DNA of 64,000 nucleotides, taken from assembly GCF_000233715.2 (NCBI RefSeq), contig NC_021184.1:3434001-3498000 (forward strand). The letters are read 5' to 3'. The position numbers and the translations under genes were made by a program. The notes below the pieces were generated by a model. The model saw nothing but the letters and a program-made list of their open reading frames with translations. It was not told the origin of the DNA and searched no databases. This DNA is from Desulfoscipio gibsoniae DSM 7213 (GTDB lineage Bacteria; Bacillota; Desulfotomaculia; Desulfotomaculales; Desulfallaceae). This document shows, one piece after another, positions 1 through 64,000 of this stretch (position 1 is its first letter; the number at the start of each line of letters is the position of its first letter).

Positions 1-7289: not shown

Positions 7290-9219
7290 AAAATCCCAAA
7301 TACCATATAAAGGATGATTAGAAAAATATAAGCAAACTGGGTAAGTAAGAGAATAAAAATGCGCATACCAAATAGGCCTTTTTGAATTGATTTAAAAAAA
7401 GCCTAAAAACAATTTGAATATAACTTAAAGCATAACCCAGATTAGGCAGCGAACCTTGAAAGGACAGGAAATATATCAGTGATTGAAATGGTGCTCTCGC
7501 CAGCCCATGCATCAACATAACAACAGAAAGCACCAAGAAATACTCTAACTATCCTACGTTCTCGGGTAAAAACAACGGCAGATTCAGCGTTAAAATCATT
7601 ATTGATTCTGTCCCAGGCCCTTTCGGTGGTAGAGCGTCTTTTGTAAAGCTGCTTCCACTCATCCGAGCCCCTTAAAATAGGCGTAAAGAACCTGGGGTTA
7701 TCACTTGTTTTTGTATAAAACGTTTTTTCGCTATATAAATGGCACTTATCACAGGAATTACATTGCACAGGGAAAAGCCACTTTCGTCTGAAGGACTTGG
7801 ACATTAGGCCCCAGTTACGTAATTGGTGTCCTAAACATTTGCAGTGAGGGATCCCTTTTTTATCAAATTCAATAAAATCACTCACTGCATCAGGCTTAGA
7901 AGCCCGAGCGTTAAGATCAATAACGGGCTTGATGCCATAATGCATATTGAGAAGATAGAATGGATTAGCGTCATAAGCCGAATCGTAAACAGCAGCATTA
8001 AAATTAATCCCTGGGTACAAATCCACAAGCTCTTTAAGTTCATAAACACTAGTTACCGAATCATGACGTTCACCAGAAACACATTTTATATGGATAGGTA
8101 AGCTGTAGAAAGAGTCACAAGCAGTGAAGCCATGAAAAGTATGGCCATAAAAGTAACGCTCATTGTAACTATCCCAACCCCAAGAGGCAGAGGGGTCAGC
8201 GAATAAGCGGAGGCAATCGCAACGTTCGCCGGGCTTTAACTTACAATTGCAAACCTTTTTGCCGTAGTAAGAGGCATGAGTAGGCATGCAAGTGCCATCA
8301 GCGGCGACATTCAATTTATTAGGGTCGCCAAGGATACCCCTGGCTAAGGATGGCATAACAAAAACATCTTTTAGAATCTGGTTTAAAGTAGATTCCAGAT
8401 TACCAGGGAGCTTGGCATTATTGTATTTTAGCACCCTATTAACCAGGCGTTCCACTACGCCGGGCTTGGATGAATCCAGTTTCTGATTTTTCTTCTGCTT
8501 CTTTTTAGGCTTACGCTTGAGCTTGCGCAGCTTCGATTTGTAAAGGATCCGATTCTTACGAATCAGCCTATCCATATAATTATAAAAAGTACCCACGCCC
8601 GGGATAGGATCTGCCGGAACATCATCAACTTTAACAGTAGAAAAGCAGGCGGGCAAAAACCAGATAAAACAGCAAGAAAAGGATCAGACCTTAAAGAATC
8701 CACCCACTTGGGGATGCTGGTTTCACCAGTAAAAGTCATAAGGATAAGCGAGCGAAGCAAGGCCACCGCATCTTTGGGTGGGATGCCCCGATTAGCCCTT
8801 GAATACCGGTTTTTAATAAGCTTAACAATGCCGGTAAGATCGGCACCCCAAAGTTTAACAACTAAAGAAGCTTTAGTTACGATAGTAATCTGCTGGCCGG
8901 TCGAAATATAATAGCGAGTTAAAAAATCACAAACGAAATCTTGATACTGCTCATGAGAATACTTGACAACTAACATAAAATCTACTCCTTTCAAACCGAT
9001 ATATTGGAAATAGCTTCCAATTCAATTTTGGAGCGATTTTAGAATTGTCAAGCAGGTAAAATGACCGTGAATCACTATTTAATTCATTTAAACCCAGATA
9101 TCTTTTTAATAATAGCCATACCTAATAATTACGATGGGACATAAAATTAATTGTTTTTTGAGGTGAAGCCTCAAAAGGCAAAAAAATAAAGCCTGTATTT
9201 GCAAGGCTTTGGGATTTTT
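7290..9219 (-). mobile_element. insertion sequence with frameshifted transposase (ends tentative)
   Basis: The transposase frame is flanked by an 11-base inverted match, AAAATCCCAAA at 7290 and TTTGGGATTTT at 9209. No target duplication could be recognised, so the boundaries are provisional. It separates the repeat protein from the third NRGFE paralogue. Confidence 0.45.
7442..8976 (-). pseudogene. DDE transposase, frameshifted
   Basis: The first part starts at ATG 8976 (AAAGGAG upstream; MLVVKYSHEQYQDF). It reads to the A5 run at 8655-8659 (T5 in the mRNA sense), where a -1 shift joins it to the remaining ~400 residues. Likely catalytic residues are D in NVAADGTCMPTH, D in AAVYDSAYDANPF and E in RRSTTERAWDRIN. 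A Lys-rich linker and a CNCK..CDC cluster are present. An IS4-like DDE family is likely; the exact group is unassigned. Either one T was lost or it uses a programmed -1 slip. Confidence 0.75.
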
Positions 9220-9253
9220 CGAATGTACTATTAAAAAATAATGAGGTGATTTT

Positions 9254-9766
9254 ATGGCTATTCAACTTTTAGCTGACCCGTCTTTTGATCTACCAGTCAG
9301 TCCAAGTGGTCCATGGGTTGACGCATCCATACCTCCAGCATCGGCACAGCGGCGAGACGCTACCATTGCTCCTCCCCACACCGGAGGATTCTTTGTATGC
9401 CTTGATACGGATGCAGCTAATCAGACCGCGCGAATTACCCAAATTGCACCAGCGTTATTATTACCGAGTTCCAACCTGAGACTTGCATTTTTTGCCAGAA
9501 GATTTACTGGCCCAGCAGCTACTGTAACCGCTACCGTGGATCTTACGCTATTTGGTATATTTCCTTTACCGGGATTTTTAGCAATTCCAATACCGCCAGG
9601 AGCAAATCCGCCAACCAGTAGTAATGTTTACGAATATTACGAGGCATTTAGCCAACCCGTCCCCTTCGGGGTTACCAGTGCGACGGTATCTATCGCTGTC
9701 ACCAGTGCATTAGGGGCGGTAACTTGGGATTTTGATGACGTTACCCTTTATAATGATGTAATTTAA
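9254..9766 (+). CDS. NRGFE-type jelly-roll protein, paralogue 3
   Basis: A 170-residue single-domain protein with GAGGTGAT before ATG, the same leader as its two paralogues. It starts MAIQLLADPSFD, has FFARRF in the middle, YEYYEAFSQPV near residue 128, and ends VTWDFDDVTLYND, matching the NxGFE..ARRF..YYDxYAE..DDLAL plan. There is no signal peptide and no tail. It is probably a spore-surface sugar-binding or structural protein; the function is inferred from the pattern and neighbours. Confidence 0.6.
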   Translation: MAIQLLADPSFDLPVSPSGPWVDASIPPASAQRRDATIAPPHTGGFFVCLDTDAANQTARITQIAPALLLPSSNLRLAFFARRFTGPAATVTATVDLTLFGIFPLPGFLAIPIPPGANPPTSSNVYEYYEAFSQPVPFGVTSATVSIAVTSALGAVTWDFDDVTLYNDVI

Positions 9767-9781
9767 TGGGCTAACTTTTTA

Positions 9782-9815
9782 AACCCCCTTCTCATAGCCG
9801 TTCGAGAAGGGGGTT
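9782..9815 (+). terminator. terminator after paralogue 3
   Basis: AACCCCCTTCTC and GAGAAGGGGGTT form a perfect 12-base stem, followed by CTTTGCGACTTTTTT. Confidence 0.85.
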
Positions 9816-9853
9816 CTTTGCGACTTTTTTATTGGTATTACAGGCAATAAAGA

Positions 9854-9882
9854 GCCCCCTTCTCCCTGGTAGAGAAGGGGGC
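9854..9882. terminator. second hairpin of the same sequence family
   Basis: GCCCCCTTCTC-CCTGGTA-GAGAAGGGGGC repeats the stem sequence of the previous terminator. It resembles the hairpins at 7066 and 25970 and lacks a long T-run. Confidence 0.5.
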
Positions 9883-9928
9883 AAAGCATGAGTTACCGCG
9901 GCTTATTTGGCAATACCTATGTAATCAT

Positions 9929-9937
9929 CATAATATA
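9929..9937 (+). promoter_or_regulatory. possible mother-cell sigma -10 element
   Basis: CATAATATA fits CATANNNTA about 40 bases before the propeller gene start. The -35 is not clear. Confidence 0.3.
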
Positions 9938-9976
9938 TAGAAAAACATTATAATGTCTCACTATGGAGGGGGTCTA

Positions 9977-11476
9977 ATGTATCAACTAAATAAACAATGT
10001 AAAGTATATTTAAAGAGCTATTTAAGTAATGCTGCAGTAAATAATGATCATAGTATAGATCTTTTTGAAACTGTTAAGGTAAATCCTACTCATGGAAAAA
10101 GAGGTTGTGGAAATGGAAATTCAGGACAAGGCATTTGTGGAGTAGAGAGGCAGGTAAACGACCCCGAGGTTGATGTAACCTCATTCCCTCGCATTACTCA
10201 AAGCGAAACCAGTTTGGCTTATTTCGATAATTTTATTCTCTACGGTTTTAACGACTCGAATGACCCCGGAAATTTTTCAGGCTTTGCTTTTTCCAGTGAC
10301 GGCGGTGTTACCTGGTGCGACTGTGGCTCTCTGCCCCGCAATTCAGGTGGTGTTAACAGAGGTGACCCTTCGCTGGCGGTTGATAAAAACGGAGTATTTT
10401 ATTATGGGCAAATTGGTAAAGAAGTTATAAATGATTATTTGGAATCTATAATCAGTGTATCAACTGGAACAATCAATCCTGACAGAACGATAACAATGAA
10501 TCTACCTCAGGTAGTTGGACGAGGGAAAGGAATTCAGGATAAAGAATGGATTGCCGTCGGTCCTGATAAAAATAGTCCTGGAGATGAAGCGTTATATGTT
10601 GTATGGACGGACTTGGCCAACTTTAACATTCGCTTTGCAAAATTTAGAACGGGAAGGAATCTTACTGAGCTTATTTCGAGCAAAGATATCGTTGTGAGTG
10701 ACGGCATTGCATTTGGCGCCTTTCCGGTGGTAGATTCGGTCGGTAATATTTATGTCTTTTATGAGCACGGTGACTTAGGAGCATTTACCCAGCTGGGGAT
10801 TCCTAATCGAGTCATCCGCATGGTAAAATCCACTGACGGTGGGAATAGTTTTCAACCATTTGTTCCGGTTAGTTCCACCTTTTCAGCAGCAGCTACGGAC
10901 GTTGTGAGCTGTGATATAGATCGCCCAGTCATTAAAGTAACAGACCAAAGGGTAATTCGTATGTTAGAACTACCCCAGGCGGCCAAAGGACCGGATGGTA
11001 CTATATATGTTGTCTGGAATGCAGGGAGGGTTGTTGGTGGTAGTAGTTTTATCGATATCTTTTTGGCCTGCAGCCAAGATAAAGGCAATACATGGAATCA
11101 AGTGACTATTACCAATACCTTGCCCCATGCCTTTTTCCCATCGGTAGCAGTAAATAACAAGGGTGCTCATATTCAGTATAACCGTTTTAATGACCCTGAT
11201 GGAGTTGGCGGTGTGGGTAATGGAACCTTTGGTGTATTTATAAAAACTTTCTCCTTTAGTACTGGTTTATATGAAGAGAAGATAGTAAGTAATGAATTTT
11301 CTCCAGTGCCAAATAATCGTCCGAATTTTGACCCGGGCGTTGTTAGTTGTTATATGGCTGACTATAACCAGATTATTGCCGGACCGGGTAATTCTCTCTT
11401 ACATGCCTGGGGGGATAATCGTAATATATTAAATCATGAAAACAATCCTGACGTATTTTTTAAGCAAACTGATTAA
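9977..11476 (+). CDS. Asp-box (BNR/sialidase-like) beta-propeller protein
   Basis: ATG 9977 is preferred over 9953 because GGAGGGGG lies directly upstream. The product is 499 residues. Three Asp-box motifs are visible: SSDGGVTWCD (about 115), STDGGNSFQPF (about 285) and SQDKGNTWNQ (about 365). These mark a sialidase-type propeller. The Arg triad of true sialidases could not be assigned, so hydrolase activity is uncertain. No signal peptide is present; the N-terminus is Lys/Asn-rich. Its place among coat genes suggests a spore-surface glycan-binding or glycan-processing protein. Confidence 0.65.
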   Translation: MYQLNKQCKVYLKSYLSNAAVNNDHSIDLFETVKVNPTHGKRGCGNGNSGQGICGVERQVNDPEVDVTSFPRITQSETSLAYFDNFILYGFNDSNDPGNFSGFAFSSDGGVTWCDCGSLPRNSGGVNRGDPSLAVDKNGVFYYGQIGKEVINDYLESIISVSTGTINPDRTITMNLPQVVGRGKGIQDKEWIAVGPDKNSPGDEALYVVWTDLANFNIRFAKFRTGRNLTELISSKDIVVSDGIAFGAFPVVDSVGNIYVFYEHGDLGAFTQLGIPNRVIRMVKSTDGGNSFQPFVPVSSTFSAAATDVVSCDIDRPVIKVTDQRVIRMLELPQAAKGPDGTIYVVWNAGRVVGGSSFIDIFLACSQDKGNTWNQVTITNTLPHAFFPSVAVNNKGAHIQYNRFNDPDGVGGVGNGTFGVFIKTFSFSTGLYEEKIVSNEFSPVPNNRPNFDPGVVSCYMADYNQIIAGPGNSLLHAWGDNRNILNHENNPDVFFKQTD

Positions 11477-11528
11477 CATTTTCTTTTTAGCATAATGATT
11501 AGCTTAAAATTTTTCTCATGAAAGGCGG

Positions 11529-11566
11529 AAGCAAAGGGAAGCAAAAGAACCGTCCCTTTGCTTCCC
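11529..11566. repeat. palindromic REP-like sequence
   Basis: GGGAAGCAAA (11536) and TTTGCTTCCC (11557) form a perfect inverted repeat around AGAACCGTCCC. A second overlapping pairing, GAAGCAAAGGG with CCCTTTGCTTC, is possible. The core GAACCGTCCC also occurs in the RAYT-linked ends at 35107, 44201, 51145 and 63655. Confidence 0.6.
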
Positions 11567-11594
11567 GCATTATCGCTCGTCCTTACCTAATTAT

Positions 11595-12575
11595 TTAATC
11601 ACATAAATCGAGCAACCTTTCTTTCGCCGCCTCGTTATCAAAAAAAGCCAGCTGAGATTCGGCATAGGCCATAACTTCTTCATAAAAAGTGCTGTTTTTC
11701 AAAAGCTCTTTAGCCAGTTTGACCGCCCCGTCAATGTCCTGGGAATCTACGCACAGTCTCGGGAAAAGTTTTTTTTGCGTATAAAAGTTATCCGGAGCAA
11801 TACAAGGCATTCTTACAGCAGCACAGTCAAGGGCAAACCTCCCCCAAATCTGCCGGTAGTCCAGATGCAGCCCCATAAAGGAACAGTTTAACTGAGATAT
11901 GTAATCTTCCCAGCGTGGTGTATAGTTAAAATAGATCGGCGGTATTTGCATATATTCTTTAATCATGTAGACATACTCTTTATCATCTTCACTCCATACA
12001 TCGATAACCCCCGGCAGGCCGATTTCCGACAAGGCCGCTATATTGACAATGCCGTTACGGTTAAAGATTTTACCTGTGCCGCACCCCACGTGGATTTGTT
12101 GCTTTTTTTCAACGGGGGGACACAGTTCTTCCCGGACTCTCTTTAAGGGAAACGGAACGCCCACCAGTCCCACCGGCCTGTTGGTCAGGGGCTGTATGAT
12201 GGGAATGTCGTACTCGTGCGTAACGCCCACTGCATCGGCTATATTTAAAAGCTCAATCAGTTTCACCTGCAGATCCCCCTGGAGAGAGGTGAAATGCTCC
12301 ATTTCGCCATCAAAAAAAACTAAAACCCGGGCCGTCGACTGTCTTTTTATTTTTATACCCACATCAATTAGCGCATCGCGCACAGCCACCATAACCAGGT
12401 CAAATTCGCTGAAGTATTCATAAGGCAAATTGTAAAAACCGGCATCAAAAGCCCAGCCATTATAATGAATGCCTTTCATTACCGTAGCCCACTGGGTGAT
12501 CCGGTTGACCTGTTCAGTGATAACTTTACCGTCTGAATCGCTCGGAGGCATTAAACTGACCAAACAGAACTTCAT
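11595..12575 (-). CDS. putative GT-B glycosyltransferase, spore-glycan paralogue A1
   Basis: A 326-residue cytoplasmic protein. The C-terminal half carries LHLDYRQIWGRFALDCAAV, MPCIAPDNFYTQKKLFP and a following D-x-x-x-A-V-K-L-A segment, which resembles the donor-binding half of GT4-type enzymes. The N-terminal half has repeated beta-alpha units (DLVMVAVRD, ARVLVFFDG). Four close paralogues lie in this cluster (12601, 21926, 22907, 23891). It is the last gene of the leftward cluster, 26 bases after paralogue B1. Glycan assembly on the spore surface is inferred. Confidence 0.6.
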   Translation of the reverse strand: MKFCLVSLMPPSDSDGKVITEQVNRITQWATVMKGIHYNGWAFDAGFYNLPYEYFSEFDLVMVAVRDALIDVGIKIKRQSTARVLVFFDGEMEHFTSLQGDLQVKLIELLNIADAVGVTHEYDIPIIQPLTNRPVGLVGVPFPLKRVREELCPPVEKKQQIHVGCGTGKIFNRNGIVNIAALSEIGLPGVIDVWSEDDKEYVYMIKEYMQIPPIYFNYTPRWEDYISQLNCSFMGLHLDYRQIWGRFALDCAAVRMPCIAPDNFYTQKKLFPRLCVDSQDIDGAVKLAKELLKNSTFYEEVMAYAESQLAFFDNEAAKERLLDLCD

Positions 12576-12600
12576 AATCTCACCTCACTCAATCAAGGCA

Positions 12601-13581
12601 CTAGCTAATAAGGTTAAACAGCCTCTTTTTAGTTTCTTCATAACTAAAAAAGTCAAGCTGCGATTGGGCATAGGATACGGCTTCCTCATAAAACTTAGCA
12701 TCAGACACCAGTTTCTTTATCAGCGTCACCGCCCTCTCAATATCGTGATGGGCTACGCACAGGCCTGGAAATAGTACCTTTTGCGTGTAAAAAGAGGGGG
12801 GCGCAACGCACGGCATCCTAACAGCGGCACATGCAATGGGGAATTTGCCCCAGGAATAACGGGAATCCAGGTGTAGGCCCAGGAGGGAATAATTAGCTTG
12901 GGTAATAAAGCGATCCCATTCTGAGTTGCTGAACCTGAATTTAATCTGAGGAAACGGCACGTATTTTCTAATGGACAGGATATATTCCATTTCTACAGGA
13001 TCCTGTATATCCACCACACCCGGCAGCTCAATTTTAGACAGCGCCGCCAGGTTAACCAACGCGTTTCGGTTTTGATTGGGCACCGACTTTATGGTACTGC
13101 CAAGTTCGATTTCTTCCCGTTTTTGGACAGGCGGACACAGCTCGCCAACCCTTTTGAGCGGGAAAGGCAGACCAACCAGACCCACGGGCTTTGAAGTCAG
13201 TGTCTTGAAAAACGGAATGTTATTGTCGTGCAGCACCACCACAGCATCAACGGTATTTAAAAGTTTCACCATTTTGGCTTGCAGGTTGCGGGTAATATGA
13301 GTAGTAAAGTGATCAATTGGGGCATCAAGGAAAACCACCACTTTTGCCTTTGATCTTTCCTTAACCTTGATGCCCACCTCTATGGTTTCTTGTCGGAGGG
13401 CCACCATAACCAGGTCAATCTCGTTAAAATAATCGTAATCCAGACCGTACCCCCCTTGGTCAAAAAGCAGCGCGTTATATACCGTACCGCCCATTATTGT
13501 GGCCCAGGTATTGATGTTATTTTGTACTACTTTTCCATGGTCCGGATGATATAGTTCCATGTTTAGGAGACAAAACTTCAC
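12601..13581 (-). CDS. putative GT-B glycosyltransferase, paralogue B1
   Basis: A 326-residue protein of subfamily B, closest by eye to the gene at 23891. Shared features are AVVVLHDNNIPFFKTLTSKP, LHLDSRYSWGKFPIACAAV and MPCVAPPSFYTQKVLFPGL. It differs from subfamily A in the final acceptor or donor segment (FPIACAAV for FALDCAAV). It sits directly upstream of A1, the same B-then-A order as at the other end of the cluster. The ATG is followed by KFCLLNME, like all paralogues. Confidence 0.6.
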   Translation of the reverse strand: MKFCLLNMELYHPDHGKVVQNNINTWATIMGGTVYNALLFDQGGYGLDYDYFNEIDLVMVALRQETIEVGIKVKERSKAKVVVFLDAPIDHFTTHITRNLQAKMVKLLNTVDAVVVLHDNNIPFFKTLTSKPVGLVGLPFPLKRVGELCPPVQKREEIELGSTIKSVPNQNRNALVNLAALSKIELPGVVDIQDPVEMEYILSIRKYVPFPQIKFRFSNSEWDRFITQANYSLLGLHLDSRYSWGKFPIACAAVRMPCVAPPSFYTQKVLFPGLCVAHHDIERAVTLIKKLVSDAKFYEEAVSYAQSQLDFFSYEETKKRLFNLIS

Positions 13582-13605
13582 TGCACTTTACCCCCGGGGA
13601 ATCGA

Positions 13606-14073
13606 TTAAGAACCAAGTATAATTTCAAATTCATATGTTGTATTAACAGGACCCCCTTCTGTAGTCAGCGATATACTTATTGGGTCCGGCTGTGGACAAC
13701 TTAATCGTTGTTGTGGCATTGCAGCTGTACCCTGCAGGCTTAAAGAAGGTATATCTGTTAGCACATTGGCAGTAAATGTAATTACATTACCCATTATTCC
13801 TACATTCCCATCATAAATAACTGTATTAATTGGTACTGTACCTGATTCCGTAACATTTTGGAGAGTAATACTAGGCCTTGGGTTACCATCAATTGTCCAA
13901 TTCGTAATGAACCTGATATCATTGGGTAAAGGTGTGGGCAGATCTACAGTTACACCTACCCATTTTACTATAACCCTACTTTGGTTTATCTGATATTCAT
14001 TAGGTAAAAAATCTGTTTCGTTCTCCTGGCATTCACTTAATTGGTTAAGGTTCTGGTCTTTATTCTCCCCCAT
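13606..14073 (-). CDS. hypothetical beta-rich protein in glycan cluster (155 aa)
   Basis: Starts MGENKDQNLNQLSECQENET with AAGGAGCGATTAAA upstream. After a disordered acidic, Asn-rich head of ~30 residues, the remainder alternates hydrophobic and Thr/Ser/Asn residues in beta-strand patterns (SRVIVKWVGVTVDLP, NVITFTANVL, TYEFEIILG). No signal peptide and no recognised family. Its place inside the glycosyltransferase operon suggests a structural or glycan-acceptor protein of the spore surface, comparable to the Ig-like protein at 24910. Confidence 0.5.
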   Translation of the reverse strand: MGENKDQNLNQLSECQENETDFLPNEYQINQSRVIVKWVGVTVDLPTPLPNDIRFITNWTIDGNPRPSITLQNVTESGTVPINTVIYDGNVGIMGNVITFTANVLTDIPSLSLQGTAAMPQQRLSCPQPDPISISLTTEGGPVNTTYEFEIILGS

Positions 14074-14167
14074 TTTAATCGCTCCTTAAGTTTTTTTACT
14101 ACAGTATATGCGCCATAATCATAATTTGTTAAAGATAGCTATTTAGAATTGGCCTTGAGCATTTAGA

Positions 14168-15961
14168 TCAAACAGGTACATCCATCTCCTCCATCAAATC
14201 AATGAGCATAATTTCCTGCAGTTCTGACCGGTCAAGATGAGGCGACATGTCCTCAATGGGCCTGTTTACGACAAGTTTGGGATCTACACAGGTGGTTTGT
14301 TCCAACTTTACCTCGACAAAGGCCGGCCCCTCTGTTTTTAATGCCGTTTCAATAATATCCCGGGCGCTTGACCATGAGGCAATATTATAGGAAGGGATCC
14401 CGTAGGCCGCAGCCACCTTCCCGAGGTTAGGACAGCTATAACCTTTAACAGTAGACTGCTGCCGGCCGCCAAAGTATAGATCCTGAAACTGCCTGACCAT
14501 ACCAAGACACTGGTTGTTCATAACAAATATTTTAACGGGGAGGTTATGGTTCACAAAGGCATCAAGTTCTTGGATGTTCACTTGGATACCACCATCGCCG
14601 GCAATAATGATAACTTTCCTTTCCGGGGCGGACATGGCCGCTCCCAGCGCCGCCGGAAGTGCAAAACCCATGGCACCCATGCCGCCTGAAATCAACATCC
14701 GCTGCTTCTTTTTTAGACGAAAAGACTGCGCAGCCCACATTTGGTTCTGCCCAACATCAATGCAGATGATATCCCCTGCAGCGCAATACGAAGAGAGAAT
14801 CTCCATAAAATGATTGGGATCTATGTTTTCAGCTTTACCTGGCTGAGCAAGGGTAGAATACTTTTCCTTGAACCCATTAATGGTTTGGTACCAGGGCGAA
14901 AAGTCAGGTTTTACGTATCCCTCCAGTTTAGCGTTAATTAAGGATAGAAACTCCCTGACGTTGCAATTAATCGCGGTATCCACCTGCACCTTGGCATTCA
15001 ATTCCACCGGGTCTATATCAACATGAACCTTTTTGGCGGCCCGGGCAAATGTTTCCGGCCTGGTACCCGTCTGCCGGGTGTCCAGCCTGGAGCCCAGGAT
15101 GAGCAGAAAATCGCTATTAGCCAGAGTAAGATTGCTGTAACGATTTCCATAGGACCCGATCATACCGAAAAAGGCTCGATTATCATGGGGCAAAGCATCA
15201 AGCCCCATTAATGAAGTGACCACCGGTATGCCGGTCTTCTCCACCAGCAAGCCAAATTCAGTGATGGCCCTGGCTGTTCTTACCCCCCCGCCGGCAAGAA
15301 TTACTGGTCTCTTTGCTTCCTTGATGAGTTTTATCACCTCATCAATTATATTAGCTCCTTGTTTAAATATGTGTCCTATCTCTTCCGCATATAGCTTTTT
15401 ATACTCCGCACTGTCCCAAAAACTGGCTAACTTGTCAGGCTCAATTTGGGCACGCTGTATATTCATAGGAATATCCAAAAGCACCGGGCCCGGCCTGCCG
15501 CTTCGGGCGATATAGATAGCTTTCTCCAGGTAGTACCTGATTTGTTCCGCATTGGTAACTAACTGCGCATATTTGGTAATAGGCTTTACCACACTAACAA
15601 TATCGGTCTCCTGGAACCCAAGCTGGCGCACGGACCTGCCGAATTTGTATTCGTATGTGTTTACCTGTCCGGTTATAAACAGGCATGGGACCGAGTCAAA
15701 ATAACAACTGCCAATCCCGGTCACCAGGTTCAACGCACCGGGACCGCTGGTGGCAATCGCCACTCCGAGGTTCCCGTTTATACGGGCGTAAGCCTCGGCG
15801 GCAAAAGCCGCCGATTGCTCATGATGCAGCGAGATACATTGGATATCATCTCTGGTATAAACGGAATCAAGAAGATGCGTTATGGCCCCGCCAATTAACT
15901 CAAAGACATGTGATACACCTTCTTGAACCAAGAAGTCAATAATATAATCAGATAGCTTCAT
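14168..15961 (-). CDS. ThDP-dependent acetolactate-synthase-like enzyme, candidate YerE-type sugar-branching enzyme
   Basis: A 597-residue enzyme with all three ThDP-fold domains. The catalytic Glu is in LHHEQSAAFAAEAYARI (about residue 48). The central domain has VILAGGGVRTA. The ThDP/Mg motif is AGDGGIQVNIQELDAFVNHN (about 445-465), followed by MNNQCLGMVRQFQ. Biosynthetic acetolactate synthase would be the default call, but no ilvN, ilvC or other branched-chain genes are nearby. The cluster does encode RfbF, RfbG and RfbH. In Yersinia, YerE is a ThDP flavoenzyme that adds a two-carbon unit from pyruvate to CDP-4-keto-3,6-dideoxyglucose. That role is inferred from context. Confidence 0.7.
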   Translation of the reverse strand: MKLSDYIIDFLVQEGVSHVFELIGGAITHLLDSVYTRDDIQCISLHHEQSAAFAAEAYARINGNLGVAIATSGPGALNLVTGIGSCYFDSVPCLFITGQVNTYEYKFGRSVRQLGFQETDIVSVVKPITKYAQLVTNAEQIRYYLEKAIYIARSGRPGPVLLDIPMNIQRAQIEPDKLASFWDSAEYKKLYAEEIGHIFKQGANIIDEVIKLIKEAKRPVILAGGGVRTARAITEFGLLVEKTGIPVVTSLMGLDALPHDNRAFFGMIGSYGNRYSNLTLANSDFLLILGSRLDTRQTGTRPETFARAAKKVHVDIDPVELNAKVQVDTAINCNVREFLSLINAKLEGYVKPDFSPWYQTINGFKEKYSTLAQPGKAENIDPNHFMEILSSYCAAGDIICIDVGQNQMWAAQSFRLKKKQRMLISGGMGAMGFALPAALGAAMSAPERKVIIIAGDGGIQVNIQELDAFVNHNLPVKIFVMNNQCLGMVRQFQDLYFGGRQQSTVKGYSCPNLGKVAAAYGIPSYNIASWSSARDIIETALKTEGPAFVEVKLEQTTCVDPKLVVNRPIEDMSPHLDRSELQEIMLIDLMEEMDVPV

Positions 15962-15979
15962 ATTCTAACAAGCCCCTTC

Positions 15980-16936
15980 TCACGGATACAGGTCCAGGTT
16001 TTCTCTAAACCATTGGACCGTTTTTTTGAGCCCGGTCTCAAGAGATGTAGCAGGAAACCAGCTGAGTTCTGTTCCAGCTTTATTCATATCGGCTACCCAA
16101 GAGCCCGGCTCGGGCCTCCGGTCATTTACTTTACCCCACATGGGCTCTAAACCGTTTCCGATAATTTTTATGATCATATCAACCACTTCGCCGATAGAAT
16201 ACTGTACCCCGCTCCCAACGTTGTAGATCTCTCCCCCAGATACAGGGACTGCTATTACTTTTAAAAAAGCATCTAGTACATCATCGATATAAATAAAATC
16301 CCTCACAGATTTTGGTGTAGAGAGTTTTGGAGGTTCTCCCCTGAGAAGTGATATTATTACGTGTGGTATGAGTCGCTGGGGATCGTCCCACGAGCCGTAA
16401 GGGGAAAATAGCCGCATTGTAATAATAGGCAGGCCCTTTTCAAGGGCCATGGAGCGGCAATAAAGAGTGGCTGCCGCTTTGGAAACTCCATAATCTCCTA
16501 CCGGCTCAAGTATATCGCTCTCACGCATGGGGTTTTCCTTAATGCCGTATTCAGAAGAACTGCCCGTATTAATAAAATAATTAAACCCTATCTTTTCACA
16601 GGCTCTTAATAAATTGACAGTACCCATGAAGTTTGATTCGATGATGGCAGATGTTTCTCTCTGGGATTTAAATCCCCCATAGGTGGCCAGGTGGTAAATT
16701 ACTTGTGGACCTATTTGAGCCACTGCTTTTTCTACAGCGCCGGCATCCCGCAAATCCACATCGTGGTTGGTCACATGTCCCAATAAGTCAACTATGCGCC
16801 ACTTATTGGACTGACTCCGGGTAAATATATGCACATCAATCGGGGTGTGTCCTTTACCCTTGATCTTCATTTCTACCAACCGGCGGGTAAGGTAGGAACC
16901 GACAAACCCGGTGGCACCAGTAACCAACACGTTCAT
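15980..16936 (-). CDS. extended SDR (NAD-dependent epimerase/reductase), possible YerF-like
   Basis: About 318 residues from ATG 16936 (16945 is an alternative). The N-terminal Rossmann motif is VTGATGFVG, the catalytic Ser lies in NTGSSSEYG, and the Tyr-Lys pair is in GDYGVSKAA. RDFIYIDDVLDA and NVGSGVQYSIGEVVD are typical of sugar-nucleotide SDRs. It lies 19 bases upstream of the ThDP enzyme. A 4-ketoreductase (abequose/paratose synthase-like) or reductase of the branched side chain (YerF-like) would both fit; sequence alone does not decide. Confidence 0.75.
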   Translation of the reverse strand: MNVLVTGATGFVGSYLTRRLVEMKIKGKGHTPIDVHIFTRSQSNKWRIVDLLGHVTNHDVDLRDAGAVEKAVAQIGPQVIYHLATYGGFKSQRETSAIIESNFMGTVNLLRACEKIGFNYFINTGSSSEYGIKENPMRESDILEPVGDYGVSKAAATLYCRSMALEKGLPIITMRLFSPYGSWDDPQRLIPHVIISLLRGEPPKLSTPKSVRDFIYIDDVLDAFLKVIAVPVSGGEIYNVGSGVQYSIGEVVDMIIKIIGNGLEPMWGKVNDRRPEPGSWVADMNKAGTELSWFPATSLETGLKKTVQWFRENLDLYP

Positions 16937-16961
16937 ATGACACATCCTATTCTTTTCTCAT

Positions 16962-18287
16962 TCAACTGGAAGATATGGTGATCCGCTTGTCTTTTATCAG
17001 GCGCTCCGCCAACCGTTTTCCATTTATAATGGACTGATCGCTCCAAAGATAGGCCCACTCACCGTAGCGCCCGATGCAGTGAACATCATGTTTTTCCAAG
17101 TAATCCAGCACAGCGGTCCGGCTTTCGGTGTGCTGATGGTGGTAAAGCACCTGGGCGTGTTTTACATCCTGACACTGGGCCAAAATAATCTGGTCTTCTT
17201 TACTGATAACGCCGATGGCAGTTAGGTCCTGGATGGTTTTTTCGAGGACGTGCTCCAGCGACATACCCAGTGGCTTGTATCGGGAATAATAGACTTCCGC
17301 CTGGAGACTGCCTGTTCCAGGTGGCGAGTTATCAGCAGAATACGCACTGGGAAAATGCACCCGACAAGGAAGAATATCTTCGTTATAAATGTAAAACCAG
17401 TGACAGTTGGCCAGATTTTCCCTCGCAACACCCAGATTGACCAGCACCACTGACGTGCAGGCCAGCCGGGCGGCCGCCTGCTTAATATCGGTCGGGCAGT
17501 CCTTAATGCTCTGCACCAGTACGGGAAGCGGCATTGAAGAAACCAGCGCCTCATAATAGCGTTCAAAGCCGTTTTTGAAAGTAATCTTCTTTTTTTGCAC
17601 ATCAAGCTCCACCAGCTCGTAGCCGTAATATGCTTTGGTTCCCTCCTGCAAACCCCTTAAAAAAGATTGAAAGCCTCCCCTCCCGGGATAACGAACAGTA
17701 GAAATATAATGGTTACTGTTAATTTCGCTGGACAAAGCCCCTTTAAGCACCTGCTCCAGGTCCGGGCGGTAAATCCGCTGTTCAATCCAGTTCGTCGTCA
17801 TTTGTTCGGGTTCCACTGTCCAGTATTTCCGGGTATAGGCATAGGGAAAAGTCCTGGCGAACTTTTCCCCAAACCCGTCAATGAGCCACTGACCATAATT
17901 TTCCAGGGAGCCCGACCCGGACCGCTCCGCCTTTACAAAATCCAGAATACAGCTAACCACCAGATCAACCGGCAGGCCCTTTAAATTAGTCTGGACCGGA
18001 TGACGGACCCAGTCCGAACCAAACCTGTTCAAAATCTTGGGGTAAATTTCATTGAGCCGGTCTTCTACACTTTCGGCAAAAAGTTCCTTAACGTAAACGT
18101 CTTTCGTAAAAGATGAGTGCGGTCCCTCATCAAAGATAAAGCCGTCAATCATATGGGAACGGCAGCGCCCGCCCCATGATGCCTCTTTTTCATAGATATC
18201 CGTTTGATGGTTAAAGTGTTGGGAAAAACTCAAGCCCGCAGGGCCCGCCCCTAAGGTCACTACGGCATGCATACCACTGGAACTCAT
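16962..18287 (-). CDS. FAD-dependent amine-oxidase/UDP-galactopyranose-mutase-like protein
   Basis: A 441-residue flavoprotein. The N-terminal dinucleotide-binding motif is LGAGPAGLSFSQHF, followed by YEKEASWGGRCRS and FDEGPHSSF, as in the protoporphyrinogen-oxidase/UGM superfamily. FPYAYTRKYWTVEPEQM near residue 180 is the pattern seen in UGM-like proteins of polysaccharide loci. The C-terminal FAD segment has HCIGRYGEWAYLWSDQSI. In a glycan cluster it may be a sugar-nucleotide mutase or a desaturase acting on a sugar or lipid carrier; the substrate is unknown. Confidence 0.65.
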   Translation of the reverse strand: MSSSGMHAVVTLGAGPAGLSFSQHFNHQTDIYEKEASWGGRCRSHMIDGFIFDEGPHSSFTKDVYVKELFAESVEDRLNEIYPKILNRFGSDWVRHPVQTNLKGLPVDLVVSCILDFVKAERSGSGSLENYGQWLIDGFGEKFARTFPYAYTRKYWTVEPEQMTTNWIEQRIYRPDLEQVLKGALSSEINSNHYISTVRYPGRGGFQSFLRGLQEGTKAYYGYELVELDVQKKKITFKNGFERYYEALVSSMPLPVLVQSIKDCPTDIKQAAARLACTSVVLVNLGVARENLANCHWFYIYNEDILPCRVHFPSAYSADNSPPGTGSLQAEVYYSRYKPLGMSLEHVLEKTIQDLTAIGVISKEDQIILAQCQDVKHAQVLYHHQHTESRTAVLDYLEKHDVHCIGRYGEWAYLWSDQSIINGKRLAERLIKDKRITISSS

Positions 18288-18334
18288 TCAAATACCCCTT
18301 TGTTTCTACTTTAAATAAACTTCACCTTAAACTT

Positions 18335-18883
18335 TTATAACCTGCCTTCTTTTTCCATCTTTTCCATTGCCTTTGTAATGAAGGTGTCAATATCATAAAA
18401 ATACTCCTCAAATTCATGAATTTCCTTATCACTCCAGTCCCACCAACGGATTCTAAGCAAGGCTTTAATTTGTTCTTCTGAAAACCTGTAGCCCGCAATT
18501 CTGGCCGGGTTTCCGAATGCAATGGCATAAGGGGGTACATCCTTTCTGACTACGGAACCAGCTCCGATAAAGGCACCATCTCCTATGGTTACACCTGACA
18601 TGATTACGGAATTATACATCACCAAAACATCGTTACCAATAATGGTTGGGCCATTTGAATAACAGTCCTTAATAAGCCCTTCGATTTTATGAAAATATAA
18701 AATCGACAGAGGATAACCAGCTACATTATTGGAATAGTGCTCCATACCTGAAAACACTTTGACCCCCGATGCCAAACCGCTAAATTTTCCGATCTTGATC
18801 ACTTCACTGGGCAAGGGAGTAGTGATAAAAGGGTTAAACGATGCAGAAAGACTATGTTCCCCGACAGTAATAATGGCCATCAT
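18335..18883 (-). CDS. CatB-related O-acetyltransferase 1 (hexapeptide repeat)
   Basis: A 182-residue left-handed beta-helix acetyltransferase. Hexapeptide repeats are visible as IKIGKFSGLASGVKVF and [19 protein letters not shown], then [13 protein letters not shown], with [20 protein letters not shown] and an IRWWDW C-terminal motif typical of the xenobiotic-acetyltransferase subgroup. It likely O-acetylates a sugar hydroxyl using acetyl-CoA. The downstream paralogue at 18984 shares the same final ~90 residues, indicating duplication. Confidence 0.8.
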   Translation of the reverse strand: MMAIITVGEHSLSASFNPFITTPLPSEVIKIGKFSGLASGVKVFSGMEHYSNNVAGYPLSILYFHKIEGLIKDCYSNGPTIIGNDVLVMYNSVIMSGVTIGDGAFIGAGSVVRKDVPPYAIAFGNPARIAGYRFSEEQIKALLRIRWWDWSDKEIHEFEEYFYDIDTFITKAMEKMEKEGRL

Positions 18884-18983
18884 TTCACTCCTTTAACTAA
18901 CACTCAGGTAATATTACTTATTTCACTTTTGCCCGCTACTTTTTACTAATCAATTGTGATATTTAATCATTTATTTAAAAGAC

Positions 18984-19586
18984 TTATAATCTGCCCTCTT
19001 TTTCCATCTTTTCCAGTGCCCTTGCAATAAATGTATCAACATCCCCGGCGAAATACTCTTTAAACGCAAATAATTCCTCAAAACTCCAATCCCACCATCT
19101 TATTCTCAGCAAGGCCTTGATTTGTTCCTCCGAAAACCTGTAGCCGGCGATCCGCCCCGGATTGCCCAAAACGATGGCATAAGGAGGCACATCCTTTCTA
19201 ACTACCGCACCGGCTCCGATAAAAGCGCCGTCACCTACTTTTATACCTGATAAAATCGTGGCATTATACGAAATCAAAACATCGTTCCCTATAATGGTCG
19301 GACCCTTGGTATATATATCTTTTCGGTAACATTTGAGGAAATCACCTAAAAAATCTTTATTAGCGCCTGGTTCTTTTACACTATGATCTATAAGATTAAG
19401 CACAGAATTCATGGGAGAGCAGGCTATATTTTCATAATAGTGTTCACCGCCCCCCAATATTTTTGCCCCTACGGACATACCGCTATATTTTCCCACTCTA
19501 ATTTCATCATCCGGACCAAAGATAAAATAATGGTAAAATGGCACCACCGCTGAATTTTCCCCAATAATAGCTAACACATTTTCCAC
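18984..19586 (-). CDS. CatB-related O-acetyltransferase 2 (hexapeptide repeat)
   Basis: A 200-residue paralogue of the previous gene. It keeps the second hexapeptide block ([39 protein letters not shown]) and the [10 protein letters not shown] motif, but has a longer central insertion (about residues 60-95) containing the acceptor-side loop. Divergence confined to that part suggests a different acceptor sugar or position. It lies 20 bases downstream of the acyl carrier protein gene. Confidence 0.8.
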
Positions 19587-19605
19587 CCCATTTACTGATT
19601 AAAAT

Positions 19606-19839
19606 TTATATGAGCTTTTGGATATACTGCACGGCCTCGTCCACTGTACGAATTTTCTCCACGTCCTCATCAGATATAACTATGTCAAACTCTTCTTCTA
19701 AAGCAATCATTAGTTCAACAAAATCTAAAGATTCGATACCTAGATCATCCATAAAGGACGTTTCGCTTTTTATTTCGGCTTCGTCTTTATGGAACTGCTG
19801 AACAAGAATCAATTTTACCTTATCAAATACTTGCATCAT
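19606..19839 (-). CDS. acyl carrier protein
   Basis: A 77-residue ACP. The phosphopantetheine Ser is in DDLGIESLDFVELMIALE (Glu replaces the usual Asp before Ser). It keeps the acidic helix II (EEEFDIVISDEDVEKI) and four-helix length. It lies 16 bases downstream of a KAS III gene and next to O-acetyltransferases in a glycan cluster, not with fatty-acid genes. This suggests a dedicated carrier for an acyl group put on a sugar or protein; that is inference. Confidence 0.85.
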   Translation of the reverse strand: MMQVFDKVKLILVQQFHKDEAEIKSETSFMDDLGIESLDFVELMIALEEEFDIVISDEDVEKIRTVDEAVQYIQKLI

Positions 19840-19854
19840 TAAATTCCTCCTCGT

Positions 19855-20847
19855 TCACCATTTCATGGCTACCCCGCCCCAGGTCATACCTGCGCCGAAG
19901 GATACCATTAGTATGTGGTCTCCTTTCTTAATCCTACCATTGCGCAATGCCTCTTCCAGGGCAATGGGAATGGAAGCTGTAGAAGTGTTACCATAACGGT
20001 CGACATTAATCAGCACTTTTTCGGCGGGCAAGTCAAGTCTCTTGGCCACAGCTTCAATAATTTTTATGTTAGCCTGGTGGGGAATGAAAAAGTCCAGCTC
20101 CGATTTTTTTAGACCGGCGGCCACCAGTACCTCTTGAGCCACTTTTCCCATGGCCTTGACCGCTAGTTTAAAAACTTCATGTCCGTTCATTTGGATACAG
20201 TGGAGTTTGCTATCCACAGTTTCCCTGGTGGGCGGATGTCTTGATCCTCCCCCAGGCAGTGTCAGGTGCGGCCCGGCGGCACCGTCGGACCAAAGCTTGA
20301 AGGCCAGAATACCGCTGTCCTCCGGTACGGGTTTTAAAACAACAGCGCCGGCGCCATCACCAAAAAGAACACAGGTGCTGCGGTCTTCCCAATTGACAAA
20401 CCTGGATGGTATATCTGACCCGATCACCAGAACCGTACGGTAGGAGCCGGTGGCAATAAATTGGCTGGCCACGGGCAGGGCATAGATAAAACCGGTGCAG
20501 CCTGCGGCCAGATCGAAGGCTCCGGCGTTTTTAGCACCGATCCGGTCCTGCACTAAACAGGCGGTAGCGGGGAAAGGCATATCAGGAGTACTGGTGGCGA
20601 CAATAACCAGGTCCACTTGTTCCGGCGTCACTCCAGCATTAGCCATAGCCCGCACTGCCGCGGTGGTGGATAAGTCCGATGTGGCCTCCCCGGGAGAAAC
20701 AATGTGTCTCTCCCTAATTCCCGACCGGGAAACAATCCACTCATCGCTGGTGGCCACCATTTTTTCTAAATCGGCGTTAGTAAGCACCCGGTCCGGCACG
20801 CAAACTCCAATGCCGGCGATTCCGGCGTTAATCAATTTATCCGGCAA
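19855..20847 (-). CDS. beta-ketoacyl-ACP synthase III-like enzyme
   Basis: A 330-residue FabH-family protein with an intact triad: Cys in AAGCTGFIYAL (about 115), His in FIPHQANIKII (about 250) and Asn in VDRYGNTSTASIP (about 280). SDEWIVSRSGIRERH is the FabH N-terminal signature. Canonical FabH condenses acetyl-CoA with malonyl-ACP. Here it is paired only with an ACP and with sugar enzymes. KAS III relatives such as CerJ acylate sugars, so this may make or transfer an acyl group to the spore glycan. It is followed 16 bases later by the ACP gene. Confidence 0.8.
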   Translation of the reverse strand: MPDKLINAGIAGIGVCVPDRVLTNADLEKMVATSDEWIVSRSGIRERHIVSPGEATSDLSTTAAVRAMANAGVTPEQVDLVIVATSTPDMPFPATACLVQDRIGAKNAGAFDLAAGCTGFIYALPVASQFIATGSYRTVLVIGSDIPSRFVNWEDRSTCVLFGDGAGAVVLKPVPEDSGILAFKLWSDGAAGPHLTLPGGGSRHPPTRETVDSKLHCIQMNGHEVFKLAVKAMGKVAQEVLVAAGLKKSELDFFIPHQANIKIIEAVAKRLDLPAEKVLINVDRYGNTSTASIPIALEEALRNGRIKKGDHILMVSFGAGMTWGGVAMKW

Positions 20848-20849
20848 AG

Positions 20850-21872
20850 TTAACCACCCACCTTAAACGCACCTAAAAATGCTTCTCGGTATAAGGGAAT
20901 AACCTTTTCTGGCCGTAAGTCGTTGACTCTGGCCAACTGACGATTAATTATTTCCTCCCGTTTAGCCTGGTCGCTAATTATTGTGTCCAAGAATCTAGCT
21001 GTTTCCCGTATATCTTTGTCCCTTATCAGGCAACCGGCACCGCCCAGCACCTCTTGCACGGCTGCCTGTTCAAAAGCAATAATCGGCACTCTCAGATACA
21101 TGCCTGCTGTTAGCGGTCCAAAAAGTGCTTCGTATTCGCTCATACATAAAAAAGCCTGAGATAGCCGGTAGTAAGCTAGAAGCTGTTGAGGGGAAACCCG
21201 GCCGGTAAGAAAGACATTTTTTATCTGCAGTTCTTTAATTAAAGCCAACAGCTGCTGACTGTACCAGGGGTGAGCTGAATAGTTTCCCACTAAAAACAAA
21301 CGAGATTTGGAATTAAGTTTTTTATGGTAATAATTAAAAATCGATATAATATCTTCTAATTTTTTATCCGGAGTTATCTGACCAACAAATAGTAGGTTGG
21401 TGTGGTCGTCCGTATTCTTCTGCATTAACCGGGCATCGGGCTCCTGGTCGTAGTCCTTTGGGTCTACCGGCAAGGGCAATACCATAGTCCGCTCATAGCC
21501 CGCCCTGTGCAATTCTTTTTCTAGATGTTTTGTGGTAGTAAAAGCATAGGTAAAATGTTTTTTCAGGGCTGCCAGTTCTTTTTGCCTGGCCAGCGACTGG
21601 TGCTGTTCCGGGCGGTTAGTATAATACTCCGGGGGCGTAATCCCATGGTAAAAAAGCACTATGTTTTTTGCTTTTATTTCATCTAGAGTTTTAGTTGGAT
21701 GGGACCCTAAAAGCATATGGTAAATAATATGCTCTCTTTCTTCCAGCTGAGTGGTATCAGCCAAAACACTTGTATTAAAACCTATATCTTTAATTATTTT
21801 TTGCAAAAGCACAACGATATGGCTAATACCATCGCTATACCGCTTAGAAGGGGTAAGTTGGTCTATTCGCAT
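20850..21872 (-). CDS. glycosyltransferase family 4-like protein
   Basis: The start is placed at ATG 21872 (MRIDQLTPSKRYSDGIS), where GGAGGG lies six bases upstream. The product is ~340 residues. The GT-B donor domain is clear: LLFVGQITPDKKLEDIISIF, VFLTGRVSPQQLLAYYRLS and CMSEYEALFGPLTAGMYLRV, with the E-x7-E-like signature. The stop is two bases before the KAS III start, so translation is probably coupled. It likely adds a sugar during glycan assembly. Confidence 0.8.
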   Translation of the reverse strand: MRIDQLTPSKRYSDGISHIVVLLQKIIKDIGFNTSVLADTTQLEEREHIIYHMLLGSHPTKTLDEIKAKNIVLFYHGITPPEYYTNRPEQHQSLARQKELAALKKHFTYAFTTTKHLEKELHRAGYERTMVLPLPVDPKDYDQEPDARLMQKNTDDHTNLLFVGQITPDKKLEDIISIFNYYHKKLNSKSRLFLVGNYSAHPWYSQQLLALIKELQIKNVFLTGRVSPQQLLAYYRLSQAFLCMSEYEALFGPLTAGMYLRVPIIAFEQAAVQEVLGGAGCLIRDKDIRETARFLDTIISDQAKREEIINRQLARVNDLRPEKVIPLYREAFLGAFKVGG

Positions 21873-21925
21873 CGCACGCCCTCCATTGTTTTTATAACTC
21901 TCCAATTGTCATGTAAGAGTGTTTT

Positions 21926-22894
21926 TTAAATAAGAAGATCAAATAGTCTTTTTTTCGCCGCCTCATTATCAAAAAAGGCCAGCTGAGATTCAGCATAGTC
22001 CATCACTTCTTCATAAAAACTGTTATTCTGTACCAACTTTTTGGCTAACTTAACTACTCCGTCAATATCCTGGAAATCAACACAAAGGCGCGGGAAAAGT
22101 ATTTTTTGCGTGTAGAAATTATCCGGAGCTATGCAAGGTATATTTACCGCGGCACAATCAAGGGCAAACCTCCCCCATACCTGGCGGTAATCCAGGTGCA
22201 GGCCCAGCAAGCAGTTGTTCAACGAGGCTATATAGTCTTCCCAGCGAGGGGTGTGGTTGAAATAAACCGGCGGTAGCGGCAGGTAATTTTTAAGCTGATG
22301 CACATATTCTATATCCTCGCGGGCCCATACATCGACGACTCCCGGCAGGCCGATTTCCGACAGAGCTGCCAGGTTGACAATGCCATTGCGATGTATAGCC
22401 CCCAAACGGATTACCGTTTTTTTTTCCACCAGGGGACAAAGTTCTTCCCGGACTCTTTTTAAGGGAAACGGAAGGCCGAGCAGCCCTACCGGTCTGGTGG
22501 TCAGGGTCTTGATGATAGGGATGTCGTTTTCATGGCTGACACCTACCGCATCGGCTATATTAATCAGCTCAATTAATTGCACCTGCTGGTGCCCGTGGAG
22601 TTGTGAGATAAAATACTCCATCTCGCCATCTAACAAAACAACGACCCGGGCCGTGGACTGCTTTTTTATTTTTAAGCCGGCTGCAATGGTTTCATAGCGC
22701 ACAGCTACCATTACCAGGTCATATTCACTGAAGAACTCATAGGGTAAGCCATAAAGGCCAAGGTCAAAAGCAAAGCCGTTGAAATAAGTTCCCTGCATTA
22801 CCGTAGCCCACTGGGTAAGCCGGTTGACCTCCTCGGTGAAAATTTTGCCGTCTGATTCACTCATAGCCATCAAACCGATCAAACAGAACTTCAT
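21926..22894 (-). CDS. putative GT-B glycosyltransferase, paralogue A2
   Basis: A 322-residue member of subfamily A (WGRFALDCAAVNIPCIAPDN, FYTQKILFPRLCV). It lacks the CGTGK segment seen near residue 165 in A1 and A3, having VIRLGAIHRNG instead, so it has a small deletion in the inter-domain loop. It begins 12 bases after A3. Its conserved core suggests it is active; acceptor or donor use may differ. Confidence 0.6.
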   Translation of the reverse strand: MKFCLIGLMAMSESDGKIFTEEVNRLTQWATVMQGTYFNGFAFDLGLYGLPYEFFSEYDLVMVAVRYETIAAGLKIKKQSTARVVVLLDGEMEYFISQLHGHQQVQLIELINIADAVGVSHENDIPIIKTLTTRPVGLLGLPFPLKRVREELCPLVEKKTVIRLGAIHRNGIVNLAALSEIGLPGVVDVWAREDIEYVHQLKNYLPLPPVYFNHTPRWEDYIASLNNCLLGLHLDYRQVWGRFALDCAAVNIPCIAPDNFYTQKILFPRLCVDFQDIDGVVKLAKKLVQNNSFYEEVMDYAESQLAFFDNEAAKKRLFDLLI

Positions 22895-22906
22895 GATTTC
22901 ACCTCG

Positions 22907-23881
22907 TTAGCTGACCAGGTTAAGCAGTCTTTCTTTCGCCGCCTCGTTACTAAAAAAGGCCAGCTGGGATTCGGCATAGGAAATTGTTTCTTCATAAAAA
23001 CTGTTATTTTTTATAAGCTTTTGGGCCAGTTTAACCGTTCTGTCAATATCCTGGTAATTAACACACAAACGCGGAAAAAGTGTTTTTTGCGTATAAAAAT
23101 TATCCGGGGCAATACAGGGCATTCTTACTGCAGCACAGTCCAGGGCAAATCTCCCCCAGATTTGCCGGTAGTCCAGGTGCAGACCCAGGAATGAATTATT
23201 TAACTGTACTACATAATCTTCCCAACGGGGGGTGTGACTGAAATAAATAGGAGGTATGGGTATATATTTTTTTATCAACCGGACATACTCGATATCCTCC
23301 GGGCCCCAAACATCGACGACCCCGGGCAGGCCGATTTCCGCCAGCGCCGACAAATTAACAATGCCGTTCCGGTTAAAGCTTTTACCCGTACCGCATCCCA
23401 CGTGGATAGCCTGTTTTTTTTCTACCGGTGGACACAGCTCCTCACGGACTCTTTTCAAAGGAAACGGCACCCCGATCATTCCTACCGGCTTGGTGGTCAG
23501 GCCCCGCACAACGGGAATGCTGTATTCGTGCGTAACCCCCACTCCATCAGCTAAATTTATCAGCTCGATTAACCGCACCAGTTTATCTCCCGGGAGATGC
23601 GATATAAAATGCTCCATTTCGCCATCTAAGAAAACCAGAACCCGGGCCGTAGACTGCCTTTTTATTTTCAAGCCGATTTCAATGGTTTCTAAACGTATAG
23701 CCACCATCACCAGGTCAAATTCACTAAAATATTCATAAGGTAAATCATAGTCACCATTGTCAAAGGCAAGGCCGTTATAATGAGCCCCTTGCATTACCGT
23801 AGCCCACTGGGTAACCCGGTTGACATCTTTTAATTCCAAATCGCTCGGCGGTGTCTGACTAACCAAGCAGAATTTCATCAT
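22907..23881 (-). CDS. putative GT-B glycosyltransferase, paralogue A3
   Basis: A 324-residue subfamily A protein. Compared with A1 it shares the loop IHVGCGTGK(S/I)FNRNGIVN and the donor-site region LHLDYRQIWGRFALDCAAV. The near-identity with A1, about 11 kb away, points to a fairly recent duplication. ATG 23881 (MMKFCLVSQ) is followed by a second Met, and either could start. It begins nine bases after paralogue B2. Confidence 0.6.
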   Translation of the reverse strand: MMKFCLVSQTPPSDLELKDVNRVTQWATVMQGAHYNGLAFDNGDYDLPYEYFSEFDLVMVAIRLETIEIGLKIKRQSTARVLVFLDGEMEHFISHLPGDKLVRLIELINLADGVGVTHEYSIPVVRGLTTKPVGMIGVPFPLKRVREELCPPVEKKQAIHVGCGTGKSFNRNGIVNLSALAEIGLPGVVDVWGPEDIEYVRLIKKYIPIPPIYFSHTPRWEDYVVQLNNSFLGLHLDYRQIWGRFALDCAAVRMPCIAPDNFYTQKTLFPRLCVNYQDIDRTVKLAQKLIKNNSFYEETISYAESQLAFFSNEAAKERLLNLVS

Positions 23882-23890
23882 CTCACCTCG

Positions 23891-24880
23891 TTAGCTAATC
23901 AGGTTAAGCAGCCTATGAAAAGTTTTTTCGCCACTGAAAAAGTCCAGCTGCTCTTCAGCGTAGGCTAAGGCTTGCTCATAGAATTTAACATCGTTAACCA
24001 GTTTTTTTACGAGAGCCACCACCCCCGGGATATCGTTATATGGTACGCACAGCTCGGGGAATAAGTGTTTTTGTGTATATAAACAGGAGGGCGCTACGCA
24101 GGGCATTCTGACAGCTGCACATTCAAGGGGAAAACTACCCCAGGTATAACGGTAATCCAGGTGCAAGCCCAGCAGGGAATAACTGGCCTGGGTAAGATAG
24201 TGTTCCCAGTCTGGGTTATTATCCCTAAACTTAATCTGTGGAAGCTTTAAGTAAGTTCTTATGGACCAAAGATAATCCATTTCCGCCGGATTTCGCATAT
24301 CTACCACACATGTCATGCCTATTTCGGACAGCGCCACCAGATTAACCAACCCGTCTCGGTTGCGCAGTGCACTAGCTTCGATGATGCTGCCCAATTCGAT
24401 TTCTTGCCGTTTTTGAACAGGTGGGCAGAGCTCGCGGACTTTTTGGAGCGGAAAGGGCACTCCAACCAGTCCCACTGGCTTAGAGGTTAGCGCCTTAAAA
24501 AGTGGAATGCTTTCGTCGTGCAGTACTGCCACAGCATCAACAATATTCAAAAGTTCTACCAGCCTGGCCTGTATATCACGGGTGATGTAGGTGGTGTAAT
24601 GATCAACTTCAGCATCAAGAAAAGCCACTACTTTGGCCTTGGTTTTTTGCTTTATCTCAATCCCCACTTCTATGGCTTCTTGCCGGAGAGCTATCATCAC
24701 CAGGTCAAATTGGTCAAAAAAGTCATAATCCGGATCGCCACTCTCCTCGCCAACTGGCGGTAAATTGTATACCCTCCCGCCCAGGAATGAAGCCCAACAA
24801 TTAACGTGGTTTTGTTCAACAGTATATACTTTTTCATCCTCCGGTTGGTTTGGCTGTGCAATGAGCAGGCAGAATTTCAC
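23891..24880 (-). CDS. putative GT-B glycosyltransferase, paralogue B2
   Basis: A 329-residue subfamily B protein (WGSFPLECAAVRMPCVAPSC, LYTQKHLFPELCVPYNDI). Here the segment is PLECAAV, with a Glu at the place where GT4 enzymes carry their donor-binding Glu. It is first of three consecutive transferases and directly follows the Ig-like protein gene (29 bases). Confidence 0.6.
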   Translation of the reverse strand: MKFCLLIAQPNQPEDEKVYTVEQNHVNCWASFLGGRVYNLPPVGEESGDPDYDFFDQFDLVMIALRQEAIEVGIEIKQKTKAKVVAFLDAEVDHYTTYITRDIQARLVELLNIVDAVAVLHDESIPLFKALTSKPVGLVGVPFPLQKVRELCPPVQKRQEIELGSIIEASALRNRDGLVNLVALSEIGMTCVVDMRNPAEMDYLWSIRTYLKLPQIKFRDNNPDWEHYLTQASYSLLGLHLDYRYTWGSFPLECAAVRMPCVAPSCLYTQKHLFPELCVPYNDIPGVVALVKKLVNDVKFYEQALAYAEEQLDFFSGEKTFHRLLNLIS

Positions 24881-24909
24881 TTTACTTCACCCCAATTCCC
24901 CAAAGCATT

Positions 24910-25296
24910 TTAAGCTACCCCTGGTGGATCGTCTGAAAAACCATAGTCGGTCACTTTTATTTTGAGGGAGCTGGTAGTCTGGTTTCCGTCATTGTCGGTG
25001 GCAACTATGGACATATCATAAAAGCCTTCGTCATCTGGCCCAGGGGAGCCGGATATGGAGGCAATGGCATCAGCCGCAGGCAATTCAGTTAGCATGTTTA
25101 ATGATGCCCACGGTGGGAAATTTACTACCTCAACCTCGGTAATTTCGCCGTCAGGATCCGAAATGATAATGTCAATACTGAAAGGTATGCCAATATAGGC
25201 GGGTTGAGTTTCATCCGGTGCCTCACACACCGGTGGTTCACCCTTGTTTTCAAATAATTGTTTATCATCATTAGAAATGAACTCAATTTTCTCCAT
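24910..25296 (-). CDS. Ig/cadherin-like domain protein (128 aa)
   Basis: A short acidic protein with one Ig-like/cadherin-like domain (about residues 30-117): YIGIPFSIDIIISDPDGEI, WASL, GSPGPDDEGFYDMSIVATD and TTSSLKIKVTD match the putative-Ig (He_PIG) pattern. No signal peptide is present. It is the first gene of the block that continues into the glycosyltransferases. It may be a structural or glycan-bearing protein of the spore surface; this is inference from position. Confidence 0.6.
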   Translation of the reverse strand: MEKIEFISNDDKQLFENKGEPPVCEAPDETQPAYIGIPFSIDIIISDPDGEITEVEVVNFPPWASLNMLTELPAADAIASISGSPGPDDEGFYDMSIVATDNDGNQTTSSLKIKVTDYGFSDDPPGVA

Positions 25297-25519
25297 AATT
25301 TACCCCCATATAGCTGGTTAATTTTGATTACTTTTATATACTATTGACTACTGTAAGTTTTTGTCACCAGGTAGCCTCAAAATTATTTTTTTCTTTCAAG
25401 AGACATTATCTTTCTGTTGACATAATCTATAAAAAATAATTTCCTATTTAAAATGGCTTAGTTACGGCCGGGTATAGTTTCTAAACCTGATAAAAGTTTA
25501 GCAAAGGAGGTTTTATCAT

Positions 25520-25879
25520 ATGCCATGGCCTTGTCGACTCGTTGATATTCAAAAACTTATCAAGCGTGGTGAAAAACCAAAACCAGGCGATATGTGGTTT
25601 GCCCCGTGGATAGATGATGAGCATAGTAACCTGTCGCCTGAATATAAGCGCGATTGGAAGGGAAAGCGGCCCCCTCTTTATGTTAAATTACCCGATGACC
25701 GCATCTGGTGTGTTGATTTTAAATCATCCGATAAAAACCTTAGTTGGACAGTTAAGGGGGTTCCACCGCAAATTACCGTATACCCCTCTGTCAACAGCCC
25801 AGGACCCGGTGGTTATCACGGCTTGTTGATATGTGGGTTCTTAAGTGAAGATTTGGACGGGCGTACGCACCTTAAGTAA
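25520..25879 (+). CDS. hypothetical protein, possibly DUF6527-like (119 aa)
   Basis: ATG 25520 has AAAGGAGG about ten bases upstream. The protein has PKPGDMWFAPW near residue 23, a central RIWCVDF, and ITVYPSVNSPGPGGYHGLL near 85. The order GD-x-W-F, then P-P-x-I-T-x-x-P-S, then YHG resembles DUF6527-like proteins, but the match is by eye and weak. It is the only rightward gene inside the leftward glycan cluster and is followed by a terminator. Confidence 0.5.
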   Translation: MPWPCRLVDIQKLIKRGEKPKPGDMWFAPWIDDEHSNLSPEYKRDWKGKRPPLYVKLPDDRIWCVDFKSSDKNLSWTVKGVPPQITVYPSVNSPGPGGYHGLLICGFLSEDLDGRTHLK

Positions 25880-25969
25880 TCCAGTTTCCTTCTTTATACC
25901 TGCATTGATAGCTTCCTCCTTTACCACGACCATAAATGTGGCAGGTAGCTTTTGGTAAAGCATATAAAC

Positions 25970-26005
25970 AAGCCCCCTCTCTTTTGGATGGAGAAAGGGG
26001 GCTTA
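25970..26005. terminator. terminator between convergent genes
   Basis: AAGCCCCCT..CTTT with AAAGGGGGCTT gives a stem that can serve the rightward small gene and the leftward rfbH-like gene. Confidence 0.7.
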
Positions 26006-26076
26006 CTTAGGGTTTTACGTTGTTTGCCGGTATTTACCGTATGCAACTTGATGAGTTACTCTATTCATTGTTAATC

Positions 26077-27639
26077 TTAAATCTTTTTTATAAACTCATC
26101 GATTACATTAATAATATGTTCTATTTGGCGTTCACCCAGCCCTGGGTAAAGTCCGACCCATAATGTTTGGTTCATAATTATATCGGTATTTTTCAGTTCT
26201 CCCACCACCCGGTGTTTAACCCCTTGAAAAGCAGGCTGCCGGGTCATGTTGCCGGCAAATAGCAACCTGGTCCTGATACGTTGCGCTTCAAGATATTCAA
26301 TTAACCGCTGCCTGTTAAATGGTATACCGTGACGCAGGGTAATCAAAAAGCCAAACCAGCTGGGCCGGGCATGTTTCGTAGCTTCCGGGAGCATAAACAT
26401 CTCTTCGTATTTCTTTATTCCTTGATATAACAGTCCAAAGTTACGCTCCCGGGCCTCAATAAAGCCGGGCAGCTTAGTCAACTGGGCCAACCCGACGGCG
26501 GCCTGCATGTCTGTCAATTTAAGGTTGTAACCCAGGTGGGAGTAAGTGTATTTATGATCATAACCGTAAGGCAGAGTACCCAGCTGCCACTGGAACCGTT
26601 TTTTACAGGTATCATCACGGCCCGGCGGGCACCAACAATCCCTTCCCCAGTCACGAAAAGACTCTACAATTCGTTTTAACAGCGGATCGCTGGTAACAAC
26701 CGCCCCCCCTTCGCCCATGGTGATATGATGGGCGGGATAGAAGCTTAGAGTAGCCAGGTCCCCAAAGGTACCGGTATACCGGTCACGGTAAGCAGCACCC
26801 AAAGCATCACAGTTATCCTCAACAAGCCAGAGATTATGTTTACGGGCAAGTTCCGTCACGGCGTCCACGTTGAAAGGATTGCCCAGGGTGTGAGGCAGAA
26901 AGATAGCCCCGGTTTTATCGCTAATGGCAGCTTGGAGCTGCTCAACATTAACATTATAAGTCTGAAGATCCACATCCACAAAAACAGGTACCAACCTGTT
27001 TTGCACAATGGGGGTTACGGTAGTGGGAAACCCTGCTGCTACAGTAATCACCTCATCCCCGGGTTTAAGCCACCGGTCACCCAGTTTAGGTGAAGTGAGA
27101 GCGGTAATAGCCAGCAAGTTGGCCGAAGACCCGGAATTGGTCAGCATGCAATGGCGTACGCCAAGAAAACCGGCCAGCTGTTCCTCAAAGCTGGATGCGT
27201 ACCTGCCGGTGGTCAGCCAAAAATCAAGCGCTGCATCAATTAAATTTGTCATTTCCTGTTCATCGTAAACTTTACCCGAGCATGATAACCAGGTACGGCC
27301 CGGCTTAAAAGGGGCCGGTGCATGAAATAATTTATAGAAATGCCCGGCCCGCCGGGAGAAATCACTTCTCCAGATCTTTTCCAGACAGGAACTTTTAACT
27401 TCCCCCACTTTGCCATCAACATCAGCCTCAGATACTTTGAGCTGATAAGATAAATCAATACCCACGGGGGTTGTTACGCTCTGTTCAATATAAACCAGGT
27501 CTGCACTCTCCAGTACGTAATACTCCCCTTGGGTAGTAGACATTGCCACTGGCCAAACATAATACGCCCGGTCATCAAGGGTTGCCGTCAGCCCGAAGCC
27601 ATCATTAGTTTTTAATATATCGCCCGCCTTGAATGACAT
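26077..27639 (-). CDS. rfbH: CDP-4-dehydro-6-deoxyglucose 3-dehydratase (E1, RfbH/AscC type)
   Basis: The start is ATG 27639 (MSFKAGDIL), with GGGAGGAACGA upstream. The product is 520 residues, ~80 longer than usual at the N-terminus (an added SH3-like segment, residues 1-85). In the aspartate-aminotransferase fold the PLP lysine is replaced by His: [17 protein letters not shown]. The four-Cys [2Fe-2S] region is present as [17 protein letters not shown]. These two features define E1, which removes the C3 hydroxyl using PMP and an Fe-S cluster. It needs a flavin/Fe-S reductase (E3), which is not in the window. Confidence 0.9.
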
Positions 27640-27652
27640 TTCGTTCCTCCCA

Positions 27653-28432
27653 TTAATACACCTTCCACGGGGAATTACCATTCTGCCACATCTGGTTCAG
27701 CTCTTTATAGTCCTTATATGTGTCCATGCACTTCCAAAAACCATTGTATTTATATAATACTAGCTGCTGCTCATTAACTAATTGTTTAAGAACTTCCTCT
27801 TCAAGAATGCAATTTTCATCCATGTAGTTAAAAATTTTTCGATCAAAAACACAAAAACCCCCGTTTATATAATTGTTTAATAAAGGTTTTTCCTTAAACT
27901 CAATAATAGTCCCGTTGGTGTCAACTGCAATCTCCCCGTACTTGGACTGCGGTTTTACTCCCGTCATGACCCCGATCTTGCTTTGCTGCAGGAAAAACTG
28001 TTCAAGCTCTTTTATGTTTACGTCAGAAAGCCCATCACCATAAGTTAAAAAGAAATAGTCCCCATCAATATATTTTTCAATTTTTTTAATACGACCTCCG
28101 GTGTTGGTTTCCAGGCCAGTTTCAGCAAATATTATATTCCAATCTTCAACTTCTTCTTCTTCATCTTGCGTAAAGAATTTGGTCCCGTGTTTCAGATTTA
28201 ACTGCAGATCCCAGCGGCGTAATTTATAATTTAAAAAAAACTCTTTAATATGATCTCCTTTATAACCCAGGCAAAGCACAAAATCGTTAAAGCCATAATG
28301 AGCATAATGTTTCATAATATGCCACAGGATCGGCATCCTGCCTACAGTAACCAGCGGTTTGGGTTTATATTCCGTCTCTTCCCGCAGGCGCGTACCTTTG
28401 CCGCCACATAAAATGACTACTTTAGGTTTCAC
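27653..28432 (-). CDS. rfbF: glucose-1-phosphate cytidylyltransferase
   Basis: A 259-residue nucleotidyltransferase starting at GTG 28432. The signature is [20 protein letters not shown], with [13 protein letters not shown] next and [17 protein letters not shown] in the middle, all matching RfbF/AscA. It makes CDP-D-glucose from CTP and glucose-1-phosphate, the first step to 3,6-dideoxyhexoses. It lies between the dehydratase (62 bases upstream) and rfbH, whose start is 13 bases after its stop. Confidence 0.9.
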
Positions 28433-28493
28433 CCAGTGCTACCCCTTTCAATAATTTCCATTACTTAAAATTATATTAATTCGTCATCTACCC

Positions 28494-29462
28494 TCAGGTA
28501 AGCTGCTTGGTATACCATTCAATAGTTTCCATTAAAGCCTGATCCAGAGAATATTTAGGTGCCCAGTCAAGAACATGCTTGGCTTTCTTAGTGCTGAGAT
28601 ACTGATGTTTAATTTCTTTATTAGCTTCATTTTTAATAATGGGCTCCAGGTGCGAGCAATCCATTAACGATAAAATCTTTCTAACTAACTCAATGACGGT
28701 TATTTGCAGTTCATTACTAAAATTAAACGCCTCGCCATGTACAGGCAGTTCGTCCATTTTTTGCGCTAGAAACATATATGCTCTAGCGCCGTCTTTGACA
28801 TAAAAATAGTCCCTGATGAAAGTGCCGTCGCTTCGAATTATAGGCGGTTCCCCATGTAGAGCTGAACGAATGGTACCCGGTACCAACCGGTTATAATTCA
28901 AATCCCCGGGGCCGTAAAAATTGCCACACCTGGTAATGCAAACCGGTAAACCGTAGGTGTGGTAGAAGGTATGGGCAACTAGATCAGAACAGCTTTTTGA
29001 TACATCATAGGGATGTTTCCCCTGCAAGGGCGTTTCTTCACTATAAGGCAGAACTTCCTGATCTCCATAGGCTTTATCACTGGAAGCCACAACTATTCGT
29101 TTCACCCCGTTATTTCTTCGGCAGGCCTCCAGTATATTCCAGGTTCCCCTTACATTTGATTCAAAGGTGGACAACGGGTTATTATTGGCAATGCTGACAA
29201 TGGTTTGCGCCGCCAGGTGAAATACTGTATCAATCTCATATTCATTAATAGCTCTTTCCAATAGATCATAATTTTGTATATCTCCACGTACAATGACCAT
29301 GTCAGAAATTAATCTTTCCTTAAAAACCCTGGACTGTGGCACATAATCACGTACCAGGCCGACAACATTTGCACCACCTTTGATTAAAAGTTTACTTAAG
29401 TGACTACCCAGTAGACCTGTGCATCCGGTTATGAATACGTTCTTATATTTCCAAAAGCTCAT
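28494..29462 (-). CDS. rfbG: CDP-glucose 4,6-dehydratase
   Basis: ATG 29462 has GAAGGTGAG upstream; the product is 322 residues. The NAD motif is [17 protein letters not shown]. The substrate and catalytic segments are [33 protein letters not shown] (Tyr-x3-Lys) and [18 protein letters not shown], all diagnostic of RfbG. It makes CDP-4-keto-6-deoxyglucose. As the first gene of the leftward run it probably sets the promoter of the rfbG-rfbF-rfbH unit. Confidence 0.88.
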
Positions 29463-29827
29463 TTTTCTCACCTTCTTTCTTTATCTACCCCTGTAGGGGG
29501 CAAAAACCATCGTCCACTGCTAATTTAATCACTTTAGCCTGAACATCATGGCAAATCCTAGTAGATTATTTTTGTATATGTTATTCTTTTTTAATTTATT
29601 TTGACACCATTTGAGGAAAACAAAAAAACGATCCAATAGATAATATAAAAAAACCGGTCAAAGTGATAACACTCCAACCGGTTATAAGATTGAATAAACT
29701 ATGGATTAATAATAGTGTCGTGCCTGTCCATTCATAACTCTCAGCAATTTTAACTATTTACATGTATACATTAAAGCTACCGTGACATAATACCTTTGTC
29801 ATTGATTTAATAGAGGTGATATTTTTA
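29463..29827. other. intergenic region upstream of rfbG
   Basis: AT-rich divergent spacer between rfbG and a small membrane protein gene. It holds the palindrome at 29652-29683 and the short inverted CCCCT-GTA-GGGG near 29489. A specific promoter could not be fixed. Confidence 0.4.
29652..29683. other. palindrome AACCGG..CCGGTT
   Basis: AACCGG and CCGGTT bracket a nested AGTG/CACT pair. It could be a terminator or operator in the divergent spacer; the A-run on its left favours a leftward terminator. Confidence 0.4.
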
Positions 29828-29971
29828 ATGCCTATGATGTATGGTTATGGTAGCTTATGGGGTCTTGGAATGATGATAGTTTCTCTCGGTATTTTTGGCC
29901 TAATTATTTATTGGGCAGTATATTCTGGAGTGAGAAAAGGGCTAAAGGAAGGTCCACGCGATAAGGATTGA
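29828..29971 (+). CDS. small membrane protein (47 aa)
   Basis: ATG 29828 has AGAGGTGAT upstream. The peptide starts with a Gly/Tyr/Met-rich head (MPMMYGYGSLWGLG), has one helix (MMIVSLGIFGLIIYWAVY) and a short basic-acidic tail. It resembles small SHOCT-less single-span proteins of Firmicutes. Its function is unknown. It points toward the truncated hydrolase remnant. Confidence 0.55.
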   Translation: MPMMYGYGSLWGLGMMIVSLGIFGLIIYWAVYSGVRKGLKEGPRDKD

Positions 29972-29974
29972 TTA

Positions 29975-30597
29975 CTAGATTGTTTTTGGTTCCAATGCTT
30001 TTATTTGTTTTACCCTTCCGATAATGAGAGCAAGGATTGAAACAAATAAGCCAGAAAGGAAGAACAGAAAACCGATACCTCTTTAAAACAACGCCATAGA
30101 TGCCAATTTTTTCAACCATTGGCGTATAGAGTTTATTAATACTTTGGTCGTTAAGCACTTGATGATCCGTATGGGAAAAGTTTGTCATTCCGGCAGCAGC
30201 AAAGGCAGCTATATCCTCTACGTTTGCAAAAAGGCCGTCAGAAGCTTTCTCGGGATAAATATATACCGGTACGGGATTACCTTTTAGATCATAACCAACA
30301 GGTACAGCTGGATCGAACTCTTCACTCCAAGTAAAACTGGAATTGTGCATTCCAAGCGGAATTAAAACCTCTTCCTTCATGTATTCTGCAAAATCACGAC
30401 CTGTAACCTCTTCTATCAACAAATCAAGCAAGTTGTATCCTGTATTTGAATATGAAAATGATAAACCGGGTTCTTGTATAAGAATAGCTTTTTTTGATAA
30501 GCTTTCTTCTAAAGAAGGTATTTCTTCTTTTGGAGGGTAGCGTTCAAAAATATCTCCCAAAGGTATACCGGCAGTATGGGTAAACAGTTTCCTTTAG
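29975..30597 (-). pseudogene. beta-lactamase-related serine hydrolase remnant
   Basis: The N-terminal part with the S-x-x-K nucleophile is missing. What remains starts near 30597 (LFTHTAGIPLGDIF) and contains the Y-S-N catalytic motif (FSYSNTGYNLL). After ..KLYTPMVEKIGIYGVV the coding passes by frameshift into a hydrophobic helix (FLFFLSGLFVSILALIIG) ending at TAG 29975. Family members are class C-like peptidases or esterases; this copy should be inactive. Confidence 0.65.
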
Positions 30598-30863
30598 GCA
30601 TTTTGCGATAGCTGCCTGAAATAACCGAACATGAAATCACCGTATATGGCTACACCCGTATTATTGGGGGTGTTTTTAACATATATCATTCCATTTCACC
30701 TGCTTATAGTTAATCGGCACACCAAAATCATTTCCTTGGCAGCATTCCATGTTTCCCTTTACAACCATTTGCTATTTTCAATGTCTTGGGAAACATGTTT
30801 TCTCATTTTAGAAACTTAGGATTCTTGAACCTGCCTTTTTTCTATCCTTACCACGCACTCGAC

Positions 30864-30910
30864 ATGCCTTGAGGGTACAAAAAAGATGTCGCTTAAAGCT
30901 GGTGGGGTCT
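30864..30910. repeat. ATGCCTTGAGG-type repeat, copy 1
   Basis: ATGCCTTGAGGGTACAAAAA then AGATGTCG and CTGGTGGGGTCTTGG. Copies 2 and 3 are at 49224 and 50144. Confidence 0.6.
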
Positions 30911-30985
30911 TGGGCGGCAATAAGGACTTGAACCTGTGACATCCTGCTTGTAAGGCAGGCACTCTCCCAGCTGAGCTACGGTCCC
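30911..30985 (-). pseudogene. tRNA-Val(TAC)-like sequence, probably degenerate
   Basis: On the minus strand the D-arm (GCTCAGCTGGGAGAGT), the anticodon stem-loop (CCTGC-CTTACAA-GCAGG, anticodon TAC) and the start of the T-arm (ACAGGTTCAAGTCCT) are clear. The acceptor strands GGGACCG and TTGCCGCC do not pair and the T-stem 3' strand is mismatched. It is likely a decayed or recombined tRNA. Confidence 0.6.
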
Positions 30986-31095
30986 AATAATAATGGTAGC
31001 GCCTGTTTGAGGCACCACCTTGGGTTTTGGTGGGAGCAAACGGGCTTGAACCGGCGAACCACCGGAAACATGTTCACTAAAGCAACCCGTTACGG

Positions 31096-31509
31096 TTACC
31101 CTTCTATACCAAGTTCACGCTTTAAGGCGTTCTGTAAGGCTTGTGAATAACTAATCCCTGCATCTTCAGCCATAATTGCCAGCCATTGGGGAAGACTAAC
31201 CGTTTTAATAATAGATTTTGTCTCCTTTTTCCTTAAATAGTCGTTAAGGTCAACATCAATTAAAGTAACAATATCATCATCAGAAGATGTTATAATGTCG
31301 CGGTAATTTGATGGTGTGGGGATATCTTCCTTGGCTTGCTTCATGGCTAAAATACACCCAGCTAAAGCTTCTCTGGCCGCAGACATTGCTTCCGATATAG
31401 ATTCCCCTTCAGTGATGCAGCCAAGGACATCCGGTATTTCAACAGTGTATACGATACCGCGACCATCGACTGCGGCAGGAGTAAAAATAGCCGGATAAAT
31501 GTAAACCAC
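31096..31509 (-). CDS. hicB: HicB-family antitoxin
   Basis: About 137 residues; GTG 31509 is preferred because AAGGAG sits eight bases upstream. The N-terminal HicB fold is recognisable (IPDVLGCITEGESISEAM, then AAREALAGCILA). The C-terminal DNA-binding part (VSLPQWLAIMAEDAGISYSQ, LQNALKRELG) is a ribbon-helix-helix/HTH typical of HicB. It follows the hicA toxin gene, the usual order, and probably represses its own promoter at 31770-31816. Confidence 0.85.
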   Translation of the reverse strand: MVYIYPAIFTPAAVDGRGIVYTVEIPDVLGCITEGESISEAMSAAREALAGCILAMKQAKEDIPTPSNYRDIITSSDDDIVTLIDVDLNDYLRKKETKSIIKTVSLPQWLAIMAEDAGISYSQALQNALKRELGIEG

Positions 31510-31555
31510 ATTAATCACTCCTTTATTTTTGAATTGTATACCTTAATGACGGGAA

Positions 31556-31738
31556 TTATTTCAGTCTTGCGGCCTTAAGGATTTTGTTTAGCGTTCCCGG
31601 TGCCATGTCTTTGTTGTGGAGGGCTACAGGTATGGTTCCGGGTTTAGTTGAGTGCTTATGTATGTGGTGTGATCCTTGCATTCTAACTACCACCCAACCG
31701 TCTTGTGCCAGAATCTTCATAAGCTCTTTTGGTTTCAT
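31556..31738 (-). CDS. hicA: HicA-family toxin
   Basis: ATG 31738 has GAAGGAGGGCGG upstream; the product is 60 residues. It matches HicA: MKPKELMKILAQDGW, then the catalytic His region RMQGSHHIHKH and IPVALHNKDMAPGTLNKIL. HicA is a dsRBD-fold mRNA interferase neutralised by HicB. Forty-six bases separate it from hicB. Confidence 0.88.
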   Translation of the reverse strand: MKPKELMKILAQDGWVVVRMQGSHHIHKHSTKPGTIPVALHNKDMAPGTLNKILKAARLK

Positions 31739-31769
31739 GGAGTACCGCCCTCCTTCTATGAATATAATA

Positions 31770-31816
31770 TTATATAATTTTATATAATGCAATAGTGATT
31801 ATATAAAATTATATAA
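31770..31816. promoter_or_regulatory. perfect 19-bp inverted repeat, probable hicAB operator
   Basis: TTATATAATTTTATATAAT (31770-31788) and its exact reverse complement (31798-31816) flank a 9-base spacer, about 30 bases before hicA. The all-AT arms overlap likely -10/-35 elements. HicB binding is inferred. Confidence 0.65.
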
Positions 31817-31921
31817 AATAAGCGTATAGTTGCAGAAAAAAAATTGACTTAATGACAAATGATTAGGTAAATTGATTGTACCCGAAAAAAGTTGTTATGA
31901 TCTGTTTGACATAAAAAAAGA

Positions 31922-31948
31922 TAGCACCGAAGATTGACTCCGGTGCTA
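31922..31948 (-). terminator. hairpin, T-rich on the minus strand
   Basis: TAGCACCG and CGGTGCTA form an 8-base stem. On the minus strand it is followed by TCTTTTTTATG. Confidence 0.5.
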
Positions 31949-31952
31949 CTCT

Positions 31953-32257
31953 ACTGTTGGATAATACCGGCAATAAAACCCGAAACCCTAGTTTTCCCAT
32001 AACCAATTCCACCTCCATATTCAACTCTTCTATTAACAAAGATGGTAAAAATCTGAAAATGTTCCGGAAATAAAAACCAGGTAGTGCACGACAAAAATAT
32101 TAAGGGCGTTTCTGCCGCCAGTTCAACCCTGTTTGTTAATTTCGAAGACTATAGGTATATGTTTTTGAAGCTTACCATCATATACATAATATGGGAATAT
32201 AATCAGTGGGGACTATGGCTTGACGGTCAACGCTAACAGGAAGGAGGAGGAAAGTCA
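31953..32257. other. intergenic region, no gene seen
   Basis: Apart from the GGAAGGAGGAGG ribosome site of the peptidase gene near 32240, nothing was recognised. Confidence 0.4.
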
Positions 32258-34303
32258 ATGCAGGATCATCGACCGGTCCAACCGCTTTGGCGCCGTTTGC
32301 AATCCGAAGACCTTTTTCAGCTGCGTCTTATCACTGAGGCGCAGATTTCTCCGGATGGAACCCGCGTTTGTTTCGTGCAAAAGGTGTTCGTCCCGGAAGA
32401 AAACAAGTACCGTTCCCACCTCTGGATAGTGCCGGCCATGGGGGGTAATGCTGAGCCTTTCACCACGGGGGATCAGCTGGATTATGCTCCCGACTGGTCG
32501 CCGGACGGCAGGTGGATTGCCTTTTTATCCACGCGCAGCAGCGGGTCAGTTCAGATTTGGATCATCACCACGGACGGCGGGGAAGCCCTGAAAGTTACGT
32601 CCTTCAAAGGGATTTCCGGCCGGCCGGTGTGGGCGCCCGACAGGCGGTGGATTGCCTTCACCATCCTGCTGAATGAAAAAGGTATCGAGCCCGAGGAAGA
32701 AAAACCCCAAACATTGTCGCCCAGGGAGCGGTTTACCGCCGACATACGGCGGATTACCACGCTTCCTTTTAAAGAAAACGGCGTAGGGTTTATCGGCGAA
32801 AAGTTCGAACAGGTTGCCGTGATTGATCTCCAAACAAAAACGGGGCTGCGTGTTTTGACCAACGGCAGGTTGAACCATTCGGACCCCACCTGGTCACCGG
32901 ACGGGCGGCACCTCGCCTTCTCGATGAGTGAATGGCGGGCGGTCGGAGCACCTGATCCCAATCGCATGTTTGTAGGCGATATCGGGTTGGTTCCTGCCGG
33001 GGGCGGCCCGGTTCGCAAGCTGACTAAAAGCCTCGGTCCCGCTTACAGGCCCGCTTTTTCTCCGGACGGTAAGACCATCGCTTACATTGGGCATGACTCG
33101 AAATACGGTGGTTATACTCAACCTTTGGTTTGGGCCGTCAGCACCCTTGGAGGCGATCCCCGCAATGTGACAGCCGGGTTTGACCGCCCATTTGAGGACC
33201 AGTCCATCACCGATCTGATCAAAAACCCGGAACCATCGCCTCCGATCTGGACACCCGACGGAAGTGCCGTATACTATTTAGCCAGCGACAGCGGCATGAG
33301 CCATCTGGTACGCGTAGAAATGAGGACCGGGAAGGTGCTGCCCGTAACCGCGGGTCAGCGGGTCATTTACAACTTCAGTATCAGCCGGGACACCCGTCGC
33401 GCCGCGCTCTGCCACTCCGATCCGGTTATCCCCAACGACGTTTTTCTTCTAAATTTGGGGGGCACAAAAGCCCGCGAAAGCCGATTAACAGAAGTAAACC
33501 GAGAGTTCCTGGCGGCGGTCAAACTCTCCGCACCCGAAAGCTACACCGCCCGGTCCGGAGAGGTCACCGTAGAGGGATGGATCCTGCGCCCTCCGGGGAC
33601 CAATCCGCCTGGCAAGACGCCTGCGGTGCTGGAGGTTCACGGCGGGCCGATGGTGATGTACAGATACCGTTTCTTTTTTGAGTTTCAGTTTACTTGCCGC
33701 TCACGGGATTACAGTGGTGTACTCGAACCCCCGTGGGAGCATGGGTTATGGCCAGGCCTTCACTGCCGCCATCCGGGGCGACTGGGGCAATAAGGATTTT
33801 CAGGACATTATGAATGCCACTGAAGCAGCCGTGGCGCAAGGGGGAATCGATCCGGCCAGGTTGGGGGTAGCAGGCGGAAGTTACGGCGGGTTCATGATAA
33901 ACTGGACCGTGGGGCGCACCAACCGCTTTAAAGCCGCCATCGCCATGCGCAGCATCAGCAACATGTACAGCCAGTTTGGCACCAGTGACTTCGGGTTCAC
34001 TAAGCTTACAGACTTCGGCGGGCCGCCCTGGCGCATTCCCGGCGAGTACCTGGCACAGTCACCCATCAGTTTCGTGGATCGGGTCAAGACCCCGCTGCTC
34101 ATGCTCCACGCCGAAAACGACTTGCGTACGCCTATTTCCGAGGCGGAACAATTCTACACGGCTCTCAAAATCCTTGGGCAAAAGGTTGTGGTGCTGCGCT
34201 ACCCGGACGAGGACCACGACCTGAGCCGTGAGGGCCAGCCCTGCACCGCGTTCACCGGTTGGAGGCCATTACCCGGTGGTTTGTCGAATACCTAAAGCCG
34301 TAA
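32258..34303 (+). pseudogene. S9-family acylaminoacyl-peptidase, two frameshifts
   Basis: The N-terminal half is a PD40/WD40-like propeller (repeats such as DYAPDWSPDGRWIAFLS and YRPAFSPDGKTIAYIG). The alpha/beta-hydrolase half has the nucleophile GVAGGSYGGFM, Asp in HAENDLRTP and His in YPDEDHDLSREG. An extra T at 33689-33691 breaks the frame at FEFQ/LLAAHGITVVYSNPRG. A missing C at 34239-34241 breaks it again before LHRVHRLEAITRWFVEYLKP. Both lie in homopolymers, so sequencing error cannot be excluded. Intact, it would be ~680 residues. Confidence 0.8.
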
Positions 34304-34351
34304 ATTTTATCTTCGCACAGCCTGTAAGCTCCATAACAAAATCAGTAACGC

Positions 34352-34421
34352 GGAGAGATGGCCGAGTAGGTCGAAGGCGGTCGCCTGCTAAGCGATTATA
34401 CGGGCTAAAACTCGTATCGAG
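34352..34421 (+). pseudogene. truncated tRNA-Ser(GCT)
   Basis: GGAGAGATGGCCGAGTAGGT starts a typical tRNA-Ser: D-arm, anticodon arm GTCGC-CTGCTAA-GCGAT (anticodon GCT) and variable arm TACGGGC..TCGTATCGAG. The T-arm and 3' acceptor strand are absent; the sequence runs straight into the end of a truncated tetR gene. Confidence 0.75.
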
Positions 34422-34654
34422 CACTCATTGAGCTTTTTTATGAGTACCTCGAGGCCCCACTGGGCGCAATAGACAAACAGCTCTTTCTTGTCCTCAAAAT
34501 ACTGGTATATGCTGCCCGTCGCCACTTTCGCGTTTTGGGTGATGTCTCCGATTTTCGCACGGTCAAAGCCGTTCTCCACGAACTCATGGATAGCCGCGCG
34601 CAAAATGCGCTCCTGTTTTTCATCCCTAAGTCGTAAAAATGTTTCCTTTGGCAT
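34422..34654 (-). pseudogene. TetR regulator, C-terminally truncated
   Basis: The first ~78 residues are a standard TetR DNA-binding domain (QERILRAAIHEFVENGF, IGDITQNAKVATGSIYQYF, KKELFVYCAQ). The ligand-binding domain is missing. The frame breaks off after KKLNECS where the truncated tRNA-Ser begins. Confidence 0.75.
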
Positions 34655-35033
34655 AGTTCACTTCCCTTTCTTAGCAATGAATAACCGTTCACAAATATGA
34701 ATCTTAATTCACATTCATATTATATGAATCATGATTTATATTGGTCAATAGTTCTCCGTTAGGTGTGTCTGAACGCGATGCTTTTGTATCCGGTGCGCGG
34801 TGTTCCTTTATTTTTTGACCCGATTTTTTTCCTTAATTTCCAGCAATATGTCCAGTTTTTCAGGTAAAGATTTCCATGCCTTCCTGAATACTAAACTCTA
34901 TATATAAAAAGAGAACGCCAGCTAAAAAACCGACATTCTCTCAAAATTGCCCAGTCTCAAAATTACCTCATACTGTGTAATATAGACATGTGTTTTCAAA
35001 TTGTAATCGGACAAAATTTTGGGCAAAAATTTC
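34655..35033. other. intergenic region
   Basis: No gene is seen. Near 34700-34735 the AT-rich TTCACATTCATATTATATGA sequence with tandem TCATAT/ATGAAT words may be the operator of the truncated tetR. Confidence 0.3.
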
Positions 35034-35128
35034 ACTTTTCTTTCTTGCCGTTCTTGGCATAAAAAAACACCCCACAAGTATGTTATCTTTGTGCCTGGGT
35101 GTCGTCAAACAAAGAACCGTCCCCTGTT
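35034..35128 (-). mobile_element. RAYT/REP element, 5'-end remnant
   Basis: It contains the first codons of the RAYT gene on the minus strand (MPRTARKKS), its leader, and the terminal repeat AACAAAGAACCGTCCCCTG. The rest of the element is absent. Confidence 0.7.
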
Positions 35129-35838
35129 CTGGCATGTTCTGGCTGTTCTGGTTTGCGAGTCAATTGGGGAAGGGAACGACTTTTAACATAAATTTCCCAT
35201 CTTATGACCGGAAATAATTGATTATATCCGGCTAATAAAGAAGACTTGGTTCAGGTGGGGTTTTGACCCATACGTTGGGGACATTCCTCGACCCAAAAGT
35301 TTGACCCATAAGCAGAGGTGTGTCCCCTGACCGCTAAACCTTAGTCGCACTTATTTCGAGTTTATCGCCGCTTAACTCCCGCCTGCATTAGTTGGGGACA
35401 TTCCTGTCCCCAGAGAAATACCCAAGCTTCAACAGGTGTGTCCCCTTTCCTTATGCGAGGCGGGAGTCCTAGCGGCGGTTAACGAGATCAAGCCGGAGGT
35501 ATAGCTTCAGTACGATCTTTACCCACTAAACAGAATGCCTGAATAAGACTGTTATCAGTACAGGACGCCCGGCACGGGAAGCGATTCCCGGCGCCGGGCG
35601 TCCTCCTTATTGGTGATTATCCGGATCTTCCCGGCGGGGAAGCTGTAACAGGCTTAAAAAGCCAAGGAGTTATATCAAGCTCCAATAGATTTGTTGACGG
35701 GAAACGGGAGTAGTTGCAAGGACTTTGTTGTTAATTTGCGGCCATTATATAAGTAAAAAATAACATTAATAATCAGTATGCAAACAGTCATAATGATGAT
35801 ATAATTACAAAAACAAAAGAGGGGGCGTTTTAAGTTCT
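35129..35838. other. gene-poor region with GGGGACATTCCTGTCCCC-type palindromes
   Basis: About 700 bases without a gene. GGGGACATTCCT occurs at 35278 and 35395, the latter forming GGGGACATTCCTGTCCCC. AGGTGTGTCCCC occurs at 35319 and 35439 and again near 37088. These look like worn REP-type sequences. Confidence 0.5.
35562..35604. terminator. long GC-rich hairpin
   Basis: AGGACGCCCGGC and GCCGGGCGTCCT enclose a nested CGGGA/TCCCG. The stem is very stable with only a weak T-run (CCTTATT), so it is a terminator or a REP-like sequence. Confidence 0.5.
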
Positions 35839-36288
35839 TTGAGCAATAAAAAAAGCGGTGGCTTTGATATTAAAGATAGTCTTGGGTTTTTTATTGCCAA
35901 ATGCCATCAGAAAGCTTTCCATATTTTTCGAGAAAAATTATTACCATACAACCTTACTCCACCTCAGTTTTCGGTGTTGGCTTTTCTATGGAAAAATGAC
36001 GGGCAGTCTCAAATCCAGTTGGGAACTGCTTTGGAGATGGACCGTACTACTACCAGCGGTATCATTGACCGCATGGAAAACCAGGGCTTGGTCATTCGCA
36101 GGCCCAACCCGGAAGACAGGCGGGTTTTTATGATATACCTGACTGAAGCCGGCAGGGAAATGGAGCACACCGTTTCCCGCTTATCACATGAGGCCAATGC
36201 CGAAGTGGCTGCAAATTTATCCGCAAAAGAGAAAGAAACTTTGTTGGCTTTACTGAAAAAATTAAGGGGTGATAAATATGAAGAGTAA
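35839..36288 (+). CDS. MarR-family transcriptional regulator
   Basis: A 149-residue winged-helix protein starting at TTG 35839, with GAGGGGG about 13 bases upstream. The pattern NLTPPQFSVLAFLWKNDGQS, GTALEMDRTTTSGIIDRME, then LVIRRPNPEDRRVFMIYLTE is classic MarR (recognition helix and wing). Its last codons overlap the DUF169 gene start, so the pair is co-translated. It probably senses a small molecule and controls this pair. Confidence 0.88.
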   Translation: MSNKKSGGFDIKDSLGFFIAKCHQKAFHIFREKLLPYNLTPPQFSVLAFLWKNDGQSQIQLGTALEMDRTTTSGIIDRMENQGLVIRRPNPEDRRVFMIYLTEAGREMEHTVSRLSHEANAEVAANLSAKEKETLLALLKKLRGDKYEE

Positions 36289-37057
36289 GATAGCGGAGGC
36301 TGTTGGTCTGAGGTATTCTCCCGTGGCCATTATGTTTACCGATGAAAAACCCGCAGGGGCGCTCCAGTTCAAGGAAGGTCGCTGGGGCTGTGTCGTGTCG
36401 ATGCTCAATGCGGCGGCAAAGGGGCGGACAGCGGTATTTGACCGCAAGACCTACGGCTGCATCGGTGGCGGCGCCGGCCTCGGCTTCGGCAATACCTACG
36501 TCAATTTTCCAGGGGGCCTCGAATATTTCCTGTCTCATGGCAACAAAGAATTCTGCGCAAGCGAAATGGGTAAAAACATTGTAAAAAATATGCCTGCTTT
36601 GAGCCATGGCGAAGCGTACAAAAAGACCCCGGAATTTGCCAAGTCCTTTGCCGACGGGCTTCCTTATTATAATGTCTCCACTGAGTACGTGGTATTTAAG
36701 CTGCTGGAAGAACTTTTGCCCGGTGAGTCACCGGAAGTGGTGGTTTTTCTTGCCACTGCGGATCAGATTTCAGCCCTGGCGGTGCTGGCCAACTATGCCA
36801 GGCACGGTGACGACAACGTTATCGTCCCCCGGTGTGCCGGTTGTCATAGCATTGGTATCATCCCTCTTAATGAAGGGAAGTCGGATAACCCGCGGGGGGT
36901 CATCGGCCTGATAGACATATCCGCCCGCAAACAGGTGGATAAGGATCTTCTCTCCTTTAGCGTTCCTTATAAGATGTTTCTAGAAATGGAGAGCAACGTG
37001 GAAGAAAGCTTCCTGGCCAGGGACGAATGGCTAAAGGTGAAAAAAAGAAATCAATAA
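36278..37057 (+). CDS. DUF169-family protein
   Basis: About 259 residues from ATG 36278 (MKSKIAEAVGLRYSPVAIMF). DUF169 features are LRYSPVAIMFTDEKP, GRWGCVV, CIGGGAGLGFGN and VPRCAGCHSIGI with conserved Cys (about 41, 65, 185, 188). The family is common in anaerobes and may bind metal or cofactor, but its role is unproven. It overlaps the MarR gene by 11 bases, suggesting regulation by it. Confidence 0.8.
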   Translation: MKSKIAEAVGLRYSPVAIMFTDEKPAGALQFKEGRWGCVVSMLNAAAKGRTAVFDRKTYGCIGGGAGLGFGNTYVNFPGGLEYFLSHGNKEFCASEMGKNIVKNMPALSHGEAYKKTPEFAKSFADGLPYYNVSTEYVVFKLLEELLPGESPEVVVFLATADQISALAVLANYARHGDDNVIVPRCAGCHSIGIIPLNEGKSDNPRGVIGLIDISARKQVDKDLLSFSVPYKMFLEMESNVEESFLARDEWLKVKKRNQ

Positions 37058-37184
37058 CAAAATGACCATGGGGATATGCCTTCAAAAGGTGTGTCCCCTT
37101 TCCGCTTTTGCAAGGGTTAAGGAATAAAGTACTGAAAAGCGCGCGCTATGGGAACTGATTGAGCGTCACCCAAGGAGATAGGTG

Positions 37185-37300
37185 ATGAGCGATAAAAAGG
37201 CAGACGAAAAACAATCGTTCATATCTGAGGCAAGACGTGCGTAAATAGTCGATGCTGCAATTACCACTCTGGATGAAATAGGCTACGTCCCGGATCCCAT
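37185..37300 (+). pseudogene. TetR N-terminal remnant with in-frame stop
   Basis: ATG 37185 follows AAGGAGA. The reading is MSDKKADEKQSFISEARRA, stop, IVDAAITTLDEIGYV. The TAA stands where TetR proteins have CAA (ARRAQIVDAA). The rest of the regulator is missing. Confidence 0.6.
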
Positions 37301-37309
37301 CACCCCTTT

Positions 37310-37900
37310 TTATGAACGAAGCCTTTTCCCCCATGGCTTAAAACAAGAGACAACTACTAAAAAGAATAAAATACTGAGTGAAATCATGGTACCAATAATT
37401 AACATCTGGCGGTTATGGAGGTAAGCTGGATTTTGCAGAGGATTCATTTGACCAATTGAACTAAAGGCAACTGTTTGGTCAAACCAGATACGCATCAATG
37501 TACTACCAAAAAGGATTGCCCCAATATTTCCAAGCACTTTAACGATGGTCCAATAGTATTTAGTTAGTCCCCATTGAGTCCGTATGGAAAGCCAAGTCCC
37601 TGTAATTAGACTACCGAACGCACCAGGAATAATCAAAAACCAATCACAATACTTGCTAAATATATGAGCTGCATAGATTAGCTCTCTATCGGTGATGGTT
37701 GTTGTGGCAATGTTGGCAAGCAGGAGTGTGCCGAACAAGCCGCTGAAATAAACAATGACAAACATGATATGTGCGATGAGCCAACAATTTTTCTGTATAA
37801 GACTTAATCTTTTAGGTAGGTATTTACCAATTATTGCTAGCAGGGCAATCAATACAAGAATTACGGCCAATGTACTAAGCAGAATAATTAGATTCTGCAT
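37310..37900 (-). CDS. DUF2269-like integral membrane protein
   Basis: ATG 37900 has AAAGGAG upstream; the product is 196 residues. Four to five membrane helices are visible (residues 3-25, 38-60, 82-105, 117-135, 160-182). WLIAHIMFVIVYFSGLFG and ITGTWLSIRTQWGLTKYYW match the DUF2269-type pattern. The function is unknown. Remnants of regulators lie on both sides, so it may be a leftover of a broken regulator-plus-membrane-protein unit. Confidence 0.65.
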   Translation of the reverse strand: MQNLIILLSTLAVILVLIALLAIIGKYLPKRLSLIQKNCWLIAHIMFVIVYFSGLFGTLLLANIATTTITDRELIYAAHIFSKYCDWFLIIPGAFGSLITGTWLSIRTQWGLTKYYWTIVKVLGNIGAILFGSTLMRIWFDQTVAFSSIGQMNPLQNPAYLHNRQMLIIGTMISLSILFFLVVVSCFKPWGKRLRS

Positions 37901-37938
37901 TATTTCTCCTTTCTTAATGACACTTCCGAGATTCTCAA

Positions 37939-38040
37939 TCAACCTCGCGAAGCATTTTATCCATGGAAGCTATGTGAACGCGGAGATCGGACAAATCCCC
38001 GGCAATCTCCTGCTGTACAAAAGATTGCTTCCTCCGTAAG
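37939..38040 (-). pseudogene. C-terminal remnant of a regulator (MerR-like?)
   Basis: A minus-strand frame reads KQSFVQQEIAGDLSDLRVHI and ends MDKMLREVD-stop. The coiled-coil-like end upstream of the DUF2269 gene suggests a MerR-type C-terminus; the rest is missing. Confidence 0.35.
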
Positions 38041-38325
38041 TTTGTGATACGCCTGATCCCTACGTCTATCGATTATTTATGTTTTCATTTTACGGCGGTC
38101 AGTTTCCGTAAGAATAAGTAGTAAAAACAATCCAATACCTGCTAAAGAGAAAACCATTAATGAACCGATGGCGATATATATTTCACCGGTAGAAAAACGG
38201 GTGATTATCGCTGTAAAAATACTAAAAAGCATTAGTCCTATTGACAAAGCATAGAGCACGGCGCGTATCTTGTTCATTGCATATTTTTTACGGGTTTCTC
38301 TTGTCAGTATGCTGTAAGTTAATAA

Positions 38326-39928
38326 CTCAACTTTCGCAGTTCAAAAATCAGTCTAACCCCTTACAAAATAAGAATTTAGGCCAACTTTTTTAAGCAAAAA
38401 CAAACAGAAAACACGCCTTTTTTGGTAAAATGTAGTCACCACAACAACACACCAAGAAAGGATGTTTTCTGTGGCTATAATTTTACCAAAAAATGATAAC
38501 AATGAACAGGCTAAATCTTATTCTGATCGGTTTATAAAGCAGGCAAAAATAGGAACCTTTTTGCACCAGGCGAATATCCGAAAAGAATCCGGTCTATCGC
38601 CATTGTTCCTTTTCCAATTTATCTTTTCCCTTGTATTTCAAGGGAAAAATCTTTATCGAACATTGGAGTCAGGTCGTATAGATAACGCTCCTTCCAAAGA
38701 TGCGATATATCGTTTTCTAAACAGGCCTACATTCAATTGGCGGAAATTTCTTGTTACAATCAGCTCATTTCTCATCAAAACAAGACTTTTACCCCTGACA
38801 TCAGAGGGCCGGGCTCGTGTATTGATTTTAGACGACTCTACTTATTCCAGAAACCGTAGTAAATCGGTTGAATTATTGTCCCGGGTTCACGATCATTCAA
38901 CAAATCGGTATCTGAAAGGGTTTCGGATGCTGACCTTGGGTTGGTCTGATGGTGGAACCTTTCTGCCCCTTGCGTTCTCTCTGCTTAGCTCTGATAAAGA
39001 GAAAAATCGTTACCAGGGGCTAAATCAAAGGATTGACAAACGGACAGTTGGATACCGCCGTCGCAAAGAAGCTATTCAAAAATCCACAGAAACTATGTTC
39101 TCGCTTCTCGACCAAGTGAACCCTTTTCAACTTTGTGCGAGTACCCTGCTTTTTGATAGCTGGTTTGCCTTTCCAGTCGTAATCAAGCGGGTGCTGACAG
39201 AATACCATTTGCATGTTGTTTGTATGCTCAAGAATATGCACCGCGTTTATTACACCTATAATGGAAGCGAATATACATTGGGTCAACTTTACAAAGTTCT
39301 TCGCAAAAAACGCGGGCGGGCCAAGATTCTATCATCCGTCGTTGTCGGGCTTGGTAAGGCCCAAAACGGAAATGACGTTCTGGTAAAAATCATCTTCGTT
39401 CGAGACCGTAACCGCTCAAAAAAATGGTTGGCAATCTTAACAACAAACCTTGAGCTATCTGATGAAGAAGTTATCCGTATTTATGGCAAACGCTGGGAAA
39501 TCGAGTGTTTCTTCAAAGTCACAAAGTCCCATTTGCATTTGGCAAAGGAATTCCAGTGCCGTAGTTATGATGCGCTTACTGCTCATACCACCATTGTCTT
39601 TGTGCGATATATCATGCTGGCTTTAAGTGCCAGAGAGGAGAAAGACCCCAAGACCCTTGGCGAGCTCTTTTATCTGTGTTGCGATGAAATTGAGGATATT
39701 CGCTTTACCGAAGCTGTTCTTTTAATCATAGATCTTTTCGCCTCATCATTTAGCAAGGAATTTCTTCTTTCTGAAGAACAAATTCAACATTTTTTGGATA
39801 CGTTTTTCGAGCAATTACCTGCCTTTCTGAAAAGTTCGCTTCAGAAAAGAGCAGTTGCTTGATATTAATAATTCCAAAACGCTTGCATATTAAGAGCTTG
39901 AGCTTATTTTTAAGGTGCGAAAGTTGAG
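38326..39928 (+). mobile_element. IS4-family insertion sequence with 7-bp target duplication
   Basis: It is bounded by perfect 13-base inverted repeats CTCAACTTTCGCA (38326) and TGCGAAAGTTGAG (39916). TTAATAA directly flanks both ends (38319-38325, 39929-39935). The length is 1603 bases. The element is apparently complete. Confidence 0.9.
38462..39862 (+). CDS. IS4-family transposase
   Basis: Up to 466 residues; a GTG at 38472 with AAGAAAGGA eight bases upstream is an alternative start to ATG 38462. DDE residues are in LILDDSTYSRNRSK, LLFDSWFAFPVVIKR and YGKRWEIECFFKVTKSHL, the last being the IS4 Y-x2-R-x3-E-x6-K signature. The frame is intact, so the element may be active. Confidence 0.9.
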   Translation: MFSVAIILPKNDNNEQAKSYSDRFIKQAKIGTFLHQANIRKESGLSPLFLFQFIFSLVFQGKNLYRTLESGRIDNAPSKDAIYRFLNRPTFNWRKFLVTISSFLIKTRLLPLTSEGRARVLILDDSTYSRNRSKSVELLSRVHDHSTNRYLKGFRMLTLGWSDGGTFLPLAFSLLSSDKEKNRYQGLNQRIDKRTVGYRRRKEAIQKSTETMFSLLDQVNPFQLCASTLLFDSWFAFPVVIKRVLTEYHLHVVCMLKNMHRVYYTYNGSEYTLGQLYKVLRKKRGRAKILSSVVVGLGKAQNGNDVLVKIIFVRDRNRSKKWLAILTTNLELSDEEVIRIYGKRWEIECFFKVTKSHLHLAKEFQCRSYDALTAHTTIVFVRYIMLALSAREEKDPKTLGELFYLCCDEIEDIRFTEAVLLIIDLFASSFSKEFLLSEEQIQHFLDTFFEQLPAFLKSSLQKRAVA

Positions 39929-40338
39929 TTAATAATGTTCCGCCTGCAACGATGAATATTCCGGAACCTGTAACACTTATCGCATCCAAGTCCATAAAGT
40001 ACAACATTGCAACCGTGAATATCCCAAATAAGCCAAGCAGCACTCCGGCGACTATTCCAGCCGTTGAAATACGTGCTGTCATAGTAGAATAAACCGATTG
40101 CTTCGCCGTATCCTGCCCGAGCTTACGCATATCATCCACCAGCCCGCTCAAATCACCCATGGAAATCACTGCCTCTTTAAAAGCTTGCTCGTCGTCCATG
40201 CCCCGGGCTTTAAAATCCGCGGTTTTTTCTTTAATGTTTATGGCCAGCTCTTCCTCTAGATCAAACAGCTGTTGACTTGGTCCAACCCCGGAAAACAGAT
40301 TGTCGATATATGCTGTTACTTTTTTATCCAGGCGATTT

Positions 40339-40692
40339 TCAATCTTGGCCATCGTCAAGACCTCCTGTAATCAATTTTTCTAAAACACCTTTGGCAAAGC
40401 TCCAGTCTTTTTTGCTTTGTTCGTAGAGTTCTTTGCCTTTATCGGTAATGCGATAATACTTGCGTCTACCGCCCTGGGTTTCATCCCCCCAATAGGAGAG
40501 GATGTAACCGTCTTGTTCCAACCGGCGAAAAGCGGTATATAAGGTTGCTTCCTTTAATTCATACTGGTTGCCGCTCAGCTGGATAATTTTTTTGTAGATC
40601 TCATATCCGTAGCTATCACCTTGGCGAAGTATGTTTAAAATTATAGTGTTGGTATGACCACGGATAAGGTCTGTTGAAATTGTGGCATTCAC
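40339..40692 (-). CDS. PadR-family transcriptional regulator
   Basis: A 117-residue winged-helix repressor starting at GTG 40692. Key segments are LNILRQGDSYGYEIYKKI, LKEATLYTAFRRLEQDGYI and GRRKYYRITDKGKELYEQ. It overlaps the start of the HAAS-domain gene by 14 bases, the usual PadR-plus-membrane-partner arrangement; here the partner is split by an IS. A consensus-like promoter lies upstream. Confidence 0.9.
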   Translation of the reverse strand: MNATISTDLIRGHTNTIILNILRQGDSYGYEIYKKIIQLSGNQYELKEATLYTAFRRLEQDGYILSYWGDETQGGRRKYYRITDKGKELYEQSKKDWSFAKGVLEKLITGGLDDGQD

Positions 40693-40714
40693 AGTTATTC
40701 ACCTCGCAATATAT

Positions 40715-40743
40715 ACTTTATGCCAAATTACTATGTGTGTCAA
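40715..40743 (-). promoter_or_regulatory. sigma-A-type promoter of padR unit
   Basis: On the minus strand TTGACA, 17 bases, TAAAGT, ending about 22 bases before the GTG start. Confidence 0.7.
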
Positions 40744-41141
40744 TGTACTTTGTCGTAAATTTTATATTGCAGTAAACCCTACCGTTTTGATATCTGTCTA
40801 CTTTTGGGTTATTTTTACTTAGATATACCTAAAAAATTTTGCACTCGACAAGACCTGACACAGTTTCGGAAGGCGATTGGTTTAAAACTAGATGAATCCA
40901 CCACATGGAGCTGATATCAGCCCTATGTGGTAGATGCTTATTTAAGTTCTTATGTGTTTGACCAGATTTGTATAAAATTTAATCATATAAAATATTGGTC
41001 TTATTTACATCCACCTCAAAACTACAGCTTTTCAAGGGAATCTATTACAAATAGAGGTTTACACATATTTTTTCATTGCTTAACTAAAAGCCAATATGCT
41101 CTTTATAATTATCTACCTGCCTAAAGGCTGTAAAAAACAAG
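40744..41141. other. intergenic region, no credible gene
   Basis: AT-rich sequence. A 65-codon frame at 40927 has no ribosome site or recognisable domain and was not accepted. Confidence 0.4.
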
Positions 41142-41177
41142 GAGAGGGTGCAGCGAACTTTTTCGCTGCACCCTCTC
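41142..41177. other. perfect 16-bp hairpin
   Basis: GAGAGGGTGCAGCGAA and TTCGCTGCACCCTCTC around CTTT. On the minus strand it is followed by CTTGTTTTTTAC, so a leftward terminator is possible, though no leftward gene lies immediately to its right. Confidence 0.6.
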
Positions 41178-41555
41178 TTACAATTCAAGGAAGTTGTTGA
41201 GGCAGAAGCAATGTACAATTCCTCTCCCTATACCGGCAAGGTTGTTACCAATAATTTTGGAAATATGCAATTGCTCTCCTCCCACTAATGCATGTTAAAT
41301 TTTATCTTATGTTAAATATAGCATACAAAATAAACTTGCCAAAACTTCCAGAATATTCAGCCGCTCAGAGCATAAATAAATTTTGGCTTCAGAGTAGATT
41401 TCTTAATTAAACCTTGTCTTGAATCTACACCTTCATATGGTTTAATAACTATCGACGGCTGGATGTGAATGCTTCAACGTACAGGCGTCGAGAGGTGATA
41501 AGGGAGCAGTAAAAAAATACATGATAACCAAGATTAAATGAAAGGGGAATTAATC

Positions 41556-42503
41556 ATGAAAAACAAAAAAATTGCAAAAGTTGTAGTCACAGGAATGTTG
41601 GTAGCGGGATTGGCAACCTCCTATGGTGGTCCGGTCCTGGCCGGCAATAACTCCTCTACAGGGAATAACGGAGCGGCAAGCATAGCGTCTGGCAGAACTA
41701 TGGTTCACAGTATCATTAACAGGGACGCCAATCAAAGTATCCTTAAAGAGGCCCTAGCTGACCTGGTGACCGCGGGAACCATTACCCAGGACCAATCTGA
41801 TACCGTGCTCACGTATTTCCAACAAAATCTACCCCAGAAACCAGTGCTTGATATTGCCAAACCGGCTGATGGTATAAATAAGTCCGAACAGGGTCCGGTG
41901 CTGAAAATTGTCGACCCCCTGAAGGATCTGGTGGACAATGGGACCATCACCGAGGATCAGGCCCAGTCAATCAGGGATAAGATGAGCGACATTACTGACC
42001 AGCAGAGACAGCAGCAGTGGCAAACAAGTCTTAATACGCTGGTGAGCGAAGGTACCATCACCCGGGACCAGGCCGATAACATTCTCACGTTCCTGGAAGC
42101 CAACGCTCAAAAAATGAAGAACATGAAGCAGGATATGCTGGATCAAACCAAAGACATGGACAAGGAACAAATAGCCCAATATTTTAAGGAAAACCTGGAC
42201 AATATCAAAGACCCGGTCAGCCAGATGGTCAACCAGGGGATCATCAACCAACAGCAGGCTGACGCTCTGAAACAAGCAATGCCGTCCCTGCCGAAAGTTG
42301 TGCGTATGCAGATGCTATCGCCGCAGCAACTGCAGGCAAATTTGGACGAACTGGCAGCCGATGGTACCATAATCCAGGACCAAGCCGACAATATTCAGGC
42401 CTTCCTGGCGGACAACGCTCAAAAGATGAAATTTCATTTACCCTGCCAACGATTACCGTCACGCAAGGGGTATCCTCAGCCGCTATCTACCGGTTTACGT
42501 TGA
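41556..42503 (+). CDS. secreted protein with 'GTITxDQAD' repeats, C-terminus broken
   Basis: ATG 41556 has AAAGGGG upstream; a signal peptide spans residues 1-30 (KKIAKVVVTGMLVAGLATSY.. to VLAG). Five helical repeats of the form L-x-x-L-V-x-x-G-T-I-T-x-D-Q-A-D follow, near residues 65, 125, 160, 220 and 265. Such repeats occur in extracellular proteins of Firmicutes; the role is unknown. After the last NAQKMK the reading enters unrelated sequence (FHLPCQRLPS..) just before a histidine-kinase remnant, so the true C-terminus is lost. Confidence 0.65.
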   Translation: MKNKKIAKVVVTGMLVAGLATSYGGPVLAGNNSSTGNNGAASIASGRTMVHSIINRDANQSILKEALADLVTAGTITQDQSDTVLTYFQQNLPQKPVLDIAKPADGINKSEQGPVLKIVDPLKDLVDNGTITEDQAQSIRDKMSDITDQQRQQQWQTSLNTLVSEGTITRDQADNILTFLEANAQKMKNMKQDMLDQTKDMDKEQIAQYFKENLDNIKDPVSQMVNQGIINQQQADALKQAMPSLPKVVRMQMLSPQQLQANLDELAADGTIIQDQADNIQAFLADNAQKMKFHLPCQRLPSRKGYPQPLSTGLR

Positions 42504-43451
42504 GCCCCTCGGCATTTGCGGTTTTATCCAACCTTTACCGCCAGGTGCTGGAAGTAGCTGTTCCTGGCCCTGGCGCTGGCCGTACTCATCGGCTGGCTGC
42601 TGAGCCACTGGCTCGCCCGGCCGCTGTCCCGCCTGGTCGCGGCAACGGAAGCGGTGGCCGGGGGCAACTTCCTGGAGACGGTGGACCGGTCGGGCATTAT
42701 TGAACTGGACCGGCTGGGTGAGCAGTTCAACCGCATGGTCCTGTACCTGCGGGAATCCTTCCGCTCCCTGGCCGCCGAGCGGGATACAGCGCAGCGCTTT
42801 GCCGCCGATGCCGCCCACGAATTAAAAACGCCGGTAACCACACTGAGAGCTTACCACGAGTTAATTACAGAAAATCCGGAGCGGCTAAAACAGGTCTTAC
42901 CTGCCCAGGGCAGGCAAATCGAGCGGATGGAAAATATTATCTCCGGTTTGCTGCAGTTAGCCAATTTAAGCGAAGGCAGCGGCCTGATGCTTCAGCCTGC
43001 CGACCTCCGTGAAGCGATACACCGCCTGGCTCCAGTCTACCAGGCCCTTGCTGAAGATAGCGGGCACCACCTGACCACCACCTGCCCGGATAGTCCTGTG
43101 CCTGTATTGTTGGACCAGCGCCTGCTGGAACTTGCTTTGAATAATCTTATGGACAACGCCGGCAAATATACGCCACCCGGTGGACAATTGACTCTGACTT
43201 TACAGGTGGACACCCGCAGCGCGGTCATCACTGTAAAAGACACCGGTAAAGGTATTGCACCGGAGGAGATGCCCTTTATCTTTGAACGTTTCCAACGCGG
43301 AGTCGACACCCAGTCCATCCCCGGAACCGGCTTAGGACTCGCCATAGCCAGGGAAGCTGTCCAGCGGTTGGGCGGCACTATTACAGCCGACAGCGAAGCG
43401 GGCCGTGGCACACAGTTCGTGATCCACCTACCGCTCTTGCAGACCCAATAG
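42433..43451 (+). pseudogene. sensor histidine kinase, 5'-truncated and frameshifted
   Basis: The readable part begins with a membrane helix (LFLALALAVLIGWLLSHWL) and HAMP linker (RPLSRLVAATEAVAGGN). HisKA follows with FAADAAHELKTPVTTLRA (His about 42829), then N box NLMDNAGKY, G1 KDTGKGIAPEE and G2 GTGLGLAIA. Reading into the helix from upstream requires one added base near 42557, and the sensor domain is missing. Its response regulator is not seen. Confidence 0.75.
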
Positions 43452-43460
43452 AGGCACGTA

Positions 43461-43690
43461 TTAACCTCGCTGATATCCAACGCTATTTCGGTTGTCGTCA
43501 TAATACTCGTAGTCTTGCTTATGGGCTTGTATCATAATCAGCTGCTGTTTATGTATAAATGTTACGATTTCATCCTGCAGCTGCTTGGTAATATCCGTAA
43601 ACTCAACGCTAACAAAATATTTTCCATCCGAATCATTAACGCAACGCACCACAGTACCGGAAATGCTGACAACTTCGCCTTTTACGGTAA
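43461..43690 (-). pseudogene. PilZ-domain protein, C-terminal remnant
   Basis: The minus strand reads TVKGEVVSISGTVVRCVND, GKYFVSVEFTDITKQLQDE and IVTFIHKQQL, the last strands and helix of a PilZ (c-di-GMP-binding) domain, then an acidic tail ending at 43461. The upstream part is cut off exactly where the RAYT element begins. Confidence 0.55.
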
Positions 43691-44221
43691 ATCAGGGGAC
43701 GGTTCTTTGTTCTACGCTCTGAATATCTTGTTGACAGTAAATCCTGTCAATCTGGACAGCTGTCTCAACGAGCTGCCCTCCAATTCCTTCATATACTTTA
43801 GAATTTCTTTTTGAGTATCCGGAAGCTGATTCTGTAGTGATGCCAACTCAATATTATACTTCCTTAAGATTATCTGCCTTATCTCTTTATCGGATATTGT
43901 TTTCCTTCCCTCGGTTATTTCAAGACACTGGTCATTATTTGATTCATTATTAAACTCCTTGAATTTTTCAATAGCTTTTTCCCTATCCTCATGGAACATA
44001 TCAAGCACATAACCTGTATTAACCATTTCCGATTCGTAACCTCAAAAAGTTTCTCGTAATCTTTATCATCCTCAAAAATACTCTGCTGGTTAATCCCTCT
44101 AAACATTACGTGATATATCCTGCTTTCACTTTTCTTTCTTGCCGTTCTTGGCATAAAAAAACACCCCACCAGTATGTTATCATCCTCCAGGGTGTTGTCA
44201 AACAAAGAACCGTCCCCTGTT
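43691..44221 (-). mobile_element. RAYT/REP element, internally deleted
   Basis: It has the same terminal inverted repeats as the intact element (CAGGGGACGGTTCTTTGTT at 43693, AACAAAGAACCGTCCCCTG at 44201). The transposase is reduced to its first ~35 codons (MPRTARKKSESRIYHVMFRG..) and last ~100, having lost about 330 bases including the HUH motif; the two parts are in different frames. Confidence 0.8.
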
Positions 44222-44239
44222 CTAGTCACCCTGTTCTAG

Positions 44240-44812
44240 TCACTCTTCATTAAGACTTTTCTTATCATCCTCTCCTAACCTTTGATTTAGTTTTCCGCCA
44301 ATGAAGGCCAAGTCACATTCAAGTTGCAGAATGCGGTTGTGAATAGTTATAAAATCTAATTCGCCGGTATTTTGTACACATTCATTTTTTCTCATTCGTA
44401 GATAATAATCATAATTTCCGTCATAAAATTTTAACGATCCATGCTCCAACAGCATGATTTTGGCAGCAATCCTTTGTACAAAATAGATATCGTGTGAAAC
44501 AAATAGGATGCCGCCCGTATATTGCTCTAAGACTTTTTCGATTTTTTCCTTAGCGGCGATATCTAAATGGTTGGTAGGTTCATCCAAAACAAAAAAGTTT
44601 GCACCTGACAAAATCAGCCTGGCAAATGCGACCCGACATTTTTCTCCCATACTCAACCCCTTAACCTTCTTAAAAACATCGTTTTTCTTGACGGTAGTTA
44701 CGATATTGTTTGTTGAAGCGTCGTCATATTTTTTTTGGGCAAATTCAGCCAGAGCCGCGTTTAGTATACGTTCTTTTTTTTGATCGTTAAGATTTTCAAA
44801 AAAATTACTCAA
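44240..44812 (-). CDS. TetR-HTH / ABC-F ATPase chimera
   Basis: A continuous 190-residue frame. Residues 1-40 are the start of a TetR DNA-binding domain (KKERILNAALAEFAQKKYDD, ASTNNIV). From about residue 42 the sequence is the second ATPase domain of an ABC-F protein: signature KGLSMGEKCRVAFARLIL, Walker B FFVLDEPTNHLD, H-loop ILFVSHD, ending YDGNYDYYLRMRKN. The Walker A and first ATPase domain are absent, so ribosome-protection activity is unlikely. It most simply arose by a deletion fusing adjacent genes, and the frame has stayed open. A large palindrome lies upstream. Confidence 0.75.
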   Translation of the reverse strand: MSNFFENLNDQKKERILNAALAEFAQKKYDDASTNNIVTTVKKNDVFKKVKGLSMGEKCRVAFARLILSGANFFVLDEPTNHLDIAAKEKIEKVLEQYTGGILFVSHDIYFVQRIAAKIMLLEHGSLKFYDGNYDYYLRMRKNECVQNTGELDFITIHNRILQLECDLAFIGGKLNQRLGEDDKKSLNEE

Positions 44813-44841
44813 GAGAAATCCCGCCTTTCATACAAATATAC

Positions 44842-44892
44842 AAATCGACCACCATGGTCTATCAATTTAAAAATAGACATGGTGGTCGATTT
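44842..44892. promoter_or_regulatory. large palindromic operator upstream of the chimera
   Basis: AAATCGACCACCATGGTCTAT and its near-exact reverse complement ATAGACATGGTGGTCGATTT are separated by ten bases; one G bulges in the left arm. It probably is the TetR-type operator of the ancestral regulator. Confidence 0.65.
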
Positions 44893-44922
44893 GTCAAGGG
44901 TTTTTATATTTTTGCACCCCTC

Positions 44923-44970
44923 TTGACCTAACAGGTAAATTACGTTATACTTTGACCTGTCAGGTAAATT
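44923..44970 (+). promoter_or_regulatory. promoter with two TetR operators for the exporter operon
   Basis: TTGACC-N17-TATACT (44923-44951). Two copies of TTGACCTNNCAGGTAAATT, each with palindromic core ACCTGTCAGGT or ACCTAACAGGT, start at 44923 and 44952. One covers the -35 and the other lies just after the -10. Confidence 0.75.
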
Positions 44971-44990
44971 TGCTTGGGGGAGTGAGAAAA

Positions 44991-45614
44991 ATGCAATCGA
45001 AAATTTGGGATTTGGACGAAGCGCGGCGTTTGAACATTATCAGTGCTGCTTTGCAGGAATTTGCCACAATGGGCTACGCCAGTGCTTCGACCAATGTTAT
45101 TGCTAATAAGGCAGGGATTTCTAAACCCTTGATGTTCCACTACATCGGCAGCAAAAAGGAACTGTTTTTGTTTTTGTACGATTACTGCTTGGAGTTTTTG
45201 CAGAAGGAATACTTTGGCAAAATCAACAAAGGCGAAAAAGATATTTTTGCCCGCTTGACCAACACCTGCCTGCTAAAAATAGAAGTTTTGCTCAAATACC
45301 CCTGGATCTTCGATTTTGTGCGGATGGTCACCGCTGAAAATAGTGGCGAAGTAGCGGAAATTATCAGCCAAAAACAGTGGGAAGTAGAAAATACCAGCTT
45401 TGCCGAGTTTTTCGGCGATATTGAAACTATCCACTTTAAAGAAGGCTTGGATATTGAAAAAGCCAAGGAGCTTATTTTTTGGGCTGTTAGCGGTTATGCA
45501 ACTAAAGTTTTGGAAAACCAGCGCGGCAGCAGCTTGTTGAACATGGATTATGAGGCCATAAAAAACGAATTTGCCGCTTATATCGCGGAATTAAAAAAAG
45601 CCTTCTATAGATAA
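44991..45614 (+). CDS. TetR-family repressor of the exporter operon
   Basis: ATG 44991 follows GGGGGAG; the product is 207 residues. The HTH is AALQEFATMGYASASTNVIA, NKAGISKPLMFHYIGSKKEL. The C-terminal domain is all-helical with several aromatic residues. It lies 12 bases before the ABC ATPase gene and has two operators upstream, so it most likely autoregulates the whole operon and responds to the exported compound. Confidence 0.88.
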   Translation: MQSKIWDLDEARRLNIISAALQEFATMGYASASTNVIANKAGISKPLMFHYIGSKKELFLFLYDYCLEFLQKEYFGKINKGEKDIFARLTNTCLLKIEVLLKYPWIFDFVRMVTAENSGEVAEIISQKQWEVENTSFAEFFGDIETIHFKEGLDIEKAKELIFWAVSGYATKVLENQRGSSLLNMDYEAIKNEFAAYIAELKKAFYR

Positions 45615-45626
45615 GGAGGTTAAACC

Positions 45627-46361
45627 ATGAACATCATCCAAACCAACAATTTGCAAAAATCCTTTGGCAAAACCAAAGCCCTGCAAGGTTTAAATTTAAC
45701 TGTGGAACAAGGCCAAACTTATGGCTTTATAGGCCCTAACGGGTCCGGCAAATCTACCACTATCCGCGTTTTATTGGGGTTGATCAATCCCGATGGCGGT
45801 ACTGCGGAAGTTTTTGGCAAAAACCCGGTGCAAGATGCCGTGGAAATTCACAAGCGCATTGCCTATATCCCCGGCGAACTGGCTTTATGGCCCAACCTAA
45901 CCGGCGGCGAAGTTTTGGATTTTTTAGGTCGGCTTTCCGGCGGCGCGGACCAAAAACGCCAGGCCGAACTCGTGGAGCGCTTTCAATTGGACCTCAGCAA
46001 AAAATGCCGCAGTTATTCTAAAGGCAATCGGCAAAAGGTGGCGTTGGTAGCGGCTTTTTCCGCCAAGGTGGAACTTTTAATCTTAGATGAACCCACCAGC
46101 GGGCTTGACCCTTTAATGGAACTCATCTTTCAGAATTGCTTGCGTGAGGCCACCAAAAATGGCCAGACAGTTTTACTATCCAGCCATATTTTAAGCGAAG
46201 TGGAAGCCGTGTGCGATACTTTGGGCATCATTCGGCAAGGTGTGTTGGTGGAAAGCGGCAAGTTAAGCGAGCTGAAAGCCATCCCCGGCACCACCTTGGA
46301 GGAAATTTTCCTGAAGCACTATGGCGAAGATTTAGCCAAGGCAGGTGAGCGACATGACTAA
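45627..46361 (+). CDS. ABC transporter ATP-binding protein (TnrB-type exporter)
   Basis: 244 residues with AAGGAGG before ATG. Walker A is FIGPNGSGKSTTIRVLLGL, the signature is YSKGNRQKVALVAAF (S-K-G-N instead of LSGGQ, as in drug-exporting DrrA-like proteins) and Walker B is LLILDEPTSGLDPL. It pairs with the membrane protein that starts within its last codons. Confidence 0.9.
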   Translation: MNIIQTNNLQKSFGKTKALQGLNLTVEQGQTYGFIGPNGSGKSTTIRVLLGLINPDGGTAEVFGKNPVQDAVEIHKRIAYIPGELALWPNLTGGEVLDFLGRLSGGADQKRQAELVERFQLDLSKKCRSYSKGNRQKVALVAAFSAKVELLILDEPTSGLDPLMELIFQNCLREATKNGQTVLLSSHILSEVEAVCDTLGIIRQGVLVESGKLSELKAIPGTTLEEIFLKHYGEDLAKAGERHD

Positions 46362-47511
46362 GTTTACCGGCACTTTAAGTTTATTGCGTTTGGCCATCCG
46401 GCAGGACCGTTTTAGCCTGCCGGTATGGATAATACTACCTTGTTTAGCCTTTTGGGGGCAAGTCAGCTTTGCCTTGGCCATGCCCGATTGGCAAGTTTTT
46501 TTGGGGGAGTTATCCTCCAATCCCATGACGACGGCCATTTTGGGCCCCATTGTACCTTTGACGCTAGAAGGTGCCATTATGTTGCGCTCCATGGTGCAAG
46601 GAGCTTTAGTTTTAATGATTGCCGCCCCCTTAGTGGTGATTCGGCACACGCGCAGCGAAGAAGCCTCCAGCCGGGCAGAATTCTATTTAAGCCGTCCGGT
46701 GGGTAAATATGCCCCCTTTATGGCTGCTTTAATTTTGAGCATGGGCGGTAGTTTAATAGCCGGTCTTTTGGTGACCATCTTGTTGCTGATAAGCGGCTTT
46801 GCTGTGGCAGGCTCCATCGTGGCAGGGCTAACTTTAGCTTTTGCGGGTTGTTTTTTTGCTGGCCTGGCTTTAATCATCGCCCAAATTTTTACGGCACCAA
46901 AATCAGCTTGGATAGCCATAACTGTGCTTGTGGGTTCCACTTATTTTACCATGATCATGAATAATCTTTCCGGCGGGTTTTCCGGTTGGTTATGGTTAGC
47001 GCCGCAATCGTGGTTTAGGGGGACGGTTCCCTTTGGGGAAAATGCCATTTGGCCCTTCTTCGTTTTTGCTTTGATGTGTGCGCTAACAGTTTTTTGTGCC
47101 TATGCAATCTTAAAAAACCGCGATATCGCCGGCGGGCTTTTTGCCGAACCAACCGGCCGCACTACAGCTCCTAGCTTTTTGGCTACGCCTTTCGCCTTAA
47201 ATTTATGGCAAAACAAAAATATGGCGCTGGCTTGGAGTGTTGGCATGGCCTTTTTGGGTTTGAGTGTTGGGGCCATCAGCCCCACCATCGCCGACCAAAT
47301 GAGCGAAATGTTGGCAAGCTTTGCTTCCTGGGGGCCGGCTATGGCCAAATTAGGCAACCAGGAAGGCCTTGTAGCGTTGATAATTTATATGTTGGGTTTA
47401 ATGGGCGGCGCTATTTTGGCCGTGAGCATGATGATAGGCTTAAAAAGCGACGAAAGTGCCGGCTACACCGAAATGATGTTGGCTAAACCCATTAGCCGTG
47501 AGCGTATATGA
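46354..47511 (+). CDS. TnrB-type ABC permease, N-terminal part
   Basis: ATG 46354 overlaps the ATPase stop. About 385 residues with eight or nine membrane helices. The pattern RHTRSEEASSRAEFYLSRPV and the second cytosolic repeat KSDESAGYTEMMLAKPISRE is typical of the ~530-residue putative polyketide-antibiotic exporters (TnrB3 family). The frame ends at TGA inside ATATGA, directly continued by the next reading frame. Confidence 0.75.
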   Translation: MTKFTGTLSLLRLAIRQDRFSLPVWIILPCLAFWGQVSFALAMPDWQVFLGELSSNPMTTAILGPIVPLTLEGAIMLRSMVQGALVLMIAAPLVVIRHTRSEEASSRAEFYLSRPVGKYAPFMAALILSMGGSLIAGLLVTILLLISGFAVAGSIVAGLTLAFAGCFFAGLALIIAQIFTAPKSAWIAITVLVGSTYFTMIMNNLSGGFSGWLWLAPQSWFRGTVPFGENAIWPFFVFALMCALTVFCAYAILKNRDIAGGLFAEPTGRTTAPSFLATPFALNLWQNKNMALAWSVGMAFLGLSVGAISPTIADQMSEMLASFASWGPAMAKLGNQEGLVALIIYMLGLMGGAILAVSMMIGLKSDESAGYTEMMLAKPISRERI

Positions 47512-47942
47512 GAAGCTTTATTGGTATGGCCTTTTTGTACACCGCGGCAGTGCTAGTGGTATTAGGGCTCTCCACCGGCATTGGCTGGGGTGCGGTTACT
47601 GGTGACAACCTATTTCTCTTTAAAACTTTAAGAATGGCCATTACCAAAATTCCTTCCTTATGGTTAATCGTAGGTTTTGCCGCTTTTTTATATGGCATGG
47701 CACCCAAAATCCAAACCGTGTTGAGTTTGCTTTTGGTAGGCGCTTTAATCGTGTTGGAAATGTTTTGGGAAGTAGGCTTAGTGCCTTGGGAAGTTTTGGC
47801 ATCCACGCCTTTTGGCATAGCGCACTATAGCATCCCCATTAGCGAACTAAACATTCTGCCTTTGCTTATCGCGCTTATTTTGGCCGTAGGTTTGGCTTGG
47901 TTGGGTGTGCGTGGCTTTGCAAAAAGGAATATCGGAGTATAA
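47508..47942 (+). CDS. TnrB-type ABC permease, C-terminal part
   Basis: 144 residues with four membrane helices, completing the 12-helix permease; 385 plus 144 residues equals the usual family length. Its ATG overlaps the previous stop as ATGA, so termination-reinitiation could give a two-piece permease. A single lost base in an originally continuous gene is equally likely (RERI/RSFIGMAFLY). A terminator follows. Confidence 0.7.
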   Translation: MRSFIGMAFLYTAAVLVVLGLSTGIGWGAVTGDNLFLFKTLRMAITKIPSLWLIVGFAAFLYGMAPKIQTVLSLLLVGALIVLEMFWEVGLVPWEVLASTPFGIAHYSIPISELNILPLLIALILAVGLAWLGVRGFAKRNIGV

Positions 47943-47950
47943 CTAAACAA

Positions 47951-47979
47951 AAAAAGGCCGCTGCGTGCGACCTTTTTTT
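47951..47979 (+). terminator. terminator of exporter operon
   Basis: AAAAAGG-C-CGC pairs with GCG-A-CCTTTTTTT around a short loop. Confidence 0.7.
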
Positions 47980-47996
47980 ATTTTACCTTTGTACCT

Positions 47997-48163
47997 TTAC
48001 TGTACCTTCAAAGCATGAAAATCCTTTTTGCCTTTTTTAAGCAGGATTAAACCATCCTGCACATCGGTAGCAGTAATTAAATGGTTAATATCGGTGATTT
48101 TTACTTCATTGAGGTAAAGCCGCCTTGGCCAATTAAACGCCGGGCTTCCGATTTAGAAGTCAT
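47997..48163 (-). pseudogene. tyrS: tyrosyl-tRNA synthetase, C-terminal (S4 domain) remnant
   Basis: The minus strand reads SKSEARRLIGQGGF, then after one missing T near 48116, NEVKITDINHLITATDVQDG and LILLKKGKKDFHALKVQ-stop. This is the S4 RNA-binding end of TyrS. Everything upstream is absent. Confidence 0.7.
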
Positions 48164-48165
48164 CA

Positions 48166-48345
48166 TTACAGGTTCTGCAACAGGATTATGGTCTCTACAT
48201 GACTCGTATGCGGAAACATGTCCACCGGCTGCGCCTCCCACAACCGGTAGCCCAGTTTGTCCAGGCACGCGATGTCCCTAGCCAGGGTGAAGGGGTTGCA
48301 GGAGACGTAGACCGGGCAGTGCACCGGTACAATCGCTCCACCATT
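48166..48345 (-). pseudogene. RlmD/TrmA-type methyltransferase, C-terminal remnant
   Basis: Minus strand: [49 protein letters not shown]-stop. It is a diverged relative of the complete gene at 58631 (VYVSCDPATLSRDLGYLHQL). The upstream part is missing. Confidence 0.7.
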
Positions 48346-48404
48346 CCTTCACAAATGTCTGGTTATTCAATAACTTAACAACTGAGTGCCTGACCCCATA
48401 TTTC

Positions 48405-48722
48405 CTACAGCAACCAACCATAATCCTGCCTGCAGCCCACCACGGCATCTACATATACAGTACTATCTTTCACCTTATAAACCAGCAGATACCGCTTCGC
48501 CATCAGGAGCTTACGGTATTTGCCCGATGGCACCAGCGGATCGGAAAGCCATGGGTTTCGCTCTGGAAATTTTTCCAGGGACTTTGCTTTTTCATTAAAC
48601 TCGGCAATAAGTTGCAGGGCTGCCGTTTCACTGACCTGTGCAAGAAAACGTGAATGAGATACCAGCATCTGAGCCGCCTCATCGGGGATAGCCACTTTAT
48701 ACAACTTACCCTCGTTGTCCAT
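48405..48722 (-). CDS. RelE/ParE-type toxin
   Basis: A 105-residue protein with the RelE/ParE plan: an N-terminal strand-helix-helix (YKVAIPDEAAQMLVSHSRFL..), then RKLLMAKRYLLVYKVKDSTV and YVDAVVGCRQDYG. Its start overlaps the antitoxin gene by 17 bases, the classic coupled arrangement. It is likely an mRNA interferase or gyrase poison; which one is not decidable by eye. Confidence 0.82.
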   Translation of the reverse strand: MDNEGKLYKVAIPDEAAQMLVSHSRFLAQVSETAALQLIAEFNEKAKSLEKFPERNPWLSDPLVPSGKYRKLLMAKRYLLVYKVKDSTVYVDAVVGCRQDYGWLL

Positions 48723-48993
48723 CCAATACCTCCTTGACAGCGTCCTTCATCATATTGGACACCTCGTCAATGGAATAGCCCTTTTTGCCGCTCAACCTGC
48801 CTTCCTCCGCAGCAATCAGATTTTCCCGAAGGCGCAGCATGCTTTCACGTCTGGCAAAGGCTTCAATGTCCATTACCACCAGATCTCCTTCTCCGTTTTT
48901 AGTCAGATATACCGGTTCTCCCGACCGCTTGCACAGCTCGGAAATCTCATTGTAGTTTTTTCGAATTGCCGCAGATGGCTTGATATTAATCAT
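48706..48993 (-). CDS. Phd/YefM-type antitoxin
   Basis: ATG 48993 (MINIKPSAAIRKNYNEISEL) follows GAGGTGATCGGG; the product is 95 residues. It matches Phd/YefM: KPSAAIRKNYNEISELC, then GEPVYLTKNGEGDLVVMDIE, with a C-terminal helix that binds the toxin. It precedes and overlaps the toxin gene and should repress the shared promoter. Confidence 0.85.
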   Translation of the reverse strand: MINIKPSAAIRKNYNEISELCKRSGEPVYLTKNGEGDLVVMDIEAFARRESMLRLRENLIAAEEGRLSGKKGYSIDEVSNMMKDAVKEVLDGQRG

Positions 48994-49123
48994 CCCGATC
49001 ACCTCGTTTCGTAGCATTATTGTATCCTTATTTTATGCTTATTATACTACAACAGAAGCGATCTGTAAATCTGAAGGCATCCGCTGCTTTATATTCAAGG
49101 CTAGGACAGCTTCCAATAAAGTG

Positions 49124-49278
49124 CATCTTTTTTGTATGCACAAGGGTTATATAGTTTACCCAAGTCCCTCGAACCCTCTATTTATCGACCTTTCAACCCT
49201 TCAATCCTCGCAACGACCTCACAATGCCTTGAGGATACAAAAAAGATGTCCGTTGAGCCTGGTGGTGCCTTGGCGGAT
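49124..49278. repeat. inverted-repeat element containing ATGCCTTGAGG repeat, copy 2
   Basis: GCATCTTTTTTGTAT (49124) is the near-exact inverse of ATACAAAAAAGATG (49237), with AAGG/CCTT next to it. The right part, ATGCCTTGAGGATAC then AAAAAAGATGTCCG and CTGGTGGTGCCTTGGCGG, is shared with copies at 30864 and 50144. Confidence 0.6.
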
Positions 49279-49393
49279 ATGTCATCTTAAATCAATACAT
49301 GAATAGTTCTTTAAATTGTCTCTATTATGATTTGCCACTTTCAATTAATCTCAAGATTCTTAAATCCAGTAACGGAATTAAATATTTCTAACT

Positions 49394-49996
49394 CTATTTC
49401 TGAGAATCAAGAATAAACATAGATGCATCATGTCCCATGAATATTTTACTTCCAGTATAAAAAGTTTTGGATTGAATATCTCTGTATCCTATTTTAGTCA
49501 TAATGTCGGTTAGCTTTACTTGATCAAATCCGTTATGAACCATATCAGAGACTATTTCTTCATTTTTATTAAAATCTACGATTAGTAAATGCCCTCCTAC
49601 ATTTAGAACATCATATAATCTTGATAAAACTAACTCAACATCATTAATATGGAGTAGAACCTGAGCCATAAAAATATAATCAGCATGTAAATCCGAAAGA
49701 CTATCTTTTTCAAAGTCAAAGCATAATGTAGCTGCATTCTGTATATTAGAATTAGAAATTTTTTGCTTTATTTGATTAATCATGTTTTGCGATGTATCCA
49801 GAAATAGCATAGAATTGAAATCATTTAACAAGTTCATTCCAACAAGACCAGTTCCACACCCAAAATCAATAGCATTCTTATTATTAGCGTCAACTAAATA
49901 TTCACGAATGGCATCTGATGCCACCTTTGCAATTTGGATTCTTTCAGAAGTGTCATATATATTAGCTATCATTTCAAACTTGTCCGTATTCCCCAT
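49394..49996 (-). CDS. class I SAM-dependent methyltransferase
   Basis: 200 residues. Motif I is AIDFGCGTGLVGMNLL, motif II LFLDTSQNMINQIKQK, and DYIFMAQVLLHINDVELVL and GGHLLIVDFNKNEE complete the Rossmann-like fold. It belongs to the UbiE/Methyltransf_11-like small-molecule group; the substrate is unknown. It lies between two direct copies of the ATGCCTTGAGG repeat. Confidence 0.82.
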   Translation of the reverse strand: MGNTDKFEMIANIYDTSERIQIAKVASDAIREYLVDANNKNAIDFGCGTGLVGMNLLNDFNSMLFLDTSQNMINQIKQKISNSNIQNAATLCFDFEKDSLSDLHADYIFMAQVLLHINDVELVLSRLYDVLNVGGHLLIVDFNKNEEIVSDMVHNGFDQVKLTDIMTKIGYRDIQSKTFYTGSKIFMGHDASMFILDSQK

Positions 49997-50143
49997 TATT
50001 ACCTCTCCAATCTACCTTAATAAAAAATCTAATGTCATCTGTTTTATCTCCTCAAGGGTCACTTTGTCACTGGAGCTCTAAGATCAATCAGACCCCTTAT
50101 TTATCAAGGTTTATGCTCGTTTCAACAGGCAAACCGTTTCTGT

Positions 50144-50200
50144 ATGCCTTGAGGATACAAAAAAGATGCCGCATCAATCTGGTATCCCCTTGGCGGCGGG
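50144..50200. repeat. ATGCCTTGAGG-type repeat, copy 3
   Basis: ATGCCTTGAGGATACAAAAA then AGATGCCG, CTGGTATCCCCTTGGCGG, in the same orientation as copies 1 and 2. Confidence 0.6.
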
Positions 50201-50315
50201 GTATCTTTCAGAAACAGTCGCCTGGGCAGGCCATTTTTTTAGGTTTCGGCGCCTGCTTTTGCTTTACAATCAGAATATAATTGTAAACAATAAAACCTTC
50301 AAAAAGCGAACACGA

Positions 50316-51166
50316 AACAGGGGACGGTTCTTTGTTTTACGCTCTGAATATCTTGTTCACAGTAAATCCTGTCAATCTGGACAGCTGCCTCAACGAGCTG
50401 CCTTCCAATTCCTTCATATATTTTAGAACTTCTTTTTGAGTTTCCGGAAGCTGATTCTGTAGTGATGCCAACTCTATATTATATTTCATTAAGATTATCT
50501 GCCTTATCTCTTTATCGGATATTGTTTTCCTTCCTTCGGTTATTTCAAGACACTGGTCATTATTTGATTCATTATTAAACTCCTTAAATTTTTCAATAGC
50601 TTTTACCCTATCCTCATGGAACATATCAAGCGCATACCCTGTATTAACCATTTCCGATTCGTATAAATACTCCTTATAGCTGCTCCATTCATATTCCTCC
50701 ATATTCTCTACCAATCCTGCTTTTACCGGGTTTTGATGTATGTATCTTAACACGGTAAGAAAATATGAATCATCCTCAACAGTTTCACTCTTAAATCTAT
50801 CTTGAAATAAGTGGCCTTTTCTGCCGTATTGCCAATTGTACCAGTATACATAGCTGGTTCCGATCCTCTTCATTATATTCGAAAGTTCTTCCCGGCCTTC
50901 TCGAATTAATAAGTGTATATGGTTTCCCATCAAACAGTAGGCGTATATTTCATATTGTAACTCTTCACGGTATTTGTTAAAAACTTTAATAAGTTTCTCG
51001 TAATCTTTATCATCCTCAAAAATACTCTGCTGGTTAATCCCTCTAAACATTACGTGATATATCCTGCTTTCACTTTTCTTTCTTGCCGTTCTTGGCATAA
51101 AAAAACACCCCACAAGTATGTTATCATCCTGCCAGGGTGTTGTCAAACAAAGAACCGTCCCCTGTT
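50316..51166 (-). mobile_element. intact RAYT/REP element
   Basis: Perfect 22-base terminal inverted repeats (AACAGGGGACGGTTCTTTGT.. at 50316; reverse complement at 51145) bracket a complete Y1 transposase gene. The element is 851 bases long. Confidence 0.85.
50337..51098 (-). CDS. REP-associated tyrosine transposase (Y1/RAYT)
   Basis: ATG 51098 (MPRTARKKSESRIYHVMFRG) after GGGGTG; 253 residues. The HUH motif is YCLMGNHIHLLI, the catalytic Tyr region is GTSYVYWYNWQYGRKGHLFQ and YIHQNPVKAGLV is diagnostic of the RAYT subfamily. The C-terminal ~70 residues form an extra HTH-like domain (LRQLSRLTGFTVNKIFR). The stop codon lies in the terminal repeat. Confidence 0.9.
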   Translation of the reverse strand: MPRTARKKSESRIYHVMFRGINQQSIFEDDKDYEKLIKVFNKYREELQYEIYAYCLMGNHIHLLIREGREELSNIMKRIGTSYVYWYNWQYGRKGHLFQDRFKSETVEDDSYFLTVLRYIHQNPVKAGLVENMEEYEWSSYKEYLYESEMVNTGYALDMFHEDRVKAIEKFKEFNNESNNDQCLEITEGRKTISDKEIRQIILMKYNIELASLQNQLPETQKEVLKYMKELEGSSLRQLSRLTGFTVNKIFRA

Positions 51167-51473
51167 CTGCCCCCTGTTTTCCCTTGGGCTGAACACCTAC
51201 TCCTTCTTTATCATTCGAATAGTTTACCAGATCATCCACTCTATATAATTCTGCCAAAGCTAAACAATTATTTTATAAAATTATTTTCGCGTAAAAATTA
51301 AGCACTTAGCGAAAATTCCCTCAAACTGTTTTTTGCAAGAGCTTTTTGGAGAAAGTTGCAAGTAATTTTTCCATAGTATTGCATCTCCATTTTCCACAAT
51401 GTTGCAAGTTCTCTTTCCCCGCCATGTTTTACAGGGAAAGAGAAGACTTGCAGGCATTTGTTACCTGAATTAA

Positions 51474-51860
51474 TTAAAAAGACAGTGATTCGGTTAAGTA
51501 TTCAATCCGCCGTTCTGCCATTCTGAAAGATTCCAGACCGTGATCTGAAAGCATTTGTTCCAATTCGGCAACATATTCCTTAAGATCACGTGCCTCGCAG
51601 GATTTTTCAATATACAGATTCTTAAGGTGCTCACGCTCTTCCTGCCAGCGTTCGGACGGGCTTTTTACTGTGACATCCAGTTCCCCGGCCTCATAATCAC
51701 GAATATCCCGCCGGATGTTAGCATAAAGATCCTGTTCGGTGAATTCATACGGAAATGGCTCTTCTGCATATTTCACGAGCAGATACCGCTTAAGGTCATT
51801 GGGAAAAGACCTCCTGTATATATGTTCAAGTTCTCTGATAATTGTTTTGTTTATTGTCAT
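51474..51860 (-). CDS. accessory protein of the IS21 element (128 aa)
   Basis: It begins at ATG 51860 essentially at the istB stop, so it is translationally coupled. Alpha-helical and highly charged with a likely coiled coil near residues 70-110 (ERWQEEREHLKNLYIEK.., KEYVAELEQML). No family is recognised. It sits inside the element ends and would travel with it. Confidence 0.6.
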   Translation of the reverse strand: MTINKTIIRELEHIYRRSFPNDLKRYLLVKYAEEPFPYEFTEQDLYANIRRDIRDYEAGELDVTVKSPSERWQEEREHLKNLYIEKSCEARDLKEYVAELEQMLSDHGLESFRMAERRIEYLTESLSF

Positions 51861-51861
51861 A

Positions 51862-52630
51862 TCAGTGACCCTCCTTCTTATCTGTTGACGCTATTGAGCG
51901 GTAAAGGTCATTGATACTGGACTCCCTTAACCGGTTGTTCTCTCCCGGAAACAGGAGAAGATAGCAGTGGTGCATGAGTCTGCCTACAAGGGCGACAGTC
52001 ATCTGCTCATCATAGAGTACATTGACCCACCTGGAAAACTCCAGGTTCGTGTTCAGTATGAATGGACTTGTGCTCATGTATCTCGGAGAGATAGTCAAAG
52101 AGCAACTGGGCACCGGTACGGTCGTATGGTACGTAGCCCCACTCGTCCAGTATAATGACAGATGCTTTATTCAGTTTTTTCAACAGCGTCCCCAGTGTGC
52201 CGGCCTTCTTGGCTTCCGAAAGCTGGTTGACCAGTGCTGCAGTGCGGTAGAATTTGACGGGAATTCCTTTCTGGCAAGCGCTCACGCCAAGCGCAGTGGA
52301 AAGCATGGTTTTCCCGGTACCTGTCCTGCCGTACATGATGACATTTTTCTTTTCCTTGATGAAATCAAGGGACTTTAGGCTTTCCGGTGTCAGGTCGGAA
52401 GGGAGCGTGATTTCATCAAAACGAAATCCGTCAAATGTTTTGATGCTGTAGAAACCAGCACTGTTAATCAATTTGGCTGTACGACCCTGTTCACGGTTTT
52501 TCAGTTCTGCAGACAGTAGTTTATATAAGTATTCCTGATGTGATTCGCCCTCCGTTGTCTGTGACATATCGGCCAGATTGCGGCTCAGCTTCAGTTTTTT
52601 GCAGCAGCCAATGATTTCTTCTTCAAGCAT
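51862..52630 (-). pseudogene. istB: IS21 helper ATPase IstB, frameshifted
   Basis: The DnaC-like AAA+ core has Walker A MYGRTGTGKTMLSTALG and Walker B VIILDEWGYVPYD. An extra T near 52056 shifts SEIHEHKSI out of frame; the proper continuation NTNLEFSRWVNVLYDEQMT to the C-terminus is in the next frame. ATG 52630 overlaps the istA end. Confidence 0.82.
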
Positions 52631-54152
52631 TTGCGGCACCCCCCTTCTTCAGGAAGGTATCGTAAGCGATAAGGTTGGTTGTCATCTGACCGACATCCGG
52701 TATTTCCGAATTGAGCGGCATCGGCGGAAGTTCCGGCACATCAGCGTAAATACGCCGGTAGAGGTTCTTAAGGCTATCCGCATCAGATGCGCCGTAACAG
52801 AGTGCCTGATTGACGGTACTGAGCGCACTGTCAAAGCCTGTTCTGTCCGTGAGTTCTGCCAGAACTTTAAGAACCTTTCCTGTTTCCGTATTGGAGCAGC
52901 CCTCAAGGAATTGTTTCATTGCAGGCGGCATCATGTCATAGATACCCGAATATTTCAATGCGCGTGGACGTATGGAAAGCTGCCTGAGATATGGAAGCCA
53001 GTCCATGCTCTGCTTTTTGGTATCGCCGTAAAGGCGACGGTGTCTTACGATTTCACGGTAGTTCTCGTCCATGACGATGACAAGCGATGATGTCAGTTTC
53101 AGTTTAACCACTGTATTTGCATATTTCGGTGAAACCGAGTATTCGTGCATCCCTTTGTTCAGATAAAATTTGCCCCAGTTGTTGGTGGTAGCATTACCTT
53201 TGCCACTTAGGTCGAACTCGATTTCAGGAAGAGGATGGCAGTGTTTTAAGTCTTCCGCAAACAATTCCTCAATGGTCTCATTGCGGCGGTAATGCTCCCT
53301 GTTGGCATCTTCCTCGCACATGTCGAGAAGCTGCCGGTTGAAATCGGAAAGCGCAAGAAAGTGCGGCATGGGGACAAGAAAGTTACGCCTCTGGTAACCG
53401 ACTTTGTTTTCGACATTGCCTTTTTCATGGCCTTCACCGGGGTTCATAAATACGGCTTGAAAAATGTAGTGTTCCCGGAAACGATCAAACCGTTCGGTGG
53501 TCTCACGTCCGCCACCCCGAATTACTTTTGTTATGATGGTTTTGGTGTTATCAAACCACAATTCGTCGGGTACAACACCAATGTGCCGAAAGATGGCGTC
53601 AAGTCCTTCCAGAAGGCATTCCATGTTTTCACCATAGAACAGTTGCAAGTAGCCTTTGTTGCTGTATGGAAATGACACTTCAAGATATTTTCCGGTTAGC
53701 CGTGTGCCATTTTCATAAAAATCGGCTGTGCCGAAATCAACTTGCGCCTCACCTGGACGGTGTTCCAGTGGAAGGAATCCGCCCTTGGCACCGTTAAAAA
53801 GTTCCTCGTGTTTTACAGCATAGTAGGAAGCAACCGTCCTGTATGAACAGTTAAACCCGGGGGATTCCTTCCTAAGACGGTTAAATACCCTCTTGGCGGT
53901 ATGCCGCTGTTTACGTGGTGCCTGTTTGTCCTCTTCAAGCCATTTATCAATAGTCTGCTTGTAGGGATCCAACTTAGGACAGAAACGCTGTTCCGAAGCC
54001 GGTTTGGGAGCCGGTTTGTTGAAGTCCGCCATGTCGACATACTTCTGCACCGTCTTCCAATCCAAATGCAATGCATCTGCGATTTGGGAAATGTTTTCTC
54101 CTTTCACGAAGAAACGGAATCTGATATCATGTATCTTGTCCATTGTAAGCAT
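52623..54152 (-). CDS. istA: IS21 transposase IstA
   Basis: ATG 54152 has GGAGGAGAGGAGC upstream; 509 residues. N-terminal HTH (GENISQIADALHLDWKTVQK, YVDMADF), then the DDE core with PGEAQVDFGTADF, ELWFDNTKTIITKV and the Glu in NPGEGHEKGNVENKVGY. The C-terminal domain has MHEYSVSPKYANTVVKL. The frame is complete. Confidence 0.92.
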   Translation of the reverse strand: MLTMDKIHDIRFRFFVKGENISQIADALHLDWKTVQKYVDMADFNKPAPKPASEQRFCPKLDPYKQTIDKWLEEDKQAPRKQRHTAKRVFNRLRKESPGFNCSYRTVASYYAVKHEELFNGAKGGFLPLEHRPGEAQVDFGTADFYENGTRLTGKYLEVSFPYSNKGYLQLFYGENMECLLEGLDAIFRHIGVVPDELWFDNTKTIITKVIRGGGRETTERFDRFREHYIFQAVFMNPGEGHEKGNVENKVGYQRRNFLVPMPHFLALSDFNRQLLDMCEEDANREHYRRNETIEELFAEDLKHCHPLPEIEFDLSGKGNATTNNWGKFYLNKGMHEYSVSPKYANTVVKLKLTSSLVIVMDENYREIVRHRRLYGDTKKQSMDWLPYLRQLSIRPRALKYSGIYDMMPPAMKQFLEGCSNTETGKVLKVLAELTDRTGFDSALSTVNQALCYGASDADSLKNLYRRIYADVPELPPMPLNSEIPDVGQMTTNLIAYDTFLKKGGAANA

Positions 54153-54282
54153 GCTCCTCTCCTCCTTGCATTCTTTGGTCAAATACAAGAATATTGGTTA
54201 TGGTTTATGCCTGCAATGGATTTTTGCATTACTATGGAATTTCCAATTGCAACATTATGGATTTTTGACTTGCAACTTTCGG

Positions 54283-54453
54283 TATTTTTATCTTACAACA
54301 AACACCACCTCAAACCATAAGTCTGAGAGAACACAAAACGCACTTCAGTATTTACTAAAAATCTTCAAAGCCTTTGATATGGACCTATAGCCCTATCCCA
54401 ATAACCGTCTCCACAGTCTAGCGGATAAAAAAGATGAACTTTTTATTTTGCTG
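54283..54453. other. spacer between IS21 and padR, no gene
   Basis: AT-rich; nothing recognised before the promoter at 54454. Confidence 0.4.
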
Positions 54454-54482
54454 TTGACATATACAGTTGGGCTGTATATAAT
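54454..54482 (+). promoter_or_regulatory. consensus promoter with PadR operator
   Basis: TTGACA-N17-TATAAT. The palindrome ATATACAG-N5-CTGTATAT (54459-54479) fills the spacer, fitting PadR autoregulation. A second TATACAG/CTATATAG pair follows near 54489. Confidence 0.85.
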
Positions 54483-54534
54483 CTATCTATACAGTTTAAC
54501 TATATAGTTTAGTGATATAAAATGAGGTGTGAAA

Positions 54535-54855
54535 ATGAACGTATCAAAATATTTACCGCTAACGGAAACGACATTCTATATTATGCTGGCCTTACGAAAA
54601 GCCGGCCATGGCTACGCAGTGATGCAGAAAGTTGAGGAATTAAGCAAAGGCCGTGTAAGAATTGCGGCAGGAACAATGTACGGAGCGATTGAAAATTTAA
54701 TGAAGCAAAAGATGATTGTTTCCGTCCCCTCAGAAGATGCAAGAAGAAAAGTGTACCAGCTTTCACCTATGGGGCATGAGATTTTGGCACTGGAAGTTGA
54801 ACGCTTGAAAAATTTAGTAGAAGTTTATGAGCAAACAGAATCAGAGGAGGTATAA
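54535..54855 (+). CDS. PadR-family transcriptional regulator
   Basis: ATG 54535 after GAGGTG; 106 residues. TTFYIMLALRKAGHGYAVMQ, AAGTMYGAIENLMKQKMI and ARRKVYQLSPMGHEI are the PadR winged helix. It is the first gene of a three-gene operon with a DUF2812 membrane protein and an erythromycin-esterase-like lipoprotein. Confidence 0.92.
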   Translation: MNVSKYLPLTETTFYIMLALRKAGHGYAVMQKVEELSKGRVRIAAGTMYGAIENLMKQKMIVSVPSEDARRKVYQLSPMGHEILALEVERLKNLVEVYEQTESEEV

Positions 54856-54860
54856 AGCTA

Positions 54861-55472
54861 ATGAGAAAGTTTAAGGTATTTGCCAATTTTAAAAAAGAGG
54901 AATCATATCTTAATGAAATGGCTAAAAAGGGATATTTTCTTATTAAACATTCCGCTTTTGGGTTTTATCATTTTGCAGAGGGTACACCGGAGGAGTTGCA
55001 CTACCATGTGGATCACCGAAAATTTAAAACACAAGCTGACTTTGAGGATTATAAGGCCCTTTTTGAAGATGCCGGCTGGCGACACGTTTACGGCACAAAA
55101 AACAGTTTAAATCAATACTTTTTACCTAAAAACGGCAACAAAGACGATGATATTTTTTCTACAAAAGACTCTGCGGCTTTGCGTTATAAGCATCTGAATA
55201 AAATATGTTATGCCAATGTTACCGTTGCGATTGGCTATTTGATTGCAGTGCTTATTAGCTGCGACTTTAATTTATCAAACATAGGATTTTTAACACCGGG
55301 ACTTTGGGAAATGTCAGATGCACAATTCTGGAGGGCATTTTTCCTTGAGCTTCCGTTTGTACTCTTTCGTACTGTTCCTATCGCACTGTTTTTGGTTATG
55401 GGTATTGCCTATGCGGTATGGGGAGGCAAAGCAAAAAGAATCTATTCTAAAATGATGGAGGATGAAAAGTAA
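54861..55472 (+). CDS. DUF2812 membrane protein
   Basis: 203 residues. The soluble N-terminal DUF2812 domain (FKKEESYLNEMAKKGYFLIK, HYHVDHRKFKTQADFEDYKA, GWRHVYGTKNSLNQYF) is followed by two or three membrane helices (residues 115-135, 160-190). DUF2812 proteins are regularly encoded after PadR regulators; their function is unknown. The next gene overlaps its end. Confidence 0.85.
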   Translation: MRKFKVFANFKKEESYLNEMAKKGYFLIKHSAFGFYHFAEGTPEELHYHVDHRKFKTQADFEDYKALFEDAGWRHVYGTKNSLNQYFLPKNGNKDDDIFSTKDSAALRYKHLNKICYANVTVAIGYLIAVLISCDFNLSNIGFLTPGLWEMSDAQFWRAFFLELPFVLFRTVPIALFLVMGIAYAVWGGKAKRIYSKMMEDEK

Positions 55473-55476
55473 TTTC

Positions 55477-56703
55477 ATGAAAAAAGTAAGTATAACAATA
55501 ATGGCACTCTTTATCTGCCTACTTTCTTTATCCGGATGTCAGCAAGCAAAAAGCACACCGGAGATAAGCCAATATGTTCAACCAATCAACACGTTACAGG
55601 TAAATGACGGCGTCAAAATAGTCGGTCTCGGGGAAGCTACTCATGGCAACAAGGAATTTCAACAGTTGAAAAAAGATATATTTGAAGCACTGGTGAATCA
55701 CAACAATTGCAGAATCTTTGCTTTGGAGGGCGACTTTGGCGGTTGCGCAAAAGTGAATAATTATATCCTTGACGATGAGGGAACGGCCAAGGAAGCCGTC
55801 GCAGAAATCGGTTTTGCTATCTATCGTACTAAAGAAATGGAGGAACTGGTGCAATGGATGCATGACTATAATCAAACCGCTAAAGAAAATGAGAAGCTGA
55901 AATTCTACGGTTTTGACATGCAGCGCTACGATAACAGCAAGGAATTTCTTTTTATGTATTTAAATAAGGTTGACAATGCCTTAAGCGACAAATACAGAGA
56001 ATTGCTTGCCGATTTAAACGACGAAACAGTTTACAATCAAGATAAGGCAAAAGTGAAGCAAGCACTATCCGGTGTTGAAGAATTAATGGAAACTATGACC
56101 GCGCAAAAAGACAACTACATCGCTCTAACAAGCGAAAAAGAATATCAATTTGCCTATCAATGCGCACAGTCTATCAAAGAAAATGCGACTTTGCACGGGA
56201 CCAACGCTAATTATTCTCAGACACGAGATGAATATATGAAAAACAAGATAGACTGGATTCTAAACTATGAAAATAACCAGATGATATTTATCACAGGCCA
56301 TAATGGACATATTGGAAAAACCTCTGCGGCTTCCGGCTATACTTCTATGGGTAATCGCTTGGCTGACAGCTACGGTGATCAATATTATGCAATCGGAACA
56401 GATTTTTATAAAAGCACATTCAACACAGTAACCAGTACAGGAAAGTCCAAGGTAATGACAGTTCATCATAGCAATGATTTAACGAGGGTTTTTACAGGAT
56501 TTAATAGCAATATTAATTTTATAGATTTTGCATCTGCCAGCCAAAATCCGCAAATAGCTAAAATACTCCAAAGTACACAGTCAATGGGTAACATAGGGGC
56601 TGAATTCAACGATTGGCAAAAGATAAGCAAGATGTTTTATACACTCAAAATGAAACCGGCAAGGGCATATAATGCTTTGATTTTTGTGAACAAGGGAATG
56701 TGA
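55477..56703 (+). CDS. erythromycin-esterase-family lipoprotein
   Basis: About 408 residues from ATG 55477 (ATG 55462 is possible). Lipobox: LLSLSGCQQ at about 18-26. Ere-family motifs are IVGLGEATHGNKEFQQLK, FALEGDFGG, LKFYGFDMQRYD and FITGHNGHIGK, containing the conserved His and Glu residues. True Ere enzymes open macrolide lactones in the cytoplasm; this one carries a lipid anchor, so its substrate may differ. Confidence 0.82.
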   Translation: MKKVSITIMALFICLLSLSGCQQAKSTPEISQYVQPINTLQVNDGVKIVGLGEATHGNKEFQQLKKDIFEALVNHNNCRIFALEGDFGGCAKVNNYILDDEGTAKEAVAEIGFAIYRTKEMEELVQWMHDYNQTAKENEKLKFYGFDMQRYDNSKEFLFMYLNKVDNALSDKYRELLADLNDETVYNQDKAKVKQALSGVEELMETMTAQKDNYIALTSEKEYQFAYQCAQSIKENATLHGTNANYSQTRDEYMKNKIDWILNYENNQMIFITGHNGHIGKTSAASGYTSMGNRLADSYGDQYYAIGTDFYKSTFNTVTSTGKSKVMTVHHSNDLTRVFTGFNSNINFIDFASASQNPQIAKILQSTQSMGNIGAEFNDWQKISKMFYTLKMKPARAYNALIFVNKGM

Positions 56704-56763
56704 AATATTACGTGTAAATGGTTTTTCCTCTTAACACAAAACTATCTTAGTTAGAATCAACTA

Positions 56764-56886
56764 GGTAGCCCTTTATATGGAGAGGGGCCTGTGTTAGCCT
56801 GTTGCGGCGGGAGACCAAAGCGTAGCGTGGACTCCCCGGTGGGCTCCCAGAAACACAGGCCCAGAGGCTCCATGTCAAGGGCTACC
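56764..56886. other. long three-part stem structure inside the IS256 element
   Basis: Three nested helices: GGTAGCCCTT with AAGGGCTACC, ATGGAG with CTCCAT, and GGGCCTGTGTT with AACACAGGCCC. A GGGAG/CTCCC pair lies inside. It is 3' of the transposase gene. Confidence 0.75.
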
Positions 56887-56911
56887 GGTCGGTTTGTTGG
56901 CCGGCTAACTT

Positions 56912-58129
56912 TTATATGGCCATCTCTGATTCTATCCTATCACCAAAGTATATGACAAATTGGGAGATGCAATTTTTCCAATCTTTAACTGGCATAGTCC
57001 ATTTTTTTGCTGCTTCAACGGTGGCCAGGTAAATAATTTTCTTCAGTGAATCGTCTGTTGGATAGGCAGTTTTAGTTTTGGTTACTTTCCGTAGTTGCCG
57101 GTGGTAACCCTCGATGATATTAGTAGTATAAATCATTTTACGGATTTCATATGGGTATTTAAAATAAGCTGTTAACTCAAGCCAATTCTTTTCCCAGGAA
57201 CGAATTATAATGGGATGTCTTTTACCCCAGTTTTCTTTGAATATTTCAAAGGCTAACTCAGCCTCTTCCAGGGTTAATGCCTGGTACACTTGCTTAAGAT
57301 CAGCCATCAACTCCTTTTGTTCTTTGTATGGCACATACTTCAGGGAATTACGGATTTGATGGATTATGCAAAGCTGAATTTCGGTATGGGGGAAAACAGT
57401 GTTTATGGCCTCAGAAAACCCGGAAAGCCCGTCTTTACAGGTAATCAGGATATCTTGCACCCCCCTGTTTTTGAGGTCATTACATACACCAAGCCAAAAG
57501 CTGGCACTTTCATTTTCCCCAATCCAGATGCCAAGTATTTCTTTTTGGCCTGCCATATTTAGGGCCAACACACTGTAGGCCGCCTTGTTTATTATCCGGT
57601 TATCTTTACGTACCTTGAAATGGATAGCATCAAGGAAAACAATAGGGTATATACGGTCAAGTGTCCGGGACTGCCACTCTGCAATCAGTGGTAGTATTTT
57701 GTCTGTTATCTTGCTGACCATGGTAGGGGATACGTCGATACCGTAGATATCCCTCATGTGGTCCTCAATATCACGTGTAGACATACCCTTGGCGTACATG
57801 GCTATAATTTGGTCTTCAAGCTGGTTGGATGTCTTTTCATATTTACCGATAAGCCTTGGTTCAAATTCACCATTACGATCCCGTGGGATTTCCACTTCTG
57901 TCTTGCCGAACTTAGTCTGGATAGTTTTCTTATTGTAACCGTTGCGACTGTTGCCAGTATTATTGCCTTCAATGCTGTGTTTTTTATACCCGAGGTGCTC
58001 TTCAATTTCAGCCTCGAATATCTGCTGCAAGGTGTCCTTGAATAGATTCTTGAGCATCTCATGTACGTCTTCTACGGTGCGGCAATCCTTTGCTAATTCC
58101 TTGATCGTTTTGTCTTGCATGGCTTGCAT
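56912..58129 (-). CDS. IS256-family (mutator-type) transposase
   Basis: 405 residues, intact. FLDAIHFKVRKDNRI (first Asp), LITCKDGLSGFSEAI (second Asp), CIIHQIRNSLKYV and TTNIIEGYHRQLRKVTK (Glu) are the mutator-family signatures. The zinc-free N-terminal region has GYKKHSIEGNNTGNSRNGY. It could be active. Confidence 0.95.
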   Translation of the reverse strand: MQAMQDKTIKELAKDCRTVEDVHEMLKNLFKDTLQQIFEAEIEEHLGYKKHSIEGNNTGNSRNGYNKKTIQTKFGKTEVEIPRDRNGEFEPRLIGKYEKTSNQLEDQIIAMYAKGMSTRDIEDHMRDIYGIDVSPTMVSKITDKILPLIAEWQSRTLDRIYPIVFLDAIHFKVRKDNRIINKAAYSVLALNMAGQKEILGIWIGENESASFWLGVCNDLKNRGVQDILITCKDGLSGFSEAINTVFPHTEIQLCIIHQIRNSLKYVPYKEQKELMADLKQVYQALTLEEAELAFEIFKENWGKRHPIIIRSWEKNWLELTAYFKYPYEIRKMIYTTNIIEGYHRQLRKVTKTKTAYPTDDSLKKIIYLATVEAAKKWTMPVKDWKNCISQFVIYFGDRIESEMAI

Positions 58130-58266
58130 AAATGGTCATCTCCTTTATTGGTAGTTATAACCATTTACACTAAATTAATTACGTTCTCGTGAACAAAGCA
58201 ACTCCATCTACACAGCAATAGTGAATACCTTCGCATATGAACTTAAGGGAAACAGAAAATTTAATC

Positions 58267-58458
58267 TCACTGTTTCCCTTCATCGTACGATCTATCTCCG
58301 CATGATGTTATCCTGCCAATCTGTTTGCTTCCCCACTCCGTAAACCAAATACCACCGTCTTTACATGATACTATCGCGTGTGGTTTTGCATTTTCCATTG
58401 ACAACGGATATTCAGAGAATTCACCTAATATAGTAATTCTACCTGTTTTGTTACCCAT
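58267..58458 (-). pseudogene. virginiamycin B lyase (streptogramin lyase)-like remnant
   Basis: 63 residues with propeller-blade motifs of Vgb: NKTGRITILGEFSEYPL, KPHAIVSCKDGGIWFTEWGS and KQIGRIT. Vgb has about 290 residues, so only one to two of seven blades remain. It should be non-functional. Confidence 0.6.
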
Positions 58459-58543
58459 AATAATTATAAATCCAAACGTCCAAAAGTGGTTTCAATTCCT
58501 CATGATTATAAAAAAATACCTAATGTCATCTATAAAAACCCCT

Positions 58544-58585
58544 CAAAAATCGGGCCGAAAAATGCACTTTTTTCCCCGATTTTTG
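58544..58585 (-). terminator. terminator of the methyltransferase gene
   Basis: CAAAAATCGGG and CCCGATTTTTG make an 11-base stem; on the minus strand it is followed by AGGGGTTTTTAT. A second palindrome, AACCACAACATATTGTGGTT, lies at 58603-58622. Confidence 0.7.
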
Positions 58586-58630
58586 CCCATTATTTGCTTT
58601 AAAACCACAACATATTGTGGTTGACCCGCC

Positions 58631-60022
58631 TCATTTGCCCTTAAAACCACTATTTGTCATCAGAATTATCGTCTCAACATGCCCCGTATGCGGGAACATG
58701 TCCACGGGCTGCACTTCCTGCAGCATAAAACCCAACTGATGTAGATACCCCAAGTCCCTGGATAACGTAGCCGGATCGCAGGAAACGTAGACCACCCGCC
58801 GGGCACCGCTCTGGGCCAGGGCATCCAGCACCTCGGGGCGGCAGCCACTACGGGGCGGGTCCAGCACCACCACCTCCGGACGGTATCCCTTATCCACGTG
58901 CTCCGTTAGCACCCGCTCCACCGCACCGACAAAGAAACGGGTGTTTTTTATACCGTTAAGCGCGGCGTTGGCTTCGGCGTCCCGCACCGCTCCCGGTACT
59001 ACCTCGTAACCCCGCACCGCTTTGGCGTACCGGGCCACGTATAAGGCAATGGTGCCTACCCCACAGTACGCGTCGGCTACCTCTTCATGCCCCTGCAAAG
59101 CGCAGTATTCCAGTGCCTTTTGGTATAGCGCGACGGTTTGGGATGGGTTCACCTGATAAAAGGAAGCAGCGGAAATGCGAAAACGCAACCCTTCTATTTT
59201 ATCTTCGATATAGCCCCGGCCAGCCAGAGTTTGGTAGCGGCCGGCTATTTTTTTACCGATGTTTTGGGTATAACCCACTATTGTTACCACTCCTGGAATA
59301 GCGGATATTTTACCGGTTAATCCGGCCAAGTCCTCCCCGCTTTTTGCACCTGTAGATTTGATGATCAATACTACCATCACTTCACCGGTGCCGCCCCGGC
59401 GCAGAATAATTTCCTCCGGTAATGCCGCACCTGCCGGGCTATCCTCCAGCACCGCCTGAACCGCTTCGGCCACCCGGCCCAAATCCCGGTGGGCCAGCAG
59501 GCACGAAGTCCCGTGACCACCATCGACGCTCGCCACCAGTTGGTGTGATTCCGCAGCGAAAAAACCCAGCACCACTTTTCCGCCTTGCCGCCGCATTTTA
59601 AAACGCACATTGTTGCGGTAATGCCAGGGGTCCGGCATGCTGATGATATCGCGCACCACACCCCCGTCAACACCACCTATGCGAGCTATATTTTGCCTGA
59701 CCAGGTCGGTCTTCCACCTCAGCTGTTCGTCGTAGGCAATATGCTGTAGATTACAGCCACCGCAGCGTTCAGCCATGTTACAGGACGGCATTACCCTGTA
59801 TTCCGAAGGTTTAACGGTTTCCAACAGCTCCCCCCGGGCATATCTCTTACGCAGCTCTCCAATTCGCACTGTAACCTGCTCTCCGGTCATCGCACCGGGT
59901 ACAAAAACCACCATACCCTCATCAGCCCGCCCGATACCCTCACCATAGCGGTTAATATCCGTTATATGTAGTTTTACTTCCTGTCCTTCCTGCAAGTGGT
60001 TCACTCCGATCTCGTAGCACAT
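58631..60022 (-). CDS. 23S rRNA (uracil-C5)-methyltransferase, RlmD/TrmA family
   Basis: 463 residues. The N-terminal TRAM domain (KLHITDINRYGEGIGRADEG) is followed by an Fe-S motif CNMAERCGGCNLQHI. SAM and catalytic motifs are QVNPSQTVALYQKAL, VADAYCGVGTIALYVA, VVLDPPRSGCRP and VYVSCDPATLSRDL with the catalytic Cys. It methylates uridine in rRNA or tRNA; the exact site is not predicted. Confidence 0.92.
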   Translation of the reverse strand: MCYEIGVNHLQEGQEVKLHITDINRYGEGIGRADEGMVVFVPGAMTGEQVTVRIGELRKRYARGELLETVKPSEYRVMPSCNMAERCGGCNLQHIAYDEQLRWKTDLVRQNIARIGGVDGGVVRDIISMPDPWHYRNNVRFKMRRQGGKVVLGFFAAESHQLVASVDGGHGTSCLLAHRDLGRVAEAVQAVLEDSPAGAALPEEIILRRGGTGEVMVVLIIKSTGAKSGEDLAGLTGKISAIPGVVTIVGYTQNIGKKIAGRYQTLAGRGYIEDKIEGLRFRISAASFYQVNPSQTVALYQKALEYCALQGHEEVADAYCGVGTIALYVARYAKAVRGYEVVPGAVRDAEANAALNGIKNTRFFVGAVERVLTEHVDKGYRPEVVVLDPPRSGCRPEVLDALAQSGARRVVYVSCDPATLSRDLGYLHQLGFMLQEVQPVDMFPHTGHVETIILMTNSGFKGK

Positions 60023-60046
60023 TAATGCATAGGTTTTTTATCTTAC

Positions 60047-60075
60047 GTCTTTTTGGGGAAGGCCCCAAAAAAGAC
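60047..60075. terminator. hairpin upstream of methyltransferase gene
   Basis: GTCTTTTTGGGG and CCCCAAAAAAGAC form a stem around AAGG; it lies in the 5' leader region of the leftward gene, so a transcription-control role is possible. Confidence 0.5.
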
Positions 60076-60367
60076 AGGTGAATATTATGTTTAAAACAGA
60101 CGTCATAGTACCTCTTTACATAGATTATACCACTCCAGCCTCAAAGTTTATTATCCTCCGCAAATGCTCAACTTTTAACGGTTATTCTTAACATGAATCG
60201 CCTGACATGAGGAAATTAATCATTATAATGGTTAGTGCAGCTTTTTATCTGTCTACTAAGACACTGGATGGATGATCCGTCCCCGGCAAGCTGAGCCTCA
60301 ACTCAACGCCCAGCAATTCAATAATTTCCTTTACAGCACCCCTTACCCATGTAGTAATATATAATGT
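60076..60367. other. intergenic region, no gene
   Basis: No coding region or RNA gene recognised. Near 60260-60345 the sequence (GTCCCCGGCAAG..AACTCAACGCC) has no open frame of note. Confidence 0.3.
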
Positions 60368-61066
60368 ATGAAACCAAGTATCAGCATAAAAAAACCTTCA
60401 ATTATATTAGCCTTTACTCTTATACTGTTTTTGACAACAATATATCTATGGAATATTGATTTAAGAACTGTGGTAAAGACTGCTGCCTCGGGCGATATAA
60501 AGTCCGCGGCACAGGCTATTGCTGATGCGGGAACACCGGCTATCCTGATAAGCATTTATATTAATTCTGCTATCAGCATTATGGGAGTGGTACCCTCAGT
60601 CTTTTTAACGGGGGCCAATGTACTAGTCTTCGGCCTATACGAAGGATTTCTGGTATCCTGGGCGGGAGAGGTTATCGGTGCCATAGTTTCTTTCATGCTT
60701 TACCGGTGGGGCATAAAATCCGCCGCTAAAATACCTACTAATCGCTGGAAACTCATAAAAACTGTCAATGTTTTACCCGGGGCAAGGCAAATTTATTTTC
60801 TAACGGTATTACGCATGGCCCCCTTTGTGCCATCAGGGTTAATTAATCTCTTCGGAGCATTAACTACCATTCAGCTAAGCAACTTCATAATTGCTACTAC
60901 AATAGGCAAGTTTCCCGCTCTGCTATTGGAAACCGCATTCATTTATAACCTTATAAACATCAACAAAGGCTATATCAACCTAGGCATCGGTATTATAATT
61001 GCCGCCCTTTTGTATTTTGGTGTCAAAAAAGAGCTTGACCGCCTGGCCAAATTACATCAAAACTAG
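60368..61066 (+). CDS. TVP38/TMEM64 (VTT-domain) membrane protein
   Basis: 232 residues. After one N-terminal helix, the VTT domain is seen: VVPSVFLTGANVLVFGLYEG, SWAGEVIGAIVSFMLYRWG and FLTVLRMAPFVPSGLINLFG, ending with two helices. The family is related to DedA and thought to act in lipid scrambling or transport. It stands alone between convergent and divergent neighbours. Confidence 0.85.
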   Translation: MKPSISIKKPSIILAFTLILFLTTIYLWNIDLRTVVKTAASGDIKSAAQAIADAGTPAILISIYINSAISIMGVVPSVFLTGANVLVFGLYEGFLVSWAGEVIGAIVSFMLYRWGIKSAAKIPTNRWKLIKTVNVLPGARQIYFLTVLRMAPFVPSGLINLFGALTTIQLSNFIIATTIGKFPALLLETAFIYNLININKGYINLGIGIIIAALLYFGVKKELDRLAKLHQN

Positions 61067-61225
61067 TAGTGTTTCACTGCGGGAAATACAGTTTACTAAA
61101 AAAATGTTTGGCTTATTTATCTACTCACTTCGGTTTCCATACGATAAATTTTCAACAACCAGCCTTTCATCATATACGGTCTTATACTTAATAACGCAAG
61201 AAAACGATCCCCCTTGTCTACCATT

Positions 61226-62419
61226 TTATCTGCCCAATAGGCCAAAGCGCCGGATAATCCGGCCCGGCAGGCTGAATTTTAATTCAATGGCCGCTTCAGG
61301 GCACATTTCATGGCAGCAATAGCAGCGTATGCACGCCCTATCGTTAATGAATGCCCGGCCCTTACTGATGGTAACAGCCCCCTGGGGGCACGTGGTATAA
61401 CACGTAGCACAACCGGAACACTTTTCTTTATCAGGCACCGGGCGAGGTGTCAGGGATTGCTTCACCACGGGCGCCCAAACACGCTGGTACCTGGCCAGGC
61501 GATCCAATCCCCTGGCGTCCCGCGCCACCCTGGACGGTTTTTTAAAATCCTGGACAGCGACCTCTGGGGGTAGCGCACCGACAACGGGTAACTTGTCCAG
61601 TTTTCCATTCCACATTCCCCTGTCCAAGGCGGCACTTAACATGGGCACATCCAGTGGATTAATATTAATGATGTCACAGGCGATCGCATCTATAGCTATG
61701 GGATCTCGGCTCGCCATCACGATACCCAGGGGGCGGGGAATACCATGCAACCCCGGTCCGTCTCCCTCTAAAGCTAAAACCCCGTCCATCACAAACAATG
61801 CCGGTTTGACAGCAAGAATAATGTCCAGTAACATATCGGCAAACTGCTCGCTGCTTTGCAATTTGGCATGGTAACCGGCCTTGGCAAGGCCGGGGATTAC
61901 CCCGAAAAGAATTTTCGCGGCACCTGTAAAGGTGGTAAACATATGCGTCTTCAATTTTGGCACCGCTATGATAACATCACTTTCTATTACGGGACTCATG
62001 ACTTCAATGCGCTTAATTGTTTTCCCTCCGGCAAAGGAAAGCCATTGGACTGACGTATCCCAGTTCAACTCAAATCCACCGGCCTCGGCAAGTTCCAGTA
62101 AACCGGCTGCCTTGTATGCCCTCTTTAATCCGGCCTGGGTATAAGGGATGGGACCGGGGCTGTCGGCCACCAGGGGTCGCCCGCCCGCTTCCCGCACTAG
62201 TTCAGATAACGCTAAAACCACAGCTGGGTGAGTGGTCACCGCCTTCTCAGGTGGTGCTGCAGTTAGTAGGTTTAACTTAAGCAGCACCCGCTGGCCGGGC
62301 TTTACCAATTGGGTCATCCCGCCCAGCAAGTCAATACTCTCTTTTACAGCACCCCGTACCCGGTCATATTCATAATCACTGCATTTTACTATACTTACTG
62401 CATCATTCACCTTGACCAC
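61226..62419 (-). CDS. DUF362 protein with two [4Fe-4S] ferredoxin clusters
   Basis: 397 residues. Residues 1-300 are the DUF362 domain (LLKLNLLTAAPPEKAVTTHP, DVIIAVPKLKTHMFTTFTGA, IAIDAIACDIININPLDVP). The C-terminus carries C-x2-C-x2-C-x3-C twice (CSGCATCYTTCPQGAV, CIRCYCCHEMCPEAAI). Widespread in strict anaerobes, with an electron-transfer role suspected but unproven. Confidence 0.88.
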   Translation of the reverse strand: MVKVNDAVSIVKCSDYEYDRVRGAVKESIDLLGGMTQLVKPGQRVLLKLNLLTAAPPEKAVTTHPAVVLALSELVREAGGRPLVADSPGPIPYTQAGLKRAYKAAGLLELAEAGGFELNWDTSVQWLSFAGGKTIKRIEVMSPVIESDVIIAVPKLKTHMFTTFTGAAKILFGVIPGLAKAGYHAKLQSSEQFADMLLDIILAVKPALFVMDGVLALEGDGPGLHGIPRPLGIVMASRDPIAIDAIACDIININPLDVPMLSAALDRGMWNGKLDKLPVVGALPPEVAVQDFKKPSRVARDARGLDRLARYQRVWAPVVKQSLTPRPVPDKEKCSGCATCYTTCPQGAVTISKGRAFINDRACIRCYCCHEMCPEAAIELKFSLPGRIIRRFGLLGR

Positions 62420-62469
62420 CCCATTTTGCCTGCTTTTTCTACGTAATTAATTGTATATTTTATCCTACA

Positions 62470-62509
62470 AAGAGAAAACCCTTCCCCTATTGGGTCAGGA
62501 TTTTCTCTT
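62470..62509 (-). terminator. terminator of the 100-residue protein gene
   Basis: AAGAGAAAA and TTTTCTCTT bracket a CCT/AGG pair; it lies five bases after the gene stop. Confidence 0.65.
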
Positions 62510-62513
62510 GAGG

Positions 62514-62816
62514 CTATGCTGTTACCGATACCCCATCCCGCACAACATTATGATCCCGCGGACCCCAAGTGTATAAATCGACTGCCTGTAGAATTGCCCC
62601 GGTTACCCGTGATATATTGCCGGTCTGCATGTCATCCAAGGATACGGTTACCGGAAGCCGTATCTCTTGCCTTCCCTGCTGCCGTACAGTTATTATCAAC
62701 TGCATTCTATTATGTTGGCTGTCTGAATAGTATTTTTCCAAACCGAGAATCCGAGGATCCCTTTTTACCATTTCTGCTTCTAGGTAGTATAAGAGATCTT
62801 TTAACACCTTAAACAC
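62514..62816 (-). CDS. hypothetical protein (100 aa)
   Basis: An unrecognised soluble protein beginning MFKVLKDLLYYLEAEMVKRD, preceded by AAGAGGTG, with a central beta region (RMQLIITVRQQGRQEIRLPV) and no membrane segment. It is co-directional with the DUF362 gene but separated from it by a terminator. Confidence 0.55.
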   Translation of the reverse strand: MFKVLKDLLYYLEAEMVKRDPRILGLEKYYSDSQHNRMQLIITVRQQGRQEIRLPVTVSLDDMQTGNISRVTGAILQAVDLYTWGPRDHNVVRDGVSVTA

Positions 62817-62988
62817 CTCTTATTCTTTTTCTTCTATAATACGTTAGTGCATAGTTTAATTTAACGAATATTCTGTCAATTAACATAAATTATCGACTAA
62901 TGGTTTTTATTAAAATTTTTTGGTTCATACCATGCGCTATGGACTTTCCTGAAATTAAGTTTAATTACTATTTATAATAAAGTCATAA

Positions 62989-63650
62989 CTAAAGCTCTAC
63001 GGGTAAATAACCCTTTATTGCTATTTCTTTCGTGTTTACCCGGCAGCCCAAAGCATAAACCTCGACATCATTACTCCGGGCTCTGCGCAGAGCCTGCCCA
63101 AAAAGCGGATCACAAATATCATTGGGCCTAAAACAAGCTGCGTCTTCACTTTGTACAATAAAAATAACCGCTGCCCGGAACCCCTCGTTCCGAGCCAGCG
63201 CAAGTTCTTCGAGATGCCTGGTCCACGCTTGGAAGGCGCATCAGGGAATAACGCTTTTCCGTTCTCCACCAGGGTCACTGATTTTACTTCCACAAGGCAC
63301 TGGTTGAGGTCAGCGCCAAGCCAAAAATCTATCCGTCCATCCCGGTAGGGAAATTCCCGGCGTACCGTTGTAAATCCATTAAATTCCGGTAACGCGCCCT
63401 TTATTATAGCGTGGTTAAAAAGTCGGTTGGGAATTAGAGAATCAACTGACACCAGGATATCGTTATGTTTCACCAGTAATAATGTGAATTTTGTGCGCCT
63501 CGTCGCCCCACTGGAAGGACTTAAATAAACAGTTGCACCAGGCACCAAAAGCTCTTTCATTCTGCCTGTGCTGGGCACGTGAACCGCTACTTCCCTGCCG
63601 GATAGATTAACCAGGGCCACAAATCTATTTTTTCGTTCTATAAGTGAGGG
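62989..63650 (-). pseudogene. sfsA: sfsA, 5'-truncated and frameshifted
   Basis: The minus strand reads ERKNRFVALVNLSGREVAVH, VPSTGRMKELLVPGATVYL and CLVEVKSVTLVENGKALFPD, all SfsA. One base is missing after APSKR (about 63222), and the continuation RHLEELALARNEGFRAAVIF to LPVEL is in another frame, ending TAG 62989. The N-terminus is cut by a REP-like end at 63652-63671. SfsA is a nucleic-acid-binding nuclease-like protein. Confidence 0.75.
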
Positions 63651-63651
63651 A

Positions 63652-63671
63652 CGAAACAGGGGACGGTTCTA
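63652..63671. repeat. isolated RAYT/REP terminal sequence
   Basis: ACAGGGGACGGTTCT, identical to the terminal repeat core at 50317, preceded by ACGAA as there. No transposase is attached. Confidence 0.65.
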
Positions 63672-63676
63672 AATTT

Positions 63677-63784
63677 GGCAATCGGAAGTTTTGCTCAATA
63701 CTACTATCTTAATTTGGGAAAGCACTATCTAGTTAGAAATAATAAAGTTTTTGATTATAATTAACTGCAAAATTTTTGATTGCC
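63677..63784. repeat. inverted-repeat unit 1
   Basis: GGCAATCGGAAGTTTTGC (63677) is inverted as GCAAAATTTTTGATTGCC (63767). It is followed by a direct repeat CAGAGAAGATGGAAGT (twice, 63784-63818). Confidence 0.65.
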
Positions 63785-63881
63785 AGAGAAGATGGAAGTC
63801 CAGAGAAGATGGAAGTCGTTACCTGAAGTTTTTGTTACAAACTTCTACATTTACTTTACGATTTCCTTCTTCTTAAAGGGT

Positions 63882-63991
63882 TCAATTGGAAGTTTTGCGG
63901 GAGAAAAAAAGGCTCAATGTCAGGTACCCCTGATTTTGAGCCTTAATCATCGCTAATGTGTAATAACTGCCACGCAAAATTTTCAATTGCC
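63882..63991. repeat. inverted-repeat unit 2 at window edge
   Basis: TCAATTGGAAGTTTTGCG (63882) is inverted as CGCAAAATTTTCAATTGCC (63973), related in sequence to unit 1. Confidence 0.65.
63909..63944. terminator. hairpin inside unit 2
   Basis: AAGGCTCAA/TTGAGCCTT with an inner CAGG/CCTG; an A-run precedes it and no gene end adjoins it. Confidence 0.55.
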
Positions 63992-64000
63992 CTAGAAGAA

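Follow-up and report, generated by a model that had tools for sequence, protein, structure and literature searches.

Within a 64,000-nucleotide window of the Desulfoscipio gibsoniae DSM 7213 genome, a 190-codon minus-strand open reading frame joins the front of a tetR-family regulator to the back of an ABC-F gene. We read this frame (44240–44812) as a chimeric pseudogene, with a probability of roughly 0.88. It combines two recognizable origins with defined breakpoints and the loss of key motifs, and it lies among further gene scraps (Table 1). Because both halves lack parts needed to work, a decaying relic is more likely than a new protein, and any product would be predicted to be inert.

Table 1. 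Features at and around the chimeric open reading frame (ORF), in window positions
Feature	Position	Strand	Remarks
Chimeric ORF	44240..44812	−	190 codons; TTG start; SD-like AAGGCGGGA just 5'
tetR-family 5' fragment	44692..44812	−	residues 1 to ~41, helices 1 and 2; lacks recognition helix
ABC-F internal/3' fragment	44242..44691	−	signature, Walker B, H-switch; lacks NBD1, NBD2 Walker A and C-terminal ~20 residues
Operator O2	44847..44859	−	GACCATGGTGGTC, 13 bp, start-codon side; fits GACC-N5-GGTC sites 5' of related TetR genes
Operator O1	44876..44887	−	GACCACCATGTC, 12 bp, promoter side; one base short of relatives' 13-bp form
Promoter-like TTGACA-16-TATTTT	44870..44897	−	overlaps O1; called purely by consensus match
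IS200-like (Y1/RAYT) element, internally deleted	43690..44235	−	24-nt inverted ends; abuts cut ABC-F end
PilZ-domain gene 3' fragment	43461..43688	−	other side of IS200-like element
Divergent intact tetR-family gene, then ABC transporter genes	44952..45614	+	neighbor, not parent; 30% identical to L074 TetR

Two truncated genes in one open frame

A sequence-only reading had described this frame as TetR-like at its front and ABC-F-like over the rest, which the ORF, its translation, and profile matches bear out. Base-by-base comparison places the switch at about 44691/44692. The DNA breakpoint there is sharp, with 96% ABC-F identity beginning at 44691 and TetR likeness stopping. At the other end, the ABC-F match stops at 44242, adjoining the IS200-like element. 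No in-frame stops or frameshifts occur within the frame, although this openness means little, since both pieces were open beforehand and an in-phase join has a chance of about 1 in 3. Recognizable parents, truncation at a sharp breakpoint, and a lack of conservation are together what a chimeric pseudogene should display.

The TetR portion had been taken to supply a DNA-binding helix-turn-helix (HTH). The family resemblance holds, but the HTH is incomplete: the match covers positions 1–23 of the 47 in the TetR_N profile, about half, at 12.9 bits, below the gathering score. This leaves out the recognition helix, so that the chimera is not expected to bind DNA; the C-terminal ligand/dimerization domain is absent as well. 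The closest intact relative of this half is a 208-residue TetR protein (L074:2092-2718) from a genome of another family of the same phylum, with 76–81% identity over ~40 residues. Past the join this protein reads TTAQISKGILFRYF, whereas the chimeric ORF reads TTVKKNDVFKK; QISKGILFRYF stands in the intact protein where the chimera turns to ABC-F. Its gene stands before a rifamycin-phosphotransferase (Rph)/PEP-synthase-like gene (L074:2737-5280), which is split over two frames (260 + 556 aa), possibly by a frameshift or an assembly gap. The remainder of the TetR parent was found neither in the window nor in the whole genome, where the best TetR is 30% identical over its full length. The neighboring TetR gene at 44952 was ruled out as the parent, with no more than 45% identity over the N-terminus. 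A further short TetR-like frame of ~89 aa lies at 34442–34639 (minus strand); it is 33–45% identical to the TetR group and is probably a truncated regulator.

The second half had been described as the second ATPase domain of an ABC-F protein. It does carry NBD2 sequence, but the domain is not whole, as the match spans positions 94–137 of the 137 in the ABC_tran profile, the last third. Walker A is thus missing (GENGAGKTT of the intact Desulfotruncus arcticus relative lies upstream of the breakpoint), so neither ATP binding in the usual way nor ATPase activity is to be expected. The signature, Walker B, and H-switch are present in the translation as LSMGE, FFVLDEPTNHLD, and SHD. The intact relative matches ABC_tran in two stretches; the chimera lacks the arrangement of two nucleotide-binding domains and a linker. 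Across 44242–44691, 433 of 450 nucleotides (96%) are identical to this 591-residue D. arcticus ABC-F gene (L057:7414-9189), followed by intact genes of Desulforamulus aeronauticus (86%), Desulfocucumis palustris (84%), Candidatus Formimonas warabiya (80%), and a same-genus genome (79%). The D. arcticus protein scores 478 bits against NF000355 (NCBIfam, ribosomal protection-like ABC-F; cut-off 380), and the chimeric ORF scores 148.8 bits, below that cut-off. The missing ABC-F piece is present neither in the window nor elsewhere in the whole genome.

That the fragment is closer to a gene of another genus (96%) than to the same-genus copy (79%) suggests that the ABC-F gene arrived by recent horizontal transfer. 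When background identity was gauged over 19.5 kb of the window, few matches came back (63–74%, none in D. arcticus), so the comparison serves as a rough yardstick only.

Beyond the ABC-F end lies the IS200-like element, which is 95% identical, in two pieces, to a fuller copy at 50316–51178 and has lost ~318 bp internally. The PilZ fragment on its far side matches profile positions 59–100 of 102 (E 1.1e-4, above the gathering score). The minus strand from 44897 to 43461 is thus a line of scraps: a TetR front, an ABC-F back, a deleted element, and a PilZ back. All five exact genomic matches to the IS200-like end sequence fall within the window (35110–35126, 43690–44235, 50316–51178) and represent a fuller copy, a copy with an internal deletion, and the end of a fragment. 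Two more transposase genes, of DDE and Mutator type (38462–39862 and 56912–58129), mark the same 20 kb as an insertion-rich region.

Paired operators upstream of the frame

An intact operator with 20-base arms had been proposed upstream. A large inverted repeat does exist, with 17-nt perfect arms (44840–44856 and 44878–44894), and comparison with related TetR genes identifies it as two TetR operator sites, O2 and O1. Two 13-bp GACC-N5-GGTC sites, 33–37 bases apart, lie upstream of 10 of 12 related TetR genes, revealing a common operator layout for this TetR group; judged by eye, a TTGACC −35 is overlapped by the first site, with a −10-like box between the two sites. With one base lost from O1 and a spacing of 28 between O1 and O2, the operator in the window falls short of being fully intact. 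A separate site pair accompanies the divergent TetR gene at 44952: TTGACCTAACAGGT / TTGACCTGTCAGGT (44923–44970) lie around a −10-like TATACT, in the same paired arrangement with a different sequence.

No other operator pair of the GACC-N5-GGTC type was found in the genome. The sole other exact 14-mer sits within an apparently birA-like coding sequence and was rejected as a second operator locus. Given this result and the lack of a genomic TetR near the lost parent, the original repressor probably no longer exerts control in this genome. With one operator, the promoter-like sequence, and a good ribosome-binding site still in place, the chimeric ORF could be expressed as a short peptide. A literature search on rifampin-phosphotransferase TetR operators returned no paper with the terms used.

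Origin and fate of the fusion

The join itself is real. Misassembly, which the sequence-only reading had named as part of what would refute it, would require two real loci to have been brought together, and neither missing half is present anywhere else in this closed, one-contig genome of 4,855,529 bases. With no two loci to join, an assembly artifact has a next to negligible chance of being correct.

How the two halves met is a separate matter. The sequence-only reading had proposed a deletion between adjacent tetR and ABC-F genes, which is a sub-case of the chimeric pseudogene rather than an alternative to it. A TetR gene does adjoin the ABC-F gene in D. arcticus, but it sits downstream rather than upstream and is a different TetR (74% over 66 nt, 53% over 34 residues), which rules it out as the parent. 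None of the five intact ABC-F relatives shows a TetR in front, in upstream DNA covering ~1.1 kb in D. palustris and more in the other four. A simple deletion is therefore unsupported, and we consider it unlikely. Since an Rph-like gene follows the closest TetR, two separate resistance-type loci, rather than neighbors, were probably joined.

The order of events can be sketched as follows. An ABC-F gene of the ribosome-protection type may have been acquired recently by horizontal transfer and then joined, by illegitimate recombination and by chance in frame, to the first ~41 codons of a tetR gene. The captured tetR front would have kept its promoter, paired operators, and ribosome-binding site, and the other ABC-F end would have been cut off at the IS200-like element. 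With the cognate repressor absent, the promoter could be constitutive and yield a short non-functional peptide.

Against a pseudogene stand the frame, open throughout, and the retained operator, promoter-like sequence, and ribosome-binding site. These features, together with an intact distant ABC-F paralogue in the same genome (G000:C1:1305862, 51%), could instead indicate a new expressed small protein, an ABC-F-derived fragment under a captured TetR promoter acting, for example, as a decoy that binds the ribosome or the paralogue. We regard this as improbable: the chimera occurs once, shows signs of relaxed selection, and lacks the recognition helix, Walker A, most of the fold, and the interdomain linker, with its C-terminus truncated at the element. 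The more specific proposal of a newborn gene, in which a horizontally acquired ABC-F fragment under a captured drug-inducible TetR promoter encodes a small protein modulating the ribosome or an ABC-F paralogue, is more doubtful again.

The single occurrence refers to about 500 genomes, in which neither an identical fusion nor any further chimera turned up. In 113 genomes of the class and 398 of the phylum, matches to the TetR front sit in frames of TetR size, and most ABC-F matches among 100 relatives belong to full-length frames. Viral contigs do not contain the exact junction. No plasmid or phage copy of the chimera was found; a plasmid DNA search was negative, protein matches stayed below 60%, and the plasmid ones listed are ordinary ABC-F genes. 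Among titles, no paper on TetR/ABC-F fusions was found.

The ABC-F part differs from D. arcticus at 17 positions. Polarized with four outgroups, these comprise 5 nonsynonymous (one at the junction codon) and 1 synonymous change in the window lineage and 3 of each in the D. arcticus lineage, the rest being ambiguous. Both branches together give 9 nonsynonymous to 8 synonymous, a very small count compatible with some constraint. The pattern is consistent with relaxed selection on the fragment, in numbers too small to prove it. This substitution pattern, the TetR-front/ABC-F-tail join, and the sharp breakpoint support the chimeric pseudogene. As a relic, the locus is a clean case of resistance-type gene fragments joined near insertion elements, and it cautions against taking an in-frame open fusion behind a promoter as evidence of a new protein.

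Comparison with known systems

Over 450 nucleotides, the chimera closely resembles an intact D. arcticus member of the ARE ABC-F proteins (Vga-like/NF000355), but it lacks the NBD1, linker, NBD2 Walker A, and C-terminal end of that group. With TetR repressors that have paired GACC-N5-GGTC operators, it shares the N-terminal ~41 residues and a promoter region with two sites; it differs in lacking the recognition helix and the ligand/dimer domain, in having one damaged operator, and in its altered site spacing. Chimeric pseudogenes arising via illegitimate recombination are known from IS-rich regions. Like them, the frame described here has truncated parents, occurs in one genome only, and has an IS200-like element at its border, although it happens to be in frame and retains a promoter.
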